In this document: positions 1 to 64,000 of the stretch, piece after piece
Layout: each line of letters starts with the position of its first letter
Numbering within the stretch: the first letter of the stretch is position 1
Notes under the pieces: model-generated
Told to the model about the DNA's origin: nothing
The model's database searches: none
Seen by the model: only the letters and a program-made list of their open reading frames with translations
Position numbers and translations under genes: made by a program
NCBI RefSeq assembly: GCF_900112645.1
Contig: NZ_FOMO01000002.1
Coordinates: forward strand, 119,593-183,592
DNA length: 64,000 bases
DNA from: Phytopseudomonas straminea
GTDB taxonomy: Bacteria; Pseudomonadota; Gammaproteobacteria; Pseudomonadales; Pseudomonadaceae
Reading direction: 5' to 3'

Positions 1-528
1 ATCCTCACCCTCGGCTCGGCGGCCGGTGACGTGTCGTTCTACGACGACGTGCCGCTGCTACCGGTGGCCATGGTGTTCGTCACCCTGCTGGTGCTGTACC
101 GCGCCACCGTGACGATGATGCGCCGCAGCGAGCGCTTTTCCGACTGGATGGAAGGCAAGCCCGTAACCATCATCAAGGACGGGCTCTACGAGCTGAACAG
201 CCTGGATCACCTGAACATTTCGTCCGACGAATTCTTCATGGAGCTGCGCCAGCAAGGCGTCGAGCATCTGGGTCAGGTGCGCCTCGGCATTCTGGAAACC
301 GACGGCGACATGAGCCTGTACTTCTTCGCCGCCGATGCGGTAAAGCCCGGCCTTAGCGTGTTGCCGGCCGAGCACCGCCCGGAGTACCAAGAAGTGTCGC
401 AGAACGGCGTTTATGCCTGCATACGCTGCGGCCATATCCAGCCTATGGTCGCAGGGCAACAGGCCAGTTGCCCGCGCTGCACCCAGCGTACCTGGTCGCC
501 GGCACTCAGCCACCAACGGCAGCGCTGA
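1..528 (+). CDS. DUF421 (YetF-type) membrane protein, 5' truncated by window
   Basis: The reading frame is open from base 1, so the true start lies outside the window; an internal GTG at 31 is not the likely start. The visible part begins with the Gly-Ser-Ala-Ala-Gly-Asp stretch typical of DUF421 proteins, followed by one transmembrane segment (about residues 17-38) and the conserved cytoplasmic domain (GKPVTIIKDG, then the LGQVRLGILETDG strand). The C-terminus carries a probable zinc ribbon, CIRCGH and CPRC, absent from many family members. Function is unknown; the family sits in the inner membrane. Followed by a separate 31-residue membrane peptide. Confidence 0.75.
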   Translation: MLTLGSAAGDVSFYDDVPLLPVAMVFVTLLVLYRATVTMMRRSERFSDWMEGKPVTIIKDGLYELNSLDHLNISSDEFFMELRQQGVEHLGQVRLGILETDGDMSLYFFAADAVKPGLSVLPAEHRPEYQEVSQNGVYACIRCGHIQPMVAGQQASCPRCTQRTWSPALSHQRQR

Positions 529-638
529 TCAAGGCAACAGCGCCTTGAGAAAAATCACCTGAACGGATTCGCAGCGCAGCGCCTCTACCTTTTTATCGCG
601 CCGGGAACGAGGCGCTCCAAGAAGAAAAGGTCCGCACC

Positions 639-734
639 ATGACTACATTCCTGATCGGCTCGGCAGTGGTACTCCTGACTCTGTTCGTGATTGGCCTGTA
701 CTCCGGCGTCACCATCCTGCATGAGCTCGAATGA
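639..734 (+). CDS. 31-residue single-pass membrane peptide
   Basis: A short open frame starting ATG with a purine-rich ribosome site (AAGAAAAGG) about 9 bases upstream. The product is one hydrophobic helix (roughly residues 4-26) with a short tail ending HELE, as in bacterial small membrane proteins. It lies alone between the DUF421 gene and the convergent AraC gene. No function can be assigned. The good ribosome site and clean helix argue for a real gene, but its size makes that uncertain. Confidence 0.5.
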   Translation: MTTFLIGSAVVLLTLFVIGLYSGVTILHELE

Positions 735-792
735 CCCGCAACAATGCCTTGGCAGCTTCGCCTGCCGGGGCTTTTGTCGGGGTGCGACATGC

Positions 793-1740
793 CTAAACCT
801 GCCGCTCTTGCCCTGCCCGCGCAGGCAGCCCGGCACGGCGCTTCACCGCCCCCGGCGACACGCCAACCGACCGTTTGAACGCACGGCTGAACGCCGCCAG
901 CGAGCCATAGCCAAGCGCCTCGGCTACCCGCTCGACCGATGCCGGCTCATCACTCAGGTGCTGCATGGCCAGGCGCATCCTCAAGTCGGTCAAGTAGCGC
1001 AACGGCGCCAAACCCAGGGCGTGTAGAAACCGCTGCGCGAACACGGAACGCGACTGCCCTGCCTCGCTCGCCAGCGACGCCACCGTCCATGGTCGCTCTG
1101 GGTGCCGGTGCATCGCCAGCAGCGCTTTGCTCAAGCGCGGATCATGCAGCGCACCGAGCCACCCGCCCGCCTCGCCGCCACTGCCGGTAACCCAGCCCCG
1201 CACGATCAGCGCCGCCACCACCTCGGCCAACCGCGCCAAGATGCCGCCATGGCCAACCAGCAACAGCAGGGATTCGCGCTCCATCGCCTCGAGCAGCGGG
1301 CGAATCTCCGGCGAGCAGTCGAGCAGCGTGTCAACGCGCATTACCGCCGGCATGGCCGCCACCAGCGGCTGCATGCCGCCCAACTGCAGCTGCATGCAGC
1401 AACTGAAAAGGATCGCTGCCTGTGGGTCGGCGGGCTGCTCGTCAGCCGGCAGGTTCAGGTCGAATGCCTGGATGGCATCGCTGCCGACCTTCGGTGCCGC
1501 CAAAATCGCATGCTGCCCGCCGCGCGGCAGCAGCACCGCATCACCGCTCTCCAGGCAATGCACGTCGCCGCCTGGGCCATGCAGCCAGACTGGTCCGCGC
1601 GCCACGAAGTGAAACTGCCCGCGCCCCAGCTCGTTGGTAAACGCGATGCCCCCGCCAGCCCGCATCCTGAGGCGACGAAACTGCACACCACACAAGCGCA
1701 TGCCGCTCAGCAGCTCGCTGATCAGGTCACTCGCAGCCAT
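793..1740 (-). CDS. AraC-family transcriptional regulator, cupin N-terminus
   Basis: A 315-residue protein. The N-terminal half resembles the AraC cupin_6 ligand domain (FVARGPVWLHG, a strand pattern around residues 45-100, ESGDAVLLPRGG). The C-terminal 100 residues form the double helix-turn-helix of AraC proteins, with the typical LRYLTDLRMRLA and VAEALGYGSLAAFSRAFKR motifs. The start is supported by GGAGG 7 bases upstream. It is divergent from the exported hydrolase at 1855 with 114 bases between starts, so it may control that gene and itself; its inducer is unknown. Confidence 0.85.
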   Translation of the reverse strand: MAASDLISELLSGMRLCGVQFRRLRMRAGGGIAFTNELGRGQFHFVARGPVWLHGPGGDVHCLESGDAVLLPRGGQHAILAAPKVGSDAIQAFDLNLPADEQPADPQAAILFSCCMQLQLGGMQPLVAAMPAVMRVDTLLDCSPEIRPLLEAMERESLLLLVGHGGILARLAEVVAALIVRGWVTGSGGEAGGWLGALHDPRLSKALLAMHRHPERPWTVASLASEAGQSRSVFAQRFLHALGLAPLRYLTDLRMRLAMQHLSDEPASVERVAEALGYGSLAAFSRAFKRSVGVSPGAVKRRAGLPARAGQERQV

Positions 1741-1854
1741 GCATGCACCTCCAAAATTCAGGACGAATGATCAATAATAAAAAACGATACGTCATGGATC
1801 GTCCCAGAACAGCGCCCTAGACTCAACGCCATTCGTTCAGACTCAGGAGCCCCC

Positions 1855-2766
1855 ATGCATCCCTCAAGCCTTTTCAGAACCCTGCGCCATCTCTGGCTCG
1901 CGTTCTTGCTTGCCGCCCTCTCCAGCGCCGCCTTCGCCGCTGAAAAACACTACCGCGTGACCACGCCCGATGGCCTGCAATTGGCCGTGCAGGAAGCGGG
2001 CAACCCCGATGGCCCGGCCATCGTGTTCATCCATGGCCTGCTGGGCAGCCGGCTGAACTGGCAGCGGCAGGTGAACAGCCCGCTGCTGCAAGACTATCGG
2101 CTGATCACCTACGACATGCGCGGCCACGGCCTTTCCTACAAGCCGGCCGATAGCGATGCCTACAACGATGGCCGCCGCTACGCCGACGACCTGGCAGCCG
2201 TGCTGGCCGCATCGGGTGCCAAGCGGCCCGTGCTGGTGGGCTGGTCCCTGGGCGGGCTGGTGATATCCGATTACCTGGCCGCCCATGGCGATGCTGCGAT
2301 CGGCGGTGCGGTCTATGTCAATGCCGTCATCGAATTGACCCAAGCGCTGATCACACCACACCCCGAGGTCTACGCCGGCCTGGCCTCGGATGACCTGAAA
2401 ACCCACCTCGACGCCCTACGCGCCTTCGTGCGCCTGTGCTTCCACACCCAGCCAGACACAGCCAGCATGGAGGTACTGCTGACCAACGCAGCGATGGCCT
2501 CCTGGCCGATGACCCGTTCCATCCCAGGCATGCGCAGCGCGGCCGCCGAGGGACTGCCCAGAGCGCAGGTTCCTCTGCTGTTGCTCTACGGCGCCAGGGA
2601 CCAGCTCGTGCAGGTGCAACCGAGCATCGCCCGCGCCCAGGCGCTCAACCCGCGTGCGCAGGCGAAACGTTATGCGCAGTCCGGGCACGCGCCCTTTTTC
2701 GAAGAAGCCGAGCGCTTCAACGAGGACCTCGCGGCTTTCATGAAGACGGCCTCAGCCGGGCGATAG
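1855..2766 (+). CDS. Exported alpha/beta hydrolase
   Basis: A 303-residue alpha/beta-hydrolase with a cleavable signal peptide (about residues 1-28, ending AAFAA). The oxyanion motif HGLLGS, the nucleophile elbow GWSLGG (Ser about residue 132) and a late His in SGHAPFFEEAERFN complete the catalytic set; an acid is offered by GARDQLV. Probably a periplasmic esterase or haloperoxidase-like enzyme; substrate unknown. The start has GGAG upstream. It is divergent from the AraC regulator and ends in a strong hairpin. Confidence 0.8.
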   Translation: MHPSSLFRTLRHLWLAFLLAALSSAAFAAEKHYRVTTPDGLQLAVQEAGNPDGPAIVFIHGLLGSRLNWQRQVNSPLLQDYRLITYDMRGHGLSYKPADSDAYNDGRRYADDLAAVLAASGAKRPVLVGWSLGGLVISDYLAAHGDAAIGGAVYVNAVIELTQALITPHPEVYAGLASDDLKTHLDALRAFVRLCFHTQPDTASMEVLLTNAAMASWPMTRSIPGMRSAAAEGLPRAQVPLLLLYGARDQLVQVQPSIARAQALNPRAQAKRYAQSGHAPFFEEAERFNEDLAAFMKTASAGR

Positions 2767-2771
2767 ACGTG

Positions 2772-2803
2772 AAAAAGCCCGGCCATCCCTGGCCGGGCTT
2801 TCA
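2772..2803. terminator. Hairpin terminator after the hydrolase gene
   Basis: An inverted repeat with arms AAAGCCCGGCC and GGCCGGGCTTT around a short CATCCCT-like loop, just after the hydrolase stop. It lies between two convergent genes and may serve both strands. Confidence 0.75.
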
Positions 2804-2839
2804 CACTGGGGCTCTGGATTCGGGCCAGTGGCCCTGGGC

Positions 2840-3175
2840 TTACTGGGCGAACGGCGCAGGCACGCCGCTGCCGGAGCCTTTGCGCTGGCAATAGGCGGTA
2901 GGCTGCATCAGGCCGAAGCTGGCGACGGTAAAGGTGGCGCCGCTGGCACCGCTGGCGACCGTGCAGTTGTAGTCACCGGAGCCGGTACGGGCTACGTAAT
3001 AGGTCTGCATGGAATCACTGCGCACGTTGCCGACACTGCTTACCGTCTCGCCCAGGTTAGTCTCGGCCAGCGTCTTGAGCTTGTCTTCGGAGGGTTTGAT
3101 ATTGCTGCAACCAGCTAGGCCGACGAACAGGGCGCCAAGCAGCGCAAAGGAGGTGACCGGGGAACGCAGTTTCAT
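2840..3175 (-). CDS. Small lipoprotein, hypothetical
   Basis: A 111-residue protein starting MKLRSP with AAGGAAG upstream; a longer in-frame extension to 3274 has no better ribosome site. A lipoprotein signal ends in the lipobox LAGC (Cys about 24). The mature part contains two cysteines that may pair and a beta-rich sequence. It lies convergent to the hydrolase. No family was recognised. Confidence 0.7.
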   Translation of the reverse strand: MKLRSPVTSFALLGALFVGLAGCSNIKPSEDKLKTLAETNLGETVSSVGNVRSDSMQTYYVARTGSGDYNCTVASGASGATFTVASFGLMQPTAYCQRKGSGSGVPAPFAQ

Positions 3176-3373
3176 GGTGTGCTTCCTTGAAATTGTAGTG
3201 ATGCTCCACAACGAACGGTTGCCTCGCCGCGATTGCGCAAGGGCTTGAAAACGTTGGAGATACCACCGAACCATAACCCCGCATCACAGCCCGGTCATTA
3301 GCACAGGCGTTCTAATGGCACAGTGAAACTGACCACCGCACCGCTGTGCTTCACCCCTTCCCTGTCACCACAT

Positions 3374-4683
3374 TCAACTGTCCATCACCTTGTAGTCCTC
3401 GGCCTTGAGCGGCTTCACCCCGCCGGCTCGGCTGATGCCGTACAGCACCACACCGACCAGCAATAGCGCGCCGGCCCGTAGCCAGGTTTGCGCATCCTGC
3501 TGGGTCATCAGCAGCAGGCACGAAGCGACGCCGAGCACCGGCACCCAGGTCGGCACGCGGAAGTGATCCGCCGCTACCTTGTCACGGCGCAGCACCAGTA
3601 CCGCCAGGTTGGTGCTGATGAACACGAACAGCAACAACAGCACCACGGTCTGCGCCAGGGTGGCCAGCGAGCCGGTCAGCGTCAGCACGATGGCCACCAG
3701 CGTGGCCGCCACGATTGCCGCCGCCGGTGTGCGCCGCTCGGGCAGCACACCGCCCAGCAAACGCGGCAACAAGCCCTGATGGGCCATGCCATAGGCCAGG
3801 CGGCTGGCCATGATCATCGTCAGCAAGGCGCCGTTGGCCACGGCGATCAACGCGATAAAGGCGAACAGCTGCGCCGGGATGCCCAGGCCCGAGGCCTTCA
3901 CCACCTCCAGCAGTGGCGCCGTGGAATGAGCCAACTGTTCCACGGGCATCACCACCGCCGCACCGATGGCCACCGCCATGTAGATCGCCCCGGCCAGCAG
4001 CAGCGCACCGAAAAGCGCCCGCGGGTAGGTCTTGCGCACGTCACGAATCTCCTCGGCGAGATTGCCCGAGGTCTCGAAACCCACGAAGGAATAGAACGCC
4101 AGCAGCGCCGCACCCAGCACTGCATAGGCCGGGTTGACCCCCGCCTTGAACTCCACCACCCGGCCGAAATTCCCCTCGCAGCCGCGCAGGAACCACGCTG
4201 CGGCGACGATCACCAGCAGCAGGCCAGAGAGCTCGATGGTGGTCATCACCAGGTTGGCCGACAGCGACTCCCTGATGCCCCGCGCATTGAGCGCGCATTG
4301 AGCAGGCCGATCACCACCAGAAAAACCAGCGCCGCCACATGGGCGGGCATGTCGACAACCGCCGCCAGGTAGTCCCCGGCGAACGCCAGAGACAGCCCCG
4401 CCGCGCTGGTAACCGCCGCCAGCATGCAAAAGCCCACCAGAAACGACACCAGCGGCGACTGGTACGCCCTGGCCGCAAACACCGCCGACGCGCCCGCATG
4501 CGGGTACTTGGTAACCAGCTCGGCGTACGAACCCGCCGTGAGCAACGCAAAACCCAGCGCCACCAGCAACGCCAACGCATACACCCCAGCGCCCAGCACG
4601 TCACCGAGAATGAACAACGTCAGCATCGAGCCGGTGATGGCGCGCTTCAATGTGGGAGTTGGCGGGGTACTTGCGGCGGGCAT
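3374..4683 (-). pseudogene. APC-superfamily amino-acid permease, frameshifted
   Basis: The N-terminal part (4683 down to about 4300) starts with ATG and the TM1 motif GDVLGAGVY. The rest continues in another frame (about 4290 to 3374) with the later membrane helices, GFETSGNLAEEIRD and the C-terminus. The break falls exactly on an 11-bp tandem duplication (4281-4302); removing one copy restores a continuous reading GLLNARGIRESLSAN. The TM1-TM2 region also looks shortened: after GAGVYAL the loop and start of TM2 expected in APC permeases are missing, with no further frame change. Probably inactive as it stands; the original substrate is unknown. Confidence 0.8.
4281..4302. repeat. 11-bp tandem duplication inside the permease
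   Basis: Two adjacent identical copies of CGCGCATTGAG. The extra copy shifts the minus-strand permease frame and gives an early stop. Slippage during replication or an assembly/sequencing error could each explain it. Confidence 0.9.
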
Positions 4684-4781
4684 TGCTCACGTCCTGTCTG
4701 TCTTTAAAGCTGCGGCCTAAGCCCCATGCAACCCGCCTTACCGGCCACAGGTGGCAGCAAGGCAAAATCACGACGCGGGAA

Positions 4782-4836
4782 TTGTGGGAGCGGGCGCGGA
4801 CGCCCAGTTCATGCCCGCGAAAAATCGCTGCCACAA
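4782..4836. repeat. REP-type palindromic pair
   Basis: An imperfect inverted repeat with arms TTGTGGGAGCGGGC and GCCCGCGAAAAATCGCTGCCACAA. This is the pattern of Pseudomonas repetitive extragenic palindromes, and related elements occur at 37.9, 44.3, 44.4 and 57.7 kb. Confidence 0.65.
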
Positions 4837-4916
4837 CACACTCCCGAAAGGAAGGCACCACCTCAGCCGCGCCACCTCACAGCAACGCAACCGACTCATC
4901 GCCTAGACAAAATGAC

Positions 4917-5159
4917 CTAACGCTCATCCGTCCGCGCCGTACCATTCTCACGCTCTTTCAGCGCATCCTGATCCGAACCCGGATTGCCCGCTGGCGGCGT
5001 CCAGTCCACACGATTCTTCTTGGCCTCGGCCTCGTTGCTGCCCTGTTTGGGCTCCGACTTGGCCTTCTCCAGCCCCGAGCCATGCCCTGCCCCGGTATCT
5101 ACTTCCTTGTCGCTGGAGGACTCGAAAGCGGATTCCGATTCGTTATGTTCGACTGCCAT
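4917..5159 (-). CDS. Small acidic, probably disordered protein
   Basis: An 80-residue protein starting MAVEHNESES with GGGAG upstream; an extension to 5297 lacks a clear ribosome site. It is rich in Glu, Lys, Ser, Gly and Asp and has no hydrophobic core, so it is likely intrinsically disordered, like general stress proteins of pseudomonads. It has no recognised domain. It lies at the border between core genes and the accessory region. Confidence 0.6.
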   Translation of the reverse strand: MAVEHNESESAFESSSDKEVDTGAGHGSGLEKAKSEPKQGSNEAEAKKNRVDWTPPAGNPGSDQDALKERENGTARTDER

Positions 5160-5636
5160 GACCACACTCCCGTAACGACGCAGGACATCTGCGCATACAG
5201 GTCTGAAAAGCCGCGCGTAACGGGAGTGCAATGGTTTCGACAAGCGGCAACGGCCGGTCCTGGTTTCGATAAGCCCAAGCGAGGTTGCCATCTGCAAACC
5301 TGCGGGCTAGAGTGCGCGGGTCGTGGTCAATCCCGCGACCGGGTGTGACAACCTGAATGTTCGAGGACGCGGTGCGTCCAAATTGCCTAGCCGGTTTCAT
5401 ACCGTGCTACTGCATTTCTATGGCGGGCCGTACGGGGCAGGTTTCGGCCTGGCCGGTTCCCTCGGACGCCGGTTTGTCACCCTCGTACGGTCCGTCACCA
5501 TAACCGCGTGACAACGGCGGTGGCGGCTCCTTAACTAGTTCGAGGAGCATAAGGAAAATGCGCCACCCAGCTTTTACGCCAGGGCACCACCCTGCTCGCC
5601 CAAACGGCCCACAGACCTCCACCCCGGAGGTGCCCC
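5160..5636. other. Intergenic leader before island genes, possible phage-type leader
   Basis: 477 bases with no convincing gene. Bases about 5400-5511 could encode a short Gly/Phe-rich peptide (GGPYGAGFGLAG), and the DNA contains complementary GGGCCGTACGGGG and CCCTCGTACGGTCC stretches that could fold. Leaders of this look occur ahead of small genes in Pseudomonas prophage-like islands, but that link is from memory and weak. A GGAG-type ribosome site before the 5637 gene closes the region. Confidence 0.3.
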
Positions 5637-5912
5637 ATGGCTAACCCACTCGGCCGTGTACTCAACTTCCCCAGACGCCCTAACCCGATTACGGGCGCCA
5701 CCTTCCAAACCCAAAACGCGCTAGCCGATGCCGACCTGCGCGCCGCACTGCTATACGAATTACTCGAAGACCTTCTGCGCAAGGAGCGAGAACGCCCCGA
5801 CCCGCTTCGCGTACGAATGACCTGCGTGGCCGCCCAGGAATTGCTCAACGAACTGACGGTGCTCTACCGCCGAGCAAGCTGCGATAACCTGGGAGGTAAC
5901 CGCCATGACTAA
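5637..5912 (+). CDS. Hypothetical island protein, 91 residues
   Basis: A small protein with a basic N-terminus (MANPLGRVLNFPRR) and a helical, charged middle (LLYELLEDLLRKERERPDP) with no membrane segment. The start has GGAGG upstream. It overlaps the next gene by 8 bases, suggesting translational coupling. The pair looks like accessory genes from prophages or integrative elements. No function is known. Confidence 0.65.
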   Translation: MANPLGRVLNFPRRPNPITGATFQTQNALADADLRAALLYELLEDLLRKERERPDPLRVRMTCVAAQELLNELTVLYRRASCDNLGGNRHD

Positions 5913-6162
5913 AGGCACGACCACCACCCTGCCCGCCAACGATGGCTACCCCGGCCTGACCATCTCATGGTCGAAAGACTGCCGCCCAGCCTTCCATGAA
6001 GGCATTCGCGCGGCAGAGCGCTGGCTAAACGGCAAGCGCAGCCATTGGTTATGGGCTGCGCTGATCTTCGAGCGAGATGCCTTGCAGGATGAGACGGATC
6101 GGAAGGCGTTCGAGGTGGCGTTTATGAGTCGGATTCAGCAGAGGTTGGAGGGGACTGGCTGA
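5905..6162 (+). CDS. Hypothetical island protein, 85 residues
   Basis: Second gene of the coupled pair, with its start inside the first gene and a GGGAGGT ribosome site. The sequence is compact and aromatic (RAAERWLNGKRSHWLWAALIFERDAL), ending in a helix that contains FMSRIQQRLEG. It looks like a small cytoplasmic helical protein; the family was not recognised with certainty. Convergent with mrr. Confidence 0.65.
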   Translation: MTKGTTTTLPANDGYPGLTISWSKDCRPAFHEGIRAAERWLNGKRSHWLWAALIFERDALQDETDRKAFEVAFMSRIQQRLEGTG

Positions 6163-6272
6163 GTCAAACGCAGCGAAGAGTGAGCGTCAAAGTATATGAG
6201 GGAAAACTGCATATGCTTTGACGTTAAAGACAAACTACCGTCCCCAAAAACAATTATTGGATGGCTGCTGCC

Positions 6273-7181
6273 TCACTCTTCAGCGTAGTAATCGCTATCA
6301 ATCTGCTTCACCTCATAGACTTGCTTCACACTCACGCCCAGATTGTTTTCAACCATGAGACGCGCCAGCTCCACGCCGTCGATAAGTACAACTTTAATAT
6401 CCAATCCTAATGCCGCATCACGAGCGCCAAGGGAGAAATCGGACGTGGTGATGAAAACGCCCTTGCGTGCCCGCTTACGGGTCAGGGCGCCAATAAACTT
6501 ATCGATTTCCGGACGATGAACCGTGTTGTTCCACCGTTTGGCCTGCAGATAAATGACATCAAGGCCAAGTTTGTCTTCCTTGATGATGCCGTCAATACCG
6601 TCATCATTAGTTGCCTGAGTCGCTTTGCCGGCCTCCTTGCGCGAGCCACCGTAGCCCATGGCGATCATCAGCTCGACCACTAGCTTTTCGAAAAAGCCCG
6701 GCGTACCCGCTTTGACCTGAGCCAGCACATCATCAGCCAACGCCCTTACAAGTTCCTGGTGAGCGCTAGCTAGCTGCTCATCAGGTGTCGCATCTGTAGA
6801 GTCGCGTACTGGTAATGCTGGCACTTCAACGCTTTGAACCTTGGCTGTATGGAACTCCACAAACTCAGGGAATTGCTTCAGCCAACTAATCGTGATTCGC
6901 TCTGGGCCATTAGCCAAAGCATCTAGCCCGCGAGATGTTATCTGCGTCATGCCTTTAGCAGGAATGGTCAGTAAACCGGCCTTGTGCAGATAGGTCCTAG
7001 CCCATCCAATCCGGTTATTTATGAATGTCTGACCTGAGGGCACCCGCTCTTTACGTTCTTCATCTGTAAGCGAGAACACTATTGCAACAGATTCACGTAG
7101 TTCAGTCAGAGGCAGCGGAGTTCCGCTCTGCAGAATGACTAGCAGCGGGCGCATCACGCTTTGAAAATCTGGAATTGCCAT
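6273..7181 (-). CDS. mrr: Mrr-family restriction endonuclease
   Basis: A 302-residue protein with the two-domain Mrr layout. The N-terminal Mrr_N winged-helix domain (about 1-100, with INNRIGWARTYLHKAGL) precedes a C-terminal Mrr catalytic domain (about 160-290). The PD-(D/E)xK-type active site is visible: FFEKLVVELMIAMGYGG, then D197 in GIDGII and QAK at 213-215 (IYLQAKRW). Mrr proteins are type IV nucleases cutting DNA with foreign methylation. It is separated from the upstream defence operon by a 572-base gap, so it is probably transcribed on its own. Confidence 0.9.
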   Translation of the reverse strand: MAIPDFQSVMRPLLVILQSGTPLPLTELRESVAIVFSLTDEERKERVPSGQTFINNRIGWARTYLHKAGLLTIPAKGMTQITSRGLDALANGPERITISWLKQFPEFVEFHTAKVQSVEVPALPVRDSTDATPDEQLASAHQELVRALADDVLAQVKAGTPGFFEKLVVELMIAMGYGGSRKEAGKATQATNDDGIDGIIKEDKLGLDVIYLQAKRWNNTVHRPEIDKFIGALTRKRARKGVFITTSDFSLGARDAALGLDIKVVLIDGVELARLMVENNLGVSVKQVYEVKQIDSDYYAEE

Positions 7182-7753
7182 CGTTATGCCCTAACTATGC
7201 TGGCTCATTAAACGCTGCGTTGACGGTTATCATCCTACTCCGTTGCGGACTTTAGCATTTTCAAAATCACCAGCGCAAAAGCCCGGCTCTTGGTTTCATT
7301 AGCCAGCACTTCCAGCGACAACTTCTCATGGCCAGTCATAGCGTCAATTACGACGTCGAGCACAGCCCATGTCGCGAATAATTCCTGCTAGGAGCGGCTG
7401 TATTTCGCCCCAACCCGATTCGCTAACATCATCCCTGATAATTTCCAGTGCCTAGCTTCAGCGCGAGCCAACGGCCAGCAAAACTTCCTTGGCAAAGCAC
7501 CAAGCTTCGACGCACCGGCAACTACCGAATCCTTTCATCTGAGGCTCAAGCACTTGATACTTAGCAAAGAGCCCCTCAAGCCCGCCCCCGGCCTCGCATG
7601 AGATGCTAGCTAATTTCAGCTAACTACCGCTTACTTCAAGCACGCGGAAAGCGTCGTAAAGACTCCAGATTTGCCACGCACCATTCATAGGCTAGTCATC
7701 CGCCCCCTATCGAGAAATATAAAGGTAATATACATGTATAAAAACTTATTAGC
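7182..7753 (-). pseudogene. Non-coding gap with a possible decayed gene
   Basis: 572 bases between the HNH gene and mrr without an intact frame. On the minus strand, bases about 7390 down to 7235 read as a protein-like stretch (ELFATWAVLDVVIDAMTG, then LEVLANETKSRAFALVILKM) ending in a normal stop but preceded by a TAG and further interrupted frames. This suggests remains of a lost island gene. The last 80 bases next to the HNH stop are AT-rich. The identity of the ancestor was not recognised. Confidence 0.35.
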
Positions 7754-8632
7754 CTAGCTAACTAGCTTGGATAAAAGCGGATCGTTCCGAAACAGCACGC
7801 ACCAGCGGGCAACAGCCGACAGTTCAGCGGTCCGACTTGTCATTTCCCGAATATTACTGCGCACTTCTAAAAGCTTAGCCTTCGCCGCTGGGTTATTACC
7901 CCCACAACGTGCTTTAGCGGCCTTAAAATCTTCAATAAGGTCATCAATTTTCTGCCAAACCTTCCGTCTTTCCTCAGCTAAAGGCACATGATCATTGAGT
8001 TTCAGTCGAGTAACAGTTTCTTGAACACGCTGTTGATCCCACTCAGATGTGCCAGGCATAGGGATGACTTTTCCTTCCTCATCGAAGGCGATCAAATCCA
8101 CATCGTCATCGTCAATAGGATCAAGCAGATAACGTGTCTCCGACTCCTCACATTGGTCAGCAAATGTTGAGCAGAGAGATCCATCTTTAAGTGGAAACCA
8201 GCCCCCTTTCTTACGGTTACCAACATTACCGCAAACACGAAAATTCATGTAATCAAAAGCCAGCCACCAGTAGCCATCACGCACAACTGAATCTAAAGCC
8301 TTAGCTTCTTTCTTTGGTCGAAAGTGCTCAACATCGTAGTGCGAGTACAGCTCACGAACTTCCGAAAACCAACATTTACCAGCCGATAATGCTAATAACC
8401 AATCTTTCAGCTCTCCCCAATGCCCTCTATTTGCATCTAGCAACGCATTTCGCTCTTCACGTTGACCTGCAGCGTCAAGCGCCGCCAATTCGGCAACCAA
8501 CTGTTTCGACCTAGCTAACCATGCATCCCACTTCTCCTGCGTCCAAGGAATCCATTGCTGAGCTTTGGCTTTGGGATCCCAGTTCGGGATAACAGAAGTA
8601 GGGTATTTATTCTTGAGATCGATCCAAATCAC
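7754..8632 (-). CDS. HNH endonuclease, PtuB-like (Septu-type effector)
   Basis: A 292-residue protein with an HNH nuclease core resembling the TIGR02646/PtuB group: C87-W-F-S-E91, then DVEHFRPKK (H103), then N130-FRVCGNVGNRKKGGWFPL. In this group the first motif is normally CxYC; here the second Cys is Ser, so zinc binding may be altered. The C-terminal half is charged and helical. Its ATG overlaps the ATPase stop by 4 bases (ATGA), so the two proteins are translated as a pair. By analogy with Septu, the HNH subunit is the nuclease of an ATPase-HNH complex. Confidence 0.75.
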   Translation of the reverse strand: MIWIDLKNKYPTSVIPNWDPKAKAQQWIPWTQEKWDAWLARSKQLVAELAALDAAGQREERNALLDANRGHWGELKDWLLALSAGKCWFSEVRELYSHYDVEHFRPKKEAKALDSVVRDGYWWLAFDYMNFRVCGNVGNRKKGGWFPLKDGSLCSTFADQCEESETRYLLDPIDDDDVDLIAFDEEGKVIPMPGTSEWDQQRVQETVTRLKLNDHVPLAEERRKVWQKIDDLIEDFKAAKARCGGNNPAAKAKLLEVRSNIREMTSRTAELSAVARWCVLFRNDPLLSKLVS

Positions 8633-10488
8633 TCAGCGGCCTCCTCACGCAGAATTTCGTCAATTATTGAGTCTGCAATCGCATCTTGTTCAGCTTGCTC
8701 TTCCGGCGTTAGCGCTGGTTTTCTAAAACGGCGGTGCTGCGCCATCTTGCGCACGAACAAAGCGTAATCTGGGTCGCGAAAGTCGGCGGTAGAAAAACCC
8801 AAATCAGCCAGCTCGGCGGAAAGCCGTGACAGCTCAGCATCTTCTGCTGGCGAGCGCGGTTGCTTTACAAACAGCTCATTGCGCCGGAACAGGCGCCGCT
8901 CGGTTTCGATATCCAGAGTGGACGACAGACCGAACAACTCGCTCTTAAGGAGTCCAGTCACACCCATGCCTTGCGGGTGTTCATCAGGTATATCCACTAC
9001 CGTCAGACTACCGTTGCGTCTCAGGATATGTACCTGCTCGCGCTTCAGGCTGCCCACCATCATGGGGTCGTGAGTGGTGAGGAGTATCTGCGATTCACCT
9101 TGCACTAGCGTACCGTCATCCGAGGCCAGTACACCTTCGATGTCATCGAAATACCGCAGCTTCCAGATCGGATTCAGATGAGTGTCTGGCTCATCTAGCA
9201 GGAACAGGCAATTGTCTTCGCGGGTAATGCGCATCAGGCCTAGCACGGTAAGCATTTGCAGCTCGCCTTCCGACAGATGCGTAAAGCTCACCTTGCCGCC
9301 GTGCTCATCGCGCTTTTTGACTGTAATCCGCACTTCATCGATCAGGTCGCCAATGTATGCTCCCTCTGCATAGCGAAAGAAGCTGTCGGTGCTGCCGACC
9401 AGCTCGCCCAGTTGTTTGAGCTTCTCCTGACTCGGCACGAACAGATAGAGCTGCTTTTGTCTTTCGGTGCGACCACGGAAGTCGATCTGCTTGGTCGCCT
9501 CCTGCTCAATGGGCGCCCAGGACACTTGCCAGAGCTTGTCAAGAAACTCGCTGACCACGTTGCCTCGCGCATACCAGAAGCGCGGATCGCCTTCATTTAG
9601 GTCCTGTTCGTCGAACTTGCCACTCCGGCGCTTTTCGCGCAGGCGGTGAGGCTCTTTAAGTACGAAAAGTGCGGACTCAAGCGATTCGATGTGCAGGTTC
9701 TTCAGAACCTTCTGGAACACCGGGTCATCAGATAGCAAACACGCCAGCAACACCAACTGGCTATGACCGCCACGGCAATAGAACAGGCGACGCAGGCGGT
9801 CGTCGCCAAGGTGCTTCAAGCGTCCACGATGCCGATCTTCTGCTTTGGCAAAGAATTGTGTTCTTTGCTCGTGAAATGGCTTTAGTTCATCCTGAATCAT
9901 ACGAAGCTCATCGAATTCAGCATCGCTGAGGTCGCTCTGATCTTTCCCGCTGAACCTACGCAAGGCTTCTTCAAGCTCAATCATCCGATCAGGAGCTTCA
10001 TAGGTGTCGGGTAGCACCTCGTCGGTAGTGATTTCCTGGCGCAGGTTGAAGCGGCGCTGATGCTCCTGGAACAGCACCTCGATGCGTTCGTTGCGACCGG
10101 AGTAATAGGCAAAAATGTGCGCTGGCAGCAGCTCACGGTTTTTCAGCAGATAGCCTTGCGATTCGGCCTTTCCGTCCACCCACACATAGGGGCGCTTTTG
10201 TTTGGCCGTGTCGGCTTCTATGTGCACCACGTAGTCCCGAATGCTGTATTCCAGCGTGTAATCGAAGGCTGCTTCGCGGTCCAAATCGACATCACGGAAG
10301 ATGGTGATAAGCGCTTCGATCAGGTTGGACTTGCCGGTGCCGTTCTGTCCGATCAAGGCATGGCTGCGAATCTGCTTCGGCTGTACATCTGCAGGCGCAC
10401 TCTCGCTGGATCGCAAGTGCGTCGCGAAGCTGATGTCGAGATCACGCAGATTGCGAAAGGCAGGGATGCGGATGCGGAGCAGCTGCAT
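8629..10488 (-). CDS. AAA/ABC-type ATPase, PtuA-like
   Basis: A 619-residue SMC/ABC-like ATPase. Walker A GQNGTGKS is at about 47-54, the ABC signature LSEGEL at 405-410, Walker B CLFLLDEPD at 427-435, and the switch His in TTHDP at 473. The insert between them (about 165-340) is helical. This is the layout of overcoming-lysogenization/PtuA/RloA-type defence ATPases. It begins 1 base after the hsdS stop and overlaps the HNH gene by 4 bases, so it is part of the hsd operon. Paired with an HNH protein it matches PtuA; RloA, known from type I loci, is the alternative. Confidence 0.75.
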   Translation of the reverse strand: MQLLRIRIPAFRNLRDLDISFATHLRSSESAPADVQPKQIRSHALIGQNGTGKSNLIEALITIFRDVDLDREAAFDYTLEYSIRDYVVHIEADTAKQKRPYVWVDGKAESQGYLLKNRELLPAHIFAYYSGRNERIEVLFQEHQRRFNLRQEITTDEVLPDTYEAPDRMIELEEALRRFSGKDQSDLSDAEFDELRMIQDELKPFHEQRTQFFAKAEDRHRGRLKHLGDDRLRRLFYCRGGHSQLVLLACLLSDDPVFQKVLKNLHIESLESALFVLKEPHRLREKRRSGKFDEQDLNEGDPRFWYARGNVVSEFLDKLWQVSWAPIEQEATKQIDFRGRTERQKQLYLFVPSQEKLKQLGELVGSTDSFFRYAEGAYIGDLIDEVRITVKKRDEHGGKVSFTHLSEGELQMLTVLGLMRITREDNCLFLLDEPDTHLNPIWKLRYFDDIEGVLASDDGTLVQGESQILLTTHDPMMVGSLKREQVHILRRNGSLTVVDIPDEHPQGMGVTGLLKSELFGLSSTLDIETERRLFRRNELFVKQPRSPAEDAELSRLSAELADLGFSTADFRDPDYALFVRKMAQHRRFRKPALTPEEQAEQDAIADSIIDEILREEAAE

Positions 10489-10489
10489 A

Positions 10490-12445
10490 TCAGGCGCTCA
10501 CCGTATCGGCCGACTTTTCACGCATTTCGGCCGGGGTCGGCTCCAGAATCCAGCCGCAGGCCACTTCGGTTTTCAGCTGCGCGTAAAAGGCATCTATTTC
10601 GCCACCAAAGCGCTGCCACAAATCCTTGGCGCTCATCTCGCCATTGTGGCGTGCCAGAGTAGTGGCAAGCGGTGCTTGAGCTTTGATATCAGGCGCTGTT
10701 CCCAAGCGTAGAGGAGCGATCAATTCGGTTTGCGGGGCTTTCATAGGTTCCTCATCTTGTTCGATGGCGATGCCGGTGAAGCTAGAAACAACGGCGCCAG
10801 CAAGGAGCGCTGACAGCGCCTGCTTCCGCTCCAACTGGCGACGCCATTTGTTGCAATGAGTGGTCAATTCAGAGAGCGCAGAGAGAATTCGCTGCTGCTC
10901 GTCCAGTGGCGGGATCGGAAGCGCAAAACTGCGAACCTGCGTCATGTTGATAGACGCAAGATTCGTCGTCTGCTTGGAAGCCCCGGCAAAATAATCTCGT
11001 CCAATGCCGGAGTTGAAGACCAATTCAACCCATTCATTAAGCAGCTGCCCGCTGGGGACTCGTGCCTTAAACACGTGATTTTGATGGAGGCAGTTTGCTA
11101 CACCGCCACGCCAAATCGCCGTGCGTCCAACCTTGTCCCAATCTCCACCTTCTGTGATCAAGAGATCGCCTTCGTGGATCTGATACTTCGCCAGCTCCTC
11201 AGCGGCAATCTCTATCGACTTCAAACCTTCGAGTTTGAAATGCCCTCTCTGAACATTGGCTACGGCCAAGTACGGGCAGACCATCACCTGCTTGCCACGA
11301 AGATCGCGCCCTTTGGTAACGCCACCAATAACGACCGCCACTTCATCGAAAGCGGTGACCGCCCAATGATCGGGATAGATCTCTTCGCACTCAGCCATGC
11401 CAACAAGCTTTTGGCGACGCATCAAGCCATCTGTAATGTACTGAGCCCGCAATTGCGAGCAATCTGCTTTGATCACATCAAGGTCAGGTAGCGCCACAGA
11501 GGCTTCCGCAAGCAGGCCGCGAACGGCTAGGTTTTTCAGCTCAGCGACAACGACATCCACATCCTCCGGCGTATGAAACAGCTGCCCGAAGTTGTCGGCA
11601 AGGCGTGCCCAGGTAGCTTGCAGTTCGTACGGGCTTGTGGCGCTGGCGACGGCTTGCAGGGTGGACTGGCGCAGGGAGTTTTGCAGTTTAAGGCGCTCTT
11701 GCTGCTGTGCCTCTAACTGATCGCAAAGGGCTATCAGTTCATCGACTTTGGCGACGATGCGGAATTGTTCTTCAAGCGGAGGTATTGAAATTTCAAGCTG
11801 TTCAAATTTTTCCTTCGTCATGTGTGCCATAGAAATCCCATGGCCAGACGCCTTGATTTCCTGAGTCTTCTCCAGCAACCACGTGTACAGAAATGATTTA
11901 TTAATTTCCTCGCTACTGAACAGGTCGAGCTTCCATATGTGGTAGTGGTAGATGACGCGCCCCCCACGCCAAATGAAGGGGCCAAATGATGCAGACCAAG
12001 CGAATAGCAGATCACCTGCATCGCAGTACTTGTCTTCATCTAGCTCCAAGTTGGAGAAGTACCAACGGTTGGACGTGAAGAGGTTTCCAACACGCAAAAC
12101 TGGTGTACCCGCTTCCAATAACTCTGCTTTTGAGTACGCGCGACCATTGAGAACACGAACAAGATCACACAACCGAGTGCTGACCCAACCCTGCGGCAAC
12201 TGCGAACTTTCTTGGCTGCCTCTATGGATGGTCGCGACTGCTTTCTTTCGTCTTCCTGTTGCAGGCCTGCTCTGCGCAATTGTCTTGATACGCTCCAGTT
12301 GCTTGATGGCCGGCTCTTCTGACTCGTCCTGTGAGACAAGGCGCCCCTGCACTGCCAAAGCCAATATCAACTCTCGCAATCGCGTCACGCCTCCTGGCGC
12401 ATTCGCGATAACCCCAAACTCCGCCAAAAACTTTTGCGCATCCAT
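10490..12445 (-). CDS. hsdS: Type I restriction specificity subunit HsdS with C-terminal extension
   Basis: A 651-residue DNA-recognition subunit. Two target-recognition domains are visible, each followed by a conserved helical region: SIPPLEEQFRIVAKVDELI (about 215-235) and PIPPLDEQQRILSALSELT (about 500-520). After the second one the protein continues about 100 residues beyond a normal HsdS end, with a winged-helix-like segment (APLATTLARHNGEMSAKDLWQRFGG). The frame overlaps hsdM by 1 base and ends 1 base before the ATPase gene. It directs the HsdM/HsdR complex to a bipartite target that cannot be predicted here. Confidence 0.9.
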   Translation of the reverse strand: MDAQKFLAEFGVIANAPGGVTRLRELILALAVQGRLVSQDESEEPAIKQLERIKTIAQSRPATGRRKKAVATIHRGSQESSQLPQGWVSTRLCDLVRVLNGRAYSKAELLEAGTPVLRVGNLFTSNRWYFSNLELDEDKYCDAGDLLFAWSASFGPFIWRGGRVIYHYHIWKLDLFSSEEINKSFLYTWLLEKTQEIKASGHGISMAHMTKEKFEQLEISIPPLEEQFRIVAKVDELIALCDQLEAQQQERLKLQNSLRQSTLQAVASATSPYELQATWARLADNFGQLFHTPEDVDVVVAELKNLAVRGLLAEASVALPDLDVIKADCSQLRAQYITDGLMRRQKLVGMAECEEIYPDHWAVTAFDEVAVVIGGVTKGRDLRGKQVMVCPYLAVANVQRGHFKLEGLKSIEIAAEELAKYQIHEGDLLITEGGDWDKVGRTAIWRGGVANCLHQNHVFKARVPSGQLLNEWVELVFNSGIGRDYFAGASKQTTNLASINMTQVRSFALPIPPLDEQQRILSALSELTTHCNKWRRQLERKQALSALLAGAVVSSFTGIAIEQDEEPMKAPQTELIAPLRLGTAPDIKAQAPLATTLARHNGEMSAKDLWQRFGGEIDAFYAQLKTEVACGWILEPTPAEMREKSADTVSA

Positions 12446-14223
12446 CAGGCGTCCTCACCAATAAAGTGATGCGCCAGCGCGGCAGCTAGTTCGCTCTTGA
12501 GCTGGTTTTCAGTTTCTTCGATTTCGCCCAGCAGCTTTTTGTATTTCTCCAGCAGCAGATCCGGGTCGTGGCTTTCCTCTTCAGCCGCGTTGGGGTTTTT
12601 CAAGTCGAGGTTGAAGATGGGCCAGTAGAGACGATCACCCGCCGACTGTGCATCACGCGCTTGCAAACGTAGCGGCTCCGCTTGGGCGCGCAGTTCGGCA
12701 ATCTGCGCCTCGATCTTTGCGCGGTAGGCAATGTCGGTGCTGCCGACCAGGCTGTTGCGCAGGTCGCGGGCCTCGCCTTCCAGCGCGGCGGCTTGGTTGC
12801 TCAGCGTTTCAGCACGCTGCCAGTGTGGCTGTGCGGTGGCTTCCGCCTGCTCACGTTTGGTTTTGAAATCCACCTTCCAGGCGAATTCACTTTCCACGCG
12901 GTCGGCAAAGTCGTTGGCCTCACTGCCCCACCAGTCCTGCTCGGGTTTGAACTCTTCCAGCCGGATGGGCTTGGTTTTGGAATAGCTCTTGTAGCCCGAC
13001 GGATAAGGGTGCTCGTAGAACCAGATGGTTTCGGTGTGGAAGTGCTCGGTACCATCATCCACGGTGCTGCCCTTGGTGAAAAACAGCAGGTTGGTCTTGA
13101 TGGTGGTGTAAGGGGCGAACACGCCCTTGGGTAGGCGGATGATGGTGTGCAGCTTGCAGTCACGCAGCAGGAGCTTTTTCAGTGTGCCTTTGATGCCATC
13201 GCCAAACAAGAAACCATCGGGCAGCACCACGGCGGCGCGGCCGTTCTCTTTCAAGAGTTTTTTGATGATGAGCGCCATGAACATGTCGGCGGTCTCGCGG
13301 GTGCGCAGGTCGGCTGGGTAGTCGCTGCCGACACCGTCATCCTCATAGCCACCAAAAGGCGGATTGGTGATAATGCAATCGACCTTGTCGTTAGCACTCC
13401 ATTCGTTCCATCCTATGCCCAGCGTGTTTTTGTGCTCGATCTGGCTGGGCACGTCGATGCCGTGCAACAGCATGTTGGTAGTGCACAGAAGGTGGGGTAG
13501 CTGCTTTTTTTCGATGCCGTGGATCAGCTCTTCAATGGCGCGCCTGTCTTCGGCACTGGATTTGGCGCTGAGCTGATTGCGGAAGTGGTCGATGGCGGCG
13601 GTCAAAAAGCCGCCGGTACCGCAGGCCGGGTCCATCACAGTTTCGCGCTTGTCCAGACGCGGATTAACGCGGTCGGCCATGAAGGCAGTAATCGCACGTG
13701 GGGTGTAGAACTCACCCGCGTTGCCGGCGCCGCGCAGGTCGTTAAGCATCTGCTCGTAGACGTCACCCAGGTTGGCGCGGGTTTTGAAATCATGGAAGTT
13801 GATGGCCTCGTCCAACTTTTCGATCACGGCGAGCATCTGCGAGCCGGATTTCATGTAGTTGTTGGCATCGCGGAAAACTTCACGGATGACCTTGTGCTGG
13901 GGGCTGCGGTCGGCATCTATCTGATCTTTGAGTGCAGGAAACAGCTCATTGTTGACGAAGCCTATTAACTCGCTGCCCGCGATCTGCGGCTTTTTCTTGC
14001 CATCGGCATCTGGAAGATATTTTGCCCAGTTACGCCAGCGGAATCGCTCAGGCAAGGGGGACTGGTAATCAGCCTTGTCGTCTTCCCATTCTTCTTCGCG
14101 CTGGTCGAACACTTTGAGGAAGAGCATCCAGGTGAGTTGGCCCAGGCGCTGGGCGTCGCCATCAACGCCGTCATCCTTACGCATGATGTCCTGGATGGAT
14201 TTGATGGTACTACTGAGGTTCAT
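12445..14223 (-). CDS. hsdM: Type I restriction-modification DNA methyltransferase HsdM
   Basis: A 592-residue N6-adenine methyltransferase. It has the N-terminal HsdM_N helical domain (LGQLTWMLFLKVFD), the AdoMet motif DPACGTGGFL at 198-207 and the catalytic motif IV NPPF at 287-290. The C-terminal third is coiled-coil-like (repeated Glu/Ala/Leu). It methylates host DNA with HsdS and is also part of the restriction complex. The gene starts 34 bases after hsdR and overlaps hsdS by 1 base. Confidence 0.95.
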   Translation of the reverse strand: MNLSSTIKSIQDIMRKDDGVDGDAQRLGQLTWMLFLKVFDQREEEWEDDKADYQSPLPERFRWRNWAKYLPDADGKKKPQIAGSELIGFVNNELFPALKDQIDADRSPQHKVIREVFRDANNYMKSGSQMLAVIEKLDEAINFHDFKTRANLGDVYEQMLNDLRGAGNAGEFYTPRAITAFMADRVNPRLDKRETVMDPACGTGGFLTAAIDHFRNQLSAKSSAEDRRAIEELIHGIEKKQLPHLLCTTNMLLHGIDVPSQIEHKNTLGIGWNEWSANDKVDCIITNPPFGGYEDDGVGSDYPADLRTRETADMFMALIIKKLLKENGRAAVVLPDGFLFGDGIKGTLKKLLLRDCKLHTIIRLPKGVFAPYTTIKTNLLFFTKGSTVDDGTEHFHTETIWFYEHPYPSGYKSYSKTKPIRLEEFKPEQDWWGSEANDFADRVESEFAWKVDFKTKREQAEATAQPHWQRAETLSNQAAALEGEARDLRNSLVGSTDIAYRAKIEAQIAELRAQAEPLRLQARDAQSAGDRLYWPIFNLDLKNPNAAEEESHDPDLLLEKYKKLLGEIEETENQLKSELAAALAHHFIGEDA

Positions 14224-14257
14224 CGTGTTGTTCTCGACTCACGTGGCCTGACTCGGG

Positions 14258-16693
14258 TCAGGCTTGTTTCAGTTCGTTCTGGTCGTAAAGCGCTTGTTCA
14301 AGCTCTTGCACGGCCTGGGTGTATTGCTCGATGCTGCCGAAGATGCCGCGCCGGATCTGGGTTTTGCTGCCGAACTGGTCAAACGGCGGTAGCTCCAACA
14401 CCTTCGCGTCTTCAATGTCCTGCACACCGTGGTCGGCAAATTTATCCAGTAGGGCTTCAAGCACGGCGCGAGCCTGCTCACCGTATTTAGTGAACACATC
14501 GCGCTTCTTGACGTTGTTAGCGCGCTCGCGGCGGGTGAGCGGTTTCTGGTCGAAAGCGACGTGGGTGACCAGATCGAAGACATCCAGCTCGCTGCCGTTA
14601 GCGACGGCCTGCTGCAGGATTTCGAGTGGGACGCCATGGTCGATCAGTTCTTTGAGCACAGCCTGCTTGCGCTCAGCACTGTTCCAGCGGCGCAGAAAAT
14701 CTGTGAGCGTGCCGAACTCCGCTTGCAATGCCTTCCTGATATCGTCCTTGAGCAGGACACGGTAATCCTCGGTGATGAGTTTGCCGTCGGCGTCGAGGTA
14801 TTGCGAGCGCTCTACCGCGACGCGCACATTTACGTCGTCAATCACATATTTGACGCGACCTTCGCCACCTGTGCCGCCGATATTGCTACCAGGGGGGCTT
14901 TCATCGCTGCCAGTGGCATCGAGTCCGTAGGGCGGCGGCTCTTGCTCGCCAATACCAGGCACTTCGATGACTTCTGGCGGCACCACAGACTCGTCAGGTT
15001 TAGGCTCGTAGATCACCACAGGCTCGCCGTCGAAATCAGGGTCAGCAAATAAACGCGTGGCGCCCTTGAAATCCATGATGGTGAAGTAGAGTTTCTGATA
15101 GTCCTCTCGCAGGCGGGTGCCACGGCCAATAATCTGCTTGAACTCTGTCATCGAGTTGATGCTCTGGTCCAACACGATGAGCTTGCAGGTTTTGGCATCC
15201 ACGCCGGTGGTGAGCAGCTTGGAGGTGGTGGCGATGACCGGGTAAAGCTCGTCGTTGTCGATGAAGTAGGAGAGCTGAGCCTTGCCTACGTTGTCATCAC
15301 CAGTGATGCGCATCACGTAGCGACGGTTGCTGGCAGCGGCGGGAATAAGCTTGACCAGCTCTTGCCGCATCCGCTCGGCGTGATCCTGGTCGTCGCAAAA
15401 CACGATGGTTTTGGCCATCGGGTCGGTGGCCTTGAGGTATTCCCATACCTTGCTAGCGACGAGCTTGGTGCGCTTTTCCAGTACCAAATTGCGGTCAAAA
15501 TCCTTGGTGTTGTATTGGCGCTGTTCCACCATTTGGCCGAGCTTATCTACCTTGCCCTTCTCGGGGGTATAACCTACCGCATCGGCATCGGTAGCGATTC
15601 GGATAACCTTGTAAGGAGCGAGGAAACCATCCTCGATGCCCTGCTTGAGTGAATACGTATAAACAGGATCACCAAAGTAGATGATGTTGCTGACTTCCTT
15701 CGTCTCCTTGGGTGTGGCGGTCAGGCCTAGGTGGGTGGCACTGTTAAAGTATTCAAGTACGTCCCGCCAGGCAGAGTCATCAGCGGCACTGCCGCGATGG
15801 CATTCGTCGATGACCACCAGATCGAAGAAATCGGCCGGAAACTGACGATAGATCTGCTTCCACTCCTCACGCCCAGTTACGGCCTGATAGAGTGCCAGAT
15901 AGATTTCGTAGTTCTTCTTGACCTCGCGATTAGTGACCTTGTGCATCACCTCGCCAAAAGGGGCGAAATCCTGCTGCATAGTCTGGTCAACGAGGATGTT
16001 GCGGTCGGCCAGAAACAAAATGCGCTTCTTGGCCTTTGCCTTCCACAGCCGCCAGATGATCTGGAATGCCGTATAGGTTTTGCCGGTACCGGTGGCCATG
16101 ACCAACAGTACCCTCTGCTGGCCTTTGGCGATGGCCTCAATGGAACGGTTGATAGCGACTCGCTGGTAATAACGCGGCTCCTTGCCACTGCCGTCAGAGT
16201 AAAAAGGCTGCTCGACGAGTTTGACCGCAGTGTCCGTGCAAAGCCCCTTCCATTTCTGGTAAAGCGGCCACAGCTTGTCTAGTGATGGGAACTCGGTGAG
16301 CGAGAGCTCACGCTCGATAGGCTGCGTTAAGCCAGTACGGTCGTGAAAGAGAAATCCTTCGCCGTTGCTACTAATAGCAAATGGGGCATCCAACATCTCC
16401 GCATAAGCCAGAGCCTGCTGCATTCCATGCCCAACAGAAAACTTGGCTTGCTTGGCCTCAATCACCGCAATCGGAACGTTTGGCCGAGCATAAAGCACAA
16501 AATCCGCACGCTTAGGGCCACCCTTGACTTCAGGGTTCTTGATACGGGTCGCCAGCTTGCCACGTACCATTACTCGACCGTCGGTGAGACTTACTTCCTC
16601 ACGGAACTGATGCTGCAGCCAGCCTGCTTGCTGTATGGCCGGTGTTATGAGCTTCGTGCAGATGTCGCGTTCAGAATACTGCGCCCTGTCCAT
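14258..16693 (-). CDS. hsdR: Type I restriction endonuclease subunit HsdR
   Basis: An 811-residue motor-nuclease. The PD-(D/E)xK nuclease domain (RADFVLYARPNVPIAVIEAK; D64, E79, K81) precedes the superfamily 2 translocase, with Walker A MATGTGKT at about 199-206 and the DECH box at 296-299, followed by a QxxGRGTRLR motif VI. The C-terminus resembles the EcoEI R-subunit domain. The ATG at 16693 is chosen because a run of six G lies 7 bases upstream; a TTG four codons earlier is the alternative. First gene of the five-gene defence operon. Confidence 0.92.
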   Translation of the reverse strand: MDRAQYSERDICTKLITPAIQQAGWLQHQFREEVSLTDGRVMVRGKLATRIKNPEVKGGPKRADFVLYARPNVPIAVIEAKQAKFSVGHGMQQALAYAEMLDAPFAISSNGEGFLFHDRTGLTQPIERELSLTEFPSLDKLWPLYQKWKGLCTDTAVKLVEQPFYSDGSGKEPRYYQRVAINRSIEAIAKGQQRVLLVMATGTGKTYTAFQIIWRLWKAKAKKRILFLADRNILVDQTMQQDFAPFGEVMHKVTNREVKKNYEIYLALYQAVTGREEWKQIYRQFPADFFDLVVIDECHRGSAADDSAWRDVLEYFNSATHLGLTATPKETKEVSNIIYFGDPVYTYSLKQGIEDGFLAPYKVIRIATDADAVGYTPEKGKVDKLGQMVEQRQYNTKDFDRNLVLEKRTKLVASKVWEYLKATDPMAKTIVFCDDQDHAERMRQELVKLIPAAASNRRYVMRITGDDNVGKAQLSYFIDNDELYPVIATTSKLLTTGVDAKTCKLIVLDQSINSMTEFKQIIGRGTRLREDYQKLYFTIMDFKGATRLFADPDFDGEPVVIYEPKPDESVVPPEVIEVPGIGEQEPPPYGLDATGSDESPPGSNIGGTGGEGRVKYVIDDVNVRVAVERSQYLDADGKLITEDYRVLLKDDIRKALQAEFGTLTDFLRRWNSAERKQAVLKELIDHGVPLEILQQAVANGSELDVFDLVTHVAFDQKPLTRRERANNVKKRDVFTKYGEQARAVLEALLDKFADHGVQDIEDAKVLELPPFDQFGSKTQIRRGIFGSIEQYTQAVQELEQALYDQNELKQA

Positions 16694-16798
16694 GACGCCC
16701 CCCAAAGAGCTTTATCCGTTGTACTGAGAATATCTTGTAGAACGTCTCAATTACCAACTAGAACGACGCTTTTTGATCAAGTACAAACGCCAAGGTAT
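16694..16798 (-). promoter_or_regulatory. Upstream region of the hsd operon
   Basis: About 100 bases between the hsdR start and the tRNA-like scar. It must hold the operon promoter. On the minus strand a TTGGTA-17 bases-GATATT arrangement about 40-65 bases before hsdR is the best guess at -35/-10 boxes, with a weak fit. No operator palindrome was seen. Confidence 0.3.
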
Positions 16799-16885
16799 AA
16801 AAAAATCCAGCCACCGCTAAGCGACTGGATTTCTAGATATTTGATCGGGACGAAGTGATTCGAACACTCGACTCCTTGCAGCCTT
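16799..16885 (-). repeat. Degenerate copy of tRNA-Pro 3' end and terminator (attachment-site scar)
   Basis: Bases 16842-16880 match the 3' part of tRNA-Pro(GGG) at 26144-26182 in the same orientation: identical T-arm GTGATTCGAACACTCGA and CTTGCA, with a few substitutions, and with CCA altered to TCA. The flanking 16799-16835 also resembles the tRNA terminator at 26101-26133. The 5' half of the tRNA is missing. A direct repeat of a tRNA 3' end is the mark left by integrases that use tRNA genes as attachment sites. Not expected to make a tRNA. Confidence 0.75.
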
Positions 16886-17363
16886 ACGCGTACGTCGAGC
16901 TTATAACCTATTGATTTTCAATGCAACATCTAGGGCACTCGCAGCGACGATGTCCCTATGCAATCTGACGATTTTCTACGTTTTCCGTAAAAATCGGTGG
17001 AAAGTCGGCACAACCGCCTAAACACAGGCCTTAGAAGTCTCTAACGAGTCATGCGGAATCTGCCTCGATATGCGGCCTCGCCGTGCTTCGATCCGTACCA
17101 AGCGAATAGCGCACCGCTTCCATCTCATCGGTTCAAAGGCCAGATAAAGGTTGACTTCTGATTTTCTCGTGTGTTGAATGCGCCCCCTTATTTCCCCCTC
17201 TCTCTCAAGTGGTGAACGAAGTGCCCTGCTCCAGCCAACAAGCCTGATACCGACGACGGTCCATCGTGCCTGATGGCTGCCTGCGCACTTGCGTGGCCGC
17301 TTTCCACATTTTGCCCGCCTGAACCCTTGTCGTCGGTTTTTCCAATTGCAATGGAGAAAACCC
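16886..17363. other. Non-coding stretch between scar and RNA ligase
   Basis: About 480 bases with no credible gene on either strand. There is a small inverted AT-rich motif around 16970-17000 (TTTTCTACG and CGTAAAAAT parts). No integrase remnant was recognised. The promoter for the RNA-repair pair should lie in its last 100 bases. Confidence 0.5.
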
Positions 17364-18224
17364 ATGAACATGGATTTCCGCGCCTATGCGCAAAACCTCG
17401 AGCTGCACAAATACCCACGCACGCCCCACCTGGAGAGCTCTCGCCTGCAGCCGGGCGATACCGATAGCGATCAGGTTCGTTATGCCTCGCTGAGCGGGCA
17501 GTGGCTGGTCGTCGAGGAAAAACTGGACGGTGCCAATGCCGGCATCAGTTTCTCCGCGGCCGGTGAACTGCTGCTGCAATCCCGTGGCCACTACCTGACC
17601 GGTGGCGGTCGGGAGCGCCAGTTCAACCTGTTCAAACAATGGGCTGTGGCCCACGAGGACTGGTTGCTGAGCCGCCTTGAAGACCGCTACGTACTGTTCG
17701 GCGAGTGGATGCACAAGAAGCATTCGGTGTTCTACGACCGCCTGCCGCACTTCTTCTGCGAGTTCGACGTATGGGATCGGGCCCATGGCCTGTTCCTCTC
17801 GACAGCCGCACGGCGCCAGTTGCTGCGCGACGGCCCGGTGCTGTCGGTGCCGGTGCTGCATGAAGGGCTGGCGCCAGCGCGGCTCAAGGATCTGCTCGAG
17901 CTGCTCGGCGATTCCCTGGCCAAGTCGCCGGCATGGCGCAGCGCGTTCGAAGCCACGGTGCAGCGCGAAGGCCTGGACCTGGAACGGGCCTGGCGGCAGT
18001 GCGACAAGTCGACGGTGATGGAAGGCCTGTACCTGAAGCTCGAAGACGAGAAACAAACCAATGGACGCCTCAAGTGGGTCCGCCAGGACTTCGTCCAGGC
18101 GATCCTCGATGCGGACCAGCATCATGCGAACCAGCCGTTCATTCCCAACCTGCTGGCCGACGGGGTAGACCTCTACGCCCCTCGCCTGTCGATGGACTGG
18201 GATGGCCAGCGGTCTGGTTATTGA
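17364..18224 (+). CDS. RNA ligase (nucleotidyltransferase family, DRB0094-like)
   Basis: A 286-residue ATP-dependent ligase. Motif I is EEKLDGAN with the adenylated Lys at 53; RYVLFGEWMHKKHS gives motif III, MEGLYLKLED motif IV and LKWVR motif V, in the order expected for covalent nucleotidyltransferases. It would seal RNA (or nicked duplex) ends by AMP transfer. The ATG at 17364 has GGAG nearby; a longer frame to 17289 is less likely. It lies 14 bases before the end-healing kinase gene, so both act together in RNA repair. The substrate RNA is unknown. Confidence 0.85.
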   Translation: MNMDFRAYAQNLELHKYPRTPHLESSRLQPGDTDSDQVRYASLSGQWLVVEEKLDGANAGISFSAAGELLLQSRGHYLTGGGRERQFNLFKQWAVAHEDWLLSRLEDRYVLFGEWMHKKHSVFYDRLPHFFCEFDVWDRAHGLFLSTAARRQLLRDGPVLSVPVLHEGLAPARLKDLLELLGDSLAKSPAWRSAFEATVQREGLDLERAWRQCDKSTVMEGLYLKLEDEKQTNGRLKWVRQDFVQAILDADQHHANQPFIPNLLADGVDLYAPRLSMDWDGQRSGY

Positions 18225-18238
18225 AGGAGACCAACAAA

Positions 18239-19369
18239 ATGGACATTCAACAACTGCAAGGCCTGGTTCCAGAACCGGGCCAGCGCTTCGACGCGCAGGG
18301 GTGCCTGGAGGCGATTCCGGCCCTGCAACGTTTGGCCAGCACGCCCCAGGATCCGTACTACCACGCCGAGGGCGACGTGTGGATTCACACCTGCATGGTG
18401 GTCGAGGCCTTGCTCGCGCAACCGCGCTATCAGCAAGCGACCGAGGAACAGCGCCTGGTGCTGTTCCTGGCCGCGCTGCTGCACGACATCTCCAAGCCGG
18501 ACACCACGGTGATCGATAGCGAAACCGGGCGCATCGGCCAGCCTGGGCACTCGCGACGCGGCGCTGTGGATGCACGGCTGCTGCTGTGGCGTGCAGGCGT
18601 ACCGTTCGAGCTGCGCGAGCAGGTCTGCCGGATCATCTCGGTGCACCAGTTGCCGTTCTTCGCGCTGTCGGGCAACCGCAGTGGGCAGAGCCCGGAGTTC
18701 ATCCTGCACAAGCTGTCGTGGGAGTTGCCGGTATGGATGCTCTGCGCGGTCGCGGAAGCGGACATGCAGGGGCGCACCTACGTGGGCAAGCAGGCCGTGC
18801 TCGACGAGATCGAGCTGTTTCGCGAGCTGGCCGACGAGGAAGGCTGCCTGTATGGGCCACGGGCGTTCGTCGATGACTACACCCGTATCCAGTACTTCCG
18901 GGGTGCCCGGGTACATCCCGACTACCCGCTGCACGAGCCGGAAGGCTCGCACGTGGTCATGCTTTCCGGCATGCCGGCCAGTGGCAAGAACACCTGGGTG
19001 GCCAAGCACCACCCGGATTTGCCGGTGATCTCCTTCGACGACGCCCGCGAGGCCCTGGGCCTGCGCCATGGCGAGAACGAAGGCGCCGCCGCGCACTTCG
19101 CCATCGACCGGGCCAAGTCGCTGCTGCGCGAGAAGCAGCCCTTCGTCTGGAACTCCACGCACCTGTCGGCGCAGATGCGCAAGAAGACCCTTGACCTGCT
19201 GTACGCCTACCAGGCCAGGGTGCAGATCCAGTATCTGGAGATGCCCGAGAAGGAGATCTACCGGCGCAACGGCCGGCGCGACACCAGCCTGCGTAACGAG
19301 GATATCCGCCGCATGCTGTTCAAGTGGGAGGTGCCGCTGCCAAGCGAGGCGCACCAGGTTCACTACTGA
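18239..19369 (+). CDS. HD-Pnk: HD phosphoesterase fused to polynucleotide kinase
   Basis: A 376-residue two-domain RNA end-healing enzyme. The N-terminal HD domain (about 20-200) has metal-binding H50, LLHDISKP (H82, D83) and later His such as SVHQLPF. The C-terminal P-loop kinase (about 235-376) has GMPASGKNTW (K250), followed by SFDDAREALG and the lid-like RRNGRRDTS. HD-Pnk enzymes studied biochemically remove 2',3'-cyclic or terminal phosphates and phosphorylate 5'-OH ends. With the ligase this gives a complete heal-and-seal set. The start has GAAGGAG 9 bases upstream. Confidence 0.85.
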   Translation: MDIQQLQGLVPEPGQRFDAQGCLEAIPALQRLASTPQDPYYHAEGDVWIHTCMVVEALLAQPRYQQATEEQRLVLFLAALLHDISKPDTTVIDSETGRIGQPGHSRRGAVDARLLLWRAGVPFELREQVCRIISVHQLPFFALSGNRSGQSPEFILHKLSWELPVWMLCAVAEADMQGRTYVGKQAVLDEIELFRELADEEGCLYGPRAFVDDYTRIQYFRGARVHPDYPLHEPEGSHVVMLSGMPASGKNTWVAKHHPDLPVISFDDAREALGLRHGENEGAAAHFAIDRAKSLLREKQPFVWNSTHLSAQMRKKTLDLLYAYQARVQIQYLEMPEKEIYRRNGRRDTSLRNEDIRRMLFKWEVPLPSEAHQVHY

Positions 19370-19506
19370 AACTGACGTGAGCAGAGATGAGATAAGAGCT
19401 CTCAATATCGCTCACAAATTTATAGCAATGTATCCAGCTGCTTAGGGTCGACTTCCATAGCGAGCGCTCAATGGGTGGGCGCCCAATACCAGGATCAGTT
19501 TTTCCC

Positions 19507-20061
19507 ATGCGATACGCAGTACTTCGTCCGCTCAGTTTGCTCAACCGGATCAATCGCAAAGCGTGCATCACCCTCACCGCTATAGCCGGTTTTACGATTT
19601 TATCGGGCTGCGTAGCCAATGATGAAAGCGGGAGCGACGCTTTATCTAACGGCTCTCAGATGGTCTCAACCAGCACCAAACTTTCGCCCCTTAACGAAAG
19701 CGATATCACGGGAAATCCGGTTAAGGGAGAGCTTGTATGCACTTTCTCCGCCGGGCGCAGCACGTTCTTGTACGGTGCCGGAAACGTGGCAACCAAGGGT
19801 GACTCAGAGGGGATTCTGAAGTTCGGCGACCAGGTGATAAAGGTCCACGCCCCGGGTGGGTTCGACTCCATGCAACATGGCACCCTATTCAAGGGCGAGC
19901 GTGTGGTGGCCGAAGTGAAGCTGAAGGAGAAGGAGAAAGCCGATCAGCCTGAGAAAGCTGGAACTGACGGAGCGGCCTCCTTCCCTGCCGCAACCCTCAC
20001 CTACATCCGAAATAACAGTTCGATGCGTGTCATTGAGGGCAACTGGGAGTGCGGACCTTGA
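19507..20061 (+). CDS. Hypothetical lipoprotein
   Basis: A 184-residue protein with a long N-terminal signal ending in the lipobox ILSGC (Cys about 35), so likely lipid-anchored. The mature part has a beta-rich centre (GELVCTFSAGRSTFLYGAGN) with two cysteines, one near the C-terminal end, and a Lys/Glu-rich linker. The family was not recognised. It is transcribed after the RNA-repair pair but 137 bases away, so probably independent. Ends before a clear terminator. Confidence 0.65.
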   Translation: MRYAVLRPLSLLNRINRKACITLTAIAGFTILSGCVANDESGSDALSNGSQMVSTSTKLSPLNESDITGNPVKGELVCTFSAGRSTFLYGAGNVATKGDSEGILKFGDQVIKVHAPGGFDSMQHGTLFKGERVVAEVKLKEKEKADQPEKAGTDGAASFPAATLTYIRNNSSMRVIEGNWECGP

Positions 20062-20394
20062 TTCGGTCCTACCTTGCACCACTTCTCCTGAGACTACAGC
20101 ACTTGCCCCCCTGCGCTCCGCACCGCTGAAAAGATATGAGCAAGCGCAATAAAGCCCGCTGATGCGGGCTTTCTTTCTTGTTAATCCTGGCTGGAAGCGC
20201 GTGCCGCACGCGTGGCAAAGCTACGTACGGCGCCATTCTTCCAGCTTGGTCAAAGGTTAGGCAGCAGCAAAAATGTGCCAGGCTGGCGACGTTAGGCCAT
20301 TAAAAATGACCCGGTGATGATATTGACGCCCTTGAGGCCGCCCCATGAGTGAAGCATCAGGCGCTTGCAGATCAGCGGCAGTAGCTGAGCGGCC
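20062..20394. other. Intergenic, terminator then no recognised feature
   Basis: 333 bases between convergent genes. A terminator occupies 20151-20180; the remainder shows no open frame, repeat or RNA that I can support. Confidence 0.5.
20151..20180. terminator. Rho-independent terminator
   Basis: AAAGCCCGC and GCGGGCTTT arms around a short TGAT loop, followed on the plus strand by a T-rich run (CTTTCTT). It ends the lipoprotein transcript and may also stop minus-strand transcription. Confidence 0.8.
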
Positions 20395-22314
20395 TCAGCC
20401 CTGGGTCAGAAGACGCTGAACCATGCCCTTCAGCTCCTTTACCGCGAAGGGCTTCAGCAGTAGTTCGGTCTGTCCGCTTTTCAGCGCGATCGCCGGGACA
20501 GCATTTTCCACGAAGCCTGAAATAAACAGCACTTTGAGCGTCGGGCACCTGTCGAGCGCGGTCACAGCCAATTCGTCACCACTCATGCCACCGGGCAAGC
20601 CGATGTCCGTGATAAGTAACACTGCATCGGATTCACCCGCCAACTCCAGTAACGCTTGTGCAGCGGTTCCGACCTTTGTGACTCGATAGCCCACCTCCTC
20701 CAACGTCTCGGCGATGAGGTCACGAATGGCAATCTCATCGTCGACCACAAGCACTCTGGCGTTATCCACCGGGAAATCGTACTCATCAGTGGTAGACACG
20801 CCGGCATCGACGCTTGAGTTCTGACTGTGATGCAGTGGCAGCAGAAGACTTACCGAAGTGCCCTTTCCCACTACCGATTCGATCCAAGCATCACCCGATG
20901 ATTGCTGAGCAAAGCCATACACCATTGAAAGACCGAGGCCTGTACCAGAGCCTAGGGGTTTGGTGGTAAAGAATGGATCAAACGCCCGTTCAAGCACGCT
21001 TTGTGGCATCCCCATACCTGTATCCGTTACTCGAAAAAGTGCGTATTGCCCAGCGTTCAGAGTTGCAGTGCGCTGGGAAGTATCTATACGGGTCTGTCGG
21101 ATTTCGATCTGCAGCCGGCCTCCGTGAGGCATGGCATCGCGCGCGTTGATGCACAGGTTCAGTATCGCGTTTTCCAGCTGATGGACATCACAAAAGCACA
21201 GCAAGGCGTTTTCCGGTGCGAGTATCTCCAGTTCTATCCGCGGTGTGAGGGTTCTGCTGATCAGCTCTCTCATATCCTGAGCCAGCATCGCGAGGTCCAC
21301 GACTGAACTGGCCAAGGGCTGACGCCTTGCATAGGCCAGCAGTCGGTGCGTCAGCGAGGCAGCACGACCGGACGCAGTACGGGCGAGTCCGAGGTATCGA
21401 GGCAGCTCCTCTTGATTTCCCTGGGCGATACGCTGCTCCAACATATCCAGGCTGCCAGTGATCACAGTGAGCAGGTTATTGAAGTCGTGAGCCAGTCCTC
21501 CTGTTAGCTGGCCCACAGCTTCCATCTTTTGGCTTTGCTGCAACTGCGAGCTTACTTTTTCGAGCGCTTCCTGACGTTCCTTGTTCAAGGTGATGTCCCG
21601 TGCGACCGCGAAGTACAGCCCCTGTCGACGTGTAATTCTCCAATTCAGGTAGAGCGGTTTGCCATTGGTGCGGAACCCTTGGGTATCAAGCTCTGCAATC
21701 CCCCCTTTGCCAAGCGTGCGCAGCGCATCCGACAGTTGTGATGGGGAGATGAAGCTGAAAAACGCACCGTTCTTGAGCGCCTGCTCAGAATGCCCAGTTT
21801 CACTTTGCCAGGCCGGATTCATCGCCACCACGTCGCCACCCTCGGACAGCGTACAGATCAGGTCAGGGGACACATTCCAGATGCCATCGCGCTCCAGAGT
21901 ACGACGCTCGACCTCCTGTTCCAGACGGTCATTGACACCGGAGAGCGTGTTCAGGGTTCTTCGGAACAAGGCGCAGACAATGGCCATACCGAACGTGACC
22001 AAGGCGAAACTCGCGCTGCTGAGCCAGGCGGTCAAGCCATCGTTGAGGCCGATTTCGCCAATGAAAAAGTAGTGGGCTGTGAGCACTGCCAGAACGCAGC
22101 CCAGAAGAGACGGGACCACACCGAAGCAGAAACCAACGAGCATCAGACCAGGAATGAAAAACAGGTACGGTAGCGCCGTGAAGGGAAGCTGAGTGCGCAC
22201 GATTCCACAAAGAGCTATGACCACGACAGTGCCCACATAGCGAATCGGCGTGCTTGGTTGAATCCGCGCCAGTCGGCGTACCAGCTCAAGGCTGCGAGAG
22301 AGGAAATTAATCAA
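20395..22314 (-). CDS. Membrane hybrid histidine kinase (PAS-HisKA-HATPase-receiver)
   Basis: A sensor of about 639 residues. Four hydrophobic segments form an N-terminal MASE/DUF4118-like membrane unit, followed by a PAS domain ([13 protein letters not shown]), the phosphorylated H-box [11 protein letters not shown], an ATPase domain ([27 protein letters not shown]) and a C-terminal receiver (VLVVDDE, acceptor Asp in [10 protein letters not shown]). No membrane-external sensor domain is evident. No clean ATG: the TTG at 22314 has GGAG at proper distance, while another TTG at 22407 would add 31 residues. No cognate response regulator gene is adjacent. It is divergent from the EAL protein. Confidence 0.85.
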
Positions 22315-22573
22315 ATGTGGCTCCGTTAGGGCCGGGTGGAAAGATCGAATGCTAGTGGTGAACAGCCGATACGGCGAAGATTTGTCATCGCCGGGATTTA
22401 TCGGCAATCAGTGCTTCAGCTTTAAGCAATTCACAGTCAAAGCCTATAGTTTCTAACTAAGAGCGTGATGGCTAACTACAATTGTGGATGTATGGCGAGG
22501 TGATAAGCTCAAGGCACTCCATGAACACCTAAGCAAGGTGTTCCCAGCATCCCTGTACCCCGTAGTAGCCAAC

Positions 22574-24364
22574 ATGACCACGTGCAACTTATCACCTGAA
22601 GAAGAACGAGCACGCCTAGTCGACGTAGATCGCTTGACCTCGGATCTGGAGAGTGGCTCGGACCCTGTGCTCAATGGCATCGTTGCAATGGTTTCCAGCT
22701 ATTTTAGTGTGCCCACTTCTTTGGTCAGCATCATCGAACGCGAGTATCAGGTTTTCAAAGCGCGTGTGGGCATGGAGCCTGAACGGACGTCGCGGGAAAT
22801 GTCTTTCTGCGTGCACGACCTCGATAAAGGGGCAGTACTGGAAATATGCAATCCTGCCACCGACCCGCGTTTCTCGGACAACCCCCTCGTGACGGGCGCG
22901 CCGTTCATACGCTATTACGCGGGTACCCCACTGACCATCCAATCAGGGCGCAATCTGGGCAGGCTCTGCGTGATCGACCATGAGGCCCGCGCGCCAATGG
23001 ACGAGCAAGGCCGAACTCTGCTACGTAACGCGGCCAAGGTTGTGGTGGCGCGACTGGAATCCATACATCGCTCGCACTACATCGACCCAATGACAGGTTT
23101 ACCCAACCGCCAGCGGTTTGAAGCGGACATTTTGCAGGCAGCTGAGCAGGATGACCGAGTCGCTATCCTTATCGAGCCGCTATCCGCAATAGCGCTGGAC
23201 CGTTTGGCAAAGTCCCTTGGGAGAGAGTTTTTCACCAATTTCATGCTGGCGGTCAAAGAACTGCTACTGGAGTTGCTGCCCACTGGAGCACGCTTGTACC
23301 GCTCCGGCACCTTGGGCTTTGTCGTACTCTTGAGCCGTCGGACACTGTCGATATCCAACCTAGTCGACAGCGTGGTGCACGCTTTCGAACGGCCTATGTA
23401 CTGCGCGGACATTCCCGTTTTTTCCGACGTAGGGATCTGCGTACTGCAGCTTGAACGCGAAACCGGCGCATCCAAAGACGTCCTGCGTTTGATGTCCAGC
23501 ATTACCGATACTGCGCGTCGGAGTGAGCGACGTTGGCTCGATTATGATCCTGTGATCGATTCGGGTCTGCGTCGCAGCACGGCAGTGCTCAATGACATCG
23601 AAGCGGCACTTGCCGCCTCAGATCAGTTTCGACTGGTCTATCAGCCTCGTATCGACCTGGGCAGCAACCGATGCGTTGCCGTCGAGGCGCTGCTACGGTG
23701 GTCGCACCCTACGCTGGGTGAGATAAGCCCCGCTGAATTCATCCCGCTGGCCGAAACCACGGCCTCTATTCGTCACATCACTAGCTGGGTAGTGCGACGC
23801 GTCTGCGAGCAGTTGTCGGATTGGCATGCTCAGGGCCTGGAAATGACTGCCTCCTTGAACGTATCTGCCCTGGATTTGACCGACGGGCATCTGTTCGATC
23901 AGCTGGTCGAAGCACTGGAAGCGTTCGGGGTAGCCCCAAGGTTGATCGAGCTCGAATTCACCGAGAGTGTCCTGGTAACCGATTTTGAGACCGTGCGAGT
24001 TCAGCTGCAGCGTTTTCGTGATCTGGGCGTGGGCATTGGGATCGACGACTTTGGCAGTGGTTACAGCAACTGGGCCTACTTGCGCCAGATCCCGGCAACC
24101 AGCGTCAAGCTGGATCGCTCACTGCTGGCTGATCTTCAACCAGGTAACAGCGAATGGCACATCATCCGGGGCCTGATCAGCTTGGTGCGGGACCTTAGCC
24201 TGATCGTCGTGGCTGAAGGGGTTGAAACAGATTTGCATTACCACCTGCTGCGCGGCTGGGGCTGTCAGCAGGGTCAGGGCTATTACTTCGCCAAGCCATT
24301 GTCACCGGTCGACCTTATTGACTGGCTTAAAAAAGGTGGCGGGCTCTCAGAGCACCATTGCTGA
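22574..24364 (+). CDS. GAF / degenerate GGDEF / EAL protein (cyclic-di-GMP phosphodiesterase)
   Basis: About 596 residues. A GAF domain (about 20-165) is followed by a GGDEF fold whose active motif is lost (YRSGTLGF instead of GGDEF), then an EAL domain with VEALLRW, ELEFTES, DDFGSGYSN, KLDRSLL and AEGVE motifs. Cyclase activity is unlikely, whereas the EAL signature residues for hydrolysis of cyclic-di-GMP appear intact. No membrane segment. The start is uncertain: ATG 22574 precedes the GAF domain directly, and a GTG at 22484 would extend it by 30 residues. Divergent from the hybrid kinase. Confidence 0.85.
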   Translation: MTTCNLSPEEERARLVDVDRLTSDLESGSDPVLNGIVAMVSSYFSVPTSLVSIIEREYQVFKARVGMEPERTSREMSFCVHDLDKGAVLEICNPATDPRFSDNPLVTGAPFIRYYAGTPLTIQSGRNLGRLCVIDHEARAPMDEQGRTLLRNAAKVVVARLESIHRSHYIDPMTGLPNRQRFEADILQAAEQDDRVAILIEPLSAIALDRLAKSLGREFFTNFMLAVKELLLELLPTGARLYRSGTLGFVVLLSRRTLSISNLVDSVVHAFERPMYCADIPVFSDVGICVLQLERETGASKDVLRLMSSITDTARRSERRWLDYDPVIDSGLRRSTAVLNDIEAALAASDQFRLVYQPRIDLGSNRCVAVEALLRWSHPTLGEISPAEFIPLAETTASIRHITSWVVRRVCEQLSDWHAQGLEMTASLNVSALDLTDGHLFDQLVEALEAFGVAPRLIELEFTESVLVTDFETVRVQLQRFRDLGVGIGIDDFGSGYSNWAYLRQIPATSVKLDRSLLADLQPGNSEWHIIRGLISLVRDLSLIVVAEGVETDLHYHLLRGWGCQQGQGYYFAKPLSPVDLIDWLKKGGGLSEHHC

Positions 24365-24692
24365 GGTACTTACTTTTTCCCTAAAAGGCTGGAAGGAATT
24401 CACGCCGCGTCAAACAGCAGCAGCTTGAGGTTGATCTATTCCTAGGAATAGAGGTCAGAAAAAATCTCTCTTCTTCCTGACGCAGAGCTGTCAGAGCTCT
24501 AAAGTAATCGGAACCAAAGGTACGGCGGATTGCTGCCCCGGTATAAAAGCAGCTAACAGCCATCGAGCCGAAGGCTAGGTGGGTTGCATTCAGATGATAA
24601 TTTTATACGTGGATCCGCATCTTCAACGACCTCTAACGATATTTCGCAAGAAGAATTCTCCACCCAACCTTAGCCGTTGCATTGAGGTCATC
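24365..24692. other. Intergenic region before the chemoreceptor
   Basis: 328 bases without a supported gene. It contains one perfect 16-base palindrome (24435-24450) and a GAGG ribosome site for the next gene. A frame starting at 24579 is open but lacks signals. Confidence 0.5.
24435..24450. promoter_or_regulatory. Perfect 16-bp palindrome, possible operator
   Basis: CTATTCCTAGGAATAG is identical on both strands. It lies about 240 bases before the BdlA-like gene and 70 bases after the EAL gene. It could bind a dimeric regulator or be chance; no regulator is known for it. Confidence 0.3.
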
Positions 24693-26009
24693 ATGTTCGG
24701 TTCACAGCTTCGCAATGAGTTGCAAGCATACAAAAATCGCTTTGAAAACGTTGATCAGAAAATGGCGGCGATTCGCAGCAGTATGGCGATGATTGTGTTC
24801 ACTCCGACTGGAGAGATCGTGGACGCAAATCAGGCATTTCTGAACGTAGTGGGTTATCACCTCGAGGAAGTGGTAGGTCAGCACCACCGAATTTTTTGCC
24901 CTGTAAGCTTGGTGAATAGCCCGGAATATCGCCAATTCTGGAGCCGACTCTCCAAGGGTGAAAGTTTCAGCAGCCGCTTTATGCGGCTGACCAAAGATGG
25001 CAGCGAGATCTGGCTTGAAGCGACCTATATGCCGGTGCACAACGGCGCGGGTCAGGTGGTGAGCGTTATCAAAATCGCAGCCGATATCACCAGGGAGATA
25101 CAGGCAGACAACAAACAAACCAGCCTGCTTAGCGCCATTGATCGCTCAATGGCCGTAATTGAATTCAATCTGAACGGTGAGGTACTCGAAGCAAACGAAA
25201 ACTTCCTGAAGACCATGGGTTACCGTTTGGACGAGATTCGTGGAAAGCACCACCGCCTGTTTTGCGAACCTGCGGAGGTTAACAGCGATGACTATCGCCG
25301 TTTTTGGCAGCGTTTGAATCAGGGCGACTACATACACGAAGTTTTCAAGCGCGTTGCCAAAAATGGCCGTGTTGTATGGCTTAGAGCGACTTACAATCCT
25401 CTTTATGATGTTGCCGGAAAACTCTATGGAGTTGTTAAGTTCGCGAGTGATATCACCGCGCAGGTAGAACGCCGAAACGCTGAGTCGGAAGCCGCGCAAT
25501 TGGCCTATGAGATAGCCCGGGAAACGGATGAGAGCTCGGTAAAGGGGGCTGCCACTGTAGATGAGACGATGCAGGTAGTTCGCGGAATTTCCGAAGAGCT
25601 CGATAAGGCATCTGAGCAAATCAGCGCACTCAGTATTCAATCGGAACGCATCAACAGTATTGTTCAGGTCATCAAGGGCATCGCCGATCAGACCAATTTA
25701 CTCGCACTCAATGCAGCGATTGAGGCTGCCAGAGCGGGCGAACTTGGGCGGGGCTTCGCCGTGGTGGCAGATGAAGTTCGTAACCTGGCGTCTCGAACCA
25801 GCCAAGCTACCGTGGAAATCAACGAAGTTGTTCAACTGAACCAGAACCTGACGCAGAGCGCTGTAGCGAGCATGCTAGGTAGCCAGGAGAAAGTGAAGAA
25901 AGGTGTTGCCCTAGCAGGCCAGGCCGGAGACGTCATGCTTGAAATCCGCGCAGAGGCAAAGCGGGTAGTAAGCGCCGTCGGGCAACTGCGGCAGACCGTT
26001 CAAGAATAG
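24693..26009 (+). CDS. Soluble PAS-PAS methyl-accepting protein, BdlA-like
   Basis: A 438-residue chemotaxis-type transducer without membrane segments. Two PAS domains in tandem (about 25-130 and 145-250) share the pattern [10 protein letters not shown] / [15 protein letters not shown]; a methyl-accepting signalling domain follows, with the hairpin tip sequence [25 protein letters not shown]. The layout equals BdlA of P. aeruginosa, which controls biofilm dispersal with cyclic-di-GMP enzymes; that is family knowledge. Its neighbours, an EAL protein and a hybrid kinase, agree with this. The start is MFGSQLRN; a longer frame from 24579 is doubtful. Confidence 0.8.
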
Positions 26010-26100
26010 GCCAGAGACCACAACAGACGCCACAAGAAGGCCGAGGATCGCTGGAAGTTTTGCGCAGCTTTTGCGCCAGTGTTGCGCAAGCCCTGAAATG

Positions 26101-26133
26101 AAAAAATCCAAGCACCGCTAAGTGCTTGGATTC
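26101..26133 (-). terminator. Terminator of tRNA-Pro
   Basis: Inverted repeat AATCCAAGCAC / GTGCTTGGATT followed, on the minus strand, by a T run, just beyond the tRNA 3' end. Confidence 0.85.
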
Positions 26134-26143
26134 TAGGGTATTT

Positions 26144-26220
26144 TGGTCGGGACGGAGTGATTCGAACACTCGACCCCTTGCACCCCATGCAAGTGCGCTA
26201 CCGGGCTGCGCTACGCCCCG
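26144..26220 (-). tRNA. tRNA-Pro (anticodon GGG)
   Basis: A 77-base cloverleaf with encoded CCA. Acceptor CGGGGCG pairs with CGTCCCG; the anticodon stem CTTGC/GCAAG encloses loop ATGGGGT, giving anticodon GGG; the T loop is TTCGAAT. Its 3' end is the likely attachment site that gave the scar at 16.84 kb. Confidence 0.97.
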
Positions 26221-26308
26221 ACGGGTGTTGCTGGTGCCTTTGGCGTTAGCCGAAAGCGGGAGAGACTATAAACTAAGCATCTGAATTGTGGAAGGTTTTT
26301 CTACAAAT

Positions 26309-26665
26309 TCATTTGCGCAGGACGTGGAGTACATCTTCCAGCTCGGCGATCATCTGCTTGATGAGCTGCTTGTACTGGGTGGTATCGTCCTTGGCTTCTT
26401 CTCCGGTCAGGCGCAGGCGTGCGCCACCGATGGTGAAGCCCTGATCGTACAGCAAAGCGCGGATCTGGCGGATCATCAGCACATCCTGGCGCTGGTAATA
26501 CCGACGGTTGCCGCGGCGCTTGACCGGGTTGAGCTGTGGAAACTCCTGCTCCCAATAACGAAGCACGTGCGGTTTGACCGCACAGAGTTCACTGACCTCG
26601 CCGATGGTGAAGTACCGCTTGCCGGGTATGACAGGCAGTTCGTCGTTATGACTTGGTTCCAGCAT
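26309..26665 (-). CDS. MerR-family transcriptional regulator
   Basis: A 118-residue protein with an N-terminal MerR helix-turn-helix ([24 protein letters not shown]) and a C-terminal coiled coil ([14 protein letters not shown]). It has no effector-binding domain or metal cysteines, as in the MlrA-like group. It closely resembles the gene that follows ihfA in P. aeruginosa. The start MLEPSHND lies inside the 3' end of ihfA (20-base overlap), so it is the last gene of the pheST-ihfA operon. Target genes are unknown. Confidence 0.85.
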
Positions 26666-26948
26666 AGGCTTCAACCCTGGCTTTGAGCTTCTGGCCGGGG
26701 CGGAAGGTCACGACACGGCGGGCCGTGATCGGGATCTCCTCCCCTGTTTTTGGATTACGACCGGGGCGCTGACGCTTATCGCGCAGATCGAAGTTACCGA
26801 AGCCTGAGAGCTTCACCTGTTCATTGAGTTCCAGTGCCTGGCGGATTTCTTCGAAGAAGAGTTCCACCAGTTCCTTGGCTTCTCGTTTGTTCAGGCCCAG
26901 CTCATCGTACAGACGTTCGGCCATCTCAGCTTTCGTCAGTGCCCCCAT
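26646..26948 (-). CDS. ihfA: Integration host factor alpha subunit
   Basis: A 100-residue nucleoid protein of the HU/IHF family: [13 protein letters not shown] start, [14 protein letters not shown], and the DNA-bending arm [20 protein letters not shown] with the conserved Pro. With IhfB it bends DNA at specific sites. It starts 3 bases after the pheT stop, and pheT-ihfA coupling is typical of gamma-proteobacteria. Confidence 0.98.
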
Positions 26949-26951
26949 ACG

Positions 26952-29327
26952 CTAGTTCCTTAACGTGGCGTTGAACCTTTGTTCCAGGGAGGTGAGGATG
27001 TTTTGCGTGGCGGTGCTCACCTCATCGTCATTTAGAGTGCGCGATGGATGTTGCCAGGTCAAGCCGACCGCCAAGCTTTTTCTAAGCGGATCAATACCTT
27101 TACCCTGATAAACATCAAACAACCTGAGGTCGGCGAGCCACTCGCCAGCCTGCTCGCGAATGTCGGCCAACAGGTTCTGGGCCGGCACGTCACGGTCGAC
27201 CAGCAGCGCCAGGTCGCGACGCACTTCGGGGAAGCGCGACAGTTCCTTGAACGCCGGCATGCGGCCTGCGGTGATTTCGCTCAGCAGCAGCTCGAACAGG
27301 AACAGCGGCTGATCCAGGCCGAGGGTCTTGGCCAGCTCCGGGTGGATGGCACCCAGGTAGCCGACCAGGCGCCCTTCGCGCTCGATGCGTGCGGTCTGGC
27401 CCGGGTGCAGCGCACTGTGCTCGCCCGGCACGAAGGCGAAGCTGGCGGCGTCGCCTGCAGCGGCCAGCAGGGCTTCCACGTCCGCCTTGGCGTCGAAGAA
27501 GTCGACGCTGTCACGGCCATGGGCCCAGCTTTCCGGCAGGCGGCTGCCGGTGATCACACCAGCGAGCATCGGCTCCTGCTTGAGCTCGTCCAGCTGACCG
27601 ACGAAGCGCAGGCCGCTTTCGAACAGGCGCACGCGCGACTGCTGGCGGTTGAGGTTGTGCTCCACCGCCTTGACCAGGCCCGGCCACAGCGAGGCGCGCA
27701 TGGCGGCCATGTCGGCGGAGATCGGGTTGGCCAGGGTCAGCGGCTTGACGCCCGGGCTGAACAGCTCGAACAGCTTGGGATCGATGAAGCTGTAGGTGAT
27801 CGCTTCCTGATAACCACGGGCCACCAGTAGGCGGCGCAGCACCGGCAGGTCGGCGACGGCCTCAGCCTTGGTCTGCGGCGCCAGACGCGCTTGCGGGTAA
27901 CGCACCGGCAAGCGGTTGTAGCCGTAAAGGCGGGCCAGCTCTTCGATCAGGTCGACTTCCAGGCTGATGTCGAAGCGGTGGCTCGGCACCTTGACCTGCC
28001 ACTGCCCTGCTCCACCTTCGATGCCCAGACCCAAGGCGCCCAGCAGCTTGACGATCAGCTCGTCGTCGAGCTTGAGGCCGAGCATCTGCTCGACACGCTC
28101 GGCACGCAGGCTGATCGGCGCGACGTTCGGCAGTTGTGCCGGGTCGACCACCTCGATGATCGGGCCAGCTTCGCCGCCAACGATTTCCAGCAGCAGCGCC
28201 GTGGCGCGCTCCATGGCTTCGCGGGCCATTTGCGAGTCCACGCCACGCTCGAAGCGGTGCGAAGAATCGGTGTGCAGGCCGTAGGAACGAGCCTTGCCGG
28301 CCACGGCGATGGTGTCGAAAAAGGCACTTTCCAGGAACAGATCACGGGTGGTGTCGCTGACGCCGCTATGCTCGCCGCCCATCACGCCGGCGATGGCCAA
28401 GGCGCGCTGGTGGTCGGCGATTACCAGGGTGTCGGCACGCAGGGTGACTTCCTGGCCGTCGAGCAGCACCAGCTTCTCGCCCTCTTCGGCCATGCGCACG
28501 CGAATGCCGCCCTGGATCACGTCCAAGTCGAAGGCGTGCATCGGCTGGCCGAGTTCGAGCATCACGTAGTTGGTGACGTCGACTGCGGCATCGATGCTGC
28601 GCACGTCGGCGCGGCGAAGGCGCTCGACCATCCAGCGCGGGGTCGGCTTGGACAGGTCGACGTTGCGCACCACGCGGCCCAGGTAACGGGGGCAGGCCTG
28701 CGGGGCCAGCACTTCGACCGGGCGCACTTCATCGTGGGCCGGGACGACCGCAGCGATTTGCGGACGGGTGACCGGTGCGTCGTACAGGGCGCCGACTTCA
28801 CGGGCGAGACCCGCCAGGGACAGGCAGTCGCCGCGGTTGGGGGTCAGATCGACCTCGATGCTGACGTCGTTGAGTTCGAAGTACTCGCGGATGTCCTGGC
28901 CAACCGGCGCATCGGCCGGCAGTTCCAGCAAGCCGTCGTTGTCTTCGCTGATCTGCAGCTCGGAGGCCGAGCAGAGCATGCCGTTGGACTCGACGCCGCG
29001 CAGCTTGGCCTTCTTGATCTTGAAGTCGCCGGGCAGTTCGGCGCCGATGGTGGCGAACGGAATCTTCAGGCCGGGGCGCACGTTGGGCGCGCCGCACACC
29101 ACCTGGAAGGTTTCGCTGCCGTTGCTGACCTGGCACACGCGCAGTTTGTCGGCATCGGGATGCTGCTCGGTGCTCAGCACTTCACCGACGATCACGCCGC
29201 TAAAAGCACCGGCCACGGGGCTGACGCTGTCAACTTCCAGGCCGGCCATGGACAGGCGCGCGACCAGCTCGTCACGGCTAGCCTGGGGGCTCACCCAGCT
29301 GCGCAGCCACTGTTCACTGAATTTCAT
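26952..29327 (-). CDS. pheT: Phenylalanyl-tRNA synthetase beta subunit
   Basis: A protein of about 791 residues with the full domain order: EMAP/OB tRNA-binding domain (about 40-150, VIVGEVLSTEQHPDADKL), B3/B4 editing region, B5 domain, catalytic-like core and the C-terminal anticodon-binding FDX-ACB domain (ELSRFPEVRRDLALLVD). It forms an alpha2-beta2 enzyme with PheS and carries editing of mischarged Tyr-tRNA(Phe). It starts 45 bases after the pheS stop. Confidence 0.97.
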   Translation of the reverse strand: MKFSEQWLRSWVSPQASRDELVARLSMAGLEVDSVSPVAGAFSGVIVGEVLSTEQHPDADKLRVCQVSNGSETFQVVCGAPNVRPGLKIPFATIGAELPGDFKIKKAKLRGVESNGMLCSASELQISEDNDGLLELPADAPVGQDIREYFELNDVSIEVDLTPNRGDCLSLAGLAREVGALYDAPVTRPQIAAVVPAHDEVRPVEVLAPQACPRYLGRVVRNVDLSKPTPRWMVERLRRADVRSIDAAVDVTNYVMLELGQPMHAFDLDVIQGGIRVRMAEEGEKLVLLDGQEVTLRADTLVIADHQRALAIAGVMGGEHSGVSDTTRDLFLESAFFDTIAVAGKARSYGLHTDSSHRFERGVDSQMAREAMERATALLLEIVGGEAGPIIEVVDPAQLPNVAPISLRAERVEQMLGLKLDDELIVKLLGALGLGIEGGAGQWQVKVPSHRFDISLEVDLIEELARLYGYNRLPVRYPQARLAPQTKAEAVADLPVLRRLLVARGYQEAITYSFIDPKLFELFSPGVKPLTLANPISADMAAMRASLWPGLVKAVEHNLNRQQSRVRLFESGLRFVGQLDELKQEPMLAGVITGSRLPESWAHGRDSVDFFDAKADVEALLAAAGDAASFAFVPGEHSALHPGQTARIEREGRLVGYLGAIHPELAKTLGLDQPLFLFELLLSEITAGRMPAFKELSRFPEVRRDLALLVDRDVPAQNLLADIREQAGEWLADLRLFDVYQGKGIDPLRKSLAVGLTWQHPSRTLNDDEVSTATQNILTSLEQRFNATLRN

Positions 29328-29372
29328 GTTGTCTGTTCTCCTGATCGAATTCGATTACGAAACTGCTGGGGG

Positions 29373-30389
<1,017 letters not shown>

Positions 30390-30410
30390 TTACAGACTCC
30401 AGATACGAAA

Positions 30411-30440
30411 CAGGGGAAGAGCTTGAAGGCTCTTCCCCTG
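30411..30440 (-). terminator. Hairpin between rplT and pheS (terminator/attenuator)
   Basis: Perfect 13-base arms CAGGGGAAGAGC / GCTCTTCCCCTG around a TTGAAG loop, 21 bases before pheS, followed on the minus strand by TTT. It could stop most transcripts from thrS-infC-rpmI-rplT or act as an attenuator. No Phe-rich leader peptide was found upstream, unlike enteric pheM. Confidence 0.65.
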
Positions 30441-30518
30441 TCGATGACCTTTAGAGTCGACCTGCGGGTTACGCCTGTCGCCTCTAGTGCACCGGGAAAC
30501 CCGGTGATTGTCGGGGAC

Positions 30519-30875
30519 TTAAGCCAGTACGGCTTTCGCTTTCTCGACAATCGCAGCAAACGCCGCTTTTTCGTTCACTGCCAGATCAGCCAGAACCTTG
30601 CGGTCGATTTCGATCGACGCTTTTTTCAGGCCAGCGATCAGACGGCTGTAGGACAGACCGTTGATGCGAGCACCAGCGTTGATACGAGCGATCCACAGAG
30701 CGCGGAACTGACGCTTCTTCTGGCGACGGTCACGGTAGGCGTATTGACCCGCCTTGATGACAGCCTGCTTGGCAACACGGAATACACGCGAACGTGCGCC
30801 GTAGTAGCCTTTAGCCAGTTTCAGGATTTTTTTGTGACGAGCACGAGCGATAACGCCACGCTTAACACGAGCCAT
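30519..30875 (-). CDS. rplT: 50S ribosomal protein L20
   Basis: A 118-residue basic protein of the L20 family ([37 protein letters not shown]). It is needed early in 50S assembly and in many bacteria represses its own operon by binding the mRNA. It follows rpmI by 27 bases. Confidence 0.98.
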
Positions 30876-30902
30876 GAGTAATTTCCTCTATCTTGACCGA
30901 GA

Positions 30903-31097
30903 TTAACGAACGCGCAGCATGCGCTCGACTTTTGCCTTGTCCGACGGATGCATCAGTTCGCTACCGCGAAGTTGACGCTTACGCTTGGTGGACATCTTGG
31001 TCAGGATGTGGCTCTTGAAAGCATGCTTGTGCTTGAAGCCCGCAGCCGTTTTGAGAAAGCGCTTGGCAGCGCCGCTCTTGGTTTTCATCTTTGGCAT
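30903..31097 (-). CDS. rpmI: 50S ribosomal protein L35
   Basis: A 64-residue basic protein ([38 protein letters not shown]), typical for L35. It is second in the infC-rpmI-rplT cassette, 59 bases after infC. Confidence 0.98.
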
Positions 31098-31156
31098 GTT
31101 CGTAACTCCGCATTCAGTTGATATAGATAACCATAAGGCCTGCCGTGCCCTGGAGG

Positions 31157-31705
31157 TTATTTCTTGCGTTTGGGAGCGATGACCATCATTAGCTGGCGTC
31201 CTTCCATCTTAGGATGCTGTTCGACGGTACCGTGTTCGGCGAGGTCGGCTTCGACCCGCTTCAACAGTTCCATACCCAGCTCCTGGTGGGCCATCTCACG
31301 ACCACGGAATCTCAGAGAGATCTTGGCCTTGTCCCCTTCCATCAGGAAACGTACCAGGTTGCGTAGTTTTACCTGGTAATCCCCTTCTTCCGTCCCTGGA
31401 CGAAACTTGATTTCCTTGATCTGCTGCTGGTGCTGGTTCTTCTTGGCAATGGCAGCTTGCTTCTTCTTCTCGAAGAGGTGCTTGCCGTAGTCCATGATCC
31501 TGCACACAGGCGGCTGGGCGTCGGCAGAGATTTCTACCAGATCCAGCTTGGCCTCTTCAGCGATCCTAAGCGCTTCATCAATAGAGACGATGCCAATTTG
31601 CTCACCGTCAGCGCCAATTAACCGAACCTCGCGTGCCGAGATATTCTCGTTGATCGGAGCCTTCGGGGCGCCTCGTTTATCTTGTCTCATATCACGCTTA
31701 ATAAT
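31157..31705 (-). CDS. infC: Translation initiation factor IF-3 (AUU start)
   Basis: A 182-residue factor binding the 30S subunit, with the N-terminal domain ([26 protein letters not shown]), linker and C-terminal domain ([27 protein letters not shown]). The ATG at 31690 has no ribosome site; five codons upstream an ATT pair follows GGAG at correct spacing. The start is therefore the rare AUU codon (31705), giving IIKRD before the internal Met. AUU initiation is the known basis of IF-3 self-regulation. The GGAG overlaps the thrS stop, with 2 bases between thrS stop and infC start. Confidence 0.92.
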
Positions 31706-31707
31706 GA

Positions 31708-33630
31708 TTACTCCAATTCTTGGCGACCACGCCGGGAAACCGCTTGCGCGAGCAATTCAGTGAATTGAGCGACGGGCATGGAGCCCAGATCGGCACCCTC
31801 ACGAGTGCGCACAGCGACAGTTCTTGTCTCGACTTCCCGATCGCCGATCACCAGCAGATAGGGAACCTTGAGCAAAGTATGCTCGCGGATTTTAAAGCCA
31901 ATCTTCTCGTTCCTCAAGTCCGACTTGGCACGAAATCCGTTTTGATTCAACGTTTTTTCGACTTCGAGGGCGAAATCGGCCTGCTTGTCGGTGATGTTCA
32001 TGATCACCGCCTGGGTCGGCGCCAGCCACGCCGGGAACACGCCGGCATAGTGCTCGATCAGCATGCCGATGAAGCGCTCGAACGAACCGAGGATGGCGCG
32101 GTGCAGCATGACCGGGCGCACGCGGCTGTTGTCTTCGGCGATGTAGCTGGCGTCGAGGCGCTCCGGCAGGTTCGGGTCGTACTGCAGAGTGCCGCACTGC
32201 CAGTTACGGCCGAGGCAGTCGCGCAGGGTGAACTCGATCTTCGGGCCGTAGAACGCGCCCTCGCCTGGCTGGTATTCCCACTCCAGGCCGGATTCGTTCA
32301 GCGCATCGGCCAGGGCGCCTTCGGCGCGATCCCACAACTCCTCGGAACCCACACGCTTGGCCGGGCGAGTCGACAGCTTCATGGCGATGTCGGTGAAGCC
32401 GAAGTCCTTGTAGACGTCCAGGGTCAGCTTGATGAAATCGGCCGCTTCCTTCTTCACCTGCTCTTCGGTGCAGAAGATGTGCGCATCGTCCTGCACGAAG
32501 CCACGCACGCGCATGATGCCGTGCAGCGCGCCGGACGGCTCGTTGCGATGGCAAGCACCGAACTCGGCGAGGCGCAGCGGCAGGTCGCGGTAAGACTTCA
32601 AGCCCTGATTGAACACCTGCACGTGGCACGGGCAGTTCATCGGCTTCACCGCGTAGTCGCGGCTTTCCGACGAGGTGGTGAACATGTTCTCGGCGTAGTT
32701 GGACCAGTGACCGGAGCGCTCCCAAAGGATGCGATCGACGACCTGCGGGGTCTTGATTTCCGAGTAACCGTTCTCGCGCTGAACCTGGCGCATGTACTGC
32801 TCGAGCACCTGGTAAACGGTCCAGCCGTTGGCGTGCCAGAACACCATGCCCGGCGCTTCTTCCTGCAGGTGGAACAGGTCGAGCTGCTTGCCGATCTTGC
32901 GGTGATCACGCTTCTCGGCTTCTTCGATGCGCTGGATGTAGGCCGCCAGCTGCTTCTTGTCCGCCCAAGCGGTGCCGTAAACGCGCTGCAGCTGCTCGTT
33001 CTTGGCATCGCCACGCCAGTAGGCGCCGGACAGCTTGGTCAGCTTGAACGCCTTGAGGAAGCGGGTGTTGGGCACATGCGGGCCGCGGCACATGTCCACG
33101 TACTCTTCGTGGTAGTACAGGCCCATGGCCTGTTCGTCCGGCATGTCGTCGACCAGGCGCAGCTTGTAGTCTTCGCCACGGGACTTGAACACGTCGATGA
33201 CTTCGGCACGCGGCGTCACTTTCTTGATGACGTCGTAGTCCTTGTCGATCAGCTCTTTCATGCGCGCTTCGATGGCAGTCACGTCTTCAGGCGTGAAGGG
33301 GCGCTCGTAGGCGATGTCGTAATAGAAGCCATCGTCGATGACCGGACCGATGACCATGCGCGCAGTCGGGTACAGCTGCTTGACCGCGTGACCGACCAGG
33401 TGGGCGCAGGAGTGGCGGATGATCTCGACACCCTCCTGATCCTTCGGCGTGATGATCTGCAGGGTCGCGTCGTTTTCGATCAGGTCGCAGGCGTCGACCA
33501 GACGGCCGTCGACCTTGCCGGCAACGGTGGCCTTGGCCAGGCCGGCGCCAATTGATTGCGCCACCTCGAGTACGGATACCGGGTGATCGAACGAACGCTG
33601 ACTGCCATCGGGAAGAGTAATGGTGGGCAT
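31708..33630 (-). CDS. thrS: Threonyl-tRNA synthetase
   Basis: A 640-residue class II enzyme. TGS domain ([20 protein letters not shown]), editing domain with [16 protein letters not shown] and a later CRGPHV, the catalytic core ([12 protein letters not shown] zinc site, [19 protein letters not shown] motif 2, motif 3 near [13 protein letters not shown]) and an anticodon domain at the end. The start has GGAGG 8 bases upstream; earlier in-frame codons are not supported. First gene of the translation operon. Confidence 0.97.
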
Positions 33631-33885
33631 GGCGCCTCCTCTCCTAGTGGTGACCTCTACCAAAGGCCACATGGGTTGGGATGAGCCAGTAAGCGATCCG
33701 GTGGCGTATCTGCCATACAGAGGCAGGGGCCGTGAGGCCAACCGAGAACGAACCGCAGTCACTGGAGGATGTGAAACGGTGGATGCTTTCAGAATCGCAC
33801 GGGCCTGACAAGGCAAACCGGCCAACTTCGAAAATCCCGAAGCGCCGAGCGAGCCCGCGACGACGACGCAAAAACGACGAGCAAA

Positions 33886-33912
33886 AAAAATGGCCGCCTA
33901 AGCGACCATTTA
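33886..33912 (-). terminator. Terminator of tRNA-Val
   Basis: Arms AAATGGTCGCTT and GGCGGCCATTT followed on the minus strand by eight T. It ends the tRNA-Val transcript and separates it from thrS. Confidence 0.85.
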
Positions 33913-33919
33913 AAGAATT

Positions 33920-33996
33920 TGGTAGGCACAATTGGATTCGAACCAACGACCCCCACCATGTCAAGGTGGTGCTCTAACCAACTGAGCTATGTGCCT
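33920..33996 (-). tRNA. tRNA-Val (anticodon GAC)
   Basis: A 77-base cloverleaf with encoded CCA. Acceptor AGGCACA pairs with TGTGCCT; anticodon stem CCACC/GGTGG encloses TTGACAT, giving GAC; T loop TTCGAAT. No duplicated 3' end was noticed nearby. Confidence 0.97.
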
Positions 33997-34128
33997 GCTG
34001 TGGGTGCGCATTCTACGGAGCAGCGAAAAAGAGTCAACACCTTTTTTCGCTAACTGACTAAAAAAACTGAGTTTTTTTGATTTGGTGGGTTGGATGCCCT
34101 GCCCCCGTGGAGCGAGGCTGCCAGAATT

Positions 34129-34160
34129 CCTGGGTATCGCTTCGCTCGACCCAGGCTACG
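34129..34160. repeat. Dispersed GGGTATCGCTTCGCTC repeat, copy 1
   Basis: CCTGGGTATCGCTTCGCTC then GACCCAGGCTACG. It can fold by pairing CCTGGGT with ACCCAGG. Copies occur at 39841, 48675 and 53359, always beside gene ends. Confidence 0.7.
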
Positions 34161-34326
34161 ACTCAGCGCTTAGGTGGAGGGCGTGCCGTGGGTAAGCCTC
34201 GTATCTCGATGCAGCTATCGATGGGCTGCGCCCATCCTACGGTCAGTTACGGGGAGCGGTGATCTTCCGTGGGTAACCCGCATCCGACTAGGTGTGGGAG
34301 TCGCCTTACGCTATTTTCGACACATA

Positions 34327-34355
34327 CAAAAAACGGCGCTCGATAAGCGCCGTTT
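34327..34355. terminator. Bidirectional terminator
   Basis: AAAAAACGGCGCT and AGCGCCGTTTGTTT arms with a short CGATA loop. It ends the PA2778-like gene on the minus strand and is symmetric enough to serve the plus strand. Confidence 0.8.
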
Positions 34356-34373
34356 GTTTCCCCTCATCCACCG

Positions 34374-35333
34374 TTACTGAACCGGACAGGCCACCGGTGC
34401 CGCGCACTGCTCACTGGCATTGCCCTGCTTGCCGATAACAGTGAAACGCTTGTCATCCGGCTTCAGGCGCTGAGCGCACTGGCGGGCACTGGCGGCTTCG
34501 GCCTTGCAGCCGCGCTCGTCGAGTACCTGGGACAGGTTGAACCAGCCCGGCGCGAAATCTGCCTGGCGGCTGACGCTCTCGCGAAACGCCGCTTCAGCGC
34601 CGCGCAGGTCGCCACCGGCGTAACGGCTGTTGGCCAGGGCGAACCAGCCTACCGCCTGCTCCGGCCAGCGCTTGGTAGCGGTGCGATAGGCAGACTGGGC
34701 GACATCCTTGCGGCCTACCTCTTCCAGATCAGCCGCGGCTTTCAACCACACGGTCGGCTCGGCAGTGGCCGGCAGATCTTCCGGGTGCATGGTCAGCACT
34801 GCCCAGCGTTGGCCGCGTGCCCAGGTTTTGTCGAAGGCTGCAAAACTGGTGACCCAGCGACTGGTGGTGCCGGAACGCAGGGTCAGGGTCTTCTCGCGCT
34901 GGTCATAACCGACTAGTACCGCGAAGTGCCACTGCGGATACCAATCGAAGCCAAGATTCTGCAGCACCAGCACCGGGTTGCCGGCAGCCACTTCGGTCAA
35001 CAGTGAATCGAGCTTCGGCTTGAGGGGATAGACGAGCAGATCATGGGCACGCGCCGCGGCGACCATCTCGACCTGCAGGCTGCCTTCACGACCTGGAATG
35101 TAGACCTGCTCCTGCAGATAGCCCGGCGTGGTCAGCACACCACGCTGGTTGAGCATGGTCGCCAGAGCGGCCGGCCCACACTGATAAGCAGTCTGCGGAT
35201 AGAAGGGGACGCTGGTGAGCTCGACCCGCTCGGGCAGGCGCTGGGCCTCCGGTGACAGTACCGGAGACCTGGCGCATGCGCCGAGCAGGACGATCAGCAG
35301 TGAAGCGGAAAGCAGTCTTAGCGATTTATGCAT
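34374..35333 (-). CDS. PA2778-family cysteine peptidase-like lipoprotein with TPR
   Basis: A 319-residue lipoprotein (lipobox LLGAC, Cys about 20). A papain-like C39-type domain follows: nucleophile Cys in YQCGPAALATML, His in YPQWHFAVLVGYD and Asp/Asn candidates after it. Residues about 195-290 form tetratricopeptide-like helices (KRWPEQAVGWFALANSRYAG). This resembles the PA2778 family of P. aeruginosa. Located at the cell envelope; substrate unknown. Its start overlaps the partner gene by 16 bases, so they are co-translated. Confidence 0.85.
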   Translation of the reverse strand: MHKSLRLLSASLLIVLLGACARSPVLSPEAQRLPERVELTSVPFYPQTAYQCGPAALATMLNQRGVLTTPGYLQEQVYIPGREGSLQVEMVAAARAHDLLVYPLKPKLDSLLTEVAAGNPVLVLQNLGFDWYPQWHFAVLVGYDQREKTLTLRSGTTSRWVTSFAAFDKTWARGQRWAVLTMHPEDLPATAEPTVWLKAAADLEEVGRKDVAQSAYRTATKRWPEQAVGWFALANSRYAGGDLRGAEAAFRESVSRQADFAPGWFNLSQVLDERGCKAEAASARQCAQRLKPDDKRFTVIGKQGNASEQCAAPVACPVQ

Positions 35334-35719
35334 TTCACGAAACTGAAGATGTCGGTGGCGCAGAGCATATCGGTGATGATGAAGATCACCAAGAACAACA
35401 CGATGATGCCCACGACACCGGCACCTGCCGGTGCCTCGGACAGCTGCTGGTTGAATTGCGCGAGTTCGGCGCTGGTCAGGTTGTTGATGCGGTTCTCTAC
35501 CTGATCACGCTCCACACCCATGGCGAGCAGTTTGTCCTTGACCTGCTGATCATCGAGCATCGACAGCAGCTGCTGACGGTCGACTTGCTGTTGCTGCTGG
35601 GTCAGCACTTCACCCGTGCCGATCATCGCGGCATTGGCGAGTGGAACCTGGGCGATCATCAGGGCATGGAACACTGCCAGCATGGCAGCCAGACGACGAA
35701 AGAACGGGGATTTGGTCAT
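35318..35719 (-). CDS. PA2779-family membrane protein
   Basis: A 133-residue protein with an N-terminal signal (cut near ANAAM), a Gln-rich helical middle (VLTQQQQQVDRQQLLSML) with a repeated hinge, and a C-terminal membrane helix (VGIIVLFLVIFIITDML) ending in DIFSFVKCINR. Such proteins are found next to PA2778-type peptidases; here the overlap of 16 bases repeats that link. Possibly the substrate or anchor of the peptidase, which is inference. Confidence 0.85.
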   Translation of the reverse strand: MTKSPFFRRLAAMLAVFHALMIAQVPLANAAMIGTGEVLTQQQQQVDRQQLLSMLDDQQVKDKLLAMGVERDQVENRINNLTSAELAQFNQQLSEAPAGAGVVGIIVLFLVIFIITDMLCATDIFSFVKCINR

Positions 35720-35869
35720 TTTGGTATCTCCTTATCAACCATCATCCTAGACCCATGTGGCACACAGCCAGTTCCGCCTATATCTGCAACGTCTTTGCCC
35801 TGCCCTTCAGGCCAATAATCACGGGGTCTCAAGACGTATGGAGCGCCTTGCTTCCAAGGCCGTACTTCA

Positions 35870-36763
35870 TCACCCCATCGTGCTCAATTCACTGCTCAGG
35901 TAATCGAGAAAACAGGTGATGCGCGAGGTCAGCGCCGTGTTGCGGTAGTACACGGCGTGAATCGGTTGGCGCACCTCCAGCGTGTGCTCGGCGAGGATCT
36001 CCACCAAGCTGCCACGGCTAAGGTCCAGATGGGTCATGAAATCCGACAGGCAGACGATGCCCACGCCCTCCAGCGCCAGCTGCCGCAGCGTCTCGCCGCT
36101 GGACGCATTGAGGCTGGGCACGATGGTGAAACTGTCGCCCTGTGCATGGCGCAGCGGCCACTGGTTGAGGCTTTCCGGCTGGGTGAAGCCGAGCAAGCTG
36201 TGCTGATGCAATGCCTCGACGCTTTCCGGCACACCGTGCTCTGCCAGGTAGGCCGGGCTGGCCAGCACGCGACGGCGACTACTGCCCAGTGGCCGCGCGT
36301 GCAGGGTCGAATCGCGTAGCTGGCCGATACGGATGGCCACGTCGGTGCGCTGCTCGATCAGATCGATGATCTGGTCGCTGCTGTGCAATTCCAGCTCGAT
36401 GTTCGGGTAACGCTCGCGAAAGCCTTTGATCAGCGGCACCACCGCATGCAGCACGAATGGCGCCGCGGCGTTGACGCGCAGCCTTCCGGCTGGTGTTTGC
36501 CTACGCATGCTCATCTGCTCTTCGGCCTCCTCGACGCTGGCGATGATGCGCCGTGCCTGAAGCAGAAACGCCTGCCCTTCTTCGGTCAGTTCCAGGCGCC
36601 GGGTGGTGCGCTGCAGCAGGGTGACTTCGAGCTTTTCCTCCAGCCGACTGAGGGCGCGGCTGATGCCCGAGGCAGTCTGCCCGAGCTGCTGCGCCGCCGC
36701 GCTAATCGAGCCGGCGGCGACCACGGTGCTGAAGGCAAGTAGCTCGTCGAGGGAAGTTTTCAT
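35870..36763 (-). CDS. LysR-family transcriptional regulator
   Basis: A 297-residue regulator with an N-terminal winged helix (SLDELLAFSTVVAAGSISAAAQQLGQTASGISRALSRLEEKL spans about 3-45) and a C-terminal periplasmic-binding-like effector domain. The start MKTSLDEL is at 36763; the frame upstream is not supported. It is divergent from the aldo/keto reductase at 36915 (151 bases apart), which it probably controls, as common for LysR-reductase pairs. Confidence 0.9.
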   Translation of the reverse strand: MKTSLDELLAFSTVVAAGSISAAAQQLGQTASGISRALSRLEEKLEVTLLQRTTRRLELTEEGQAFLLQARRIIASVEEAEEQMSMRRQTPAGRLRVNAAAPFVLHAVVPLIKGFRERYPNIELELHSSDQIIDLIEQRTDVAIRIGQLRDSTLHARPLGSSRRRVLASPAYLAEHGVPESVEALHQHSLLGFTQPESLNQWPLRHAQGDSFTIVPSLNASSGETLRQLALEGVGIVCLSDFMTHLDLSRGSLVEILAEHTLEVRQPIHAVYYRNTALTSRITCFLDYLSSELSTMG

Positions 36764-36914
36764 GGAGGCATTCGTGACCAGCAAGCAAATATGTTTGCCA
36801 TGAAACGCGGTTTTTCCACACAAGTCCATGGCCCAGACTGCACCCAGAAACGCGAAACCACCCATGCGGATCGCGGTCAGCTACAGACAGTCACCCATTA
36901 GACAGGAGCGACAT

Positions 36915-37718
36915 ATGCAACAGATTCCCGCCCTCGGCCTCGGCACCTACCGCCTCAAGGAACAGCAGGTCATCGACTCGGTCCGCAACGGCCTGGAACT
37001 CGGCTACCGGCATATCGATACCGCGCAGATTTATGGCAATGAAGCCGAGGTCGGCCAGGCCATCGCTGCCGCCGGCGTGCCGCGCAGCGAGCTGTTCGTC
37101 ACCACCAAGATCTGGATCGACAGCCTGAGCGCCGACAAGCTGATCCCCAGCCTGAAGGAAAGCCTGCGCAAGCTGCAGATGGAGCAGGTCGACCTGACGC
37201 TGATCCACTGGCCCTCGCCGAACGATGAAATCCAGGTCGCCGAATACATGGCTGCCCTTATGGAAGCCAAGGCCGCCGGCCTGACGGCGCAGCTCGGCGT
37301 ATCCAACTTCACCAACGCACATCTGCAGCAGGCCATGGAAGTGGTCGGCGCCGACCAGATCGCTACCAACCAGGTGGAGATCCATCCGTTCCTGCAGAAC
37401 CGCAAGGTAGTGGACTTCGCCCGCGAGCACGGCATTCATCTCACCGCCTATATGCCGCTGGCCTACGGCAAGGTAATGACCGATCCGGTGATCCAGGAAA
37501 TTGCCAGCAAGCATGCCGCCAACCCGGCGCAGGTCGCGCTGGCCTGGGCACTGCAACAGGGCTTCGCGGTAATTCCGTCGTCGACCAAACGCAGCAATCT
37601 GGAGAGCAACCTGGGCGCCTTGAAGCTCACCCTTAGCGAGCAAGACATGGCCGCTATCGCCAAGCTGGAGCGCGGCGAACGCCTGGCCAACCCGGACTTC
37701 GCGCCGCAATGGGATTGA
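36915..37718 (+). CDS. dkgB: 2,5-diketo-D-gluconate reductase B (aldo/keto reductase)
   Basis: A 267-residue aldo/keto reductase with the TIM-barrel catalytic set: Asp and Tyr in [11 protein letters not shown], Lys in VTTKIWID, His in [10 protein letters not shown], and the NADP-binding loop [12 protein letters not shown]. Length and sequence are those of DkgB (YafB), which reduces 2,5-diketogluconate and methylglyoxal-type aldehydes with NADPH. AGGAG lies 8 bases before the ATG. Divergent LysR gene upstream. Confidence 0.9.
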
Positions 37719-38066
37719 GCGTACGGTTCAGAGCCTGTTCATGATCTCTATGCGCCTGATGCGGCAACTACAAGGCAGAAGCGGCCACTCAACTGATCGC
37801 TCCTCACGCTCTTCTGGGGAATGCCTCCGAGGACGCTCTGCGTTCGCTGTTGTATGCCGTGTGCAGCCGGAGCAGGCGCAGAGCACCGCGGCCTGAGCTA
37901 CCACGCTGGAGCGTGGGAGCCATCGTATCCACTGTGGGAGCGCGCCATGCGCGCAAAAAATCGAGGGCATGGCGCGCTCCCACAGATGCTGCATTGATGA
38001 CCGCCTCCGCACCTTCGCTGCCAAAATCTGCAGACTGGGCTGAAAGATTATGACCAGACCAGGCTC
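37719..38066. other. Intergenic region with a REP pair
   Basis: 348 bases without a supported gene between convergent dkgB and arfB. It holds one REP-type inverted pair at 37932-37985; the rest is unremarkable. Confidence 0.55.
37932..37985. repeat. REP-type palindromic pair
   Basis: Almost perfect inverted repeat: CTGTGGGAGCGCGCCATGC and GCATGGCGCGCTCCCACAG, with a short AT-rich loop. The stem is among the strongest in the window and could act as a transcript stabiliser or terminator between the convergent genes. Confidence 0.8.
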
Positions 38067-38480
38067 TTAGAAGTCGACCTTGCCCCTACCTGCCTTGATC
38101 GCTCCGCGCTTGGACTTGCCTTCCAGTCGGCGTTTCTTGGAGCCGAGGGTCGGCTTGGTCGGGCGCCGGGCCTCTTCGGTCTTGCCGGCAGAGCGAATCA
38201 GCTCAGCCAGGCGCTCCAGGGCATCGGCACGGTTCTGTTCCTGAGTGCGGTATTGCTGGGCCTTGATGATCACCACGCCATCGGCGGTGATGCGGCTGTC
38301 ACGCAGGGCCAGCAGCCGTTCCTTGTAGAAGAGCGGCAGTGAGGATGCTTGGCTGTCGAAGCGCAGGTGCATCGCGCTGGACACCTTGTTGACGTTCTGC
38401 CCACCCGCGCCCTGAGCGCGAATGGCGGTGAGCTCGATTTCATCGTCAGGCAGATGAACGCTGTTGGAGATGACCAGCAT
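38067..38480 (-). CDS. arfB: Alternative ribosome-rescue factor ArfB
   Basis: A 137-residue release-factor-like peptidyl-tRNA hydrolase. The catalytic GGQ motif is at about 25-28 (GAGGQNVNK), and the long basic tail (KKRRLEGKSKRGAIKAGRG) inserts into the mRNA channel of stalled ribosomes; both features define ArfB (YaeJ) and separate it from RF1/RF2. The start is MLVISNSV; the longer frame from 38534 is not favoured. Confidence 0.93.
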   Translation of the reverse strand: MLVISNSVHLPDDEIELTAIRAQGAGGQNVNKVSSAMHLRFDSQASSLPLFYKERLLALRDSRITADGVVIIKAQQYRTQEQNRADALERLAELIRSAGKTEEARRPTKPTLGSKKRRLEGKSKRGAIKAGRGKVDF

Positions 38481-38626
38481 GGGGCGCCTTGTTTCGGGTG
38501 GGCGTGCAGGATAGCCCAAGGTAGACGCCAGCATGGCTGAAACCTTTGCTTGAAATTTGCTTCTATGCCCTTTGCAGCGCTCAAGTAAGTTAAGCCACCC
38601 GCCTCCACCGCCTGCGAGAACACCCC

Positions 38627-39754
38627 ATGGATTCGATCACCCAAGCCGTACTTGGCGCCAGCATTCAGGGCGCACTGCTGGGCCGCTGGCAAGGGCGCAA
38701 GGCGCTGCTATATGGCGCTGTACTGGGCACGCTGCCCGATATGGACGTGATGATCGACTACGGCGATGCGGTAGCGGCCATGACCTACCATCGCGGCTTC
38801 AGCCATTCGCTGTTCGTGCTGACCGGCCTCGCCCTGCTGTTGACCTGGTTCTTGCGCCGATGGCGACCCAATCCGGGGTATTCATCACGCCGACTGTTCC
38901 TGGCCATCTGGCTGGTGCTGATCACCCATCCCCTTCTCGACGCCTTCACCAGCTACGGCACACAACTGCTCTGGCCATTCGCACCAACGCCGGCGGCCTG
39001 GTCGAGCATCTTCATCATTGACCCGATCTACAGCCTGCCGTTGCTGGGCGCGGTGATCTACGGGCTGATCGCCGGCTTGAAGGACAAGGCCAACCCGGTA
39101 GTCAACTGGGCCCTGGCGTTTTCCACTGTCTATCTCGCCTCGACTCTGGGCGGCAAGTACATGGCCGAACACCGCGTGGAGCAGGAACTGGCGCGCCAGG
39201 GCATCGAAGCCGAGGCCATTTTTAGCTCGCCGACGCCGTTCAACACACTGCTGTGGCGCGTGGTGACCATCGAAGGCGAGGATTATCACGAAGCGCTGGT
39301 CGGCTGGTTCGACAGTGCGCCGCCCGTGCTGGAACGCATGCCACGCGGTGCGGCGCTGGGCCAGCCCCTGGAGGATTCGCCCGCCCATCAGCGGCTGAAG
39401 TGGTTCACCAATGACGTACTGCGTTACGACCACATCGGCGATCACCTGGTAGTCACCGACATTCGCCTGGGCATGACCGGCTTTCACCCTTTCCGCTTCG
39501 ACTTCGCCCATTGGCAGAACGGCGCGTGGCAGGTGCAGCCTTATATCGAGCGCTGGCCGTCGGAGCGTGGCGATATGCAGCGCCTGGCCCTGCTCTGGCA
39601 ACGCATCTGGAAGCCCGCGACGCCTGTGCCGTTGGCATTGTGGGCCGGCGAGCTGAGTCGTGATCCGCAAGGTGGTGGCGCGGCCCATAATGACCTGAAA
39701 CCGGGCCGCAAAGCTGCAAGCTCCGCGAGTGACACAAGCGACCCAGCGCTGTAA
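38627..39754 (+). CDS. Membrane-bound metal-dependent hydrolase (YdjM/DUF457-type)
   Basis: A 375-residue inner-membrane protein. The N-terminal domain has metal-binding motifs of the YdjM family: LPDMDVMIDYGD, HRGFSHSLF and THPLLDAFTSYGT, with about four transmembrane segments (roughly 60-165). The C-terminal half is soluble (about 190-330), containing repeated Trp/Arg strands. The last 30 residues are low-complexity. The family's substrate is unknown. It starts with ATG in the extragenic space after arfB and ends next to a repeat. Confidence 0.8.
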   Translation: MDSITQAVLGASIQGALLGRWQGRKALLYGAVLGTLPDMDVMIDYGDAVAAMTYHRGFSHSLFVLTGLALLLTWFLRRWRPNPGYSSRRLFLAIWLVLITHPLLDAFTSYGTQLLWPFAPTPAAWSSIFIIDPIYSLPLLGAVIYGLIAGLKDKANPVVNWALAFSTVYLASTLGGKYMAEHRVEQELARQGIEAEAIFSSPTPFNTLLWRVVTIEGEDYHEALVGWFDSAPPVLERMPRGAALGQPLEDSPAHQRLKWFTNDVLRYDHIGDHLVVTDIRLGMTGFHPFRFDFAHWQNGAWQVQPYIERWPSERGDMQRLALLWQRIWKPATPVPLALWAGELSRDPQGGGAAHNDLKPGRKAASSASDTSDPAL

Positions 39755-39782
39755 CGGCACCCGCTATCAAACACAGAAATCT

Positions 39783-39872
39783 ACCCGGGTATCGCAGGCT
39801 CAACCCGGGCTACGAATCAGACCATGCCAAGGCCCCGAACCGTAGCCTGGGTGGAGCGAAGCGATACCCGGG
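39783..39872. repeat. Dispersed repeat, inverted pair (copy 2)
   Basis: Two diverged copies face each other: ACCCGGGTATCGCAGGCTC at 39783 and GTGGAGCGAAGCGATACCC at 39852. Together they form a pair between convergent genes, as REP doublets do. Confidence 0.65.
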
Positions 39873-39898
39873 AAGCCCTCTCTCGGGCATTCGCGATC

Positions 39899-41854
39899 TC
39901 AGGTCCTGAACTGCCGCACCAAGCCCTGCAGCTCGACGCCCAGACGCGCCAGTTCGGCGCTCGAGGCCGCGGTCTGTTGGCTGGCACTGGCGCTCTGCTC
40001 GCCGATATCGCGCACCCGGGTGACGCTTTCGCTGATGGTTTCCGCCACGGCGCTCTGCTCTTCCGCGGCGGCGGCGATCTGCTGGTTCATCTGTTCGATG
40101 GTACTGACCGCCTGGGTGATGCGGCCGAGGGCATCGCCCGCCTCGCCGGCCAAGCCCACGGTACGCTGGGTCAGCGCGCGACTGCCTTCCATCTGCGTGA
40201 CTGCACCATCAGCCAGGCGCTGCAGATTGGCGATCAGGCTCTCGATTTCCTGCGTAGAGTCATGGGTACGGCGCGCCAGGGCGCGCACTTCATCGGCGAC
40301 CACCGCAAAACCGCGGCCCTGGTCACCGGCACGGGCAGCCTCGATGGCGGCGTTGAGCGCCAGCAGGTTGGTCTGCTCGGCCACCGCCCGAATTACTTCC
40401 AGCACACCGCCGATGCGACCGCTTTCCTTGTTGAGCGCCTGCATGGCTTCGGCCGATTGCTCCACCTCCTCCGCCAGCTTGCCGACCTGGCTGATCGCCT
40501 GCTGTACCACCTGATTGCCCTGCTGCGCCTCGCGGTCGGCGTCGGCAGCAGCCAACGAAGCCTGTTCGGCGTTCTGCGCCACCTCCTGCACCGTGGCGGC
40601 CATCTGGTGCATGGCGGTGGCAGTCTGTTCGGTTTCCTCTTTCTGGGTCTGTACGCCGGCACTGGTCTGGGCAGTGATGGCTGACAACTGCTCGGCAGCG
40701 GCAGCGATCTGCCCGACACCGGTGCCGATGCGGCCGACCAGGTCACGCAGGCTGCGGGTCATGCCCTGCATGGCTTCGAGCAGTTGGCCGAGTTCGTCGT
40801 TGCGGTTCTGCGGTAGATCCTGGCTCAGGTCACCGCCGGCAATGCGCCGCGCGAATTCCACGGTCTGGCGCAGCGGCGCGACGATGGAACGGCTGATGGT
40901 GAAGGCGGCGAACAGGCCAATCACTACCGCCGCGATGCCCATGCTGCCGAGCAGCAGGATGGCGTTGCGGCTGTCATCGCCCATGGCCTGTTCTTCGGCA
41001 CTCTTGGCCTGCTCGGCCAACGCCAGCACCTGATCGGCCTGTTTGAGCATGGCAGCGTCGCTGGCCAGGCTCTGCTCATGCACCTGCTGGAAGTTGGTGA
41101 ACGCCTGCTGGTAGCTCGTCAACGCCGCGAGGGCAGCCTCGATGGCGCGCTTCTGATCGTCGCTCAGCCAGACCATCAGGCCATTGGCCGAGGATTGCAG
41201 GTCGTAGATGACAAAATTCCAGTCTTCCAGCGCGGATGGTGAGCCATCGATGATGAACTGGCTTTCGTGGCTGCGCAGCTCGAGCATGCGCTTGCTGAGA
41301 TTGGAAGCGGTTTCCGCCAGGGTCAGCGGGTCGCTGCCACGCAGCTTATCGCCGGCAAGGCGCAGTTCGCGCACGGCGTCGTACATGCCCAACTCGATCA
41401 TCTCGAACTGGCTACGCGCCTCCTGGGCAGCCTCGTCCATCTGCTTGCGCGCTTCGTTGGCGCGCGCCTGCTGCTGCACGCTGGCGTCGAACTGCTGAAG
41501 ATAGTCGGCAGTGGCCGCGTCCATGGCCTGCAAGCGCTCGCGCTCGCTGGGCGTAGCCGTGGTCATTTGTTCGACAAGACCGGCACGGACCTTGGCGAGC
41601 TGCTCACGCATGCGTTGGGCGTCGGCCTCACTGTGGCTGATCGCGTAGTCGCGCTCCAGGCGCCGGGCGCCGAGGATCTGGGCGTCGATGCTCGACAGCG
41701 ACACCGACTGGGCATGTCCCTGCATCACAGCCTTTACGGCCACGAAACCGGAAGCGGTCACGGCGACGGTCAACAGCAATACCAGGCCAAAACCGACCAG
41801 AAGTTTCTTGCCTACGGAGAGGTCGACGAACAGTCGAGTGGCAGAATGCAACAT
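39899..41854 (-). CDS. Methyl-accepting chemotaxis protein
   Basis: A 651-residue chemoreceptor. A first membrane segment at about 13-35 is followed by a helical periplasmic sensor (about 40-290, a helical-bimodular-like size), a second membrane segment (about 292-315, [18 protein letters not shown]), a HAMP domain and the signalling domain with [27 protein letters not shown]. The start MLHSATRL at 41854 is preferred over a frame to 41944. Ligand unknown. The C-terminus lacks the CheR-binding pentapeptide seen in some receptors. Confidence 0.9.
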
Positions 41855-42122
41855 CCAAGCGGCTCCATTTGTTTTTGTATGAGTGCGGTACGCAGGCGCC
41901 TTGTGAGCGCGCGACCCTGGCTTCAGGACCCTAATCGGCCGCAAGCGGAAAATCCTGAGGGAAAAAGCAAATCACTGGCGCCATCAAGTCGCCACTATAC
42001 CGGCGTACGTGGAGTCGCCGTCCGCACCTGAGACAAACAGTTACAGAACTGTCGAGGTGGTCAGGAATCTGGCACAAATGCCGCCCGCAGCATTGCACTG
42101 CGGGCGGGAGCAATACTGACCG

Positions 42123-43511
42123 TTAATTGGCCAGACGACGCTGGCGAATCTGGTAACAGCCCCAGATGAACAGCAGCCAGAACGGAATGGCGAATACCGA
42201 GAGACGAATGCCGGGGATGAACAGCATTACGCCCAGGATGAACAGTACGAAGGCCAGGCACAGGTAGTTGGCGAAGGGGAACCAGAAGGCCTTGAACGAC
42301 GGCTCCACGCCCTTGGCCTGCATGGCCTTGCGGAACTTGATGTGGGCCAGGCTGATCATCGCCCAGTTGATCACCAGGGCGGCGACCACCAGGGACATCA
42401 GCAGCTCCAGTGCGCTCTTGGGCACCAGGTAGTTGATCACCACGCAGATCAGCGTGAACAGCGCCGAGATGGCGATGGCCAGCACCGGTACGCCGCGCTT
42501 GTCGACCTTGAGCAACTGCTTCGGCGCGTTGCCCTGCTCGGCCAGGCCGTAGAGCATGCGACTGTTGCAGTACACGCCGCTGTTGTAGACCGACAGCGCC
42601 GCGGTGAGCACCACGAAGTTGAGCAGGTGCGCGGCGGTGTCGCTGCCGATCAGCGAGAAGATCTGCACGAAGGGGCTGCTGCCGTAGGAGTCGCCGCCGG
42701 CGGTCAGGGTCGCCACCAGATCGTCCCAGGGGTGCAGCGAGAGCAGCACGGTCAGCGCGCCGATGTAGAAGATCAGGATGCGGTAGACCACCTGATTGAT
42801 GGCCTTGGGTATCACCGTCTTCGGCTGATCGGCCTCGGCCGCGGTGATGCCCACCAGTTCCAGACCGCCAAAGGAGAACATGATGATGGCCATCATCATC
42901 ACCAGCCCGGAAACCCCGTTGGGGAAGAAGCCGCCGTGGCTCCACAGGTTGCTGACCGTTGCCTGCTCGCCACCGGCGCCGCTGAACAGCAGGTAGCAGC
43001 CGAGCAGGATCATGCCCACGATCGCTGCCACCTTGATGATCGAGAACCAGAACTCGGCCTCGCCGAACACCCGCACGTTGGTCAGGTTGATGGCGTTGAT
43101 AAGCACGAAGAACGCTGCCGCGGTGACCCAGGTGGGGATCTCCGGCCACCAGTACTGCACGTACTTGCCCACCGCCGTCAGTTCAGCCATGCCCACCAGC
43201 ACGTAGAGCACCCAATAGTTCCAGCCGGACAGGAAACCGGCGAACGGGCCCCAGTAGGCATGGGCGAAGTGGCTGAACGAGCCGGCGACCGGCTCCTCGA
43301 CGATCATCTCGCCGAGCTGGCGCATGATCAGAAAGGCGATGAAACCGCCAATCGCATAACCGAGGATCATCGAAGGGCCGGCCGAAGCCATGACCCCGGC
43401 CGAACCCAGGAACAGGCCGGTACCGATGGCACCGCCCAGGGCGATCAACTGAATGTGGCGGTTCTTCAGGCCGCGCTTGAGCGGGCCGGTCTGGAGCATT
43501 TCGCTTGGCAT
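42123..43511 (-). CDS. Amino-acid permease, AroP-like
   Basis: A 462-residue APC-family transporter with twelve membrane segments. The first is preceded by GLKNRHIQLIALGGAIGTGLF, the hallmark of the AroP/PheP/GabP/ProY group; EPVAGSFSHFAHAYWGP is also typical. Transport of aromatic amino acids is suggested by similarity and by its place downstream of the tyrosine-degradation genes (85 bases after maiA). Proline or GABA cannot be excluded. The start MPSEMLQTG is the first ATG. Confidence 0.8.
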   Translation of the reverse strand: MPSEMLQTGPLKRGLKNRHIQLIALGGAIGTGLFLGSAGVMASAGPSMILGYAIGGFIAFLIMRQLGEMIVEEPVAGSFSHFAHAYWGPFAGFLSGWNYWVLYVLVGMAELTAVGKYVQYWWPEIPTWVTAAAFFVLINAINLTNVRVFGEAEFWFSIIKVAAIVGMILLGCYLLFSGAGGEQATVSNLWSHGGFFPNGVSGLVMMMAIIMFSFGGLELVGITAAEADQPKTVIPKAINQVVYRILIFYIGALTVLLSLHPWDDLVATLTAGGDSYGSSPFVQIFSLIGSDTAAHLLNFVVLTAALSVYNSGVYCNSRMLYGLAEQGNAPKQLLKVDKRGVPVLAIAISALFTLICVVINYLVPKSALELLMSLVVAALVINWAMISLAHIKFRKAMQAKGVEPSFKAFWFPFANYLCLAFVLFILGVMLFIPGIRLSVFAIPFWLLFIWGCYQIRQRRLAN

Positions 43512-43596
43512 CTGTCACCTGTGGGTGATCGACCGTGACAGGATCGAACCCGCCCGGCTCGTGGCCTGGCGGAGTGGCTGGGGCATTTCTCGCCGT

Positions 43597-44247
43597 CTAC
43601 TGCGCGTCGGGCTGAGCCTCCGGCGCGGCATGCCGGAATGCATCAAGGGCCTCACAACGGGCGGCGAGCGCGAGGATGCGTGGATACGCATCGAGGTCAC
43701 AGTCGAAACGGCGCGCATTGTACACCTGTGGAATCAAACAGGCTTCCAGATAGCCGGGCCGCGTGCCGAGGGAAAATCCATCGCCGTAGATCGCCAGGCC
43801 CTGCTCTACTGCTGCCAGGCCAGCGGCCACCCAGTGGCGATACCAGGTGTTTTTTGCTGCATCGTCCACGCCCAGCTCGCGGCTCAGGTACTGCAGCACC
43901 CGCAGGTTGTTGAGGGGATGCACGTCACAGGCGAGATGCAGCGCCAAGGCGCGCACCTGAGCACGGGCGACGGGATCGGCCGGCAGAATCGCCGGCACCG
44001 GAAAGATTTCCTCCAGGTATTCGATGATCGCCAGGGACTGGGCGATGCGCACATCGCCGTTCTCTTCGTCCACCAGCAGCGGTACCAGGCCCTGGGGATT
44101 CAGGCCTTGATACGCCTGGCCATGTTGCTCACCGCCATCGCGCACCAGATGCACCGGCACCTGCTGATAAGCCAGGCCTTTGAGGTTCAGCACGATGCGT
44201 ACACGGTAGGCGGCGCTGGAGCGCCAGTAGCCGTAGAGCTTCAACAT
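43597..44247 (-). CDS. maiA: Maleylacetoacetate isomerase
   Basis: A 216-residue glutathione-S-transferase-fold isomerase of zeta class. The N-terminus has the motif YWRSSAAYRVRIVLNLKGL, in which a Ser pair occurs where zeta-GSTs bind glutathione; NPQGLVPLLVDE and AQSLAIIEYLEE are also typical. It converts maleylacetoacetate to fumarylacetoacetate. It follows fahA after a 254-base gap filled by two repeat pairs, so co-transcription may be weakened. Confidence 0.93.
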   Translation of the reverse strand: MLKLYGYWRSSAAYRVRIVLNLKGLAYQQVPVHLVRDGGEQHGQAYQGLNPQGLVPLLVDEENGDVRIAQSLAIIEYLEEIFPVPAILPADPVARAQVRALALHLACDVHPLNNLRVLQYLSRELGVDDAAKNTWYRHWVAAGLAAVEQGLAIYGDGFSLGTRPGYLEACLIPQVYNARRFDCDLDAYPRILALAARCEALDAFRHAAPEAQPDAQ

Positions 44248-44273
44248 TGCGGATTCCTTTTAGAGCAGGCTTT

Positions 44274-44341
44274 CGTAGGAGCGGTTTGAGCCGCGATCAG
44301 GCTTGAAGCGCCCAGAACTCGCGGCTGAAGCCGCTCCTACG
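44274..44341. repeat. REP-type pair A in fahA-maiA gap
   Basis: CGTAGGAGCGGTTTGAGCCGCG and CGCGGCTGAAGCCGCTCCTACG face each other around a 24-base centre. Related to pair B but with TAGGAGC instead of GTGGGAGC at the outer end. Confidence 0.85.
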
Positions 44342-44429
44342 CATCAGCGGCGCTACAGCATTTCACCAAGTCAATGTGCACCCTATTCGCAGAGCCCAAG
44401 TCACGATGCAGGCTCCCTTCGAAACAAGA

Positions 44430-44500
44430 CTGTGGGAGCGGCTTCAGCCGCGATCAATATCAAAGGTGCTGAAACCTCGCGGCTGAAGCCGCTCCCACGG
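44430..44500. repeat. REP-type pair B in fahA-maiA gap
   Basis: CTGTGGGAGCGGCTTCAGCC and GGCTGAAGCCGCTCCCACGG form a long stem around a 30-base centre. It stands directly downstream of the fahA stop (minus strand). Such elements can bind gyrase or stop 3'-5' exonucleases. Confidence 0.85.
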
Positions 44501-44501
44501 A

Positions 44502-45488
44502 TCAATGGGCGTCGTAGCGTTCCACCTGCTGGTCGATGGCGCCGAAGATGCTCGCACCGGCGGCATCGAACATCTCGATGCGCACCCGGTCGCCGAACTT
44601 GAGAAATGGCGTCTTCGCCTCGCCGTGTTCGATCACTTCGAGCATGCGCTTTTCGGCCAGGCAGCTGGAGCCGGCGCTGCGGTCGTAGTTGGAGACGGTG
44701 CCCGAGCCGATGATGGTGCCGCTGCCCAGGGGCCGGGTGCGGGCGGCGTGGGCGATCAGAGTTGGGAAGTCGAAGGTCATGTCGGTGCCGGCATCCGGCT
44801 GGCCGAACAGTGCGCCGTTGATGTGCGACACCAGCGGCCGATGCACGCGGCCGTCGCGCCAGCTGTCACCCAACTCGTCCGGCGTCACCGCCACCGGCGA
44901 GAAGCTCGACGAAGGCTTGCTCTGGTAGAAGCCGAAACCCTTGCCCAGCTCGCCGGGAATCAGGTTGCGCAACGACACGTCGTTGACCAGCATCAGCAGC
45001 TGGATATGCCCGGCCGCCTGGGCCGGCGTCGCGCCCATGGGCACGTCATCGGTGATCACCGCCAGCTCGGCCTCCAGGTCGATGCCCCAGGCTTCGTCGC
45101 TCAGACGAATCGGCGCGTGGGGCGCGATGAAGGTGTCCGAGCCGCCCTGGTACATCAGCGGATCGTGCCAGAAGGATTCCGGTATCTCGGCGCCGCGCGC
45201 CTTGCGCACCAACTCCACGTGATTGACGTAGGCACTGCCATCGGCCCAGTGAAAAGCCCGTGGCAGCGGGCTGTGGCAGGCGCGCTGATCGAAGTCGAAG
45301 GCTTGCGCCTCCAGCCCGTCGTTGAGGCGCTGGTACACCGCTTCGAGCTGCGGGCGTTTGCTCGCCCAGTCGTCCAGCGCGGCCTGCAGCGTCGGGGCGA
45401 TCTGCGCCACGCGCACGGCGCGACTCAGGTCGCGGGAAACCACCACCAGGGCGCCGTCGCGGCCCTGATTCAGCGATGCCAGTTTCAT
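44502..45488 (-). CDS. fahA: Fumarylacetoacetate hydrolase-family protein (tyrosine catabolism)
   Basis: A 328-residue FAH-family enzyme. The start MKLASLNQGRDG at 45488 overlaps the hmgA stop by one base (TGATG), so the upstream frame to 45674 is wrong. Metal ligands are visible: DLEAELAVI (Glu pair), LMLVNDVSLRN (Asp) and GFGFYQSKPSSSF (Lys). It would split fumarylacetoacetate to fumarate and acetoacetate. At 328 residues it is about 100 shorter than the usual Pseudomonas FahA (about 430), pointing to a different subfamily. Confidence 0.85.
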   Translation of the reverse strand: MKLASLNQGRDGALVVVSRDLSRAVRVAQIAPTLQAALDDWASKRPQLEAVYQRLNDGLEAQAFDFDQRACHSPLPRAFHWADGSAYVNHVELVRKARGAEIPESFWHDPLMYQGGSDTFIAPHAPIRLSDEAWGIDLEAELAVITDDVPMGATPAQAAGHIQLLMLVNDVSLRNLIPGELGKGFGFYQSKPSSSFSPVAVTPDELGDSWRDGRVHRPLVSHINGALFGQPDAGTDMTFDFPTLIAHAARTRPLGSGTIIGSGTVSNYDRSAGSSCLAEKRMLEVIEHGEAKTPFLKFGDRVRIEMFDAAGASIFGAIDQQVERYDAH

Positions 45489-46627
45489 CAGGACTCCTTG
45501 CCTGGCGCGCGCCAGGAATTCACGTATTCGACGACATCCACCGCGGCGGCGGCGTCGGTCACTTCCAGGCCATGGCGGGTGTCGATCATCACCGCCACTT
45601 CCTCGGCGAAGGTGGCCGGGTCGGTCTGCGCCTTTTTCAGCGCCTTGGGATGGGGGCCATGGGGGAAGCCGCACGGGTGCAGGGTGACCATGCCGGCCTC
45701 GATATTGTCGCGGCTGAAGAAGTTGCCGCGGTGATAGAACAGCACTTCGTCGTAGTCGTCGTTGTTATGGAAGAACGGCACCTTGAGCGCGCCGGGGTCG
45801 GACTCCACCGGCCGCGGCGTGAAGGTGCAGACCACGAAGCCCTTGGCCACGAAGGTGGTGTGCACCGACGGCGGCAGGTGGTAGCGATGGCTCATCAGCG
45901 GACGGATGTCGCGCCAGTTCACCCGCACCACGGTGTTGTCGCCATGCCAGCCCACCGCATCGAGCGGGTTGTAGGGATAGGTGACGGTACTGATCTGGTT
46001 ACGCCGTTTGATGCGGATCTGCCAGGTGTTCTCGTCCTGCTGAGCCTTGAAGGTATCGTCGATACGCGGGTGATCGAGCACCGCCGGGTCGAAGATCGCC
46101 TGACCGCCGAGCAGGCCTTTTTCCGGCAACTGATAGGCACCGTCGGTATTCTCGACCAGCAGGAAATGACTCGGCGCAGTCGGTTCTATACGCCAGGCGG
46201 TGCCACGGGGAATCACCAGGTAATCGCCATCGCGGTATTCCAGGTGGCCGAAATCGCAATGCAGGTGCCCGGCGCCGTCGTGGACGAACAGCAGCTCGTC
46301 GCCGTCGCTGTTGCGCACCAGGTGGCGCATGGCGCTGGCAGTCTTCCAAACGCGCAAGCGAACGTCGGCGTTGTGCAGAGTCAGTGGCGCCTCGAACGGA
46401 CAATCGTGCTCGCTGGGAATCTTATTGAAGTTGAAGGCGTGGGGGCGCAGCGGCCCCTGCCAGTCGATCCAGCCGGTGGGCGGATGCTTGTGGTGCAGGT
46501 GCGTCACGGGGCCGAAGAAGCCCTCGCGGCCCATTTCCCGCTCGTAGGTGTCGGCGGGAAAATCGCAGTGGGCCTGGCGCGAGTGCTCGCCTTCACGCAG
46601 GGGAAAGCTGATCCATTTACGGCTCAT
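45488..46627 (-). CDS. hmgA: Homogentisate 1,2-dioxygenase, short form
   Basis: A 379-residue cupin dioxygenase opening the ring of homogentisate. Iron ligands fit LFYHRGNFFSRDNIEAG (His, Glu) and LHPCGFPHGPHP (His). The usual proteobacterial enzyme has about 430 residues; the shorter protein with VKVPFFHNNDDYDEVLF is like a second branch of the family. Start with the ribosome site directly after hpd (4-base gap) and one-base overlap with fahA: hpd-hmgA-fahA are clearly one operon. Confidence 0.87.
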   Translation of the reverse strand: MSRKWISFPLREGEHSRQAHCDFPADTYEREMGREGFFGPVTHLHHKHPPTGWIDWQGPLRPHAFNFNKIPSEHDCPFEAPLTLHNADVRLRVWKTASAMRHLVRNSDGDELLFVHDGAGHLHCDFGHLEYRDGDYLVIPRGTAWRIEPTAPSHFLLVENTDGAYQLPEKGLLGGQAIFDPAVLDHPRIDDTFKAQQDENTWQIRIKRRNQISTVTYPYNPLDAVGWHGDNTVVRVNWRDIRPLMSHRYHLPPSVHTTFVAKGFVVCTFTPRPVESDPGALKVPFFHNNDDYDEVLFYHRGNFFSRDNIEAGMVTLHPCGFPHGPHPKALKKAQTDPATFAEEVAVMIDTRHGLEVTDAAAAVDVVEYVNSWRAPGKES

Positions 46628-46631
46628 GGCC

Positions 46632-47726
46632 TCACTCCTCGCTGATCACACCGCGACGCAGCTGGTCTTCTTCGATGGACTCGAACAGGGCCTTGAAATT
46701 GCCCTCGCCAAAGCCCTGGTTACCCTTGCGCTGGATGATCTCGAAGAAGATCGGGCCGATCACCGTGTTGGTGAAGATCTGCAGCAGGATGCCGTCGTCT
46801 TGCGGCGCGCCATCGATCAGCAGATTCAGCTCGCGCAGCACGTCCAGCGGCTCGCCGTGGCCGGCCACGCGCTGGTCGACCTTCTCGTAATAGGTGGCCG
46901 GGGTGCTCATGAACGACACGCCATTGGCCTGCAACTGGCGCACCGTGGCGTAGATGTCGTCGGTGGCCAGGGCGATGTGCTGGATGCCCTCCCCGTGGTA
47001 CTCACGGATGAATTCCTCGATCTGCGATTTGTCGTCGGCCGACTCGTTGATCGGGATGCGGATCTTGCCGCACGGCGCGGTCATGGCCCGGGACAGCAGG
47101 CCGGTGAGCTTGCCTTCGATATCGAAGTAGCGAATCTCGCGGAAACCGGCGATGCGCTCGTAGAAGCCGGACCACACGTCCATCTGCCCGCGTTTGACGT
47201 TGTGGGTCAGGTGGTCGATGCATTGCAGGCCCACGGCATTGTCATTGGCCGAGCGGCCTTCGATGAACTCGAAATCGACGTCATAGATGCTGTGCTCGCC
47301 GCTCTCGTTGCGATAACGATCGACCAGATACAGCAAGGAGCCGCCGATGCCCTCGACGCAGGGGATGTTCAGCTCGCCAAAATTGGCATGGCTGCCGACC
47401 AGCGTGGCGCCCTTCTCTTTCACGTAGGCCGCGGCCTGGGCGGCATTCCTGACCCGGAACGCCATGGCGCAGGCGCTTGGCCCATGCTTTTGCGCGAAGG
47501 CATGTACATGCCCGGTCGGGCTGCCGTTGAGCACGAAGTTCACGTCATGCTGCTGGAACAGCCACACCTCTTTGCTACGGTGCTTCGCGGTTTCGGTGAA
47601 GCCCATGGCGGTGAACAGCTGGCGCAGCTGTTCGATACCTTCGGGCGTCGGCGCGGTGAATTCGACGAACTCGAAACCGTCGGTGCCAATGGGGTTGTGC
47701 TGCTCGATTCTGGACACGGCGTTCAT
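46632..47726 (-). CDS. hpd: 4-hydroxyphenylpyruvate dioxygenase
   Basis: A 364-residue VOC-fold dioxygenase converting 4-hydroxyphenylpyruvate to homogentisate. The iron ligands are His in CIDHLTHNV, His in GIQHIALATDD and Glu in FFEIIQRKGN. The C-terminal helix region KGNQGFGEGNFKALFESIE is typical. The start MNAVSRIEQ at 47726 is preferred to a frame extending to 47831. First gene of the tyrosine-degradation operon. Confidence 0.95.
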   Translation of the reverse strand: MNAVSRIEQHNPIGTDGFEFVEFTAPTPEGIEQLRQLFTAMGFTETAKHRSKEVWLFQQHDVNFVLNGSPTGHVHAFAQKHGPSACAMAFRVRNAAQAAAYVKEKGATLVGSHANFGELNIPCVEGIGGSLLYLVDRYRNESGEHSIYDVDFEFIEGRSANDNAVGLQCIDHLTHNVKRGQMDVWSGFYERIAGFREIRYFDIEGKLTGLLSRAMTAPCGKIRIPINESADDKSQIEEFIREYHGEGIQHIALATDDIYATVRQLQANGVSFMSTPATYYEKVDQRVAGHGEPLDVLRELNLLIDGAPQDDGILLQIFTNTVIGPIFFEIIQRKGNQGFGEGNFKALFESIEEDQLRRGVISEE

Positions 47727-48022
47727 GGGGGTTGTCCTCGTTGTCGTTATGGCTTCATGACAATCGAGGTGCCGCAGGCGAACAAGGCCGCGCAACGCGC
47801 CTAAGCCCGGTGCTACGCCTGGCGCTGGCAAGGCTTCGCTACATGCTCAAGCAAACAGCCGGCAATCGGGACTTCCAGACTCGTTGAACGGCTGCTTTCG
47901 TAAACCTTTCTTTACAACGCGGTCGATTAACCTGCCGACAGGATGCTGGCGATGCGCAGGCAGATCGTCTAAAACGCTGCCAGAATGACAGCATCCACCA
48001 GCGCCATGACAACGAGGCCGCC

Positions 48023-48625
48023 ATGAGCAGTGAAACGCCTAAAGAAGCTGAAAGCCCCGCCGCCTTCGATCTGGCGCCCGCCAGCGACGAGGAGCGCCTG
48101 GCCAAGCTGGAAAAGGCCAATCGCTTCAACCGCATTCTGATCTTCGCCCTGGCCATGCTGCTGTTCATCATTCTCTCCAGCCTGGCGACCTCGGCCGTGG
48201 TGAAGATGCTGGCCGACGAGCCGCCACCCTTCGACCCGGAAGCCTTCGCCGCCCTGCAGCACCGCGCCGAGCAGCTGGAGACGGAGTTGAACACGCTCAA
48301 GGAAGACCAGAAGCGCCAGGACGCCCTGCTGAAACTGGCCGCCACGCCTCCACCGCCGCCCCCAGCGGCTGCCGCGCCTGCAGCGCCACCTTCCCAGGAC
48401 ATCGCTGCGCTGAAGCTCATGGGCCGTACCCTGCTCGGCCAGGAACAGAGCTATCAGCAAAGCCTGGCGGCGCTGAAGAACGGCATGCGCGACCTGGCGG
48501 ACATGGTGCCCGGCTCGCGCAGCTGGCTGGACGACTACAACCAGGAGATCGACAAGGCGGTCAACGCCAGCCAGCAGCGCGTCAAGGCGATCCAGCAATG
48601 GGGTAGCAAGCTGCCGCAGGAGTAG
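48023..48625 (+). CDS. Hypothetical single-pass membrane protein
   Basis: A 200-residue protein with an acidic N-terminal cytoplasmic part (1-37), one membrane helix (about 38-60, ILIFALAMLLFIILSSLAT), a coiled-coil-like section (LQHRAEQLETELNTLKEDQK) and a Pro/Ala hinge (PPPPPPAAAAP) before a helical end. The likely topology is N-in, C-out. Family not recognised; it resembles small envelope spacer proteins. Upstream 296 bases show nothing recognisable. Confidence 0.7.
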   Translation: MSSETPKEAESPAAFDLAPASDEERLAKLEKANRFNRILIFALAMLLFIILSSLATSAVVKMLADEPPPFDPEAFAALQHRAEQLETELNTLKEDQKRQDALLKLAATPPPPPPAAAAPAAPPSQDIAALKLMGRTLLGQEQSYQQSLAALKNGMRDLADMVPGSRSWLDDYNQEIDKAVNASQQRVKAIQQWGSKLPQE

Positions 48626-48674
48626 GATTTTCGGGCATCCCGACGTTGGGTGCAGCGATACCCGGTTATCGTCT

Positions 48675-48705
48675 TGGGTATCGCTTCGCTCAACCGCGGG
48701 CTACG
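48675..48705. repeat. Dispersed GGGTATCGCTTCGCTC repeat, copy 3
   Basis: GGGTATCGCTTCGCTC then AACCGCGGGCTACG. A shorter inverted segment GCAGCGATACCCGG lies at 48652. Same family as copies at 34.1, 39.8 and 53.4 kb. Confidence 0.65.
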
Positions 48706-48746
48706 AAGGCGGATCAACGCAGCTATTTCTGATTAACGCACCCGAC

Positions 48747-50525
48747 CTAGTGCTGCAAGTTGCCGTAGAGCTTGGCGTAGAGCCCGCCCTCGGCGATCAA
48801 CTGGCGGTGGTCGCCATCTTCGGCGACGCTGCCACCGTCGAATACCAGCACCCGATCAGCCTGCTTCACCGCGCTCAGACGGTGGGCGATGATCAGCGTG
48901 GTACGGCCATTGAGGAACTGCGCCAGCGCCTGGTGCAGCGCATATTCGGTGGCGGCGTCCAGGGCCGAAGTGGCTTCGTCGAGAATCACCACCTTGGGGT
49001 CGGCCAGCACCATGCGGGCGATGGCCAGGCGCTGGCGTTGGCCGCCGGACAGCCGCACGCCGGAGCGCCCAACAATGGTATCCAGCCCCTGGGGCAGCTG
49101 GCGTACGGTCTGCGCCAACTGGGCGATGGTCAGTGCCTGCCAACAGGCCTCGTCGCTACGCTCACGCCCCATGCACAGGTTGGCGCGCACCGTGTCGTTG
49201 AACAGCGCCGGATGCTGCAGCACCACCGCCACGTGCTCGCGAATGGTCGACAGGCCAATCTCTTCCTGGCTGTTGCCGCCAAAGCGGATCACCCCGGCCT
49301 GGGGCGTGTAGAGGCCCAGCAGCAGTTGCACCAGAGTGCTCTTGCCGCCGCCGCTGGCACCGACGATGGCGACCTTCTCGCCCGGCGCGATGGACATATT
49401 CAGCCCGCTCAGCACCGGTTCCTCGCCGTAAGCGAAGCTCAGGTCGCGGATCTCGATGCCAACGGTTTCGCGGCCGGCGAAGGGATCGGCGCCGCCCACG
49501 TAATCCGGCTCGTCGCGACGGCCGAGCAGCTCGTTGATGCGGGTCAGCGCGCCCCCGGCGGCGTAGAAGGCGTACTGCAGGTTGAGCAACTGCTCCACCG
49601 GGCCGATCATGAACCACAGGTAGCTGAACACCGCGAGCATCTGGCCGATGGACAGGTCCGAGAACAGCACGGTAAGCATCGCCGCGGCGCGGAAGATGTC
49701 GATGCCGAACTGGAACAACAGGCCGCTGGCACGGTTCGAGGCATCGGTCTTCCATTGCGAGGCCACGGCGTAATCGCGCACTTCCCTGGCGCGCCCGCCG
49801 AGGCGGCCGAGAAAATAGCCCTGACGGTTGCCGGCGCGCACTTCCTGGATCGAATCGAGCGTTTCGGTCAGCGCCTGGGTGAAGCGCGAAGTGCTGTCGT
49901 TCTCGAGCTTCTTCAGATGTTTGACGCGCTTGCCCAGCTGCACCGTGGCGTAGATCACCAGCGGGTTGAACAGCAGGATCAACAGCGCCAGCTTCCAGTG
50001 CATCCACACCAGAATCGCCGAGGTGCCGGCCAGGGTCAGCACGCCGACCAGAAAACGGCTGAGGGTTTCGCCGATGAATTTGTCCAGGGTGTCGAGATCG
50101 GTGACCAGGTGGGTGGTCACGGTGCCGCCACCCAGGCTTTCGTACTCGGCCAGGGAAATGCGCTTGAGCCGCTCGATCAGGCGGATGCGGATGCGGTAGA
50201 CGATGTCCTTGGCGAGCCGGGCGAACAGCCGCGCCTGCACCACGTTGAAGATCAGCGCGCCGCCACGCAGCAGGAAGGTCAGCCCCAGCATCAGCAGGAT
50301 GTAGCCGACCGCCCCCTGCCAGGCCGCCGGCAGCAACAGATCCATGATGCGCAGTGCCCTGTTACCGTCGCCCAGCAGCACTTCGTCGACCAGCAATGGC
50401 AGCAGCAAAGGAATCGGCACACTGCACAGTGTCGCCAGGACAGCGACCAGGTTGGCAAGGATCAGCGCACGCTTGTGGCGCAGGGCCAGGCGACGGATTT
50501 CCGCCCAACTCAGGCGATCAACCAT
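48747..50525 (-). CDS. ABC exporter, fused membrane and ATPase domains
   Basis: A 592-residue half-transporter of MsbA type. Six membrane segments lie in the N-terminal 330 residues; the ATPase domain has Walker A VGASGGGKST, the signature LSGGQRQRLAIARM, Walker B VVILDEATS and the H-loop IAHRLS. It probably acts as a dimer exporting a lipid or peptide. The start at 50525 overlaps the DsbA-like gene by 8 bases (ATG at 50534 possible). The third gene of the trhO operon. Confidence 0.85.
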   Translation of the reverse strand: MVDRLSWAEIRRLALRHKRALILANLVAVLATLCSVPIPLLLPLLVDEVLLGDGNRALRIMDLLLPAAWQGAVGYILLMLGLTFLLRGGALIFNVVQARLFARLAKDIVYRIRIRLIERLKRISLAEYESLGGGTVTTHLVTDLDTLDKFIGETLSRFLVGVLTLAGTSAILVWMHWKLALLILLFNPLVIYATVQLGKRVKHLKKLENDSTSRFTQALTETLDSIQEVRAGNRQGYFLGRLGGRAREVRDYAVASQWKTDASNRASGLLFQFGIDIFRAAAMLTVLFSDLSIGQMLAVFSYLWFMIGPVEQLLNLQYAFYAAGGALTRINELLGRRDEPDYVGGADPFAGRETVGIEIRDLSFAYGEEPVLSGLNMSIAPGEKVAIVGASGGGKSTLVQLLLGLYTPQAGVIRFGGNSQEEIGLSTIREHVAVVLQHPALFNDTVRANLCMGRERSDEACWQALTIAQLAQTVRQLPQGLDTIVGRSGVRLSGGQRQRLAIARMVLADPKVVILDEATSALDAATEYALHQALAQFLNGRTTLIIAHRLSAVKQADRVLVFDGGSVAEDGDHRQLIAEGGLYAKLYGNLQH

Positions 50526-51150
50526 CGACGGCATGCTCCAGCCAGCGCGCGAGCAGTGGCGATAGGGCGTCGAGCGGCTGATAGCCGTTGGTGAGCAGCG
50601 CCAGACGCCCGCCCTTCTCGGCCAGCAACGTCGGGAAGCCGGCAATGCCGAGATCCTGCACCCAGGTGAAGTCGGCGGCGGTGGCGCGGTGCTGGACCTC
50701 GCTGTCGAAGGCCTCGGCGAATTCGATCCGCGGGATGCCGACCTCCTCGGCCAGTTGCACCAGGGTCGCGGCCAGGGTCACGTCGGCGCCCTGCTGATAG
50801 AACGCCTGCTGGATGCGTTGCGCCATCGGCCAGGCGCTTTGCGGGTCGAGATCACGCACGGTGACCACCGCGCGGCACGCCGCCTCGGTGTCGTAACGCA
50901 TGCCCAGGGGTATCCCGGCGTCGAAATTGAATAGTTGGCCGGTGCTGGCGTTGACTGCCTGCCAGTAGCCCAGGTAGCGCACCCGCGCCGCCGCGTCGAT
51001 AGCCACTTGATCGCGGCGCAAGCCGCCGAGCACCAGTTGCATGGGCACGCCCTGCTCCGCGGCCTGGGCGGCCAGCGCCTCGACCACCGGCGCGAAGCCC
51101 CAACACCAGGAACACATTGGGTCCATCACGTAGAGCAGGCGCGCATCCAT
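50518..51150 (-). CDS. DsbA-family thioredoxin-like protein
   Basis: A 210-residue protein with a thioredoxin fold containing an insertion of the DsbA/FrnE type. The redox motif is CSWC in YVMDPMCSWCWGFAP, and IAGFPTLL provides the cis-Pro loop. No signal peptide, so likely cytoplasmic like FrnE-type isomerases. It starts 3 bases after trhO stops and overlaps the ABC gene, so the three genes form an operon. Confidence 0.85.
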   Translation of the reverse strand: MDARLLYVMDPMCSWCWGFAPVVEALAAQAAEQGVPMQLVLGGLRRDQVAIDAAARVRYLGYWQAVNASTGQLFNFDAGIPLGMRYDTEAACRAVVTVRDLDPQSAWPMAQRIQQAFYQQGADVTLAATLVQLAEEVGIPRIEFAEAFDSEVQHRATAADFTWVQDLGIAGFPTLLAEKGGRLALLTNGYQPLDALSPLLARWLEHAVDG

Positions 51151-51153
51151 GGC

Positions 51154-52095
51154 TCAGGCCTCGTTTTTCTGGCGGGGATTGTTACCCAGAGGATGGGGCT
51201 GATTACGCGCTTTCGCCAGTTCGATCTGGCGTTGACGCTCGCGGGCGCCCTCGCGGGTCTTCTCCGGCAGCGAGTCCCAGCAATGCGGGCAGCTGACGCC
51301 GGGGCTGAAGAATTCCGATGCGCGATCCTCGACCGAAACCGGCGTGCGGCAAGCGTGGCACTGGTCGTAATCGCCTTCGCTGAGGTCGTGGCGCACGGTC
51401 ACCCGGTTGTCGAACACGAAGCAGTCGCCCTGCCACTTGGTTTCTTCCTGCGGCACTTCCTCCAGGTATTTGAGAATGCCGCCCTTGAGGTGATAAACCT
51501 CTTCGAAGCCCTCGGTGAGCATGTAGCTGGAGGCCTTCTCGCAGCGGATGCCGCCGGTGCAGAACATCGCCACCTTCCTGTGTTTGCTGGGGTCGAAGTG
51601 CTCGCGGATGTAGTCCGGAAATTCACGGAAGGACTTGGTCTTGGGATCGATGGCGCCCTCGAAGGTGCCGATCGACACTTCGTAGTCGTTACGCGTGTCG
51701 ATCAGCAGCACCTCGGGGTCGCTGATCAACGCGTTCCAGTCCTTCGGCTCCACGTAGGTGCCCACGCGCTGGTTGGGATCGACGCCCGGTACGCCCAGGG
51801 TGACGATCTCCTTCTTGAGCTTGACCTTGGTGCGATAGAACGGCTGCTCGGCGCAGTACGACTCCTTGTGGTCGACGTCGGCCAGGCGCGGGTCGAGGGC
51901 GAACCAGGCGAACAACGCGTCGATGCCTTCGCGGCTACCGGAAACCGTGCCGTTGATGCCCTCTTCGGCGAGCAGCAGCGTGCCCTTGATGCCATTGGCG
52001 ACCAGGGTGTCGAGCAAGGGTTGGCGCAGCGCTTCGTAGTCCGGCAGGGACACGAACTTGTAGAGCGCCGCGACGACGATGGAATTGTCGGTCAT
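51154..52095 (-). CDS. trhO: tRNA uridine(34) hydroxylase TrhO (rhodanese family)
   Basis: A 313-residue protein formerly called YceA/UPF0176. The rhodanese domain carries catalytic Cys in [11 protein letters not shown]; before it lies the N-terminal ferredoxin-like domain (ALYKFVSL). The C-terminus has four Cys in CHACRTP and CPHCWD, a probable zinc site. TrhO makes 5-hydroxyuridine at the wobble base of some tRNAs using oxygen. First gene of a three-gene operon. Confidence 0.93.
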
Positions 52096-52339
52096 TGCAG
52101 ATTTCCTTCAGTAGTCGCCCTCGCAAAGGGCGGACCGTGGACAAAAACAATACCGCCGCATGCCGCTGGTAATGCCAGAGCACGGACAGGTGAATGTGGG
52201 CCGCGCAGTTTACTGGTGTTGGCCGCCCAGGTGTAGTGCACGCCGCCGGAACGCCCGGTGATTAACAGGGTCGAGAAAGAGTGGCGGCCTTGCGCGCCGT
52301 CAATTATCAACTCTATTGGCAGCCAGAGGAGAAACCGAC

Positions 52340-53353
52340 ATGAAAGCCGTCGTCGTGCGAGCACCCGCAGGCCTGAACAACATCGAAGTGACCGATATCG
52401 ACGACCCCGGCCAGCCCGGACCCGGCGAGATTCGCGTCGCCCTGCACGCCAGCTCGCTGAATTTCCACGACCTGCTGGTGGCCAATGGCAGCATCCCGAC
52501 GGCCGATGGTCGGGTGCTGATGTCCGACGGCGCCGGCGTGGTCGAGGCCGTGGGTGAAGGCGTGAGCGAATTCAAGGTCGGCGATCACGTGGTGTCCGGG
52601 TTCTTCCCGCAGTGGCCCGACGGTGACGTGGGCGCGCCGGTCAGCAATTTTGCTGGTACCCCCGGCGATGGCATCGACGGCTTCGCTGTCCAGCATGCGG
52701 TGCGTGCTGCCAGCGCCTTTACTCATGCACCAAAAGGCTGGAGCCATGCCGAGGCAGCGACCATCACCACCGCTGGGCTGACCGCTTGGCGGGCGCTGGT
52801 GGTCGATGGAGGGCTCAAAGCCGGCGACAGCGTGCTGGTGCTGGGCAGCGGCGGCGTGTCCATCGCAGCCCTACAGATCACCAGGATGATGGGCGCCACG
52901 GTGATCGCCACCTCCTCGTCCGACGAGAAGCTTGAGCGCCTGCGCCAACTGGGCGCCGATCACACCATCAACTACCGGCAGACGCCGGACTGGGGCAAAC
53001 GGGTAATGGAGCTGACCGATGGCCGCGGTGTGGATCAGGTGGTCGAGGTGGGCGGCCCGGGCACCCTGGCGCAATCGATCACCGCAGTACGGGTAGGCGG
53101 CCATATCGCCCTGATCGGCGTGCTGACCGGGCGCCAGGGCGACGTGCCGACTGCAGTACTGATGGCCAAGCAGGTACGCCTGCAGGGGTTGATCGTCGGC
53201 AGCCGTCGTCACCAGCAGGACTACATCCGCGCGCTGGAGCAGTCCGGTGTACGCCCGATCCTCGACCAGAGCTTCGCGCTGGAAAACCTGGCCGACGCCT
53301 TCCGCCTGCAGGAAAGCGGCAGCCATTTCGGCAAGATCGTGGTCGAGTGGTAA
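52340..53353 (+). CDS. Medium-chain NAD(P)-dependent alcohol dehydrogenase
   Basis: A 337-residue MDR-family reductase: GroES-like N-terminal domain (SSLNFHDLLVANGSIP, GAGVVEAVGEGV) and Rossmann domain with VLGSGGVSIAALQI. The zinc ligands of classical alcohol dehydrogenases are absent, so it is closer to the quinone reductase/zinc-independent branch. The substrate cannot be told. The ATG has AGAGGAG upstream. Ends directly before a dispersed repeat. Confidence 0.85.
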   Translation: MKAVVVRAPAGLNNIEVTDIDDPGQPGPGEIRVALHASSLNFHDLLVANGSIPTADGRVLMSDGAGVVEAVGEGVSEFKVGDHVVSGFFPQWPDGDVGAPVSNFAGTPGDGIDGFAVQHAVRAASAFTHAPKGWSHAEAATITTAGLTAWRALVVDGGLKAGDSVLVLGSGGVSIAALQITRMMGATVIATSSSDEKLERLRQLGADHTINYRQTPDWGKRVMELTDGRGVDQVVEVGGPGTLAQSITAVRVGGHIALIGVLTGRQGDVPTAVLMAKQVRLQGLIVGSRRHQQDYIRALEQSGVRPILDQSFALENLADAFRLQESGSHFGKIVVEW

Positions 53354-53358
53354 ATGCA

Positions 53359-53390
53359 CGTAGCCTGGGTTGAGCGAAGCGATACCCAGG
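53359..53390. repeat. Dispersed GGGTATCGCTTCGCTC repeat, copy 4
   Basis: In this orientation CGTAGCCTGGGT then TGAGCGAAGCGATACCCAGG, 6 bases after the dehydrogenase stop. Confidence 0.7.
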
Positions 53391-53452
53391 GCTGCCTGAC
53401 TAGCAAGGTTTACAGAGAAGTGCCCCTGCGCAGAAGGCGGGGCACGCAGAAA

Positions 53453-53758
53453 TCAATGGTCGTGCTTGCTGCCACCGCGGCAGGTTGGCGAATCCGGGGC
53501 AACCCCCTGCTGCGCCCACTCTTGCGGCGTGTAGGTGTGCAGGGCCAGCGCATGCACCTGGCTCATCAGCTCGCCCAGCACACCATAGACCTTCTGATGG
53601 CGTTTGACGGCATTCAGGCCATCGAACTGCGAACTGACGATTACCGCCTTGTAATGGGTTTCCAGGCCACGGCTGTGCATATGGCTTTCGTCCAGCACCT
53701 CGAGGTGCTCGGGTTGCAGGGCGGCGAAGGCAGTACGCAGCAGGTCGATCTTGGGCAT
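53453..53758 (-). CDS. bolA: BolA-family protein
   Basis: A 101-residue protein with the BolA fold: LEVLDESHMHSRGLETHYKAVIVS contains the conserved motif and GxExHY-like pattern; a Cys and His near the end (CRGGSKHDH) might bind metal with a glutaredoxin. BolA proteins act in iron-sulfur cluster trafficking and shape control. The start MPKIDLLR at 53758 is preferred over an extension of 15 residues. A DUF2059 gene lies upstream on the same strand. Confidence 0.88.
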   Translation of the reverse strand: MPKIDLLRTAFAALQPEHLEVLDESHMHSRGLETHYKAVIVSSQFDGLNAVKRHQKVYGVLGELMSQVHALALHTYTPQEWAQQGVAPDSPTCRGGSKHDH

Positions 53759-53811
53759 TGCGAGCTCCGGGGGTAAGGCGATGACCGGCATAGCGCCGGC
53801 CATCTCGGGTA

Positions 53812-54312
53812 TCAGGGCTTCTTGGCGCCCAGTTCGTTGCCCATGTCACTGAGCAGCTTGTTGACCGCCGGCACGGCGCTTTCCAGCTTGGCTTGGGTGA
53901 TCTGTGCGGACTGGGCGGTGAGCGCCGGCATCTGCTTGAGCACCTTCTGGCCGAGCGGCGACTGGTAGAAGGCGATCAGGTCCTTGAGCTCCTGCTCACT
54001 GAAGTTGCTGGTGTACAGCTTGACCATGTCGGGCTTGAGCTTGTCCCAGCCGACTGCTTTGTCCAGCTCAGCGTTGGCTTTGGCCTGGTAGCTTTCCAGC
54101 ACGGCCTTCTTGCTCTCCGGCGCCTTGGCCTCGGCGAAACGCTGGGCGAACATCTGCTGTACTTGGGCGTAGACCGGCACCGCCAGCTTGTCGGCGTTGG
54201 CGAGCTGCAGGAAGCGCTCGGCATCGGCGGCATGGCTGCGGGCATCGGCCAGTACCTGGGTGCTACCGACGGCCATCAGAGCGGCAATGCAGAACGCGGG
54301 GATACGGGACAT
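53812..54312 (-). CDS. DUF2059-domain periplasmic protein
   Basis: A 166-residue protein with a signal peptide (MSRIPAFCIAALMAVGS...LADA). The mature part is all helical and matches DUF2059 (YTSNFSEQELKDLIAFYQSPLGQKVL). Function unknown. The long frame upstream to 54549 is not translated as judged by the signal peptide and start. It is 53 bases upstream of bolA and may be co-transcribed. Confidence 0.85.
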   Translation of the reverse strand: MSRIPAFCIAALMAVGSTQVLADARSHAADAERFLQLANADKLAVPVYAQVQQMFAQRFAEAKAPESKKAVLESYQAKANAELDKAVGWDKLKPDMVKLYTSNFSEQELKDLIAFYQSPLGQKVLKQMPALTAQSAQITQAKLESAVPAVNKLLSDMGNELGAKKP

Positions 54313-54560
54313 CGGGGTACTCCTGAACACAAGGGTGAAGTGCTTTGACCGACAGCGGTGCATTTTGTGCCCCGGCGCCTTGGCTCTCAAGCCTTTTTGA
54401 ATGTCGCACGCTGCGATCTGGCTACCACCAATGGCAGTCGAGTAGCACCAAATGTCTACTGGCGCATCTTTACGTCGAGGCTCACACTGCCAGCACTTGC
54501 CCGCAGCCATAGACAGCTGCATGCTCCGCGACTCTTTGCCTGCACACATGGACGTGTCCG

Positions 54561-55571
54561 ATGAACAGCCCCTTCATTGCACCACCGCCGATCCCCCTGT
54601 GCGATGCCCATGGGCGGCTCAATCCTGATGCAGTCGGCTGGTCGGCGCAGCCTCGGGTCGATTGCTCCCTGCCTGGCAACCTGGGCCGCCGCAAACGTTG
54701 GAATCATTGGAATATCTGCACGCCTGACTGGACACTGTCGCTGATCCAGGCTGACCTCGACTACGTCGGCTACGGCGCCGTGTATTTTCTCGACCTGAAC
54801 AGCGGCCAGCACGTGACGCTCAACCAACTGAGCCTGCTGGCTCGCGGCTGCAACCTGCCGGATACGCCGCTGGGCAGCCATGCCTTCGATCACTCGCGCG
54901 TGCAGTTGCACTTCAACGAATTTCCCGGCCGCGTGCGGCTGACCGCCACCTCACCGAACATCGGCGGCCAGCCCCTGCACCTGGCGCTGGACATCCAGCG
55001 CCCCGTGCACCTGGAGTCGGTGAACCTGGTGGTGCCCTTCGGTAACAAGGGCTTTCACGCCACCTGCCGTCAGGTTGGCCTGCCGGTCACGGGCAGCGTG
55101 CACCTGGGCGACACCGATTACGAATGCGCCAGCGGCCAGAGTTTCGCCTCGATGGACTTCGGCCGTGGCGTATGGCCGCTCCATAGTCACTGGACTCGGG
55201 CAGTGTTCGCCGCGCCCGGCGGCATTGGCGGCAACTTCGGCAGCGGCTGGACCGAGCACAGCGGCCTGACGGAAAACGCCCTGTGGTTCGGCGGCGCTCT
55301 GCTGCATCTGGAGCAGACCGTGCAGATCCAGCAGACGCGCAACGACCCGCTGGCGCCCTGGCAGCTGACCACCGAAGATGGCCAGGTCGACCTCACCTTC
55401 ACCCCGCGCCAGGCCCATGTCGCCAAACCGCGCCTCGGTTTCGGCCTGGCCTATGCAGACACCTACGAGTGGTTCGGCCAGTACGACGGCCTGCTGCGCA
55501 ATGCCCTCGGCGAACGCGTACCGGTACGCGCCGCACAAGGCTGGATAGGCATGAGCCGAACACGCTGGTAG
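54561..55571 (+). CDS. DUF2804-domain protein
   Basis: A 336-residue protein of the DUF2804 family (GYGAVYFLDLNSG, RPVHLESVNLVVPFG, SFASMDFGRGVWPLHSHWTRA, then GGIGGNFGSGWTEHSG), rich in beta strands and Trp, with two long sheets reminiscent of lipocalin-like lipid enzymes. No signal peptide. The function is unknown. It lies 60 bases before fumC. Confidence 0.8.
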   Translation: MNSPFIAPPPIPLCDAHGRLNPDAVGWSAQPRVDCSLPGNLGRRKRWNHWNICTPDWTLSLIQADLDYVGYGAVYFLDLNSGQHVTLNQLSLLARGCNLPDTPLGSHAFDHSRVQLHFNEFPGRVRLTATSPNIGGQPLHLALDIQRPVHLESVNLVVPFGNKGFHATCRQVGLPVTGSVHLGDTDYECASGQSFASMDFGRGVWPLHSHWTRAVFAAPGGIGGNFGSGWTEHSGLTENALWFGGALLHLEQTVQIQQTRNDPLAPWQLTTEDGQVDLTFTPRQAHVAKPRLGFGLAYADTYEWFGQYDGLLRNALGERVPVRAAQGWIGMSRTRW

Positions 55572-55631
55572 TTGGAACGTGTGGTCACCAGTGCAGCCTA
55601 ACGTGATTGAAACGCGACGGAGAGTCCCGCA

Positions 55632-57018
<1,387 letters not shown>

Positions 57019-57026
<8 letters not shown>

Positions 57027-57639
57027 CGGCGCCAAGAGTGGCGCCACCCCGCTGGAGGGCGATGGCAAGCGGATCCTGATGATCATCGGCTCGCCGAAAA
57101 GCGACAGCTTTTGCCATTCCCTGGCCGAGGCCTACGCCCAGGGCGCGCGCAGCGAAGGCCACGTGGTGCGGCAGATCCGCCTGGGCGATCTGAGCTTCGA
57201 CCCGGTACTGCACGAGGGCTACAGCCAGAGCCAGGCCCTGGAGCCGGACCTGCTCGAAGCGCAGCGGCAGATCCACTGGGCCCAGCACCTGGTATTCGTC
57301 TACCCGGTCTGGTGGGGCGGCCTGCCGGCCCAGCTCAAGGGCTTCTTCGACCGCGTGCTGCTGCCCGGCTTCGCCTTCAAGTACCGCAGCGATTCGCAGC
57401 TCTGGGACAAACTGCTCAGCGGCCGCACCGCCGACCTGCTGGTCACCCTCGACACGCCACGCTGGTACTTTCACTGGATCTACGGCGCGCCGGCCCATCG
57501 GCAGATGAAGCGCACCATCCTCGGCTTCTGCGGCATCAAAACGCGCCGTCTGGAGACGTTCTCGCCGGTGCGTCCCTCTTCGGAGAACCAGCGCCAGAAC
57601 TGGATAAGGCGAGCGGAGTTGCTGGGTAGTCGGGTATAA
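57019..57639 (+). CDS. NAD(P)H-dependent oxidoreductase, flavodoxin-like fold
   Basis: A 206-residue protein with a flavodoxin_2 fold ([25 protein letters not shown]), an FMN-binding core [27 protein letters not shown] and TPRWYFHW. Similar proteins reduce quinones or drugs (MdaB/KefF-like). Its first codons overlap the end of fumC, suggesting co-translation, though a metabolic link is not obvious. Confidence 0.85.
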
Positions 57640-57671
57640 GCGTCGATCCACGAGACGCCCATACTACGGCT

Positions 57672-57835
57672 ATTGTGGGATCGGGCCATGCCCGTGATTT
57701 GGCTTAGAACCCGTTCAAAGAGGTAGGATGATTCGGGCCGCGTAGGTGAACCCCATCAACCCTTCGATCTTCGATGGGTTTCACCCATCCTACGAGCTGT
57801 ACACACACATTCGCGGGCATGGCCCGCTCCCACAA
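57672..57835. repeat. REP-type pair and a second palindrome
   Basis: TTGTGGGATCGGGCCATGCCCG at 57672 faces CGGGCATGGCCCGCTCCCACAA at 57814; between them lies GATGGGTTTCACCCATCCTACG (57773-57794), a second repeat family. They separate convergent genes. Confidence 0.7.
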
Positions 57836-57841
57836 CCCCGC

Positions 57842-58780
57842 TCAGGACGACCCCGCCCCTATAAACACCAACGCCACGCTGATGGTGAAGAACGACAGCA
57901 CCGTCGCCACCAGCAGGGTCGCGCTGCAGCGGTCCTCCAGACCGAAGCGCTGGCCGAGAATGGGGAAGATACTCATCATCGGTGAGCAGGCGAACAGTAC
58001 GCCCACGGCCTTCATCATCGGGTCGACGCCTGGCACCAGCATAAAGGCGACCAGCACCGCCAAAGGGTGGATGATCAGCTTGCCGCTGGCGATCCACGCG
58101 GCATCGACCCAGACGCCGCGCGCCTTCATGCCAAACAGACCGGCGCCGATCACGAACAGCGCCAAGGGCGCCGATACGCCGGCGAGCATATCGATGGGTT
58201 TGAACAGCAGCGGCGGAATCTCGATCCCCAACAGGGAAACGGCCACGCCAATGCTGATGCCGATGATCACCGGATTTTTCAGCAGCCGCCCAAAGGTCAT
58301 GCCCAGCACCTTGAGACCGCCACCCTGCTGCTTGCCCGCCTCGGCCAATACCAGCGCCAGGGGGATCATCAGCAGGTTCTCGACCAGCATGCCCATCGCC
58401 ATGCCCAACACCGCAGGCGAGCCAAGCGCTGCCGCCACCATCGGGTAGCCGACGAATCCGCTATTGGAAACCGACATGCCCATGGCGTTGATGGCCGAGC
58501 CCGACAGGTTGTCGCCGCGCCACCAGCGCGACACGCCGAAAGCTGCAGCAAAGGCTGCCAGGGAGCCGACCGCATAGGCAAGCAGATAACCGGGCGCCAT
58601 GGCCTGCTGGATCGGCGAAGTGCCCAGGGTCTTGATCAGCAGCGCCGGCATGGCGAAGGTGATCACGAAGGCGCCGATGCCGCGCACCTGCTCGCGGTTG
58701 AGCAGGCCGCCCATGGCGGCGAGGTAGCCGAGGCCAATCAGCAGGAAGATCGGTGCGGTGATCTGGAGGATTTGCAGCAC
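57842..58780 (-). CDS. AEC (auxin efflux carrier)-family transporter
   Basis: A 312-residue membrane protein of ten hydrophobic segments (LLIGLGYLAAMGGLLNREQV, then many hydrophobic stretches, NSGFVGYPMVAAALG, and a final TM near SFFTISVALVFIG). AEC transporters carry organic acids such as malate or malonate. It starts 4 bases after the ZapE-like gene stop, which links it to the pcaHG operon; the cargo may be an aromatic or dicarboxylic acid. Confidence 0.82.
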   Translation of the reverse strand: MLQILQITAPIFLLIGLGYLAAMGGLLNREQVRGIGAFVITFAMPALLIKTLGTSPIQQAMAPGYLLAYAVGSLAAFAAAFGVSRWWRGDNLSGSAINAMGMSVSNSGFVGYPMVAAALGSPAVLGMAMGMLVENLLMIPLALVLAEAGKQQGGGLKVLGMTFGRLLKNPVIIGISIGVAVSLLGIEIPPLLFKPIDMLAGVSAPLALFVIGAGLFGMKARGVWVDAAWIASGKLIIHPLAVLVAFMLVPGVDPMMKAVGVLFACSPMMSIFPILGQRFGLEDRCSATLLVATVLSFFTISVALVFIGAGSS

Positions 58781-58784
58781 GGGT

Positions 58785-59915
58785 TCAGCATTCCTTGTCG
58801 CAGGTAGCGCGGACCTCTGGGCCGGTGCCTTCGGTCATAGCCAATTCTTGCCTGTGCAATTGACCGAGACGGCTGCGGGTTCGTACGAAATCCTGATGGG
58901 CGGAGCCGCGGCACAGGCGCTCGAGACTGAATTCGCTGCACAACAGCAGCGTGGCGCCGGCATCGTACGCGATATCTACCAGATTGATGAACCGCTGGCA
59001 GGCATCGGTGGGTTGGGAATCCAGGGTCGGCACGCCGGTCAGGGCCAGGCGCGGATAACGCTGCAACAGCCAGAGAAAGTCTGCCGTGGAGTGGGCGTTG
59101 CCGCACAGCTCGGCGAACTCCAGCCAGGCGCGACCGGGCGCCAGGGCGCGCACCTGCAGCGGATGATGATTGACGGTCAGCAGCTGATCACGCTGGGCCT
59201 GCTCATCCAGCGCCAGCCAGCGTTCCAGATAAGCCTGGCCGCCCGCCGACTGCGGCCACAGGTACTCGCCCCACTGCTGGGCGTTGCCCGGCAGTTCGCG
59301 GTAATCGGTGCCGGCATCCAGGGTCAGCACGGTAAAACGCTTCTCGAGCATCTGGATCGCCGGGGTGAAGCGCTCACGGTACAACGGATTGGGGCACAGC
59401 CCGGCCGGCGGATAGTTGGAGGTCATGACCAGGCCGACGCCCTCCTCGACCAGCACGTCGAGCAAGCGGCGCAAGAGCATGGCATCACCGATGTCATGCA
59501 CGTGGAACTCATCGAAGCACAGCAGACGGATGTCCTGGGCGAGCGCGCGGATCGCCAGTACCAGCGGGTCAGGCTGACCGGCGAACAGCTGCATGCGCTG
59601 CTGCAGCTCCTGCAAAAAGGCATGGAAATGTACGCGGCGCTTGGCGCTGAACGGCGCCGCCACGAAGAAGGCGTCCATCACGAAGCTCTTGCCGCGCCCC
59701 ACGCCGCCCCACAGATAAACGCCGGCCGCCGGCTTGCGCAGCCAGCCACGACGCCCCGTGCACCAGCCTTGCAGCCACTGCCCCAGGGTATCAATTGCTT
59801 GCTGTTGCTGACTGTCGGCGTGAAAGCCACGGGCTTCGAGCGCCGCGGTGAAACCTTGATGGATGCGCGCGTCGATCTGCTCGACGGGCGCATCCAGGTC
59901 GCTGTCAGAAATCAA
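58785..59915 (-). CDS. AFG1/ZapE-family ATPase (ZapE paralogue)
   Basis: A protein of about 376 residues. Walker A GGVGRGKS, Walker B LLCFDEFHVHD and sensor TSNYPPAGL are typical of AFG1/ZapE, but the sequence is diverged from the usual ZapE. No ATG is present at the expected place: the best start is a TTG at 59915 inside the last codons of pcaG (11-base overlap); a TTG at 59978 is the alternative. Role in this operon is unclear; family members disassemble or hand over proteins. Confidence 0.8.
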   Translation of the reverse strand: MISDSDLDAPVEQIDARIHQGFTAALEARGFHADSQQQQAIDTLGQWLQGWCTGRRGWLRKPAAGVYLWGGVGRGKSFVMDAFFVAAPFSAKRRVHFHAFLQELQQRMQLFAGQPDPLVLAIRALAQDIRLLCFDEFHVHDIGDAMLLRRLLDVLVEEGVGLVMTSNYPPAGLCPNPLYRERFTPAIQMLEKRFTVLTLDAGTDYRELPGNAQQWGEYLWPQSAGGQAYLERWLALDEQAQRDQLLTVNHHPLQVRALAPGRAWLEFAELCGNAHSTADFLWLLQRYPRLALTGVPTLDSQPTDACQRFINLVDIAYDAGATLLLCSEFSLERLCRGSAHQDFVRTRSRLGQLHRQELAMTEGTGPEVRATCDKEC

Positions 59916-60513
59916 AAAACACCGTTTCGCCGTCCCCCTGAATGCGGATATCAAATCGGTAGGCCGGCTTGCCGTCAACCTCGCAGCGCTTGGCGATCAG
60001 GGTTTCGCGGCGCGACGGCTGCTCGATCAGGTTGAGTACCGGGTCCTTGGCGTTGGCATCGGCTTCATCCTCGAAATACAGACGGGTGTGCAGGTGAATA
60101 TTGATGCCGCGGGCGAACAGCGCGATGTTCACGTGGGGCGCCATCGGCACACCGGCGGCATTGTTGACCACACCGGGCTTGACGGTCTGCACCGTCCACT
60201 CGCTGCCGGCATCGAAGGTGGTGGCGGTACGGCCAAAACCGTTGAAGGGTTTGTCCAGGTTGTACTCGGCGTCGTAACGGCCCTGGTTATCGGCTTGCCA
60301 GAGCTCCAGAAAGGCGTCGCGCACCAGGTGGCCGTTGCCGTCGTAGACGTGGCCGATCAGGGTGATGTGCTCGCCCGGCGCACCGGGTTTGGCCATCTGG
60401 TTCCAGATTTCCTGGTCGCGGGTCGGGTTGCCGGCAGCGGCCAGGGCCAGGCCGATATGTACGTAGGGGCCGGCGGTTTGCGAAGCGGTTTCGGGCAAGA
60501 GTTCGACAGGCAT
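59905..60513 (-). CDS. pcaG: Protocatechuate 3,4-dioxygenase alpha subunit
   Basis: A 202-residue intradiol dioxygenase subunit: PGEHITLIGHVYDGNGHLVRDAFLELWQADNQGRY, HVNIALFARGINIHLHTRLYF and a C-terminal DIRIQGDGETVFFDF. It pairs with PcaH, which holds the iron, to cleave protocatechuate to 3-carboxymuconate. It starts 10 bases after pcaH and overlaps the ATPase gene at its end. Confidence 0.95.
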   Translation of the reverse strand: MPVELLPETASQTAGPYVHIGLALAAAGNPTRDQEIWNQMAKPGAPGEHITLIGHVYDGNGHLVRDAFLELWQADNQGRYDAEYNLDKPFNGFGRTATTFDAGSEWTVQTVKPGVVNNAAGVPMAPHVNIALFARGINIHLHTRLYFEDEADANAKDPVLNLIEQPSRRETLIAKRCEVDGKPAYRFDIRIQGDGETVFFDF

Positions 60514-60523
60514 GGCGGGCTCC

Positions 60524-61237
60524 TCAGCAGTTCTCGAAGTGGGTCTTGCGCTGGCCGCGCAGCACGATGTCGAAACGGTAGGCCAGGCAGTCCATGGGGT
60601 TGGCCATGCTCATGTCGAGCTTGGCGATCAGCGTCTGTACCGCGTCCGGGTTGGCGATGGACTTGACGATCGGGCACAGCGGGATCAACGGATCCCCTTC
60701 GAAATACAGCTGGGTGATCAGTTTGGTGGAAATCGACGGACCACTGATGGAGAAGTGAATGTGCGCCGGGCGCCAGTCATTCGGGCCGTTGCGCCACGGG
60801 TATGGGCCCGGCTTGACGGTACGGAAGCTGTAATTGCCCTCGCTGTCGGTCAGCGCGCGGCCGACGCCGCCGAAGTTCGGATCCAGCGGCGCCAGGTAGC
60901 GATCGTTCTTGTGACGGTAGCGGCCGCCGGCATTGGCCTGCCACATCTCCACGAAGGTATGGGGAATCGGCTTGCCGTACTGATCCATTACCCGACCACA
61001 CACCAGAATGCGCTCACCGATGGGCAGACCACCATTATTGAAATTGAGCAGCAGGTCGTTGTCGTGCTTGCCCATCTTCAGATGGGTGAAATCCGGCCCG
61101 GTGGTTTCCGAAACCGATTGCGGAATGCTCACCAGTGCTTGGCGTGGCGAACGGGCGATGGAGGTTTTGTAATCGGGGGTGAAGGCTTTGGGGTGCCAAT
61201 TGCGATCACGGATGATGAAACGGCTGTCCTCGGACAT
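60524..61237 (-). CDS. pcaH: Protocatechuate 3,4-dioxygenase beta subunit
   Basis: A 237-residue catalytic subunit. Iron ligands can be placed: Tyr in [16 protein letters not shown] (two Tyr) and two His in [12 protein letters not shown]. The start MSEDSRFI at 61237 has GGAGCGTCCC nearby; an upstream frame to 61297 is not favoured. First gene of pcaH-pcaG-ATPase-AEC. It is divergent from the porin gene. Confidence 0.95.
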
Positions 61238-61580
61238 GGGACGCTCCTGTTTATTGAATTTGTGGAGTCGCCGGTCATATGGGCGCCGAGGCGCCAATGC
61301 AGGCTCTGCGGGCCATGATCAGCCAGGAAGAACGAGCCGACTAATGAAAAAGAACGGCACATACATAACCTGATGGTTATCCAATAAATTATTTTGAAGC
61401 ACCCGTACGTCATGCAGCCGGCTCTCCAGGTTCGAGTTCAGCGGGAGCGTTTGGAGAAAGCTGATCTAGTGTTGGCAAGGAAAGACAAATGAATGGCAAG
61501 GACGCTCAAGGGCTGTCTTGGGCAAACACCTAGTATCGACTCACCCTTCGCCCCATAAGAAAAACCCAGGGAAGCCAACC
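61238..61580. promoter_or_regulatory. Divergent promoter region pcaH / porin
   Basis: 343 bases with no gene, containing the start sides of both operons. It should hold binding sites for an aromatic-acid regulator (PcaR-like or LysR-type), but I could not identify a clear palindrome. Confidence 0.4.
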
Positions 61581-62906
61581 ATGCCCAAGTCCTTCGTGCT
61601 GCAACGCTCCGCCCTCGCCCTCTTGATCGCCGCGGCCTCCCAGGCAGGCGCGTACGAGCTCTACGGCGACGATGACACCCATGTGAATGCCAACCTCGAA
61701 GCCGTGTTCGGCATCTTCCACAGCCAGGAGCGCTATGCCACCACGGGCGCTACACGCGCCGGTTCGGCGTCGTGGCGCGAGGGCTACCTCAAGTATGGCG
61801 TCAGCGCCGACCAGGGGCTTGGCGGCGCCGGCACGGCTTATGGCGCGTTCGGTTTCCTCTCTTCGGGCACCTGGGGCGACGGCGATGCAGCCAGCTTCAC
61901 CGATGGCTCGGAGCGCACCACCAAGATCGAAGATGCCTATATGGGCTGGCGCTCGGCTGACCTGTTTCCGGTGCTGGGTGAGGACGGCGTGGATCTGTCC
62001 TTCGGCCGCCAGAACATCGTGGTCGGCGATGGCTTCCTGATCAATGGCGACGCCCTGAACCTCGGCAAGGGCGTGGCCGACGGCGAATTCAATCGCGGCG
62101 GCGGCTACTATCTTGCCGCCCGCAAGAACTTCCACCAGACCGCCGTGCTGCGCCTGGGCGGTAAGGAAGGCTGGCGCAGTGACCTGATGTGGATCAAATC
62201 CGACAACCGCGCCCAGGCGCGCTCGGAAATGTACGTCGGCACGCTGGAGCATGTTGCCGAAGCCGGCACCGTAGGCCTGACCTATATCGACGTCAAAGAC
62301 GTGGACGATAAATACGCCAACGCTACGCAACTGAACCGCGACGGCATGAAGACCTACAGCCTGCGTGCCCAGGGCAATGCCGGCGTGAAGGATTTGTTCC
62401 TGTCCGGCGAATACGCCTGGCAGGACAAACGCAAGGTGGATAACGAAGACGCCTGGTATCTGGAAGCCGGCTGGACCTTCTCCGATGTCGCCTGGTCACC
62501 GAAGGTCAACTATCGCTACAGCCGATTCTCGGAAGGCTACGACACCCTGTTCTACGGCCTCAACCGCGGCTTCGGCACCTGGTTCCAGGGCGAGGTGGCC
62601 GGCAACTACGCAGGCCCCTTCAACAGCAATACCCGCATTCACCACTTAGGCGCCAGCGTCACGCCGCTGGAGAACCTGACCGTAGGCGCACTGTGGTTCA
62701 ACTACGACACCATCAAGAACGACCTCGGCAACCTCTCCGGCCGTGAGCTCGATGTGTATGCCCAGTGGGGCCTTACGGAAAATCTGGCGGTCATTCCCTT
62801 GGTCGGCCTCTACCAGCCGAAGAAAAGCGCTGATAACGGCGGCACCCAGTTGGGTAGTAATGACCGTAACGTCTACACCCAGCTGATGTTCGCCCTCTCC
62901 TTCTGA
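61581..62906 (+). CDS. Outer-membrane beta-barrel porin
   Basis: A 441-residue protein with a signal peptide (MPKSFVLQRSALALLIAAASQAGA, cut near 24), alternating strands through the whole length and a C-terminal Phe, as in outer-membrane proteins. Strand pattern (VNANLEAVFGIFHSQERY, SFGRQNIVVGDGFLINGDALNLG) is like substrate-specific or alginate-export-type porins; exact family uncertain. Its divergent position from pcaHG suggests uptake of an aromatic acid, by inference. Ends before a hairpin. Confidence 0.75.
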   Translation: MPKSFVLQRSALALLIAAASQAGAYELYGDDDTHVNANLEAVFGIFHSQERYATTGATRAGSASWREGYLKYGVSADQGLGGAGTAYGAFGFLSSGTWGDGDAASFTDGSERTTKIEDAYMGWRSADLFPVLGEDGVDLSFGRQNIVVGDGFLINGDALNLGKGVADGEFNRGGGYYLAARKNFHQTAVLRLGGKEGWRSDLMWIKSDNRAQARSEMYVGTLEHVAEAGTVGLTYIDVKDVDDKYANATQLNRDGMKTYSLRAQGNAGVKDLFLSGEYAWQDKRKVDNEDAWYLEAGWTFSDVAWSPKVNYRYSRFSEGYDTLFYGLNRGFGTWFQGEVAGNYAGPFNSNTRIHHLGASVTPLENLTVGALWFNYDTIKNDLGNLSGRELDVYAQWGLTENLAVIPLVGLYQPKKSADNGGTQLGSNDRNVYTQLMFALSF

Positions 62907-62927
62907 TCCGAATGCCAGGCGTTATAA

Positions 62928-62965
62928 GGGGGCAGCCACCCTGAATGGCTGGCCCTTTTCGTTTT
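62928..62965 (+). terminator. Terminator after the porin gene
   Basis: GGGGGCAGCCACC and GGCTGGCCC can pair with a bulge, followed by TTTTCGTTTT. Confidence 0.6.
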
Positions 62966-63006
62966 GGGAACGTGTAGCGATCCTGGGCAATAGCTCGCCC
63001 AGTGCA

Positions 63007-64000
63007 TCAACCAGCAGCAACACCAAGTTCGAAACACCCTAATAGTGCACTCAGCTCTGTCTGGTCATCGGCTGCCTGCATCGCCCACACCAGTCCCAGC
63101 TCAGGGCATATCTGCTTTACCTCGAAGCCTTCGGGAACGCGGCCCCTGGCGATGCAGCGGTAATCGGCCGTATCGAAGCAGACCACCTGATTCTGCCGAT
63201 AGCGCGTTTCGCCTTCGTGCTCGAAGCTCGATACGCCGATCACCCACAGCACGCGACCATCGCGCGAAACCTCAAGCTGCCAGAATGGCAGGCCCAGATC
63301 CTGTTCGACGCAAACCTCATAGGGTGACACCGACACGGCCAGCAGGGTTGTCGGCGCCGCCCAGCTCACCCCATTGCCGTCGGCTTGGCGACCGGCGCCC
63401 AGCGACAGCCACAAGCGCCCCGACTCGTCGGCGGCCGTGACGCAGTGCGCGGGCAGGCTGGCCAGGCGTTTGGGCGTTTTTACCAGGCCCTTGGTGAGCT
63501 GCCAGACACTGCCGTCGACACAGGCCAGCAGCGCGTCGCCGGCAATGCCATGCAAGCGCCCTGCTGCCGGCAACGCACGACGTTTGACCGCACCGCTCGC
63601 CAGATCGATGGCAGAAACGGAGCTGGCCGCCGCGTTCATGGCCAGCATGAAGCCATCCTGGCAGAGCAGCTGGTCACTGTATTTGGGAATACGCGAGGTC
63701 CACTTGGCCAACGGCTGCAGGCTATCCGCAGCCAGACGAAACAGCTTCTGATCGGTAGCGGCCAGCCAGTTGCCCTCGGCCTCCCGGGTCAATGCGCGAG
63801 CGGCATTGCCCAGGCGCACACTGGCCCGTTCGTGCCCGTCCTGCAGATCGAGGCTGCGCAGGCGCAGTGCGCCAAAGGCAACGCCCCAGCCATCGGCAAC
63901 CAATAGTTGCCCGCCCACTGGATCGGCCCACAGGCGCTGGGCCTGTAAACCGGGGATGCGGGTCGACCAGCGCATCGGCAGTGCGACGGTTGAAGATAGG
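63007..64000 (-). CDS. Beta-propeller-like hypothetical protein, N-terminus missing
   Basis: At least 330 residues, with the frame still open at the window edge; an internal ATG at 63975 is unlikely to be the start. Repeated strand units (LLVADGWGVAFGALRLRSLDLQDG, GNWLAATDQKLFRL, LLACVDGSVWQLTKGL, GRLWLSLGAG) look like blades of a beta-propeller. There is no catalytic motif. Function unknown. It is convergent to the porin terminator. Confidence 0.65.
   Translation of the reverse strand, partial: LSSTVALPMRWSTRIPGLQAQRLWADPVGGQLLVADGWGVAFGALRLRSLDLQDGHERASVRLGNAARALTREAEGNWLAATDQKLFRLAADSLQPLAKWTSRIPKYSDQLLCQDGFMLAMNAAASSVSAIDLASGAVKRRALPAAGRLHGIAGDALLACVDGSVWQLTKGLVKTPKRLASLPAHCVTAADESGRLWLSLGAGRQADGNGVSWAAPTTLLAVSVSPYEVCVEQDLGLPFWQLEVSRDGRVLWVIGVSSFEHEGETRYRQNQVVCFDTADYRCIARGRVPEGFEVKQICPELGLVWAMQAADDQTELSALLGCFELGVAAG

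Follow-up and report, generated by a model that had tools for sequence, protein, structure and literature searches.

We analysed a 64,000-nucleotide stretch of Phytopseudomonas straminea DNA, hereafter the window, which carries on its minus strand an operon in the order hsdR, hsdM, hsdS, ptuA, ptuB. hsdR (14258..16705, minus strand) encodes an 815-aa HsdR of the EcoAI/FtnUII family (NF046051, 1122 bits against a cut-off of 550), and hsdM (12445..14223, minus strand) encodes a 592-aa HsdM with N6_Mtase and HsdM_N domains (PADLOC PDLC03025, 1034 bits). The type I specificity subunit HsdS (hsdS, 10490..12445, minus strand), 651 aa long and encoded by a single open reading frame in this EcoAI-like operon, contains two Methylase_S stretches, matches PADLOC PDLC03096 with 895 bits over residues 1-650, and corresponds to known HsdS structures over residues ~78-558 of its AlphaFold2 model. 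The HsdR family, together with the two target-recognition domains of HsdS and the adjoining HsdM, identifies an EcoAI/FtnUII-like type I restriction-modification (R-M) system; the source genome holds a single match to this HsdS. The two remaining genes are ptuA (8629..10488, minus strand), encoding a 619-aa Septu-type ABC/AAA ATPase (PADLOC PDLC00293, 684 bits) with Walker A at residue 47 and Walker B at residue 428, and ptuB (7754..8632, minus strand), which begins with GTG and encodes a 292-aa Septu-type HNH nuclease (PADLOC PDLC00343, 354 bits; TIGR02646 gave only 40.9 bits, under its cut-off of 52.15). The PtuAB effector genes sit inside the hsd operon: hsdM and hsdS overlap, the ptuA ATG lies 1 base past the hsdS stop, placing the end of HsdS directly before the ATPase gene as an earlier note on this DNA had described, and the ptuB start overlaps the ptuA stop.

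Several other family models fitted these proteins poorly. The NCBIfam equivalogs for the retron Ec78-type pair scored far under their cut-offs (PtuA 19.2 of 500 bits, PtuB 57.3 of 150), window PtuA reached 128.3 bits against the cut-off of 300 for TIGR04435, and the MADS models MAD2, MAD3 and MAD5 gave 89.3 of 720, 27.8 of 420 and 24.8 of 400 bits. PrrC was not named among the best 25 PADLOC matches of PtuA.

As a tail-less reference we used the E. coli EcoAI-type HsdS P0010 (583 aa), which ends (...LADALTDAAIN) at about window residue 556. The window HsdS is thus ~95 residues longer, in good agreement with the extra C-terminal segment of about 100 residues proposed earlier. This tail consists of a linker that joins the tail domain to the last coiled coil (residues 557-572; 10730..10777, minus strand), with pLDDT below 50 at residues 562-575, and a winged-helix-like domain (residues 573-643; 10517..10729, minus strand), based on AlphaFold2, an alignment of 59 tails and pN/pS. 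In the AlphaFold2 prediction of the whole HsdS, for which 29 sequences served as input, the tail has strands at 573-576, 578-581, 603-605 and 640-643 and helices at 592-599, 606-613 and 617-629, with block means of pLDDT of 83-88 for residues 581-630, 61 for 571-580 and 77 for 631-640. Predicted alone (mean pLDDT 62), it retained the same helix-strand-helix-helix core and ended in a short helix instead of a strand. The label winged-helix-like reflects the order of the predicted elements, helix-strand-helix-helix-strand, which is that of a winged helix and is complete in the whole-protein model, the last strand being missing from the tail-only one. To that extent the model agrees with the earlier note, whose two motifs fall at residues 594-611 and 620-636. 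Structure comparisons gave little further guidance: Foldseek with the tail returned nothing at E <= 0.001 (best E 2.8), and the VIA-align Z scores for MarR (3.9), MosR (2.7) and the insert region of P. furiosus methionine aminopeptidase (5.4-6.3), an insert that we take to be classed as a winged helix, all fell in the tool's uninformative range. No Pfam family rose above noise for the 59 tails or for six divergent tails, and a PDB sequence search with the tails gave no useful match.

The tail is a real feature conserved at the protein level and no chance extension. The 59 aligned tails share 19 invariant columns, and pN was 0.104 against a pS of 0.717 over 1540 sequence pairs. The best conserved stretch is the third tail helix (residues 617-629, IDAFYAQLKTEVA; 10559..10597, minus strand), in which D618, F620, Y621, Q623, L624 and E627 are invariant across the 59 tails. 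Three loci (L034, L040 and L054) each carry another, copy-like unit past the first tail, the domain having apparently been duplicated. These properties bear on one explanation of the extra sequence, namely that it serves only to set the position of the PtuA start for translational coupling and has no role as protein. The close spacing that such an explanation would call for was found, with PtuA starting 1-2 bases past the HsdS stop in 39 of the 56 tail loci that have PtuA and PtuB; however, the pN/pS values, the predicted fold and the domain duplication all run against it, and we regard it as strongly disfavoured, with a probability close to nil. A DNA-binding winged helix, providing an extra enzyme-DNA contact or acting as an operon autorepressor, would fit the element order and the weak MarR and MosR matches. 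Yet the domain is acidic on average, with a mean net charge of -1.9 and of -0.97 in the third-helix motif region (means over 59 tails), and such a surface fits protein contact better than DNA binding. Given also that the fold matches are weak and that DNA binding leaves the association with PtuA unexplained, we consider this possibility very unlikely.

That association is evident among close relatives. Scanning 84,980 species genomes with window-tail peptides, a retrieval that favours close relatives, yielded 63 loci, and PtuA and PtuB lie directly downstream of the tail in 56 of the 59 that were assessable. Four loci were set aside, one with a broken tail and no PtuAB (L064) and three whose contigs end at most 410 bases past the tail (L019, L021 and L062; L021 and L061 stem from the same isolate and probably represent a single locus split in two). 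At L036 a PtuA remnant of 117 residues follows the tail, and L004 and L053 keep the tail with neither PtuA nor PtuB within ~8 kb. L053 looks like a case of loss, since its near relative L055 has the same zeta-like gene plus PtuAB. This gene, encoding a zeta-toxin-like kinase, lies directly past the HsdS tail in both (L055:8243-8815 and L053:8243-8815) and is followed by PtuA and PtuB in L055 and by neither in L053. Additionally, a DUF1016/YhcG nuclease gene, called by Pfam for L004 and by eye for L053 and L064, is located between hsdM and hsdS at L004:5383-6432, L053:5236-6291 and L064:5222-6286. Across L002-L063, PtuB falls into two groups with ~50-79% and ~31-35% identity to window PtuB, and PtuA is more uniform.

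The association holds when genomes are chosen by their HsdM. Searches for HsdM relatives were positive for 25 of the 369 class genomes and for 41 of the 398 genus genomes, making 65 genomes with one common to both sets; 48 were searched, with the 17 weakest class matches left out. Tail and PtuA occurred in the same seven of these 48 and neither occurred in the other 41 (Fisher p 1.4e-8, kinship ignored). By coordinates, the two were adjacent in six of the seven, and in the remaining genome, G128, they are split over two contigs, of which the second begins within a tail. G539 and G740, both among the seven, carry a divergent form at nearly identical loci (L138 and L139), with 44% identity in PtuA, 56% in a 496-aa HsdM, and a tail still recognisable at E 1e-8. 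Among 5426 E. coli genomes, at blastn sensitivity, HsdM DNA matched in 968, the tail in three and PtuA in the same three. By the earlier note's own account, a tail common in HsdS from loci lacking the ATPase-HNH module would have spoken against the proposal. It is not common there: nearly all assessable tail loci carry PtuA and PtuB, and 0 of the 41 PtuA-less genomes is tailed.

The tail co-occurs with PtuAB across several type I families. Counted from an AF.GEL-like anchor, 12 of 14 PtuA-linked HsdS proteins extend for a further 108-143 residues, compared with 0-56 in all 15 controls (Fisher p 1.8e-6, Mann-Whitney p 1.1e-5; kinship ignored); the two PtuA-linked proteins with no long end, L167 and L174, have 42 and 46 residues past the anchor. 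L150 was classed as PtuA-linked by hand, a longer ORF call having hidden its overlap. The comparison left out the EcoAI-type L219, L237 and L252, in which the anchor is internal, and the HsdS proteins with no anchor. The latter were L155 (long end) and L168 (end unclear) on the PtuA-linked side and, among the controls, L188, L191, L192, L195, L196, L203, L204 and L205, which have 48-88 residues past the last PPxxEQ-like motif, and L210, L215 and L256, which gave no usable length value. On plasmids, annotated hsdS lies upstream on the same strand in the records of all eight PtuA relatives (L156 is broken), and a plasmid protein search with the tail gave no match at E 1e-5, these plasmid systems being more distant ones that PtuA retrieved. 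HsdS is directly upstream in nine of the 12 regions retrieved by genome searches with TIGR04435 or PtuA. A further E. coli family was found with the PtuA of L151, which matched in 9 of 5426 genomes; in all four of these nine that were examined, HsdS has 126-132 residues past the anchor. In one E. coli genome whose ATPase is of the L167 type, HsdS is tail-less, with 42 residues past the anchor. Of the 23 loci retrieved by a scan with PtuA alignment A5, ten have no HsdS and 13 have HsdS upstream; ten of the 13 have a long end by eye (L261 and L262 are nearly the same), and L264, L268 and L271 do not. The earlier expectation was that tailed HsdS proteins would accompany the ATPase-HNH pair and tail-less ones would not; L004 and L053 are exceptions to its first part, and the tail-less HsdS-PtuA loci L167, L174 and L284 to its second.

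The long ends need not all be of one origin. In profile comparisons, tail set A3 matched the window tail (E 6e-5, probability 65%), whereas set A4 showed no significant similarity to A2, A3 or the window tail. A long HsdS end before PtuA is thus a recurrent pattern, with a common descent that may or may not extend to all of these ends. No PtuA was found in phage records, and viral contigs scanned with the L151 PtuA gave no match. We also observed a different C-terminal extension of ~210 residues, with no adjoining PtuA, in EcoAI-type HsdS proteins of ~740-790 aa from L245 (8064-10421) and other Pseudomonas; this group comprises 16 rows with 260-262 residues past the last motif, and Pfam gave no match in the one extension tested. 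At L264 (5984-8863), an EcoAI-type operon encodes an HsdS with no tail, a protein of 288 aa and an ATPase whose match to PtuA covers residues 1-383 only; no HNH gene was found at this locus.

Which protein the tail has evolved with was addressed by distance correlations over 31 loci with all parts (contig L029/L140 entered once; 1000 permutations). Tail distances correlated with those of PtuA at 0.71, HsdM at 0.59, the HsdS central region at 0.41, PtuB at 0.40, the HsdS N-terminus at 0.28 and HsdR at 0.26. The partial correlations were 0.58 for PtuA, a value that 0 of 1000 permutations reached, 0.40 for HsdM (6 of 1000), -0.03 for the HsdS central region, -0.18 for PtuB and -0.27 for HsdR. A neighbour control, the HsdS N-terminus against HsdM, gave -0.12, and the HsdS central region showed a weak partial correlation with PtuA (0.26; 6 of 1000 permutations). 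No single segment of PtuA or HsdM stood out as tracking the tail in segment-wise correlations. These comparisons lend indirect support to PtuA as the probable main partner of the tail, with HsdM second, and not to HsdR or PtuB. Operon linkage may contribute part of the tail-PtuA signal through shared history.

HsdM, second in these correlations, carries an insertion (residues ~456-530; 12634..12858, minus strand), just after the point, at about residue 454, where the matches of tail-less relatives stop. The insertion occurs in every one of the 62 assessable module loci and is missing from L138 and from tail-less relatives, whose HsdM is ~490 aa long. The tail could serve the methyltransferase itself, packing on HsdM, for instance on the insertion, and stabilising M2S, with PtuAB co-inherited and making no contact with it. 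The constancy of the insertion, the partial correlation with HsdM and the tails of L004 and L053, which lack PtuAB, would all fit. Nevertheless, L138/L139 combine tail and PtuAB with an HsdM that has no insertion, long HsdS ends before PtuA recur where HsdM is quite different, and the tail correlates more strongly with PtuA than with HsdM. We therefore judge a role confined to the methyltransferase unlikely.

HsdR offers a further candidate, as the tail might modulate its docking or cleavage. Of the 59 main-clade loci with enough upstream DNA (contig L029/L140 counted twice), 52 have an HsdR covered to at least 85%, as such a role would lead one to expect; however, it is reduced or absent in the other seven (L008, L035, L041, L045, L091, L257 and L141), which keep HsdM, HsdS and PtuA. 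In the L151-like family, three HsdR queries found no HsdR in the locus surroundings of L149-L152 or L280-L283 (L151 was examined from the start of its circular record only), and at two tailed E. coli loci the annotation shows no HsdR for 14 kb in either direction. At such tailed M-S-PtuA-PtuB loci, PtuAB is the sole evident effector. Because of these loci and the negative partial correlation with HsdR, regulation of HsdR is disfavoured, and we regard it as highly improbable. The earlier proposal that the tail may dock the ATPase/HNH pair or regulate HsdM/HsdR is thus supported in part: co-occurrence and correlations back a link to the ATPase, of which docking is the putative form, and the HsdR branch is disfavoured.

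We favour, with a probability of roughly 0.6, the reading that PtuAB is tied through the tail to the HsdM-HsdS methyltransferase, whose state would control the Septu effector. In the simplest version, the tail would be an adaptor domain on a flexible linker from the HsdS coiled coil, binding the neighbouring PtuA and thereby bringing PtuA-PtuB onto HsdM-HsdS. PtuAB would be kept latent by an intact methyltransferase at work on host DNA; if a phage obstructs or dislodges the methyltransferase, for example by a DNA-mimic anti-restriction protein, or the complex encounters an unexpected DNA state, PtuAB would be freed or switched on, and its HNH nuclease would attack tRNA or DNA. Counting against an adaptor are the tail-less HsdS proteins before a PtuA-like ATPase in L167, L174, L284, L268, L271 and L264 (in the last with an intervening gene) and the retention of the tail in L004 and L053, which have no PtuAB.

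Precedents for such control exist. According to the available excerpts of PMC3014915 and PMC3874165, EcoprrI sequesters PrrC, and inhibition of EcoprrI by T4 Stp leads to the activation of PrrC; a review, in the portion available, groups PrrC with PARIS as R-M guardians (PMC12707154). In the excerpts of PMC11555353, PtuAB of retron Eco7 is neutralised by reverse transcriptase (RT) and msDNA and cuts tRNA-Tyr, and another Septu is reported to target nicked DNA. In the excerpts of PMC13096335, a stand-alone Septu likewise cuts tRNA-Tyr, and phage defence by a Septu is shown to need the ATPase and HNH motifs. By analogy with PrrC and the retron, an attached sensor may plausibly restrain PtuAB in the window system as well, and its target could plausibly be tRNA or DNA.

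The window system resembles each of these without coinciding with any. Its PtuA and PtuB match the PADLOC Septu families and its Walker motifs are present, but they are encoded inside a type I R-M operon, downstream of an HsdS that carries a dedicated tail. It shares with PrrC/EcoprrI an effector with an ABC-type ATPase encoded in the hsd operon (PMC3014915 and PMC3874165, in excerpt), whereas PrrC is a single polypeptide whose nuclease part is C-terminal and the window effector is a two-gene PtuA-PtuB; the window methyltransferase side has an added HsdS domain, and the masking demonstrated for EcoprrI is hypothetical here. Like the retron Ec78/Eco7 system (Septu type II), it would have a PtuAB effector coupled to a separate neutralising sensor, which is RT and msDNA in the retron (PMC11555353, in excerpt) and, in contrast, HsdM-HsdS in our proposal. 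The name of TIGR04435, restriction system-associated AAA family ATPase, already records a restriction-linked ATPase, the comparison being by name only; the phrase is absent from the PMC literature searched. In the same literature, with subscription papers and bioRxiv mostly outside it, we found no paper describing a PtuA-associated tail on HsdS, and PtuA and HsdM were named together only in PMC11555353, where the excerpt has HsdM as part of a PrrC construct.

A broader proposal, tentative and in our estimate a little short of an even chance, is that HsdM-HsdS-PtuA-PtuB forms an integrated system of its own, in which the methyltransferase would act as sensor and brake, the tail as coupling and PtuAB as effector, HsdR would be optional, and different type I families would have acquired their long HsdS ends in parallel with PtuA. 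If the coupling is real, annotating such loci separately as type I R-M and Septu splits one machine in two, and PtuAB would be a second effector class, after PrrC, under type I enzyme control. It would also provide a small, defined interface and show PtuAB plugged into different sensors, the retrons and here a methyltransferase, and the loci with no nearby HsdR would imply that defence by a type I methyltransferase is possible without its restriction subunit.

The surroundings of the module hold further genes. Mrr-type restriction endonuclease genes lie near it at 6273-7181 in the window and at L138:1242-2342, and upstream of HsdR at several loci. Outside the operon, a long plus-strand open reading frame in the window (17933-19369) has HD and AAA_33 matches.
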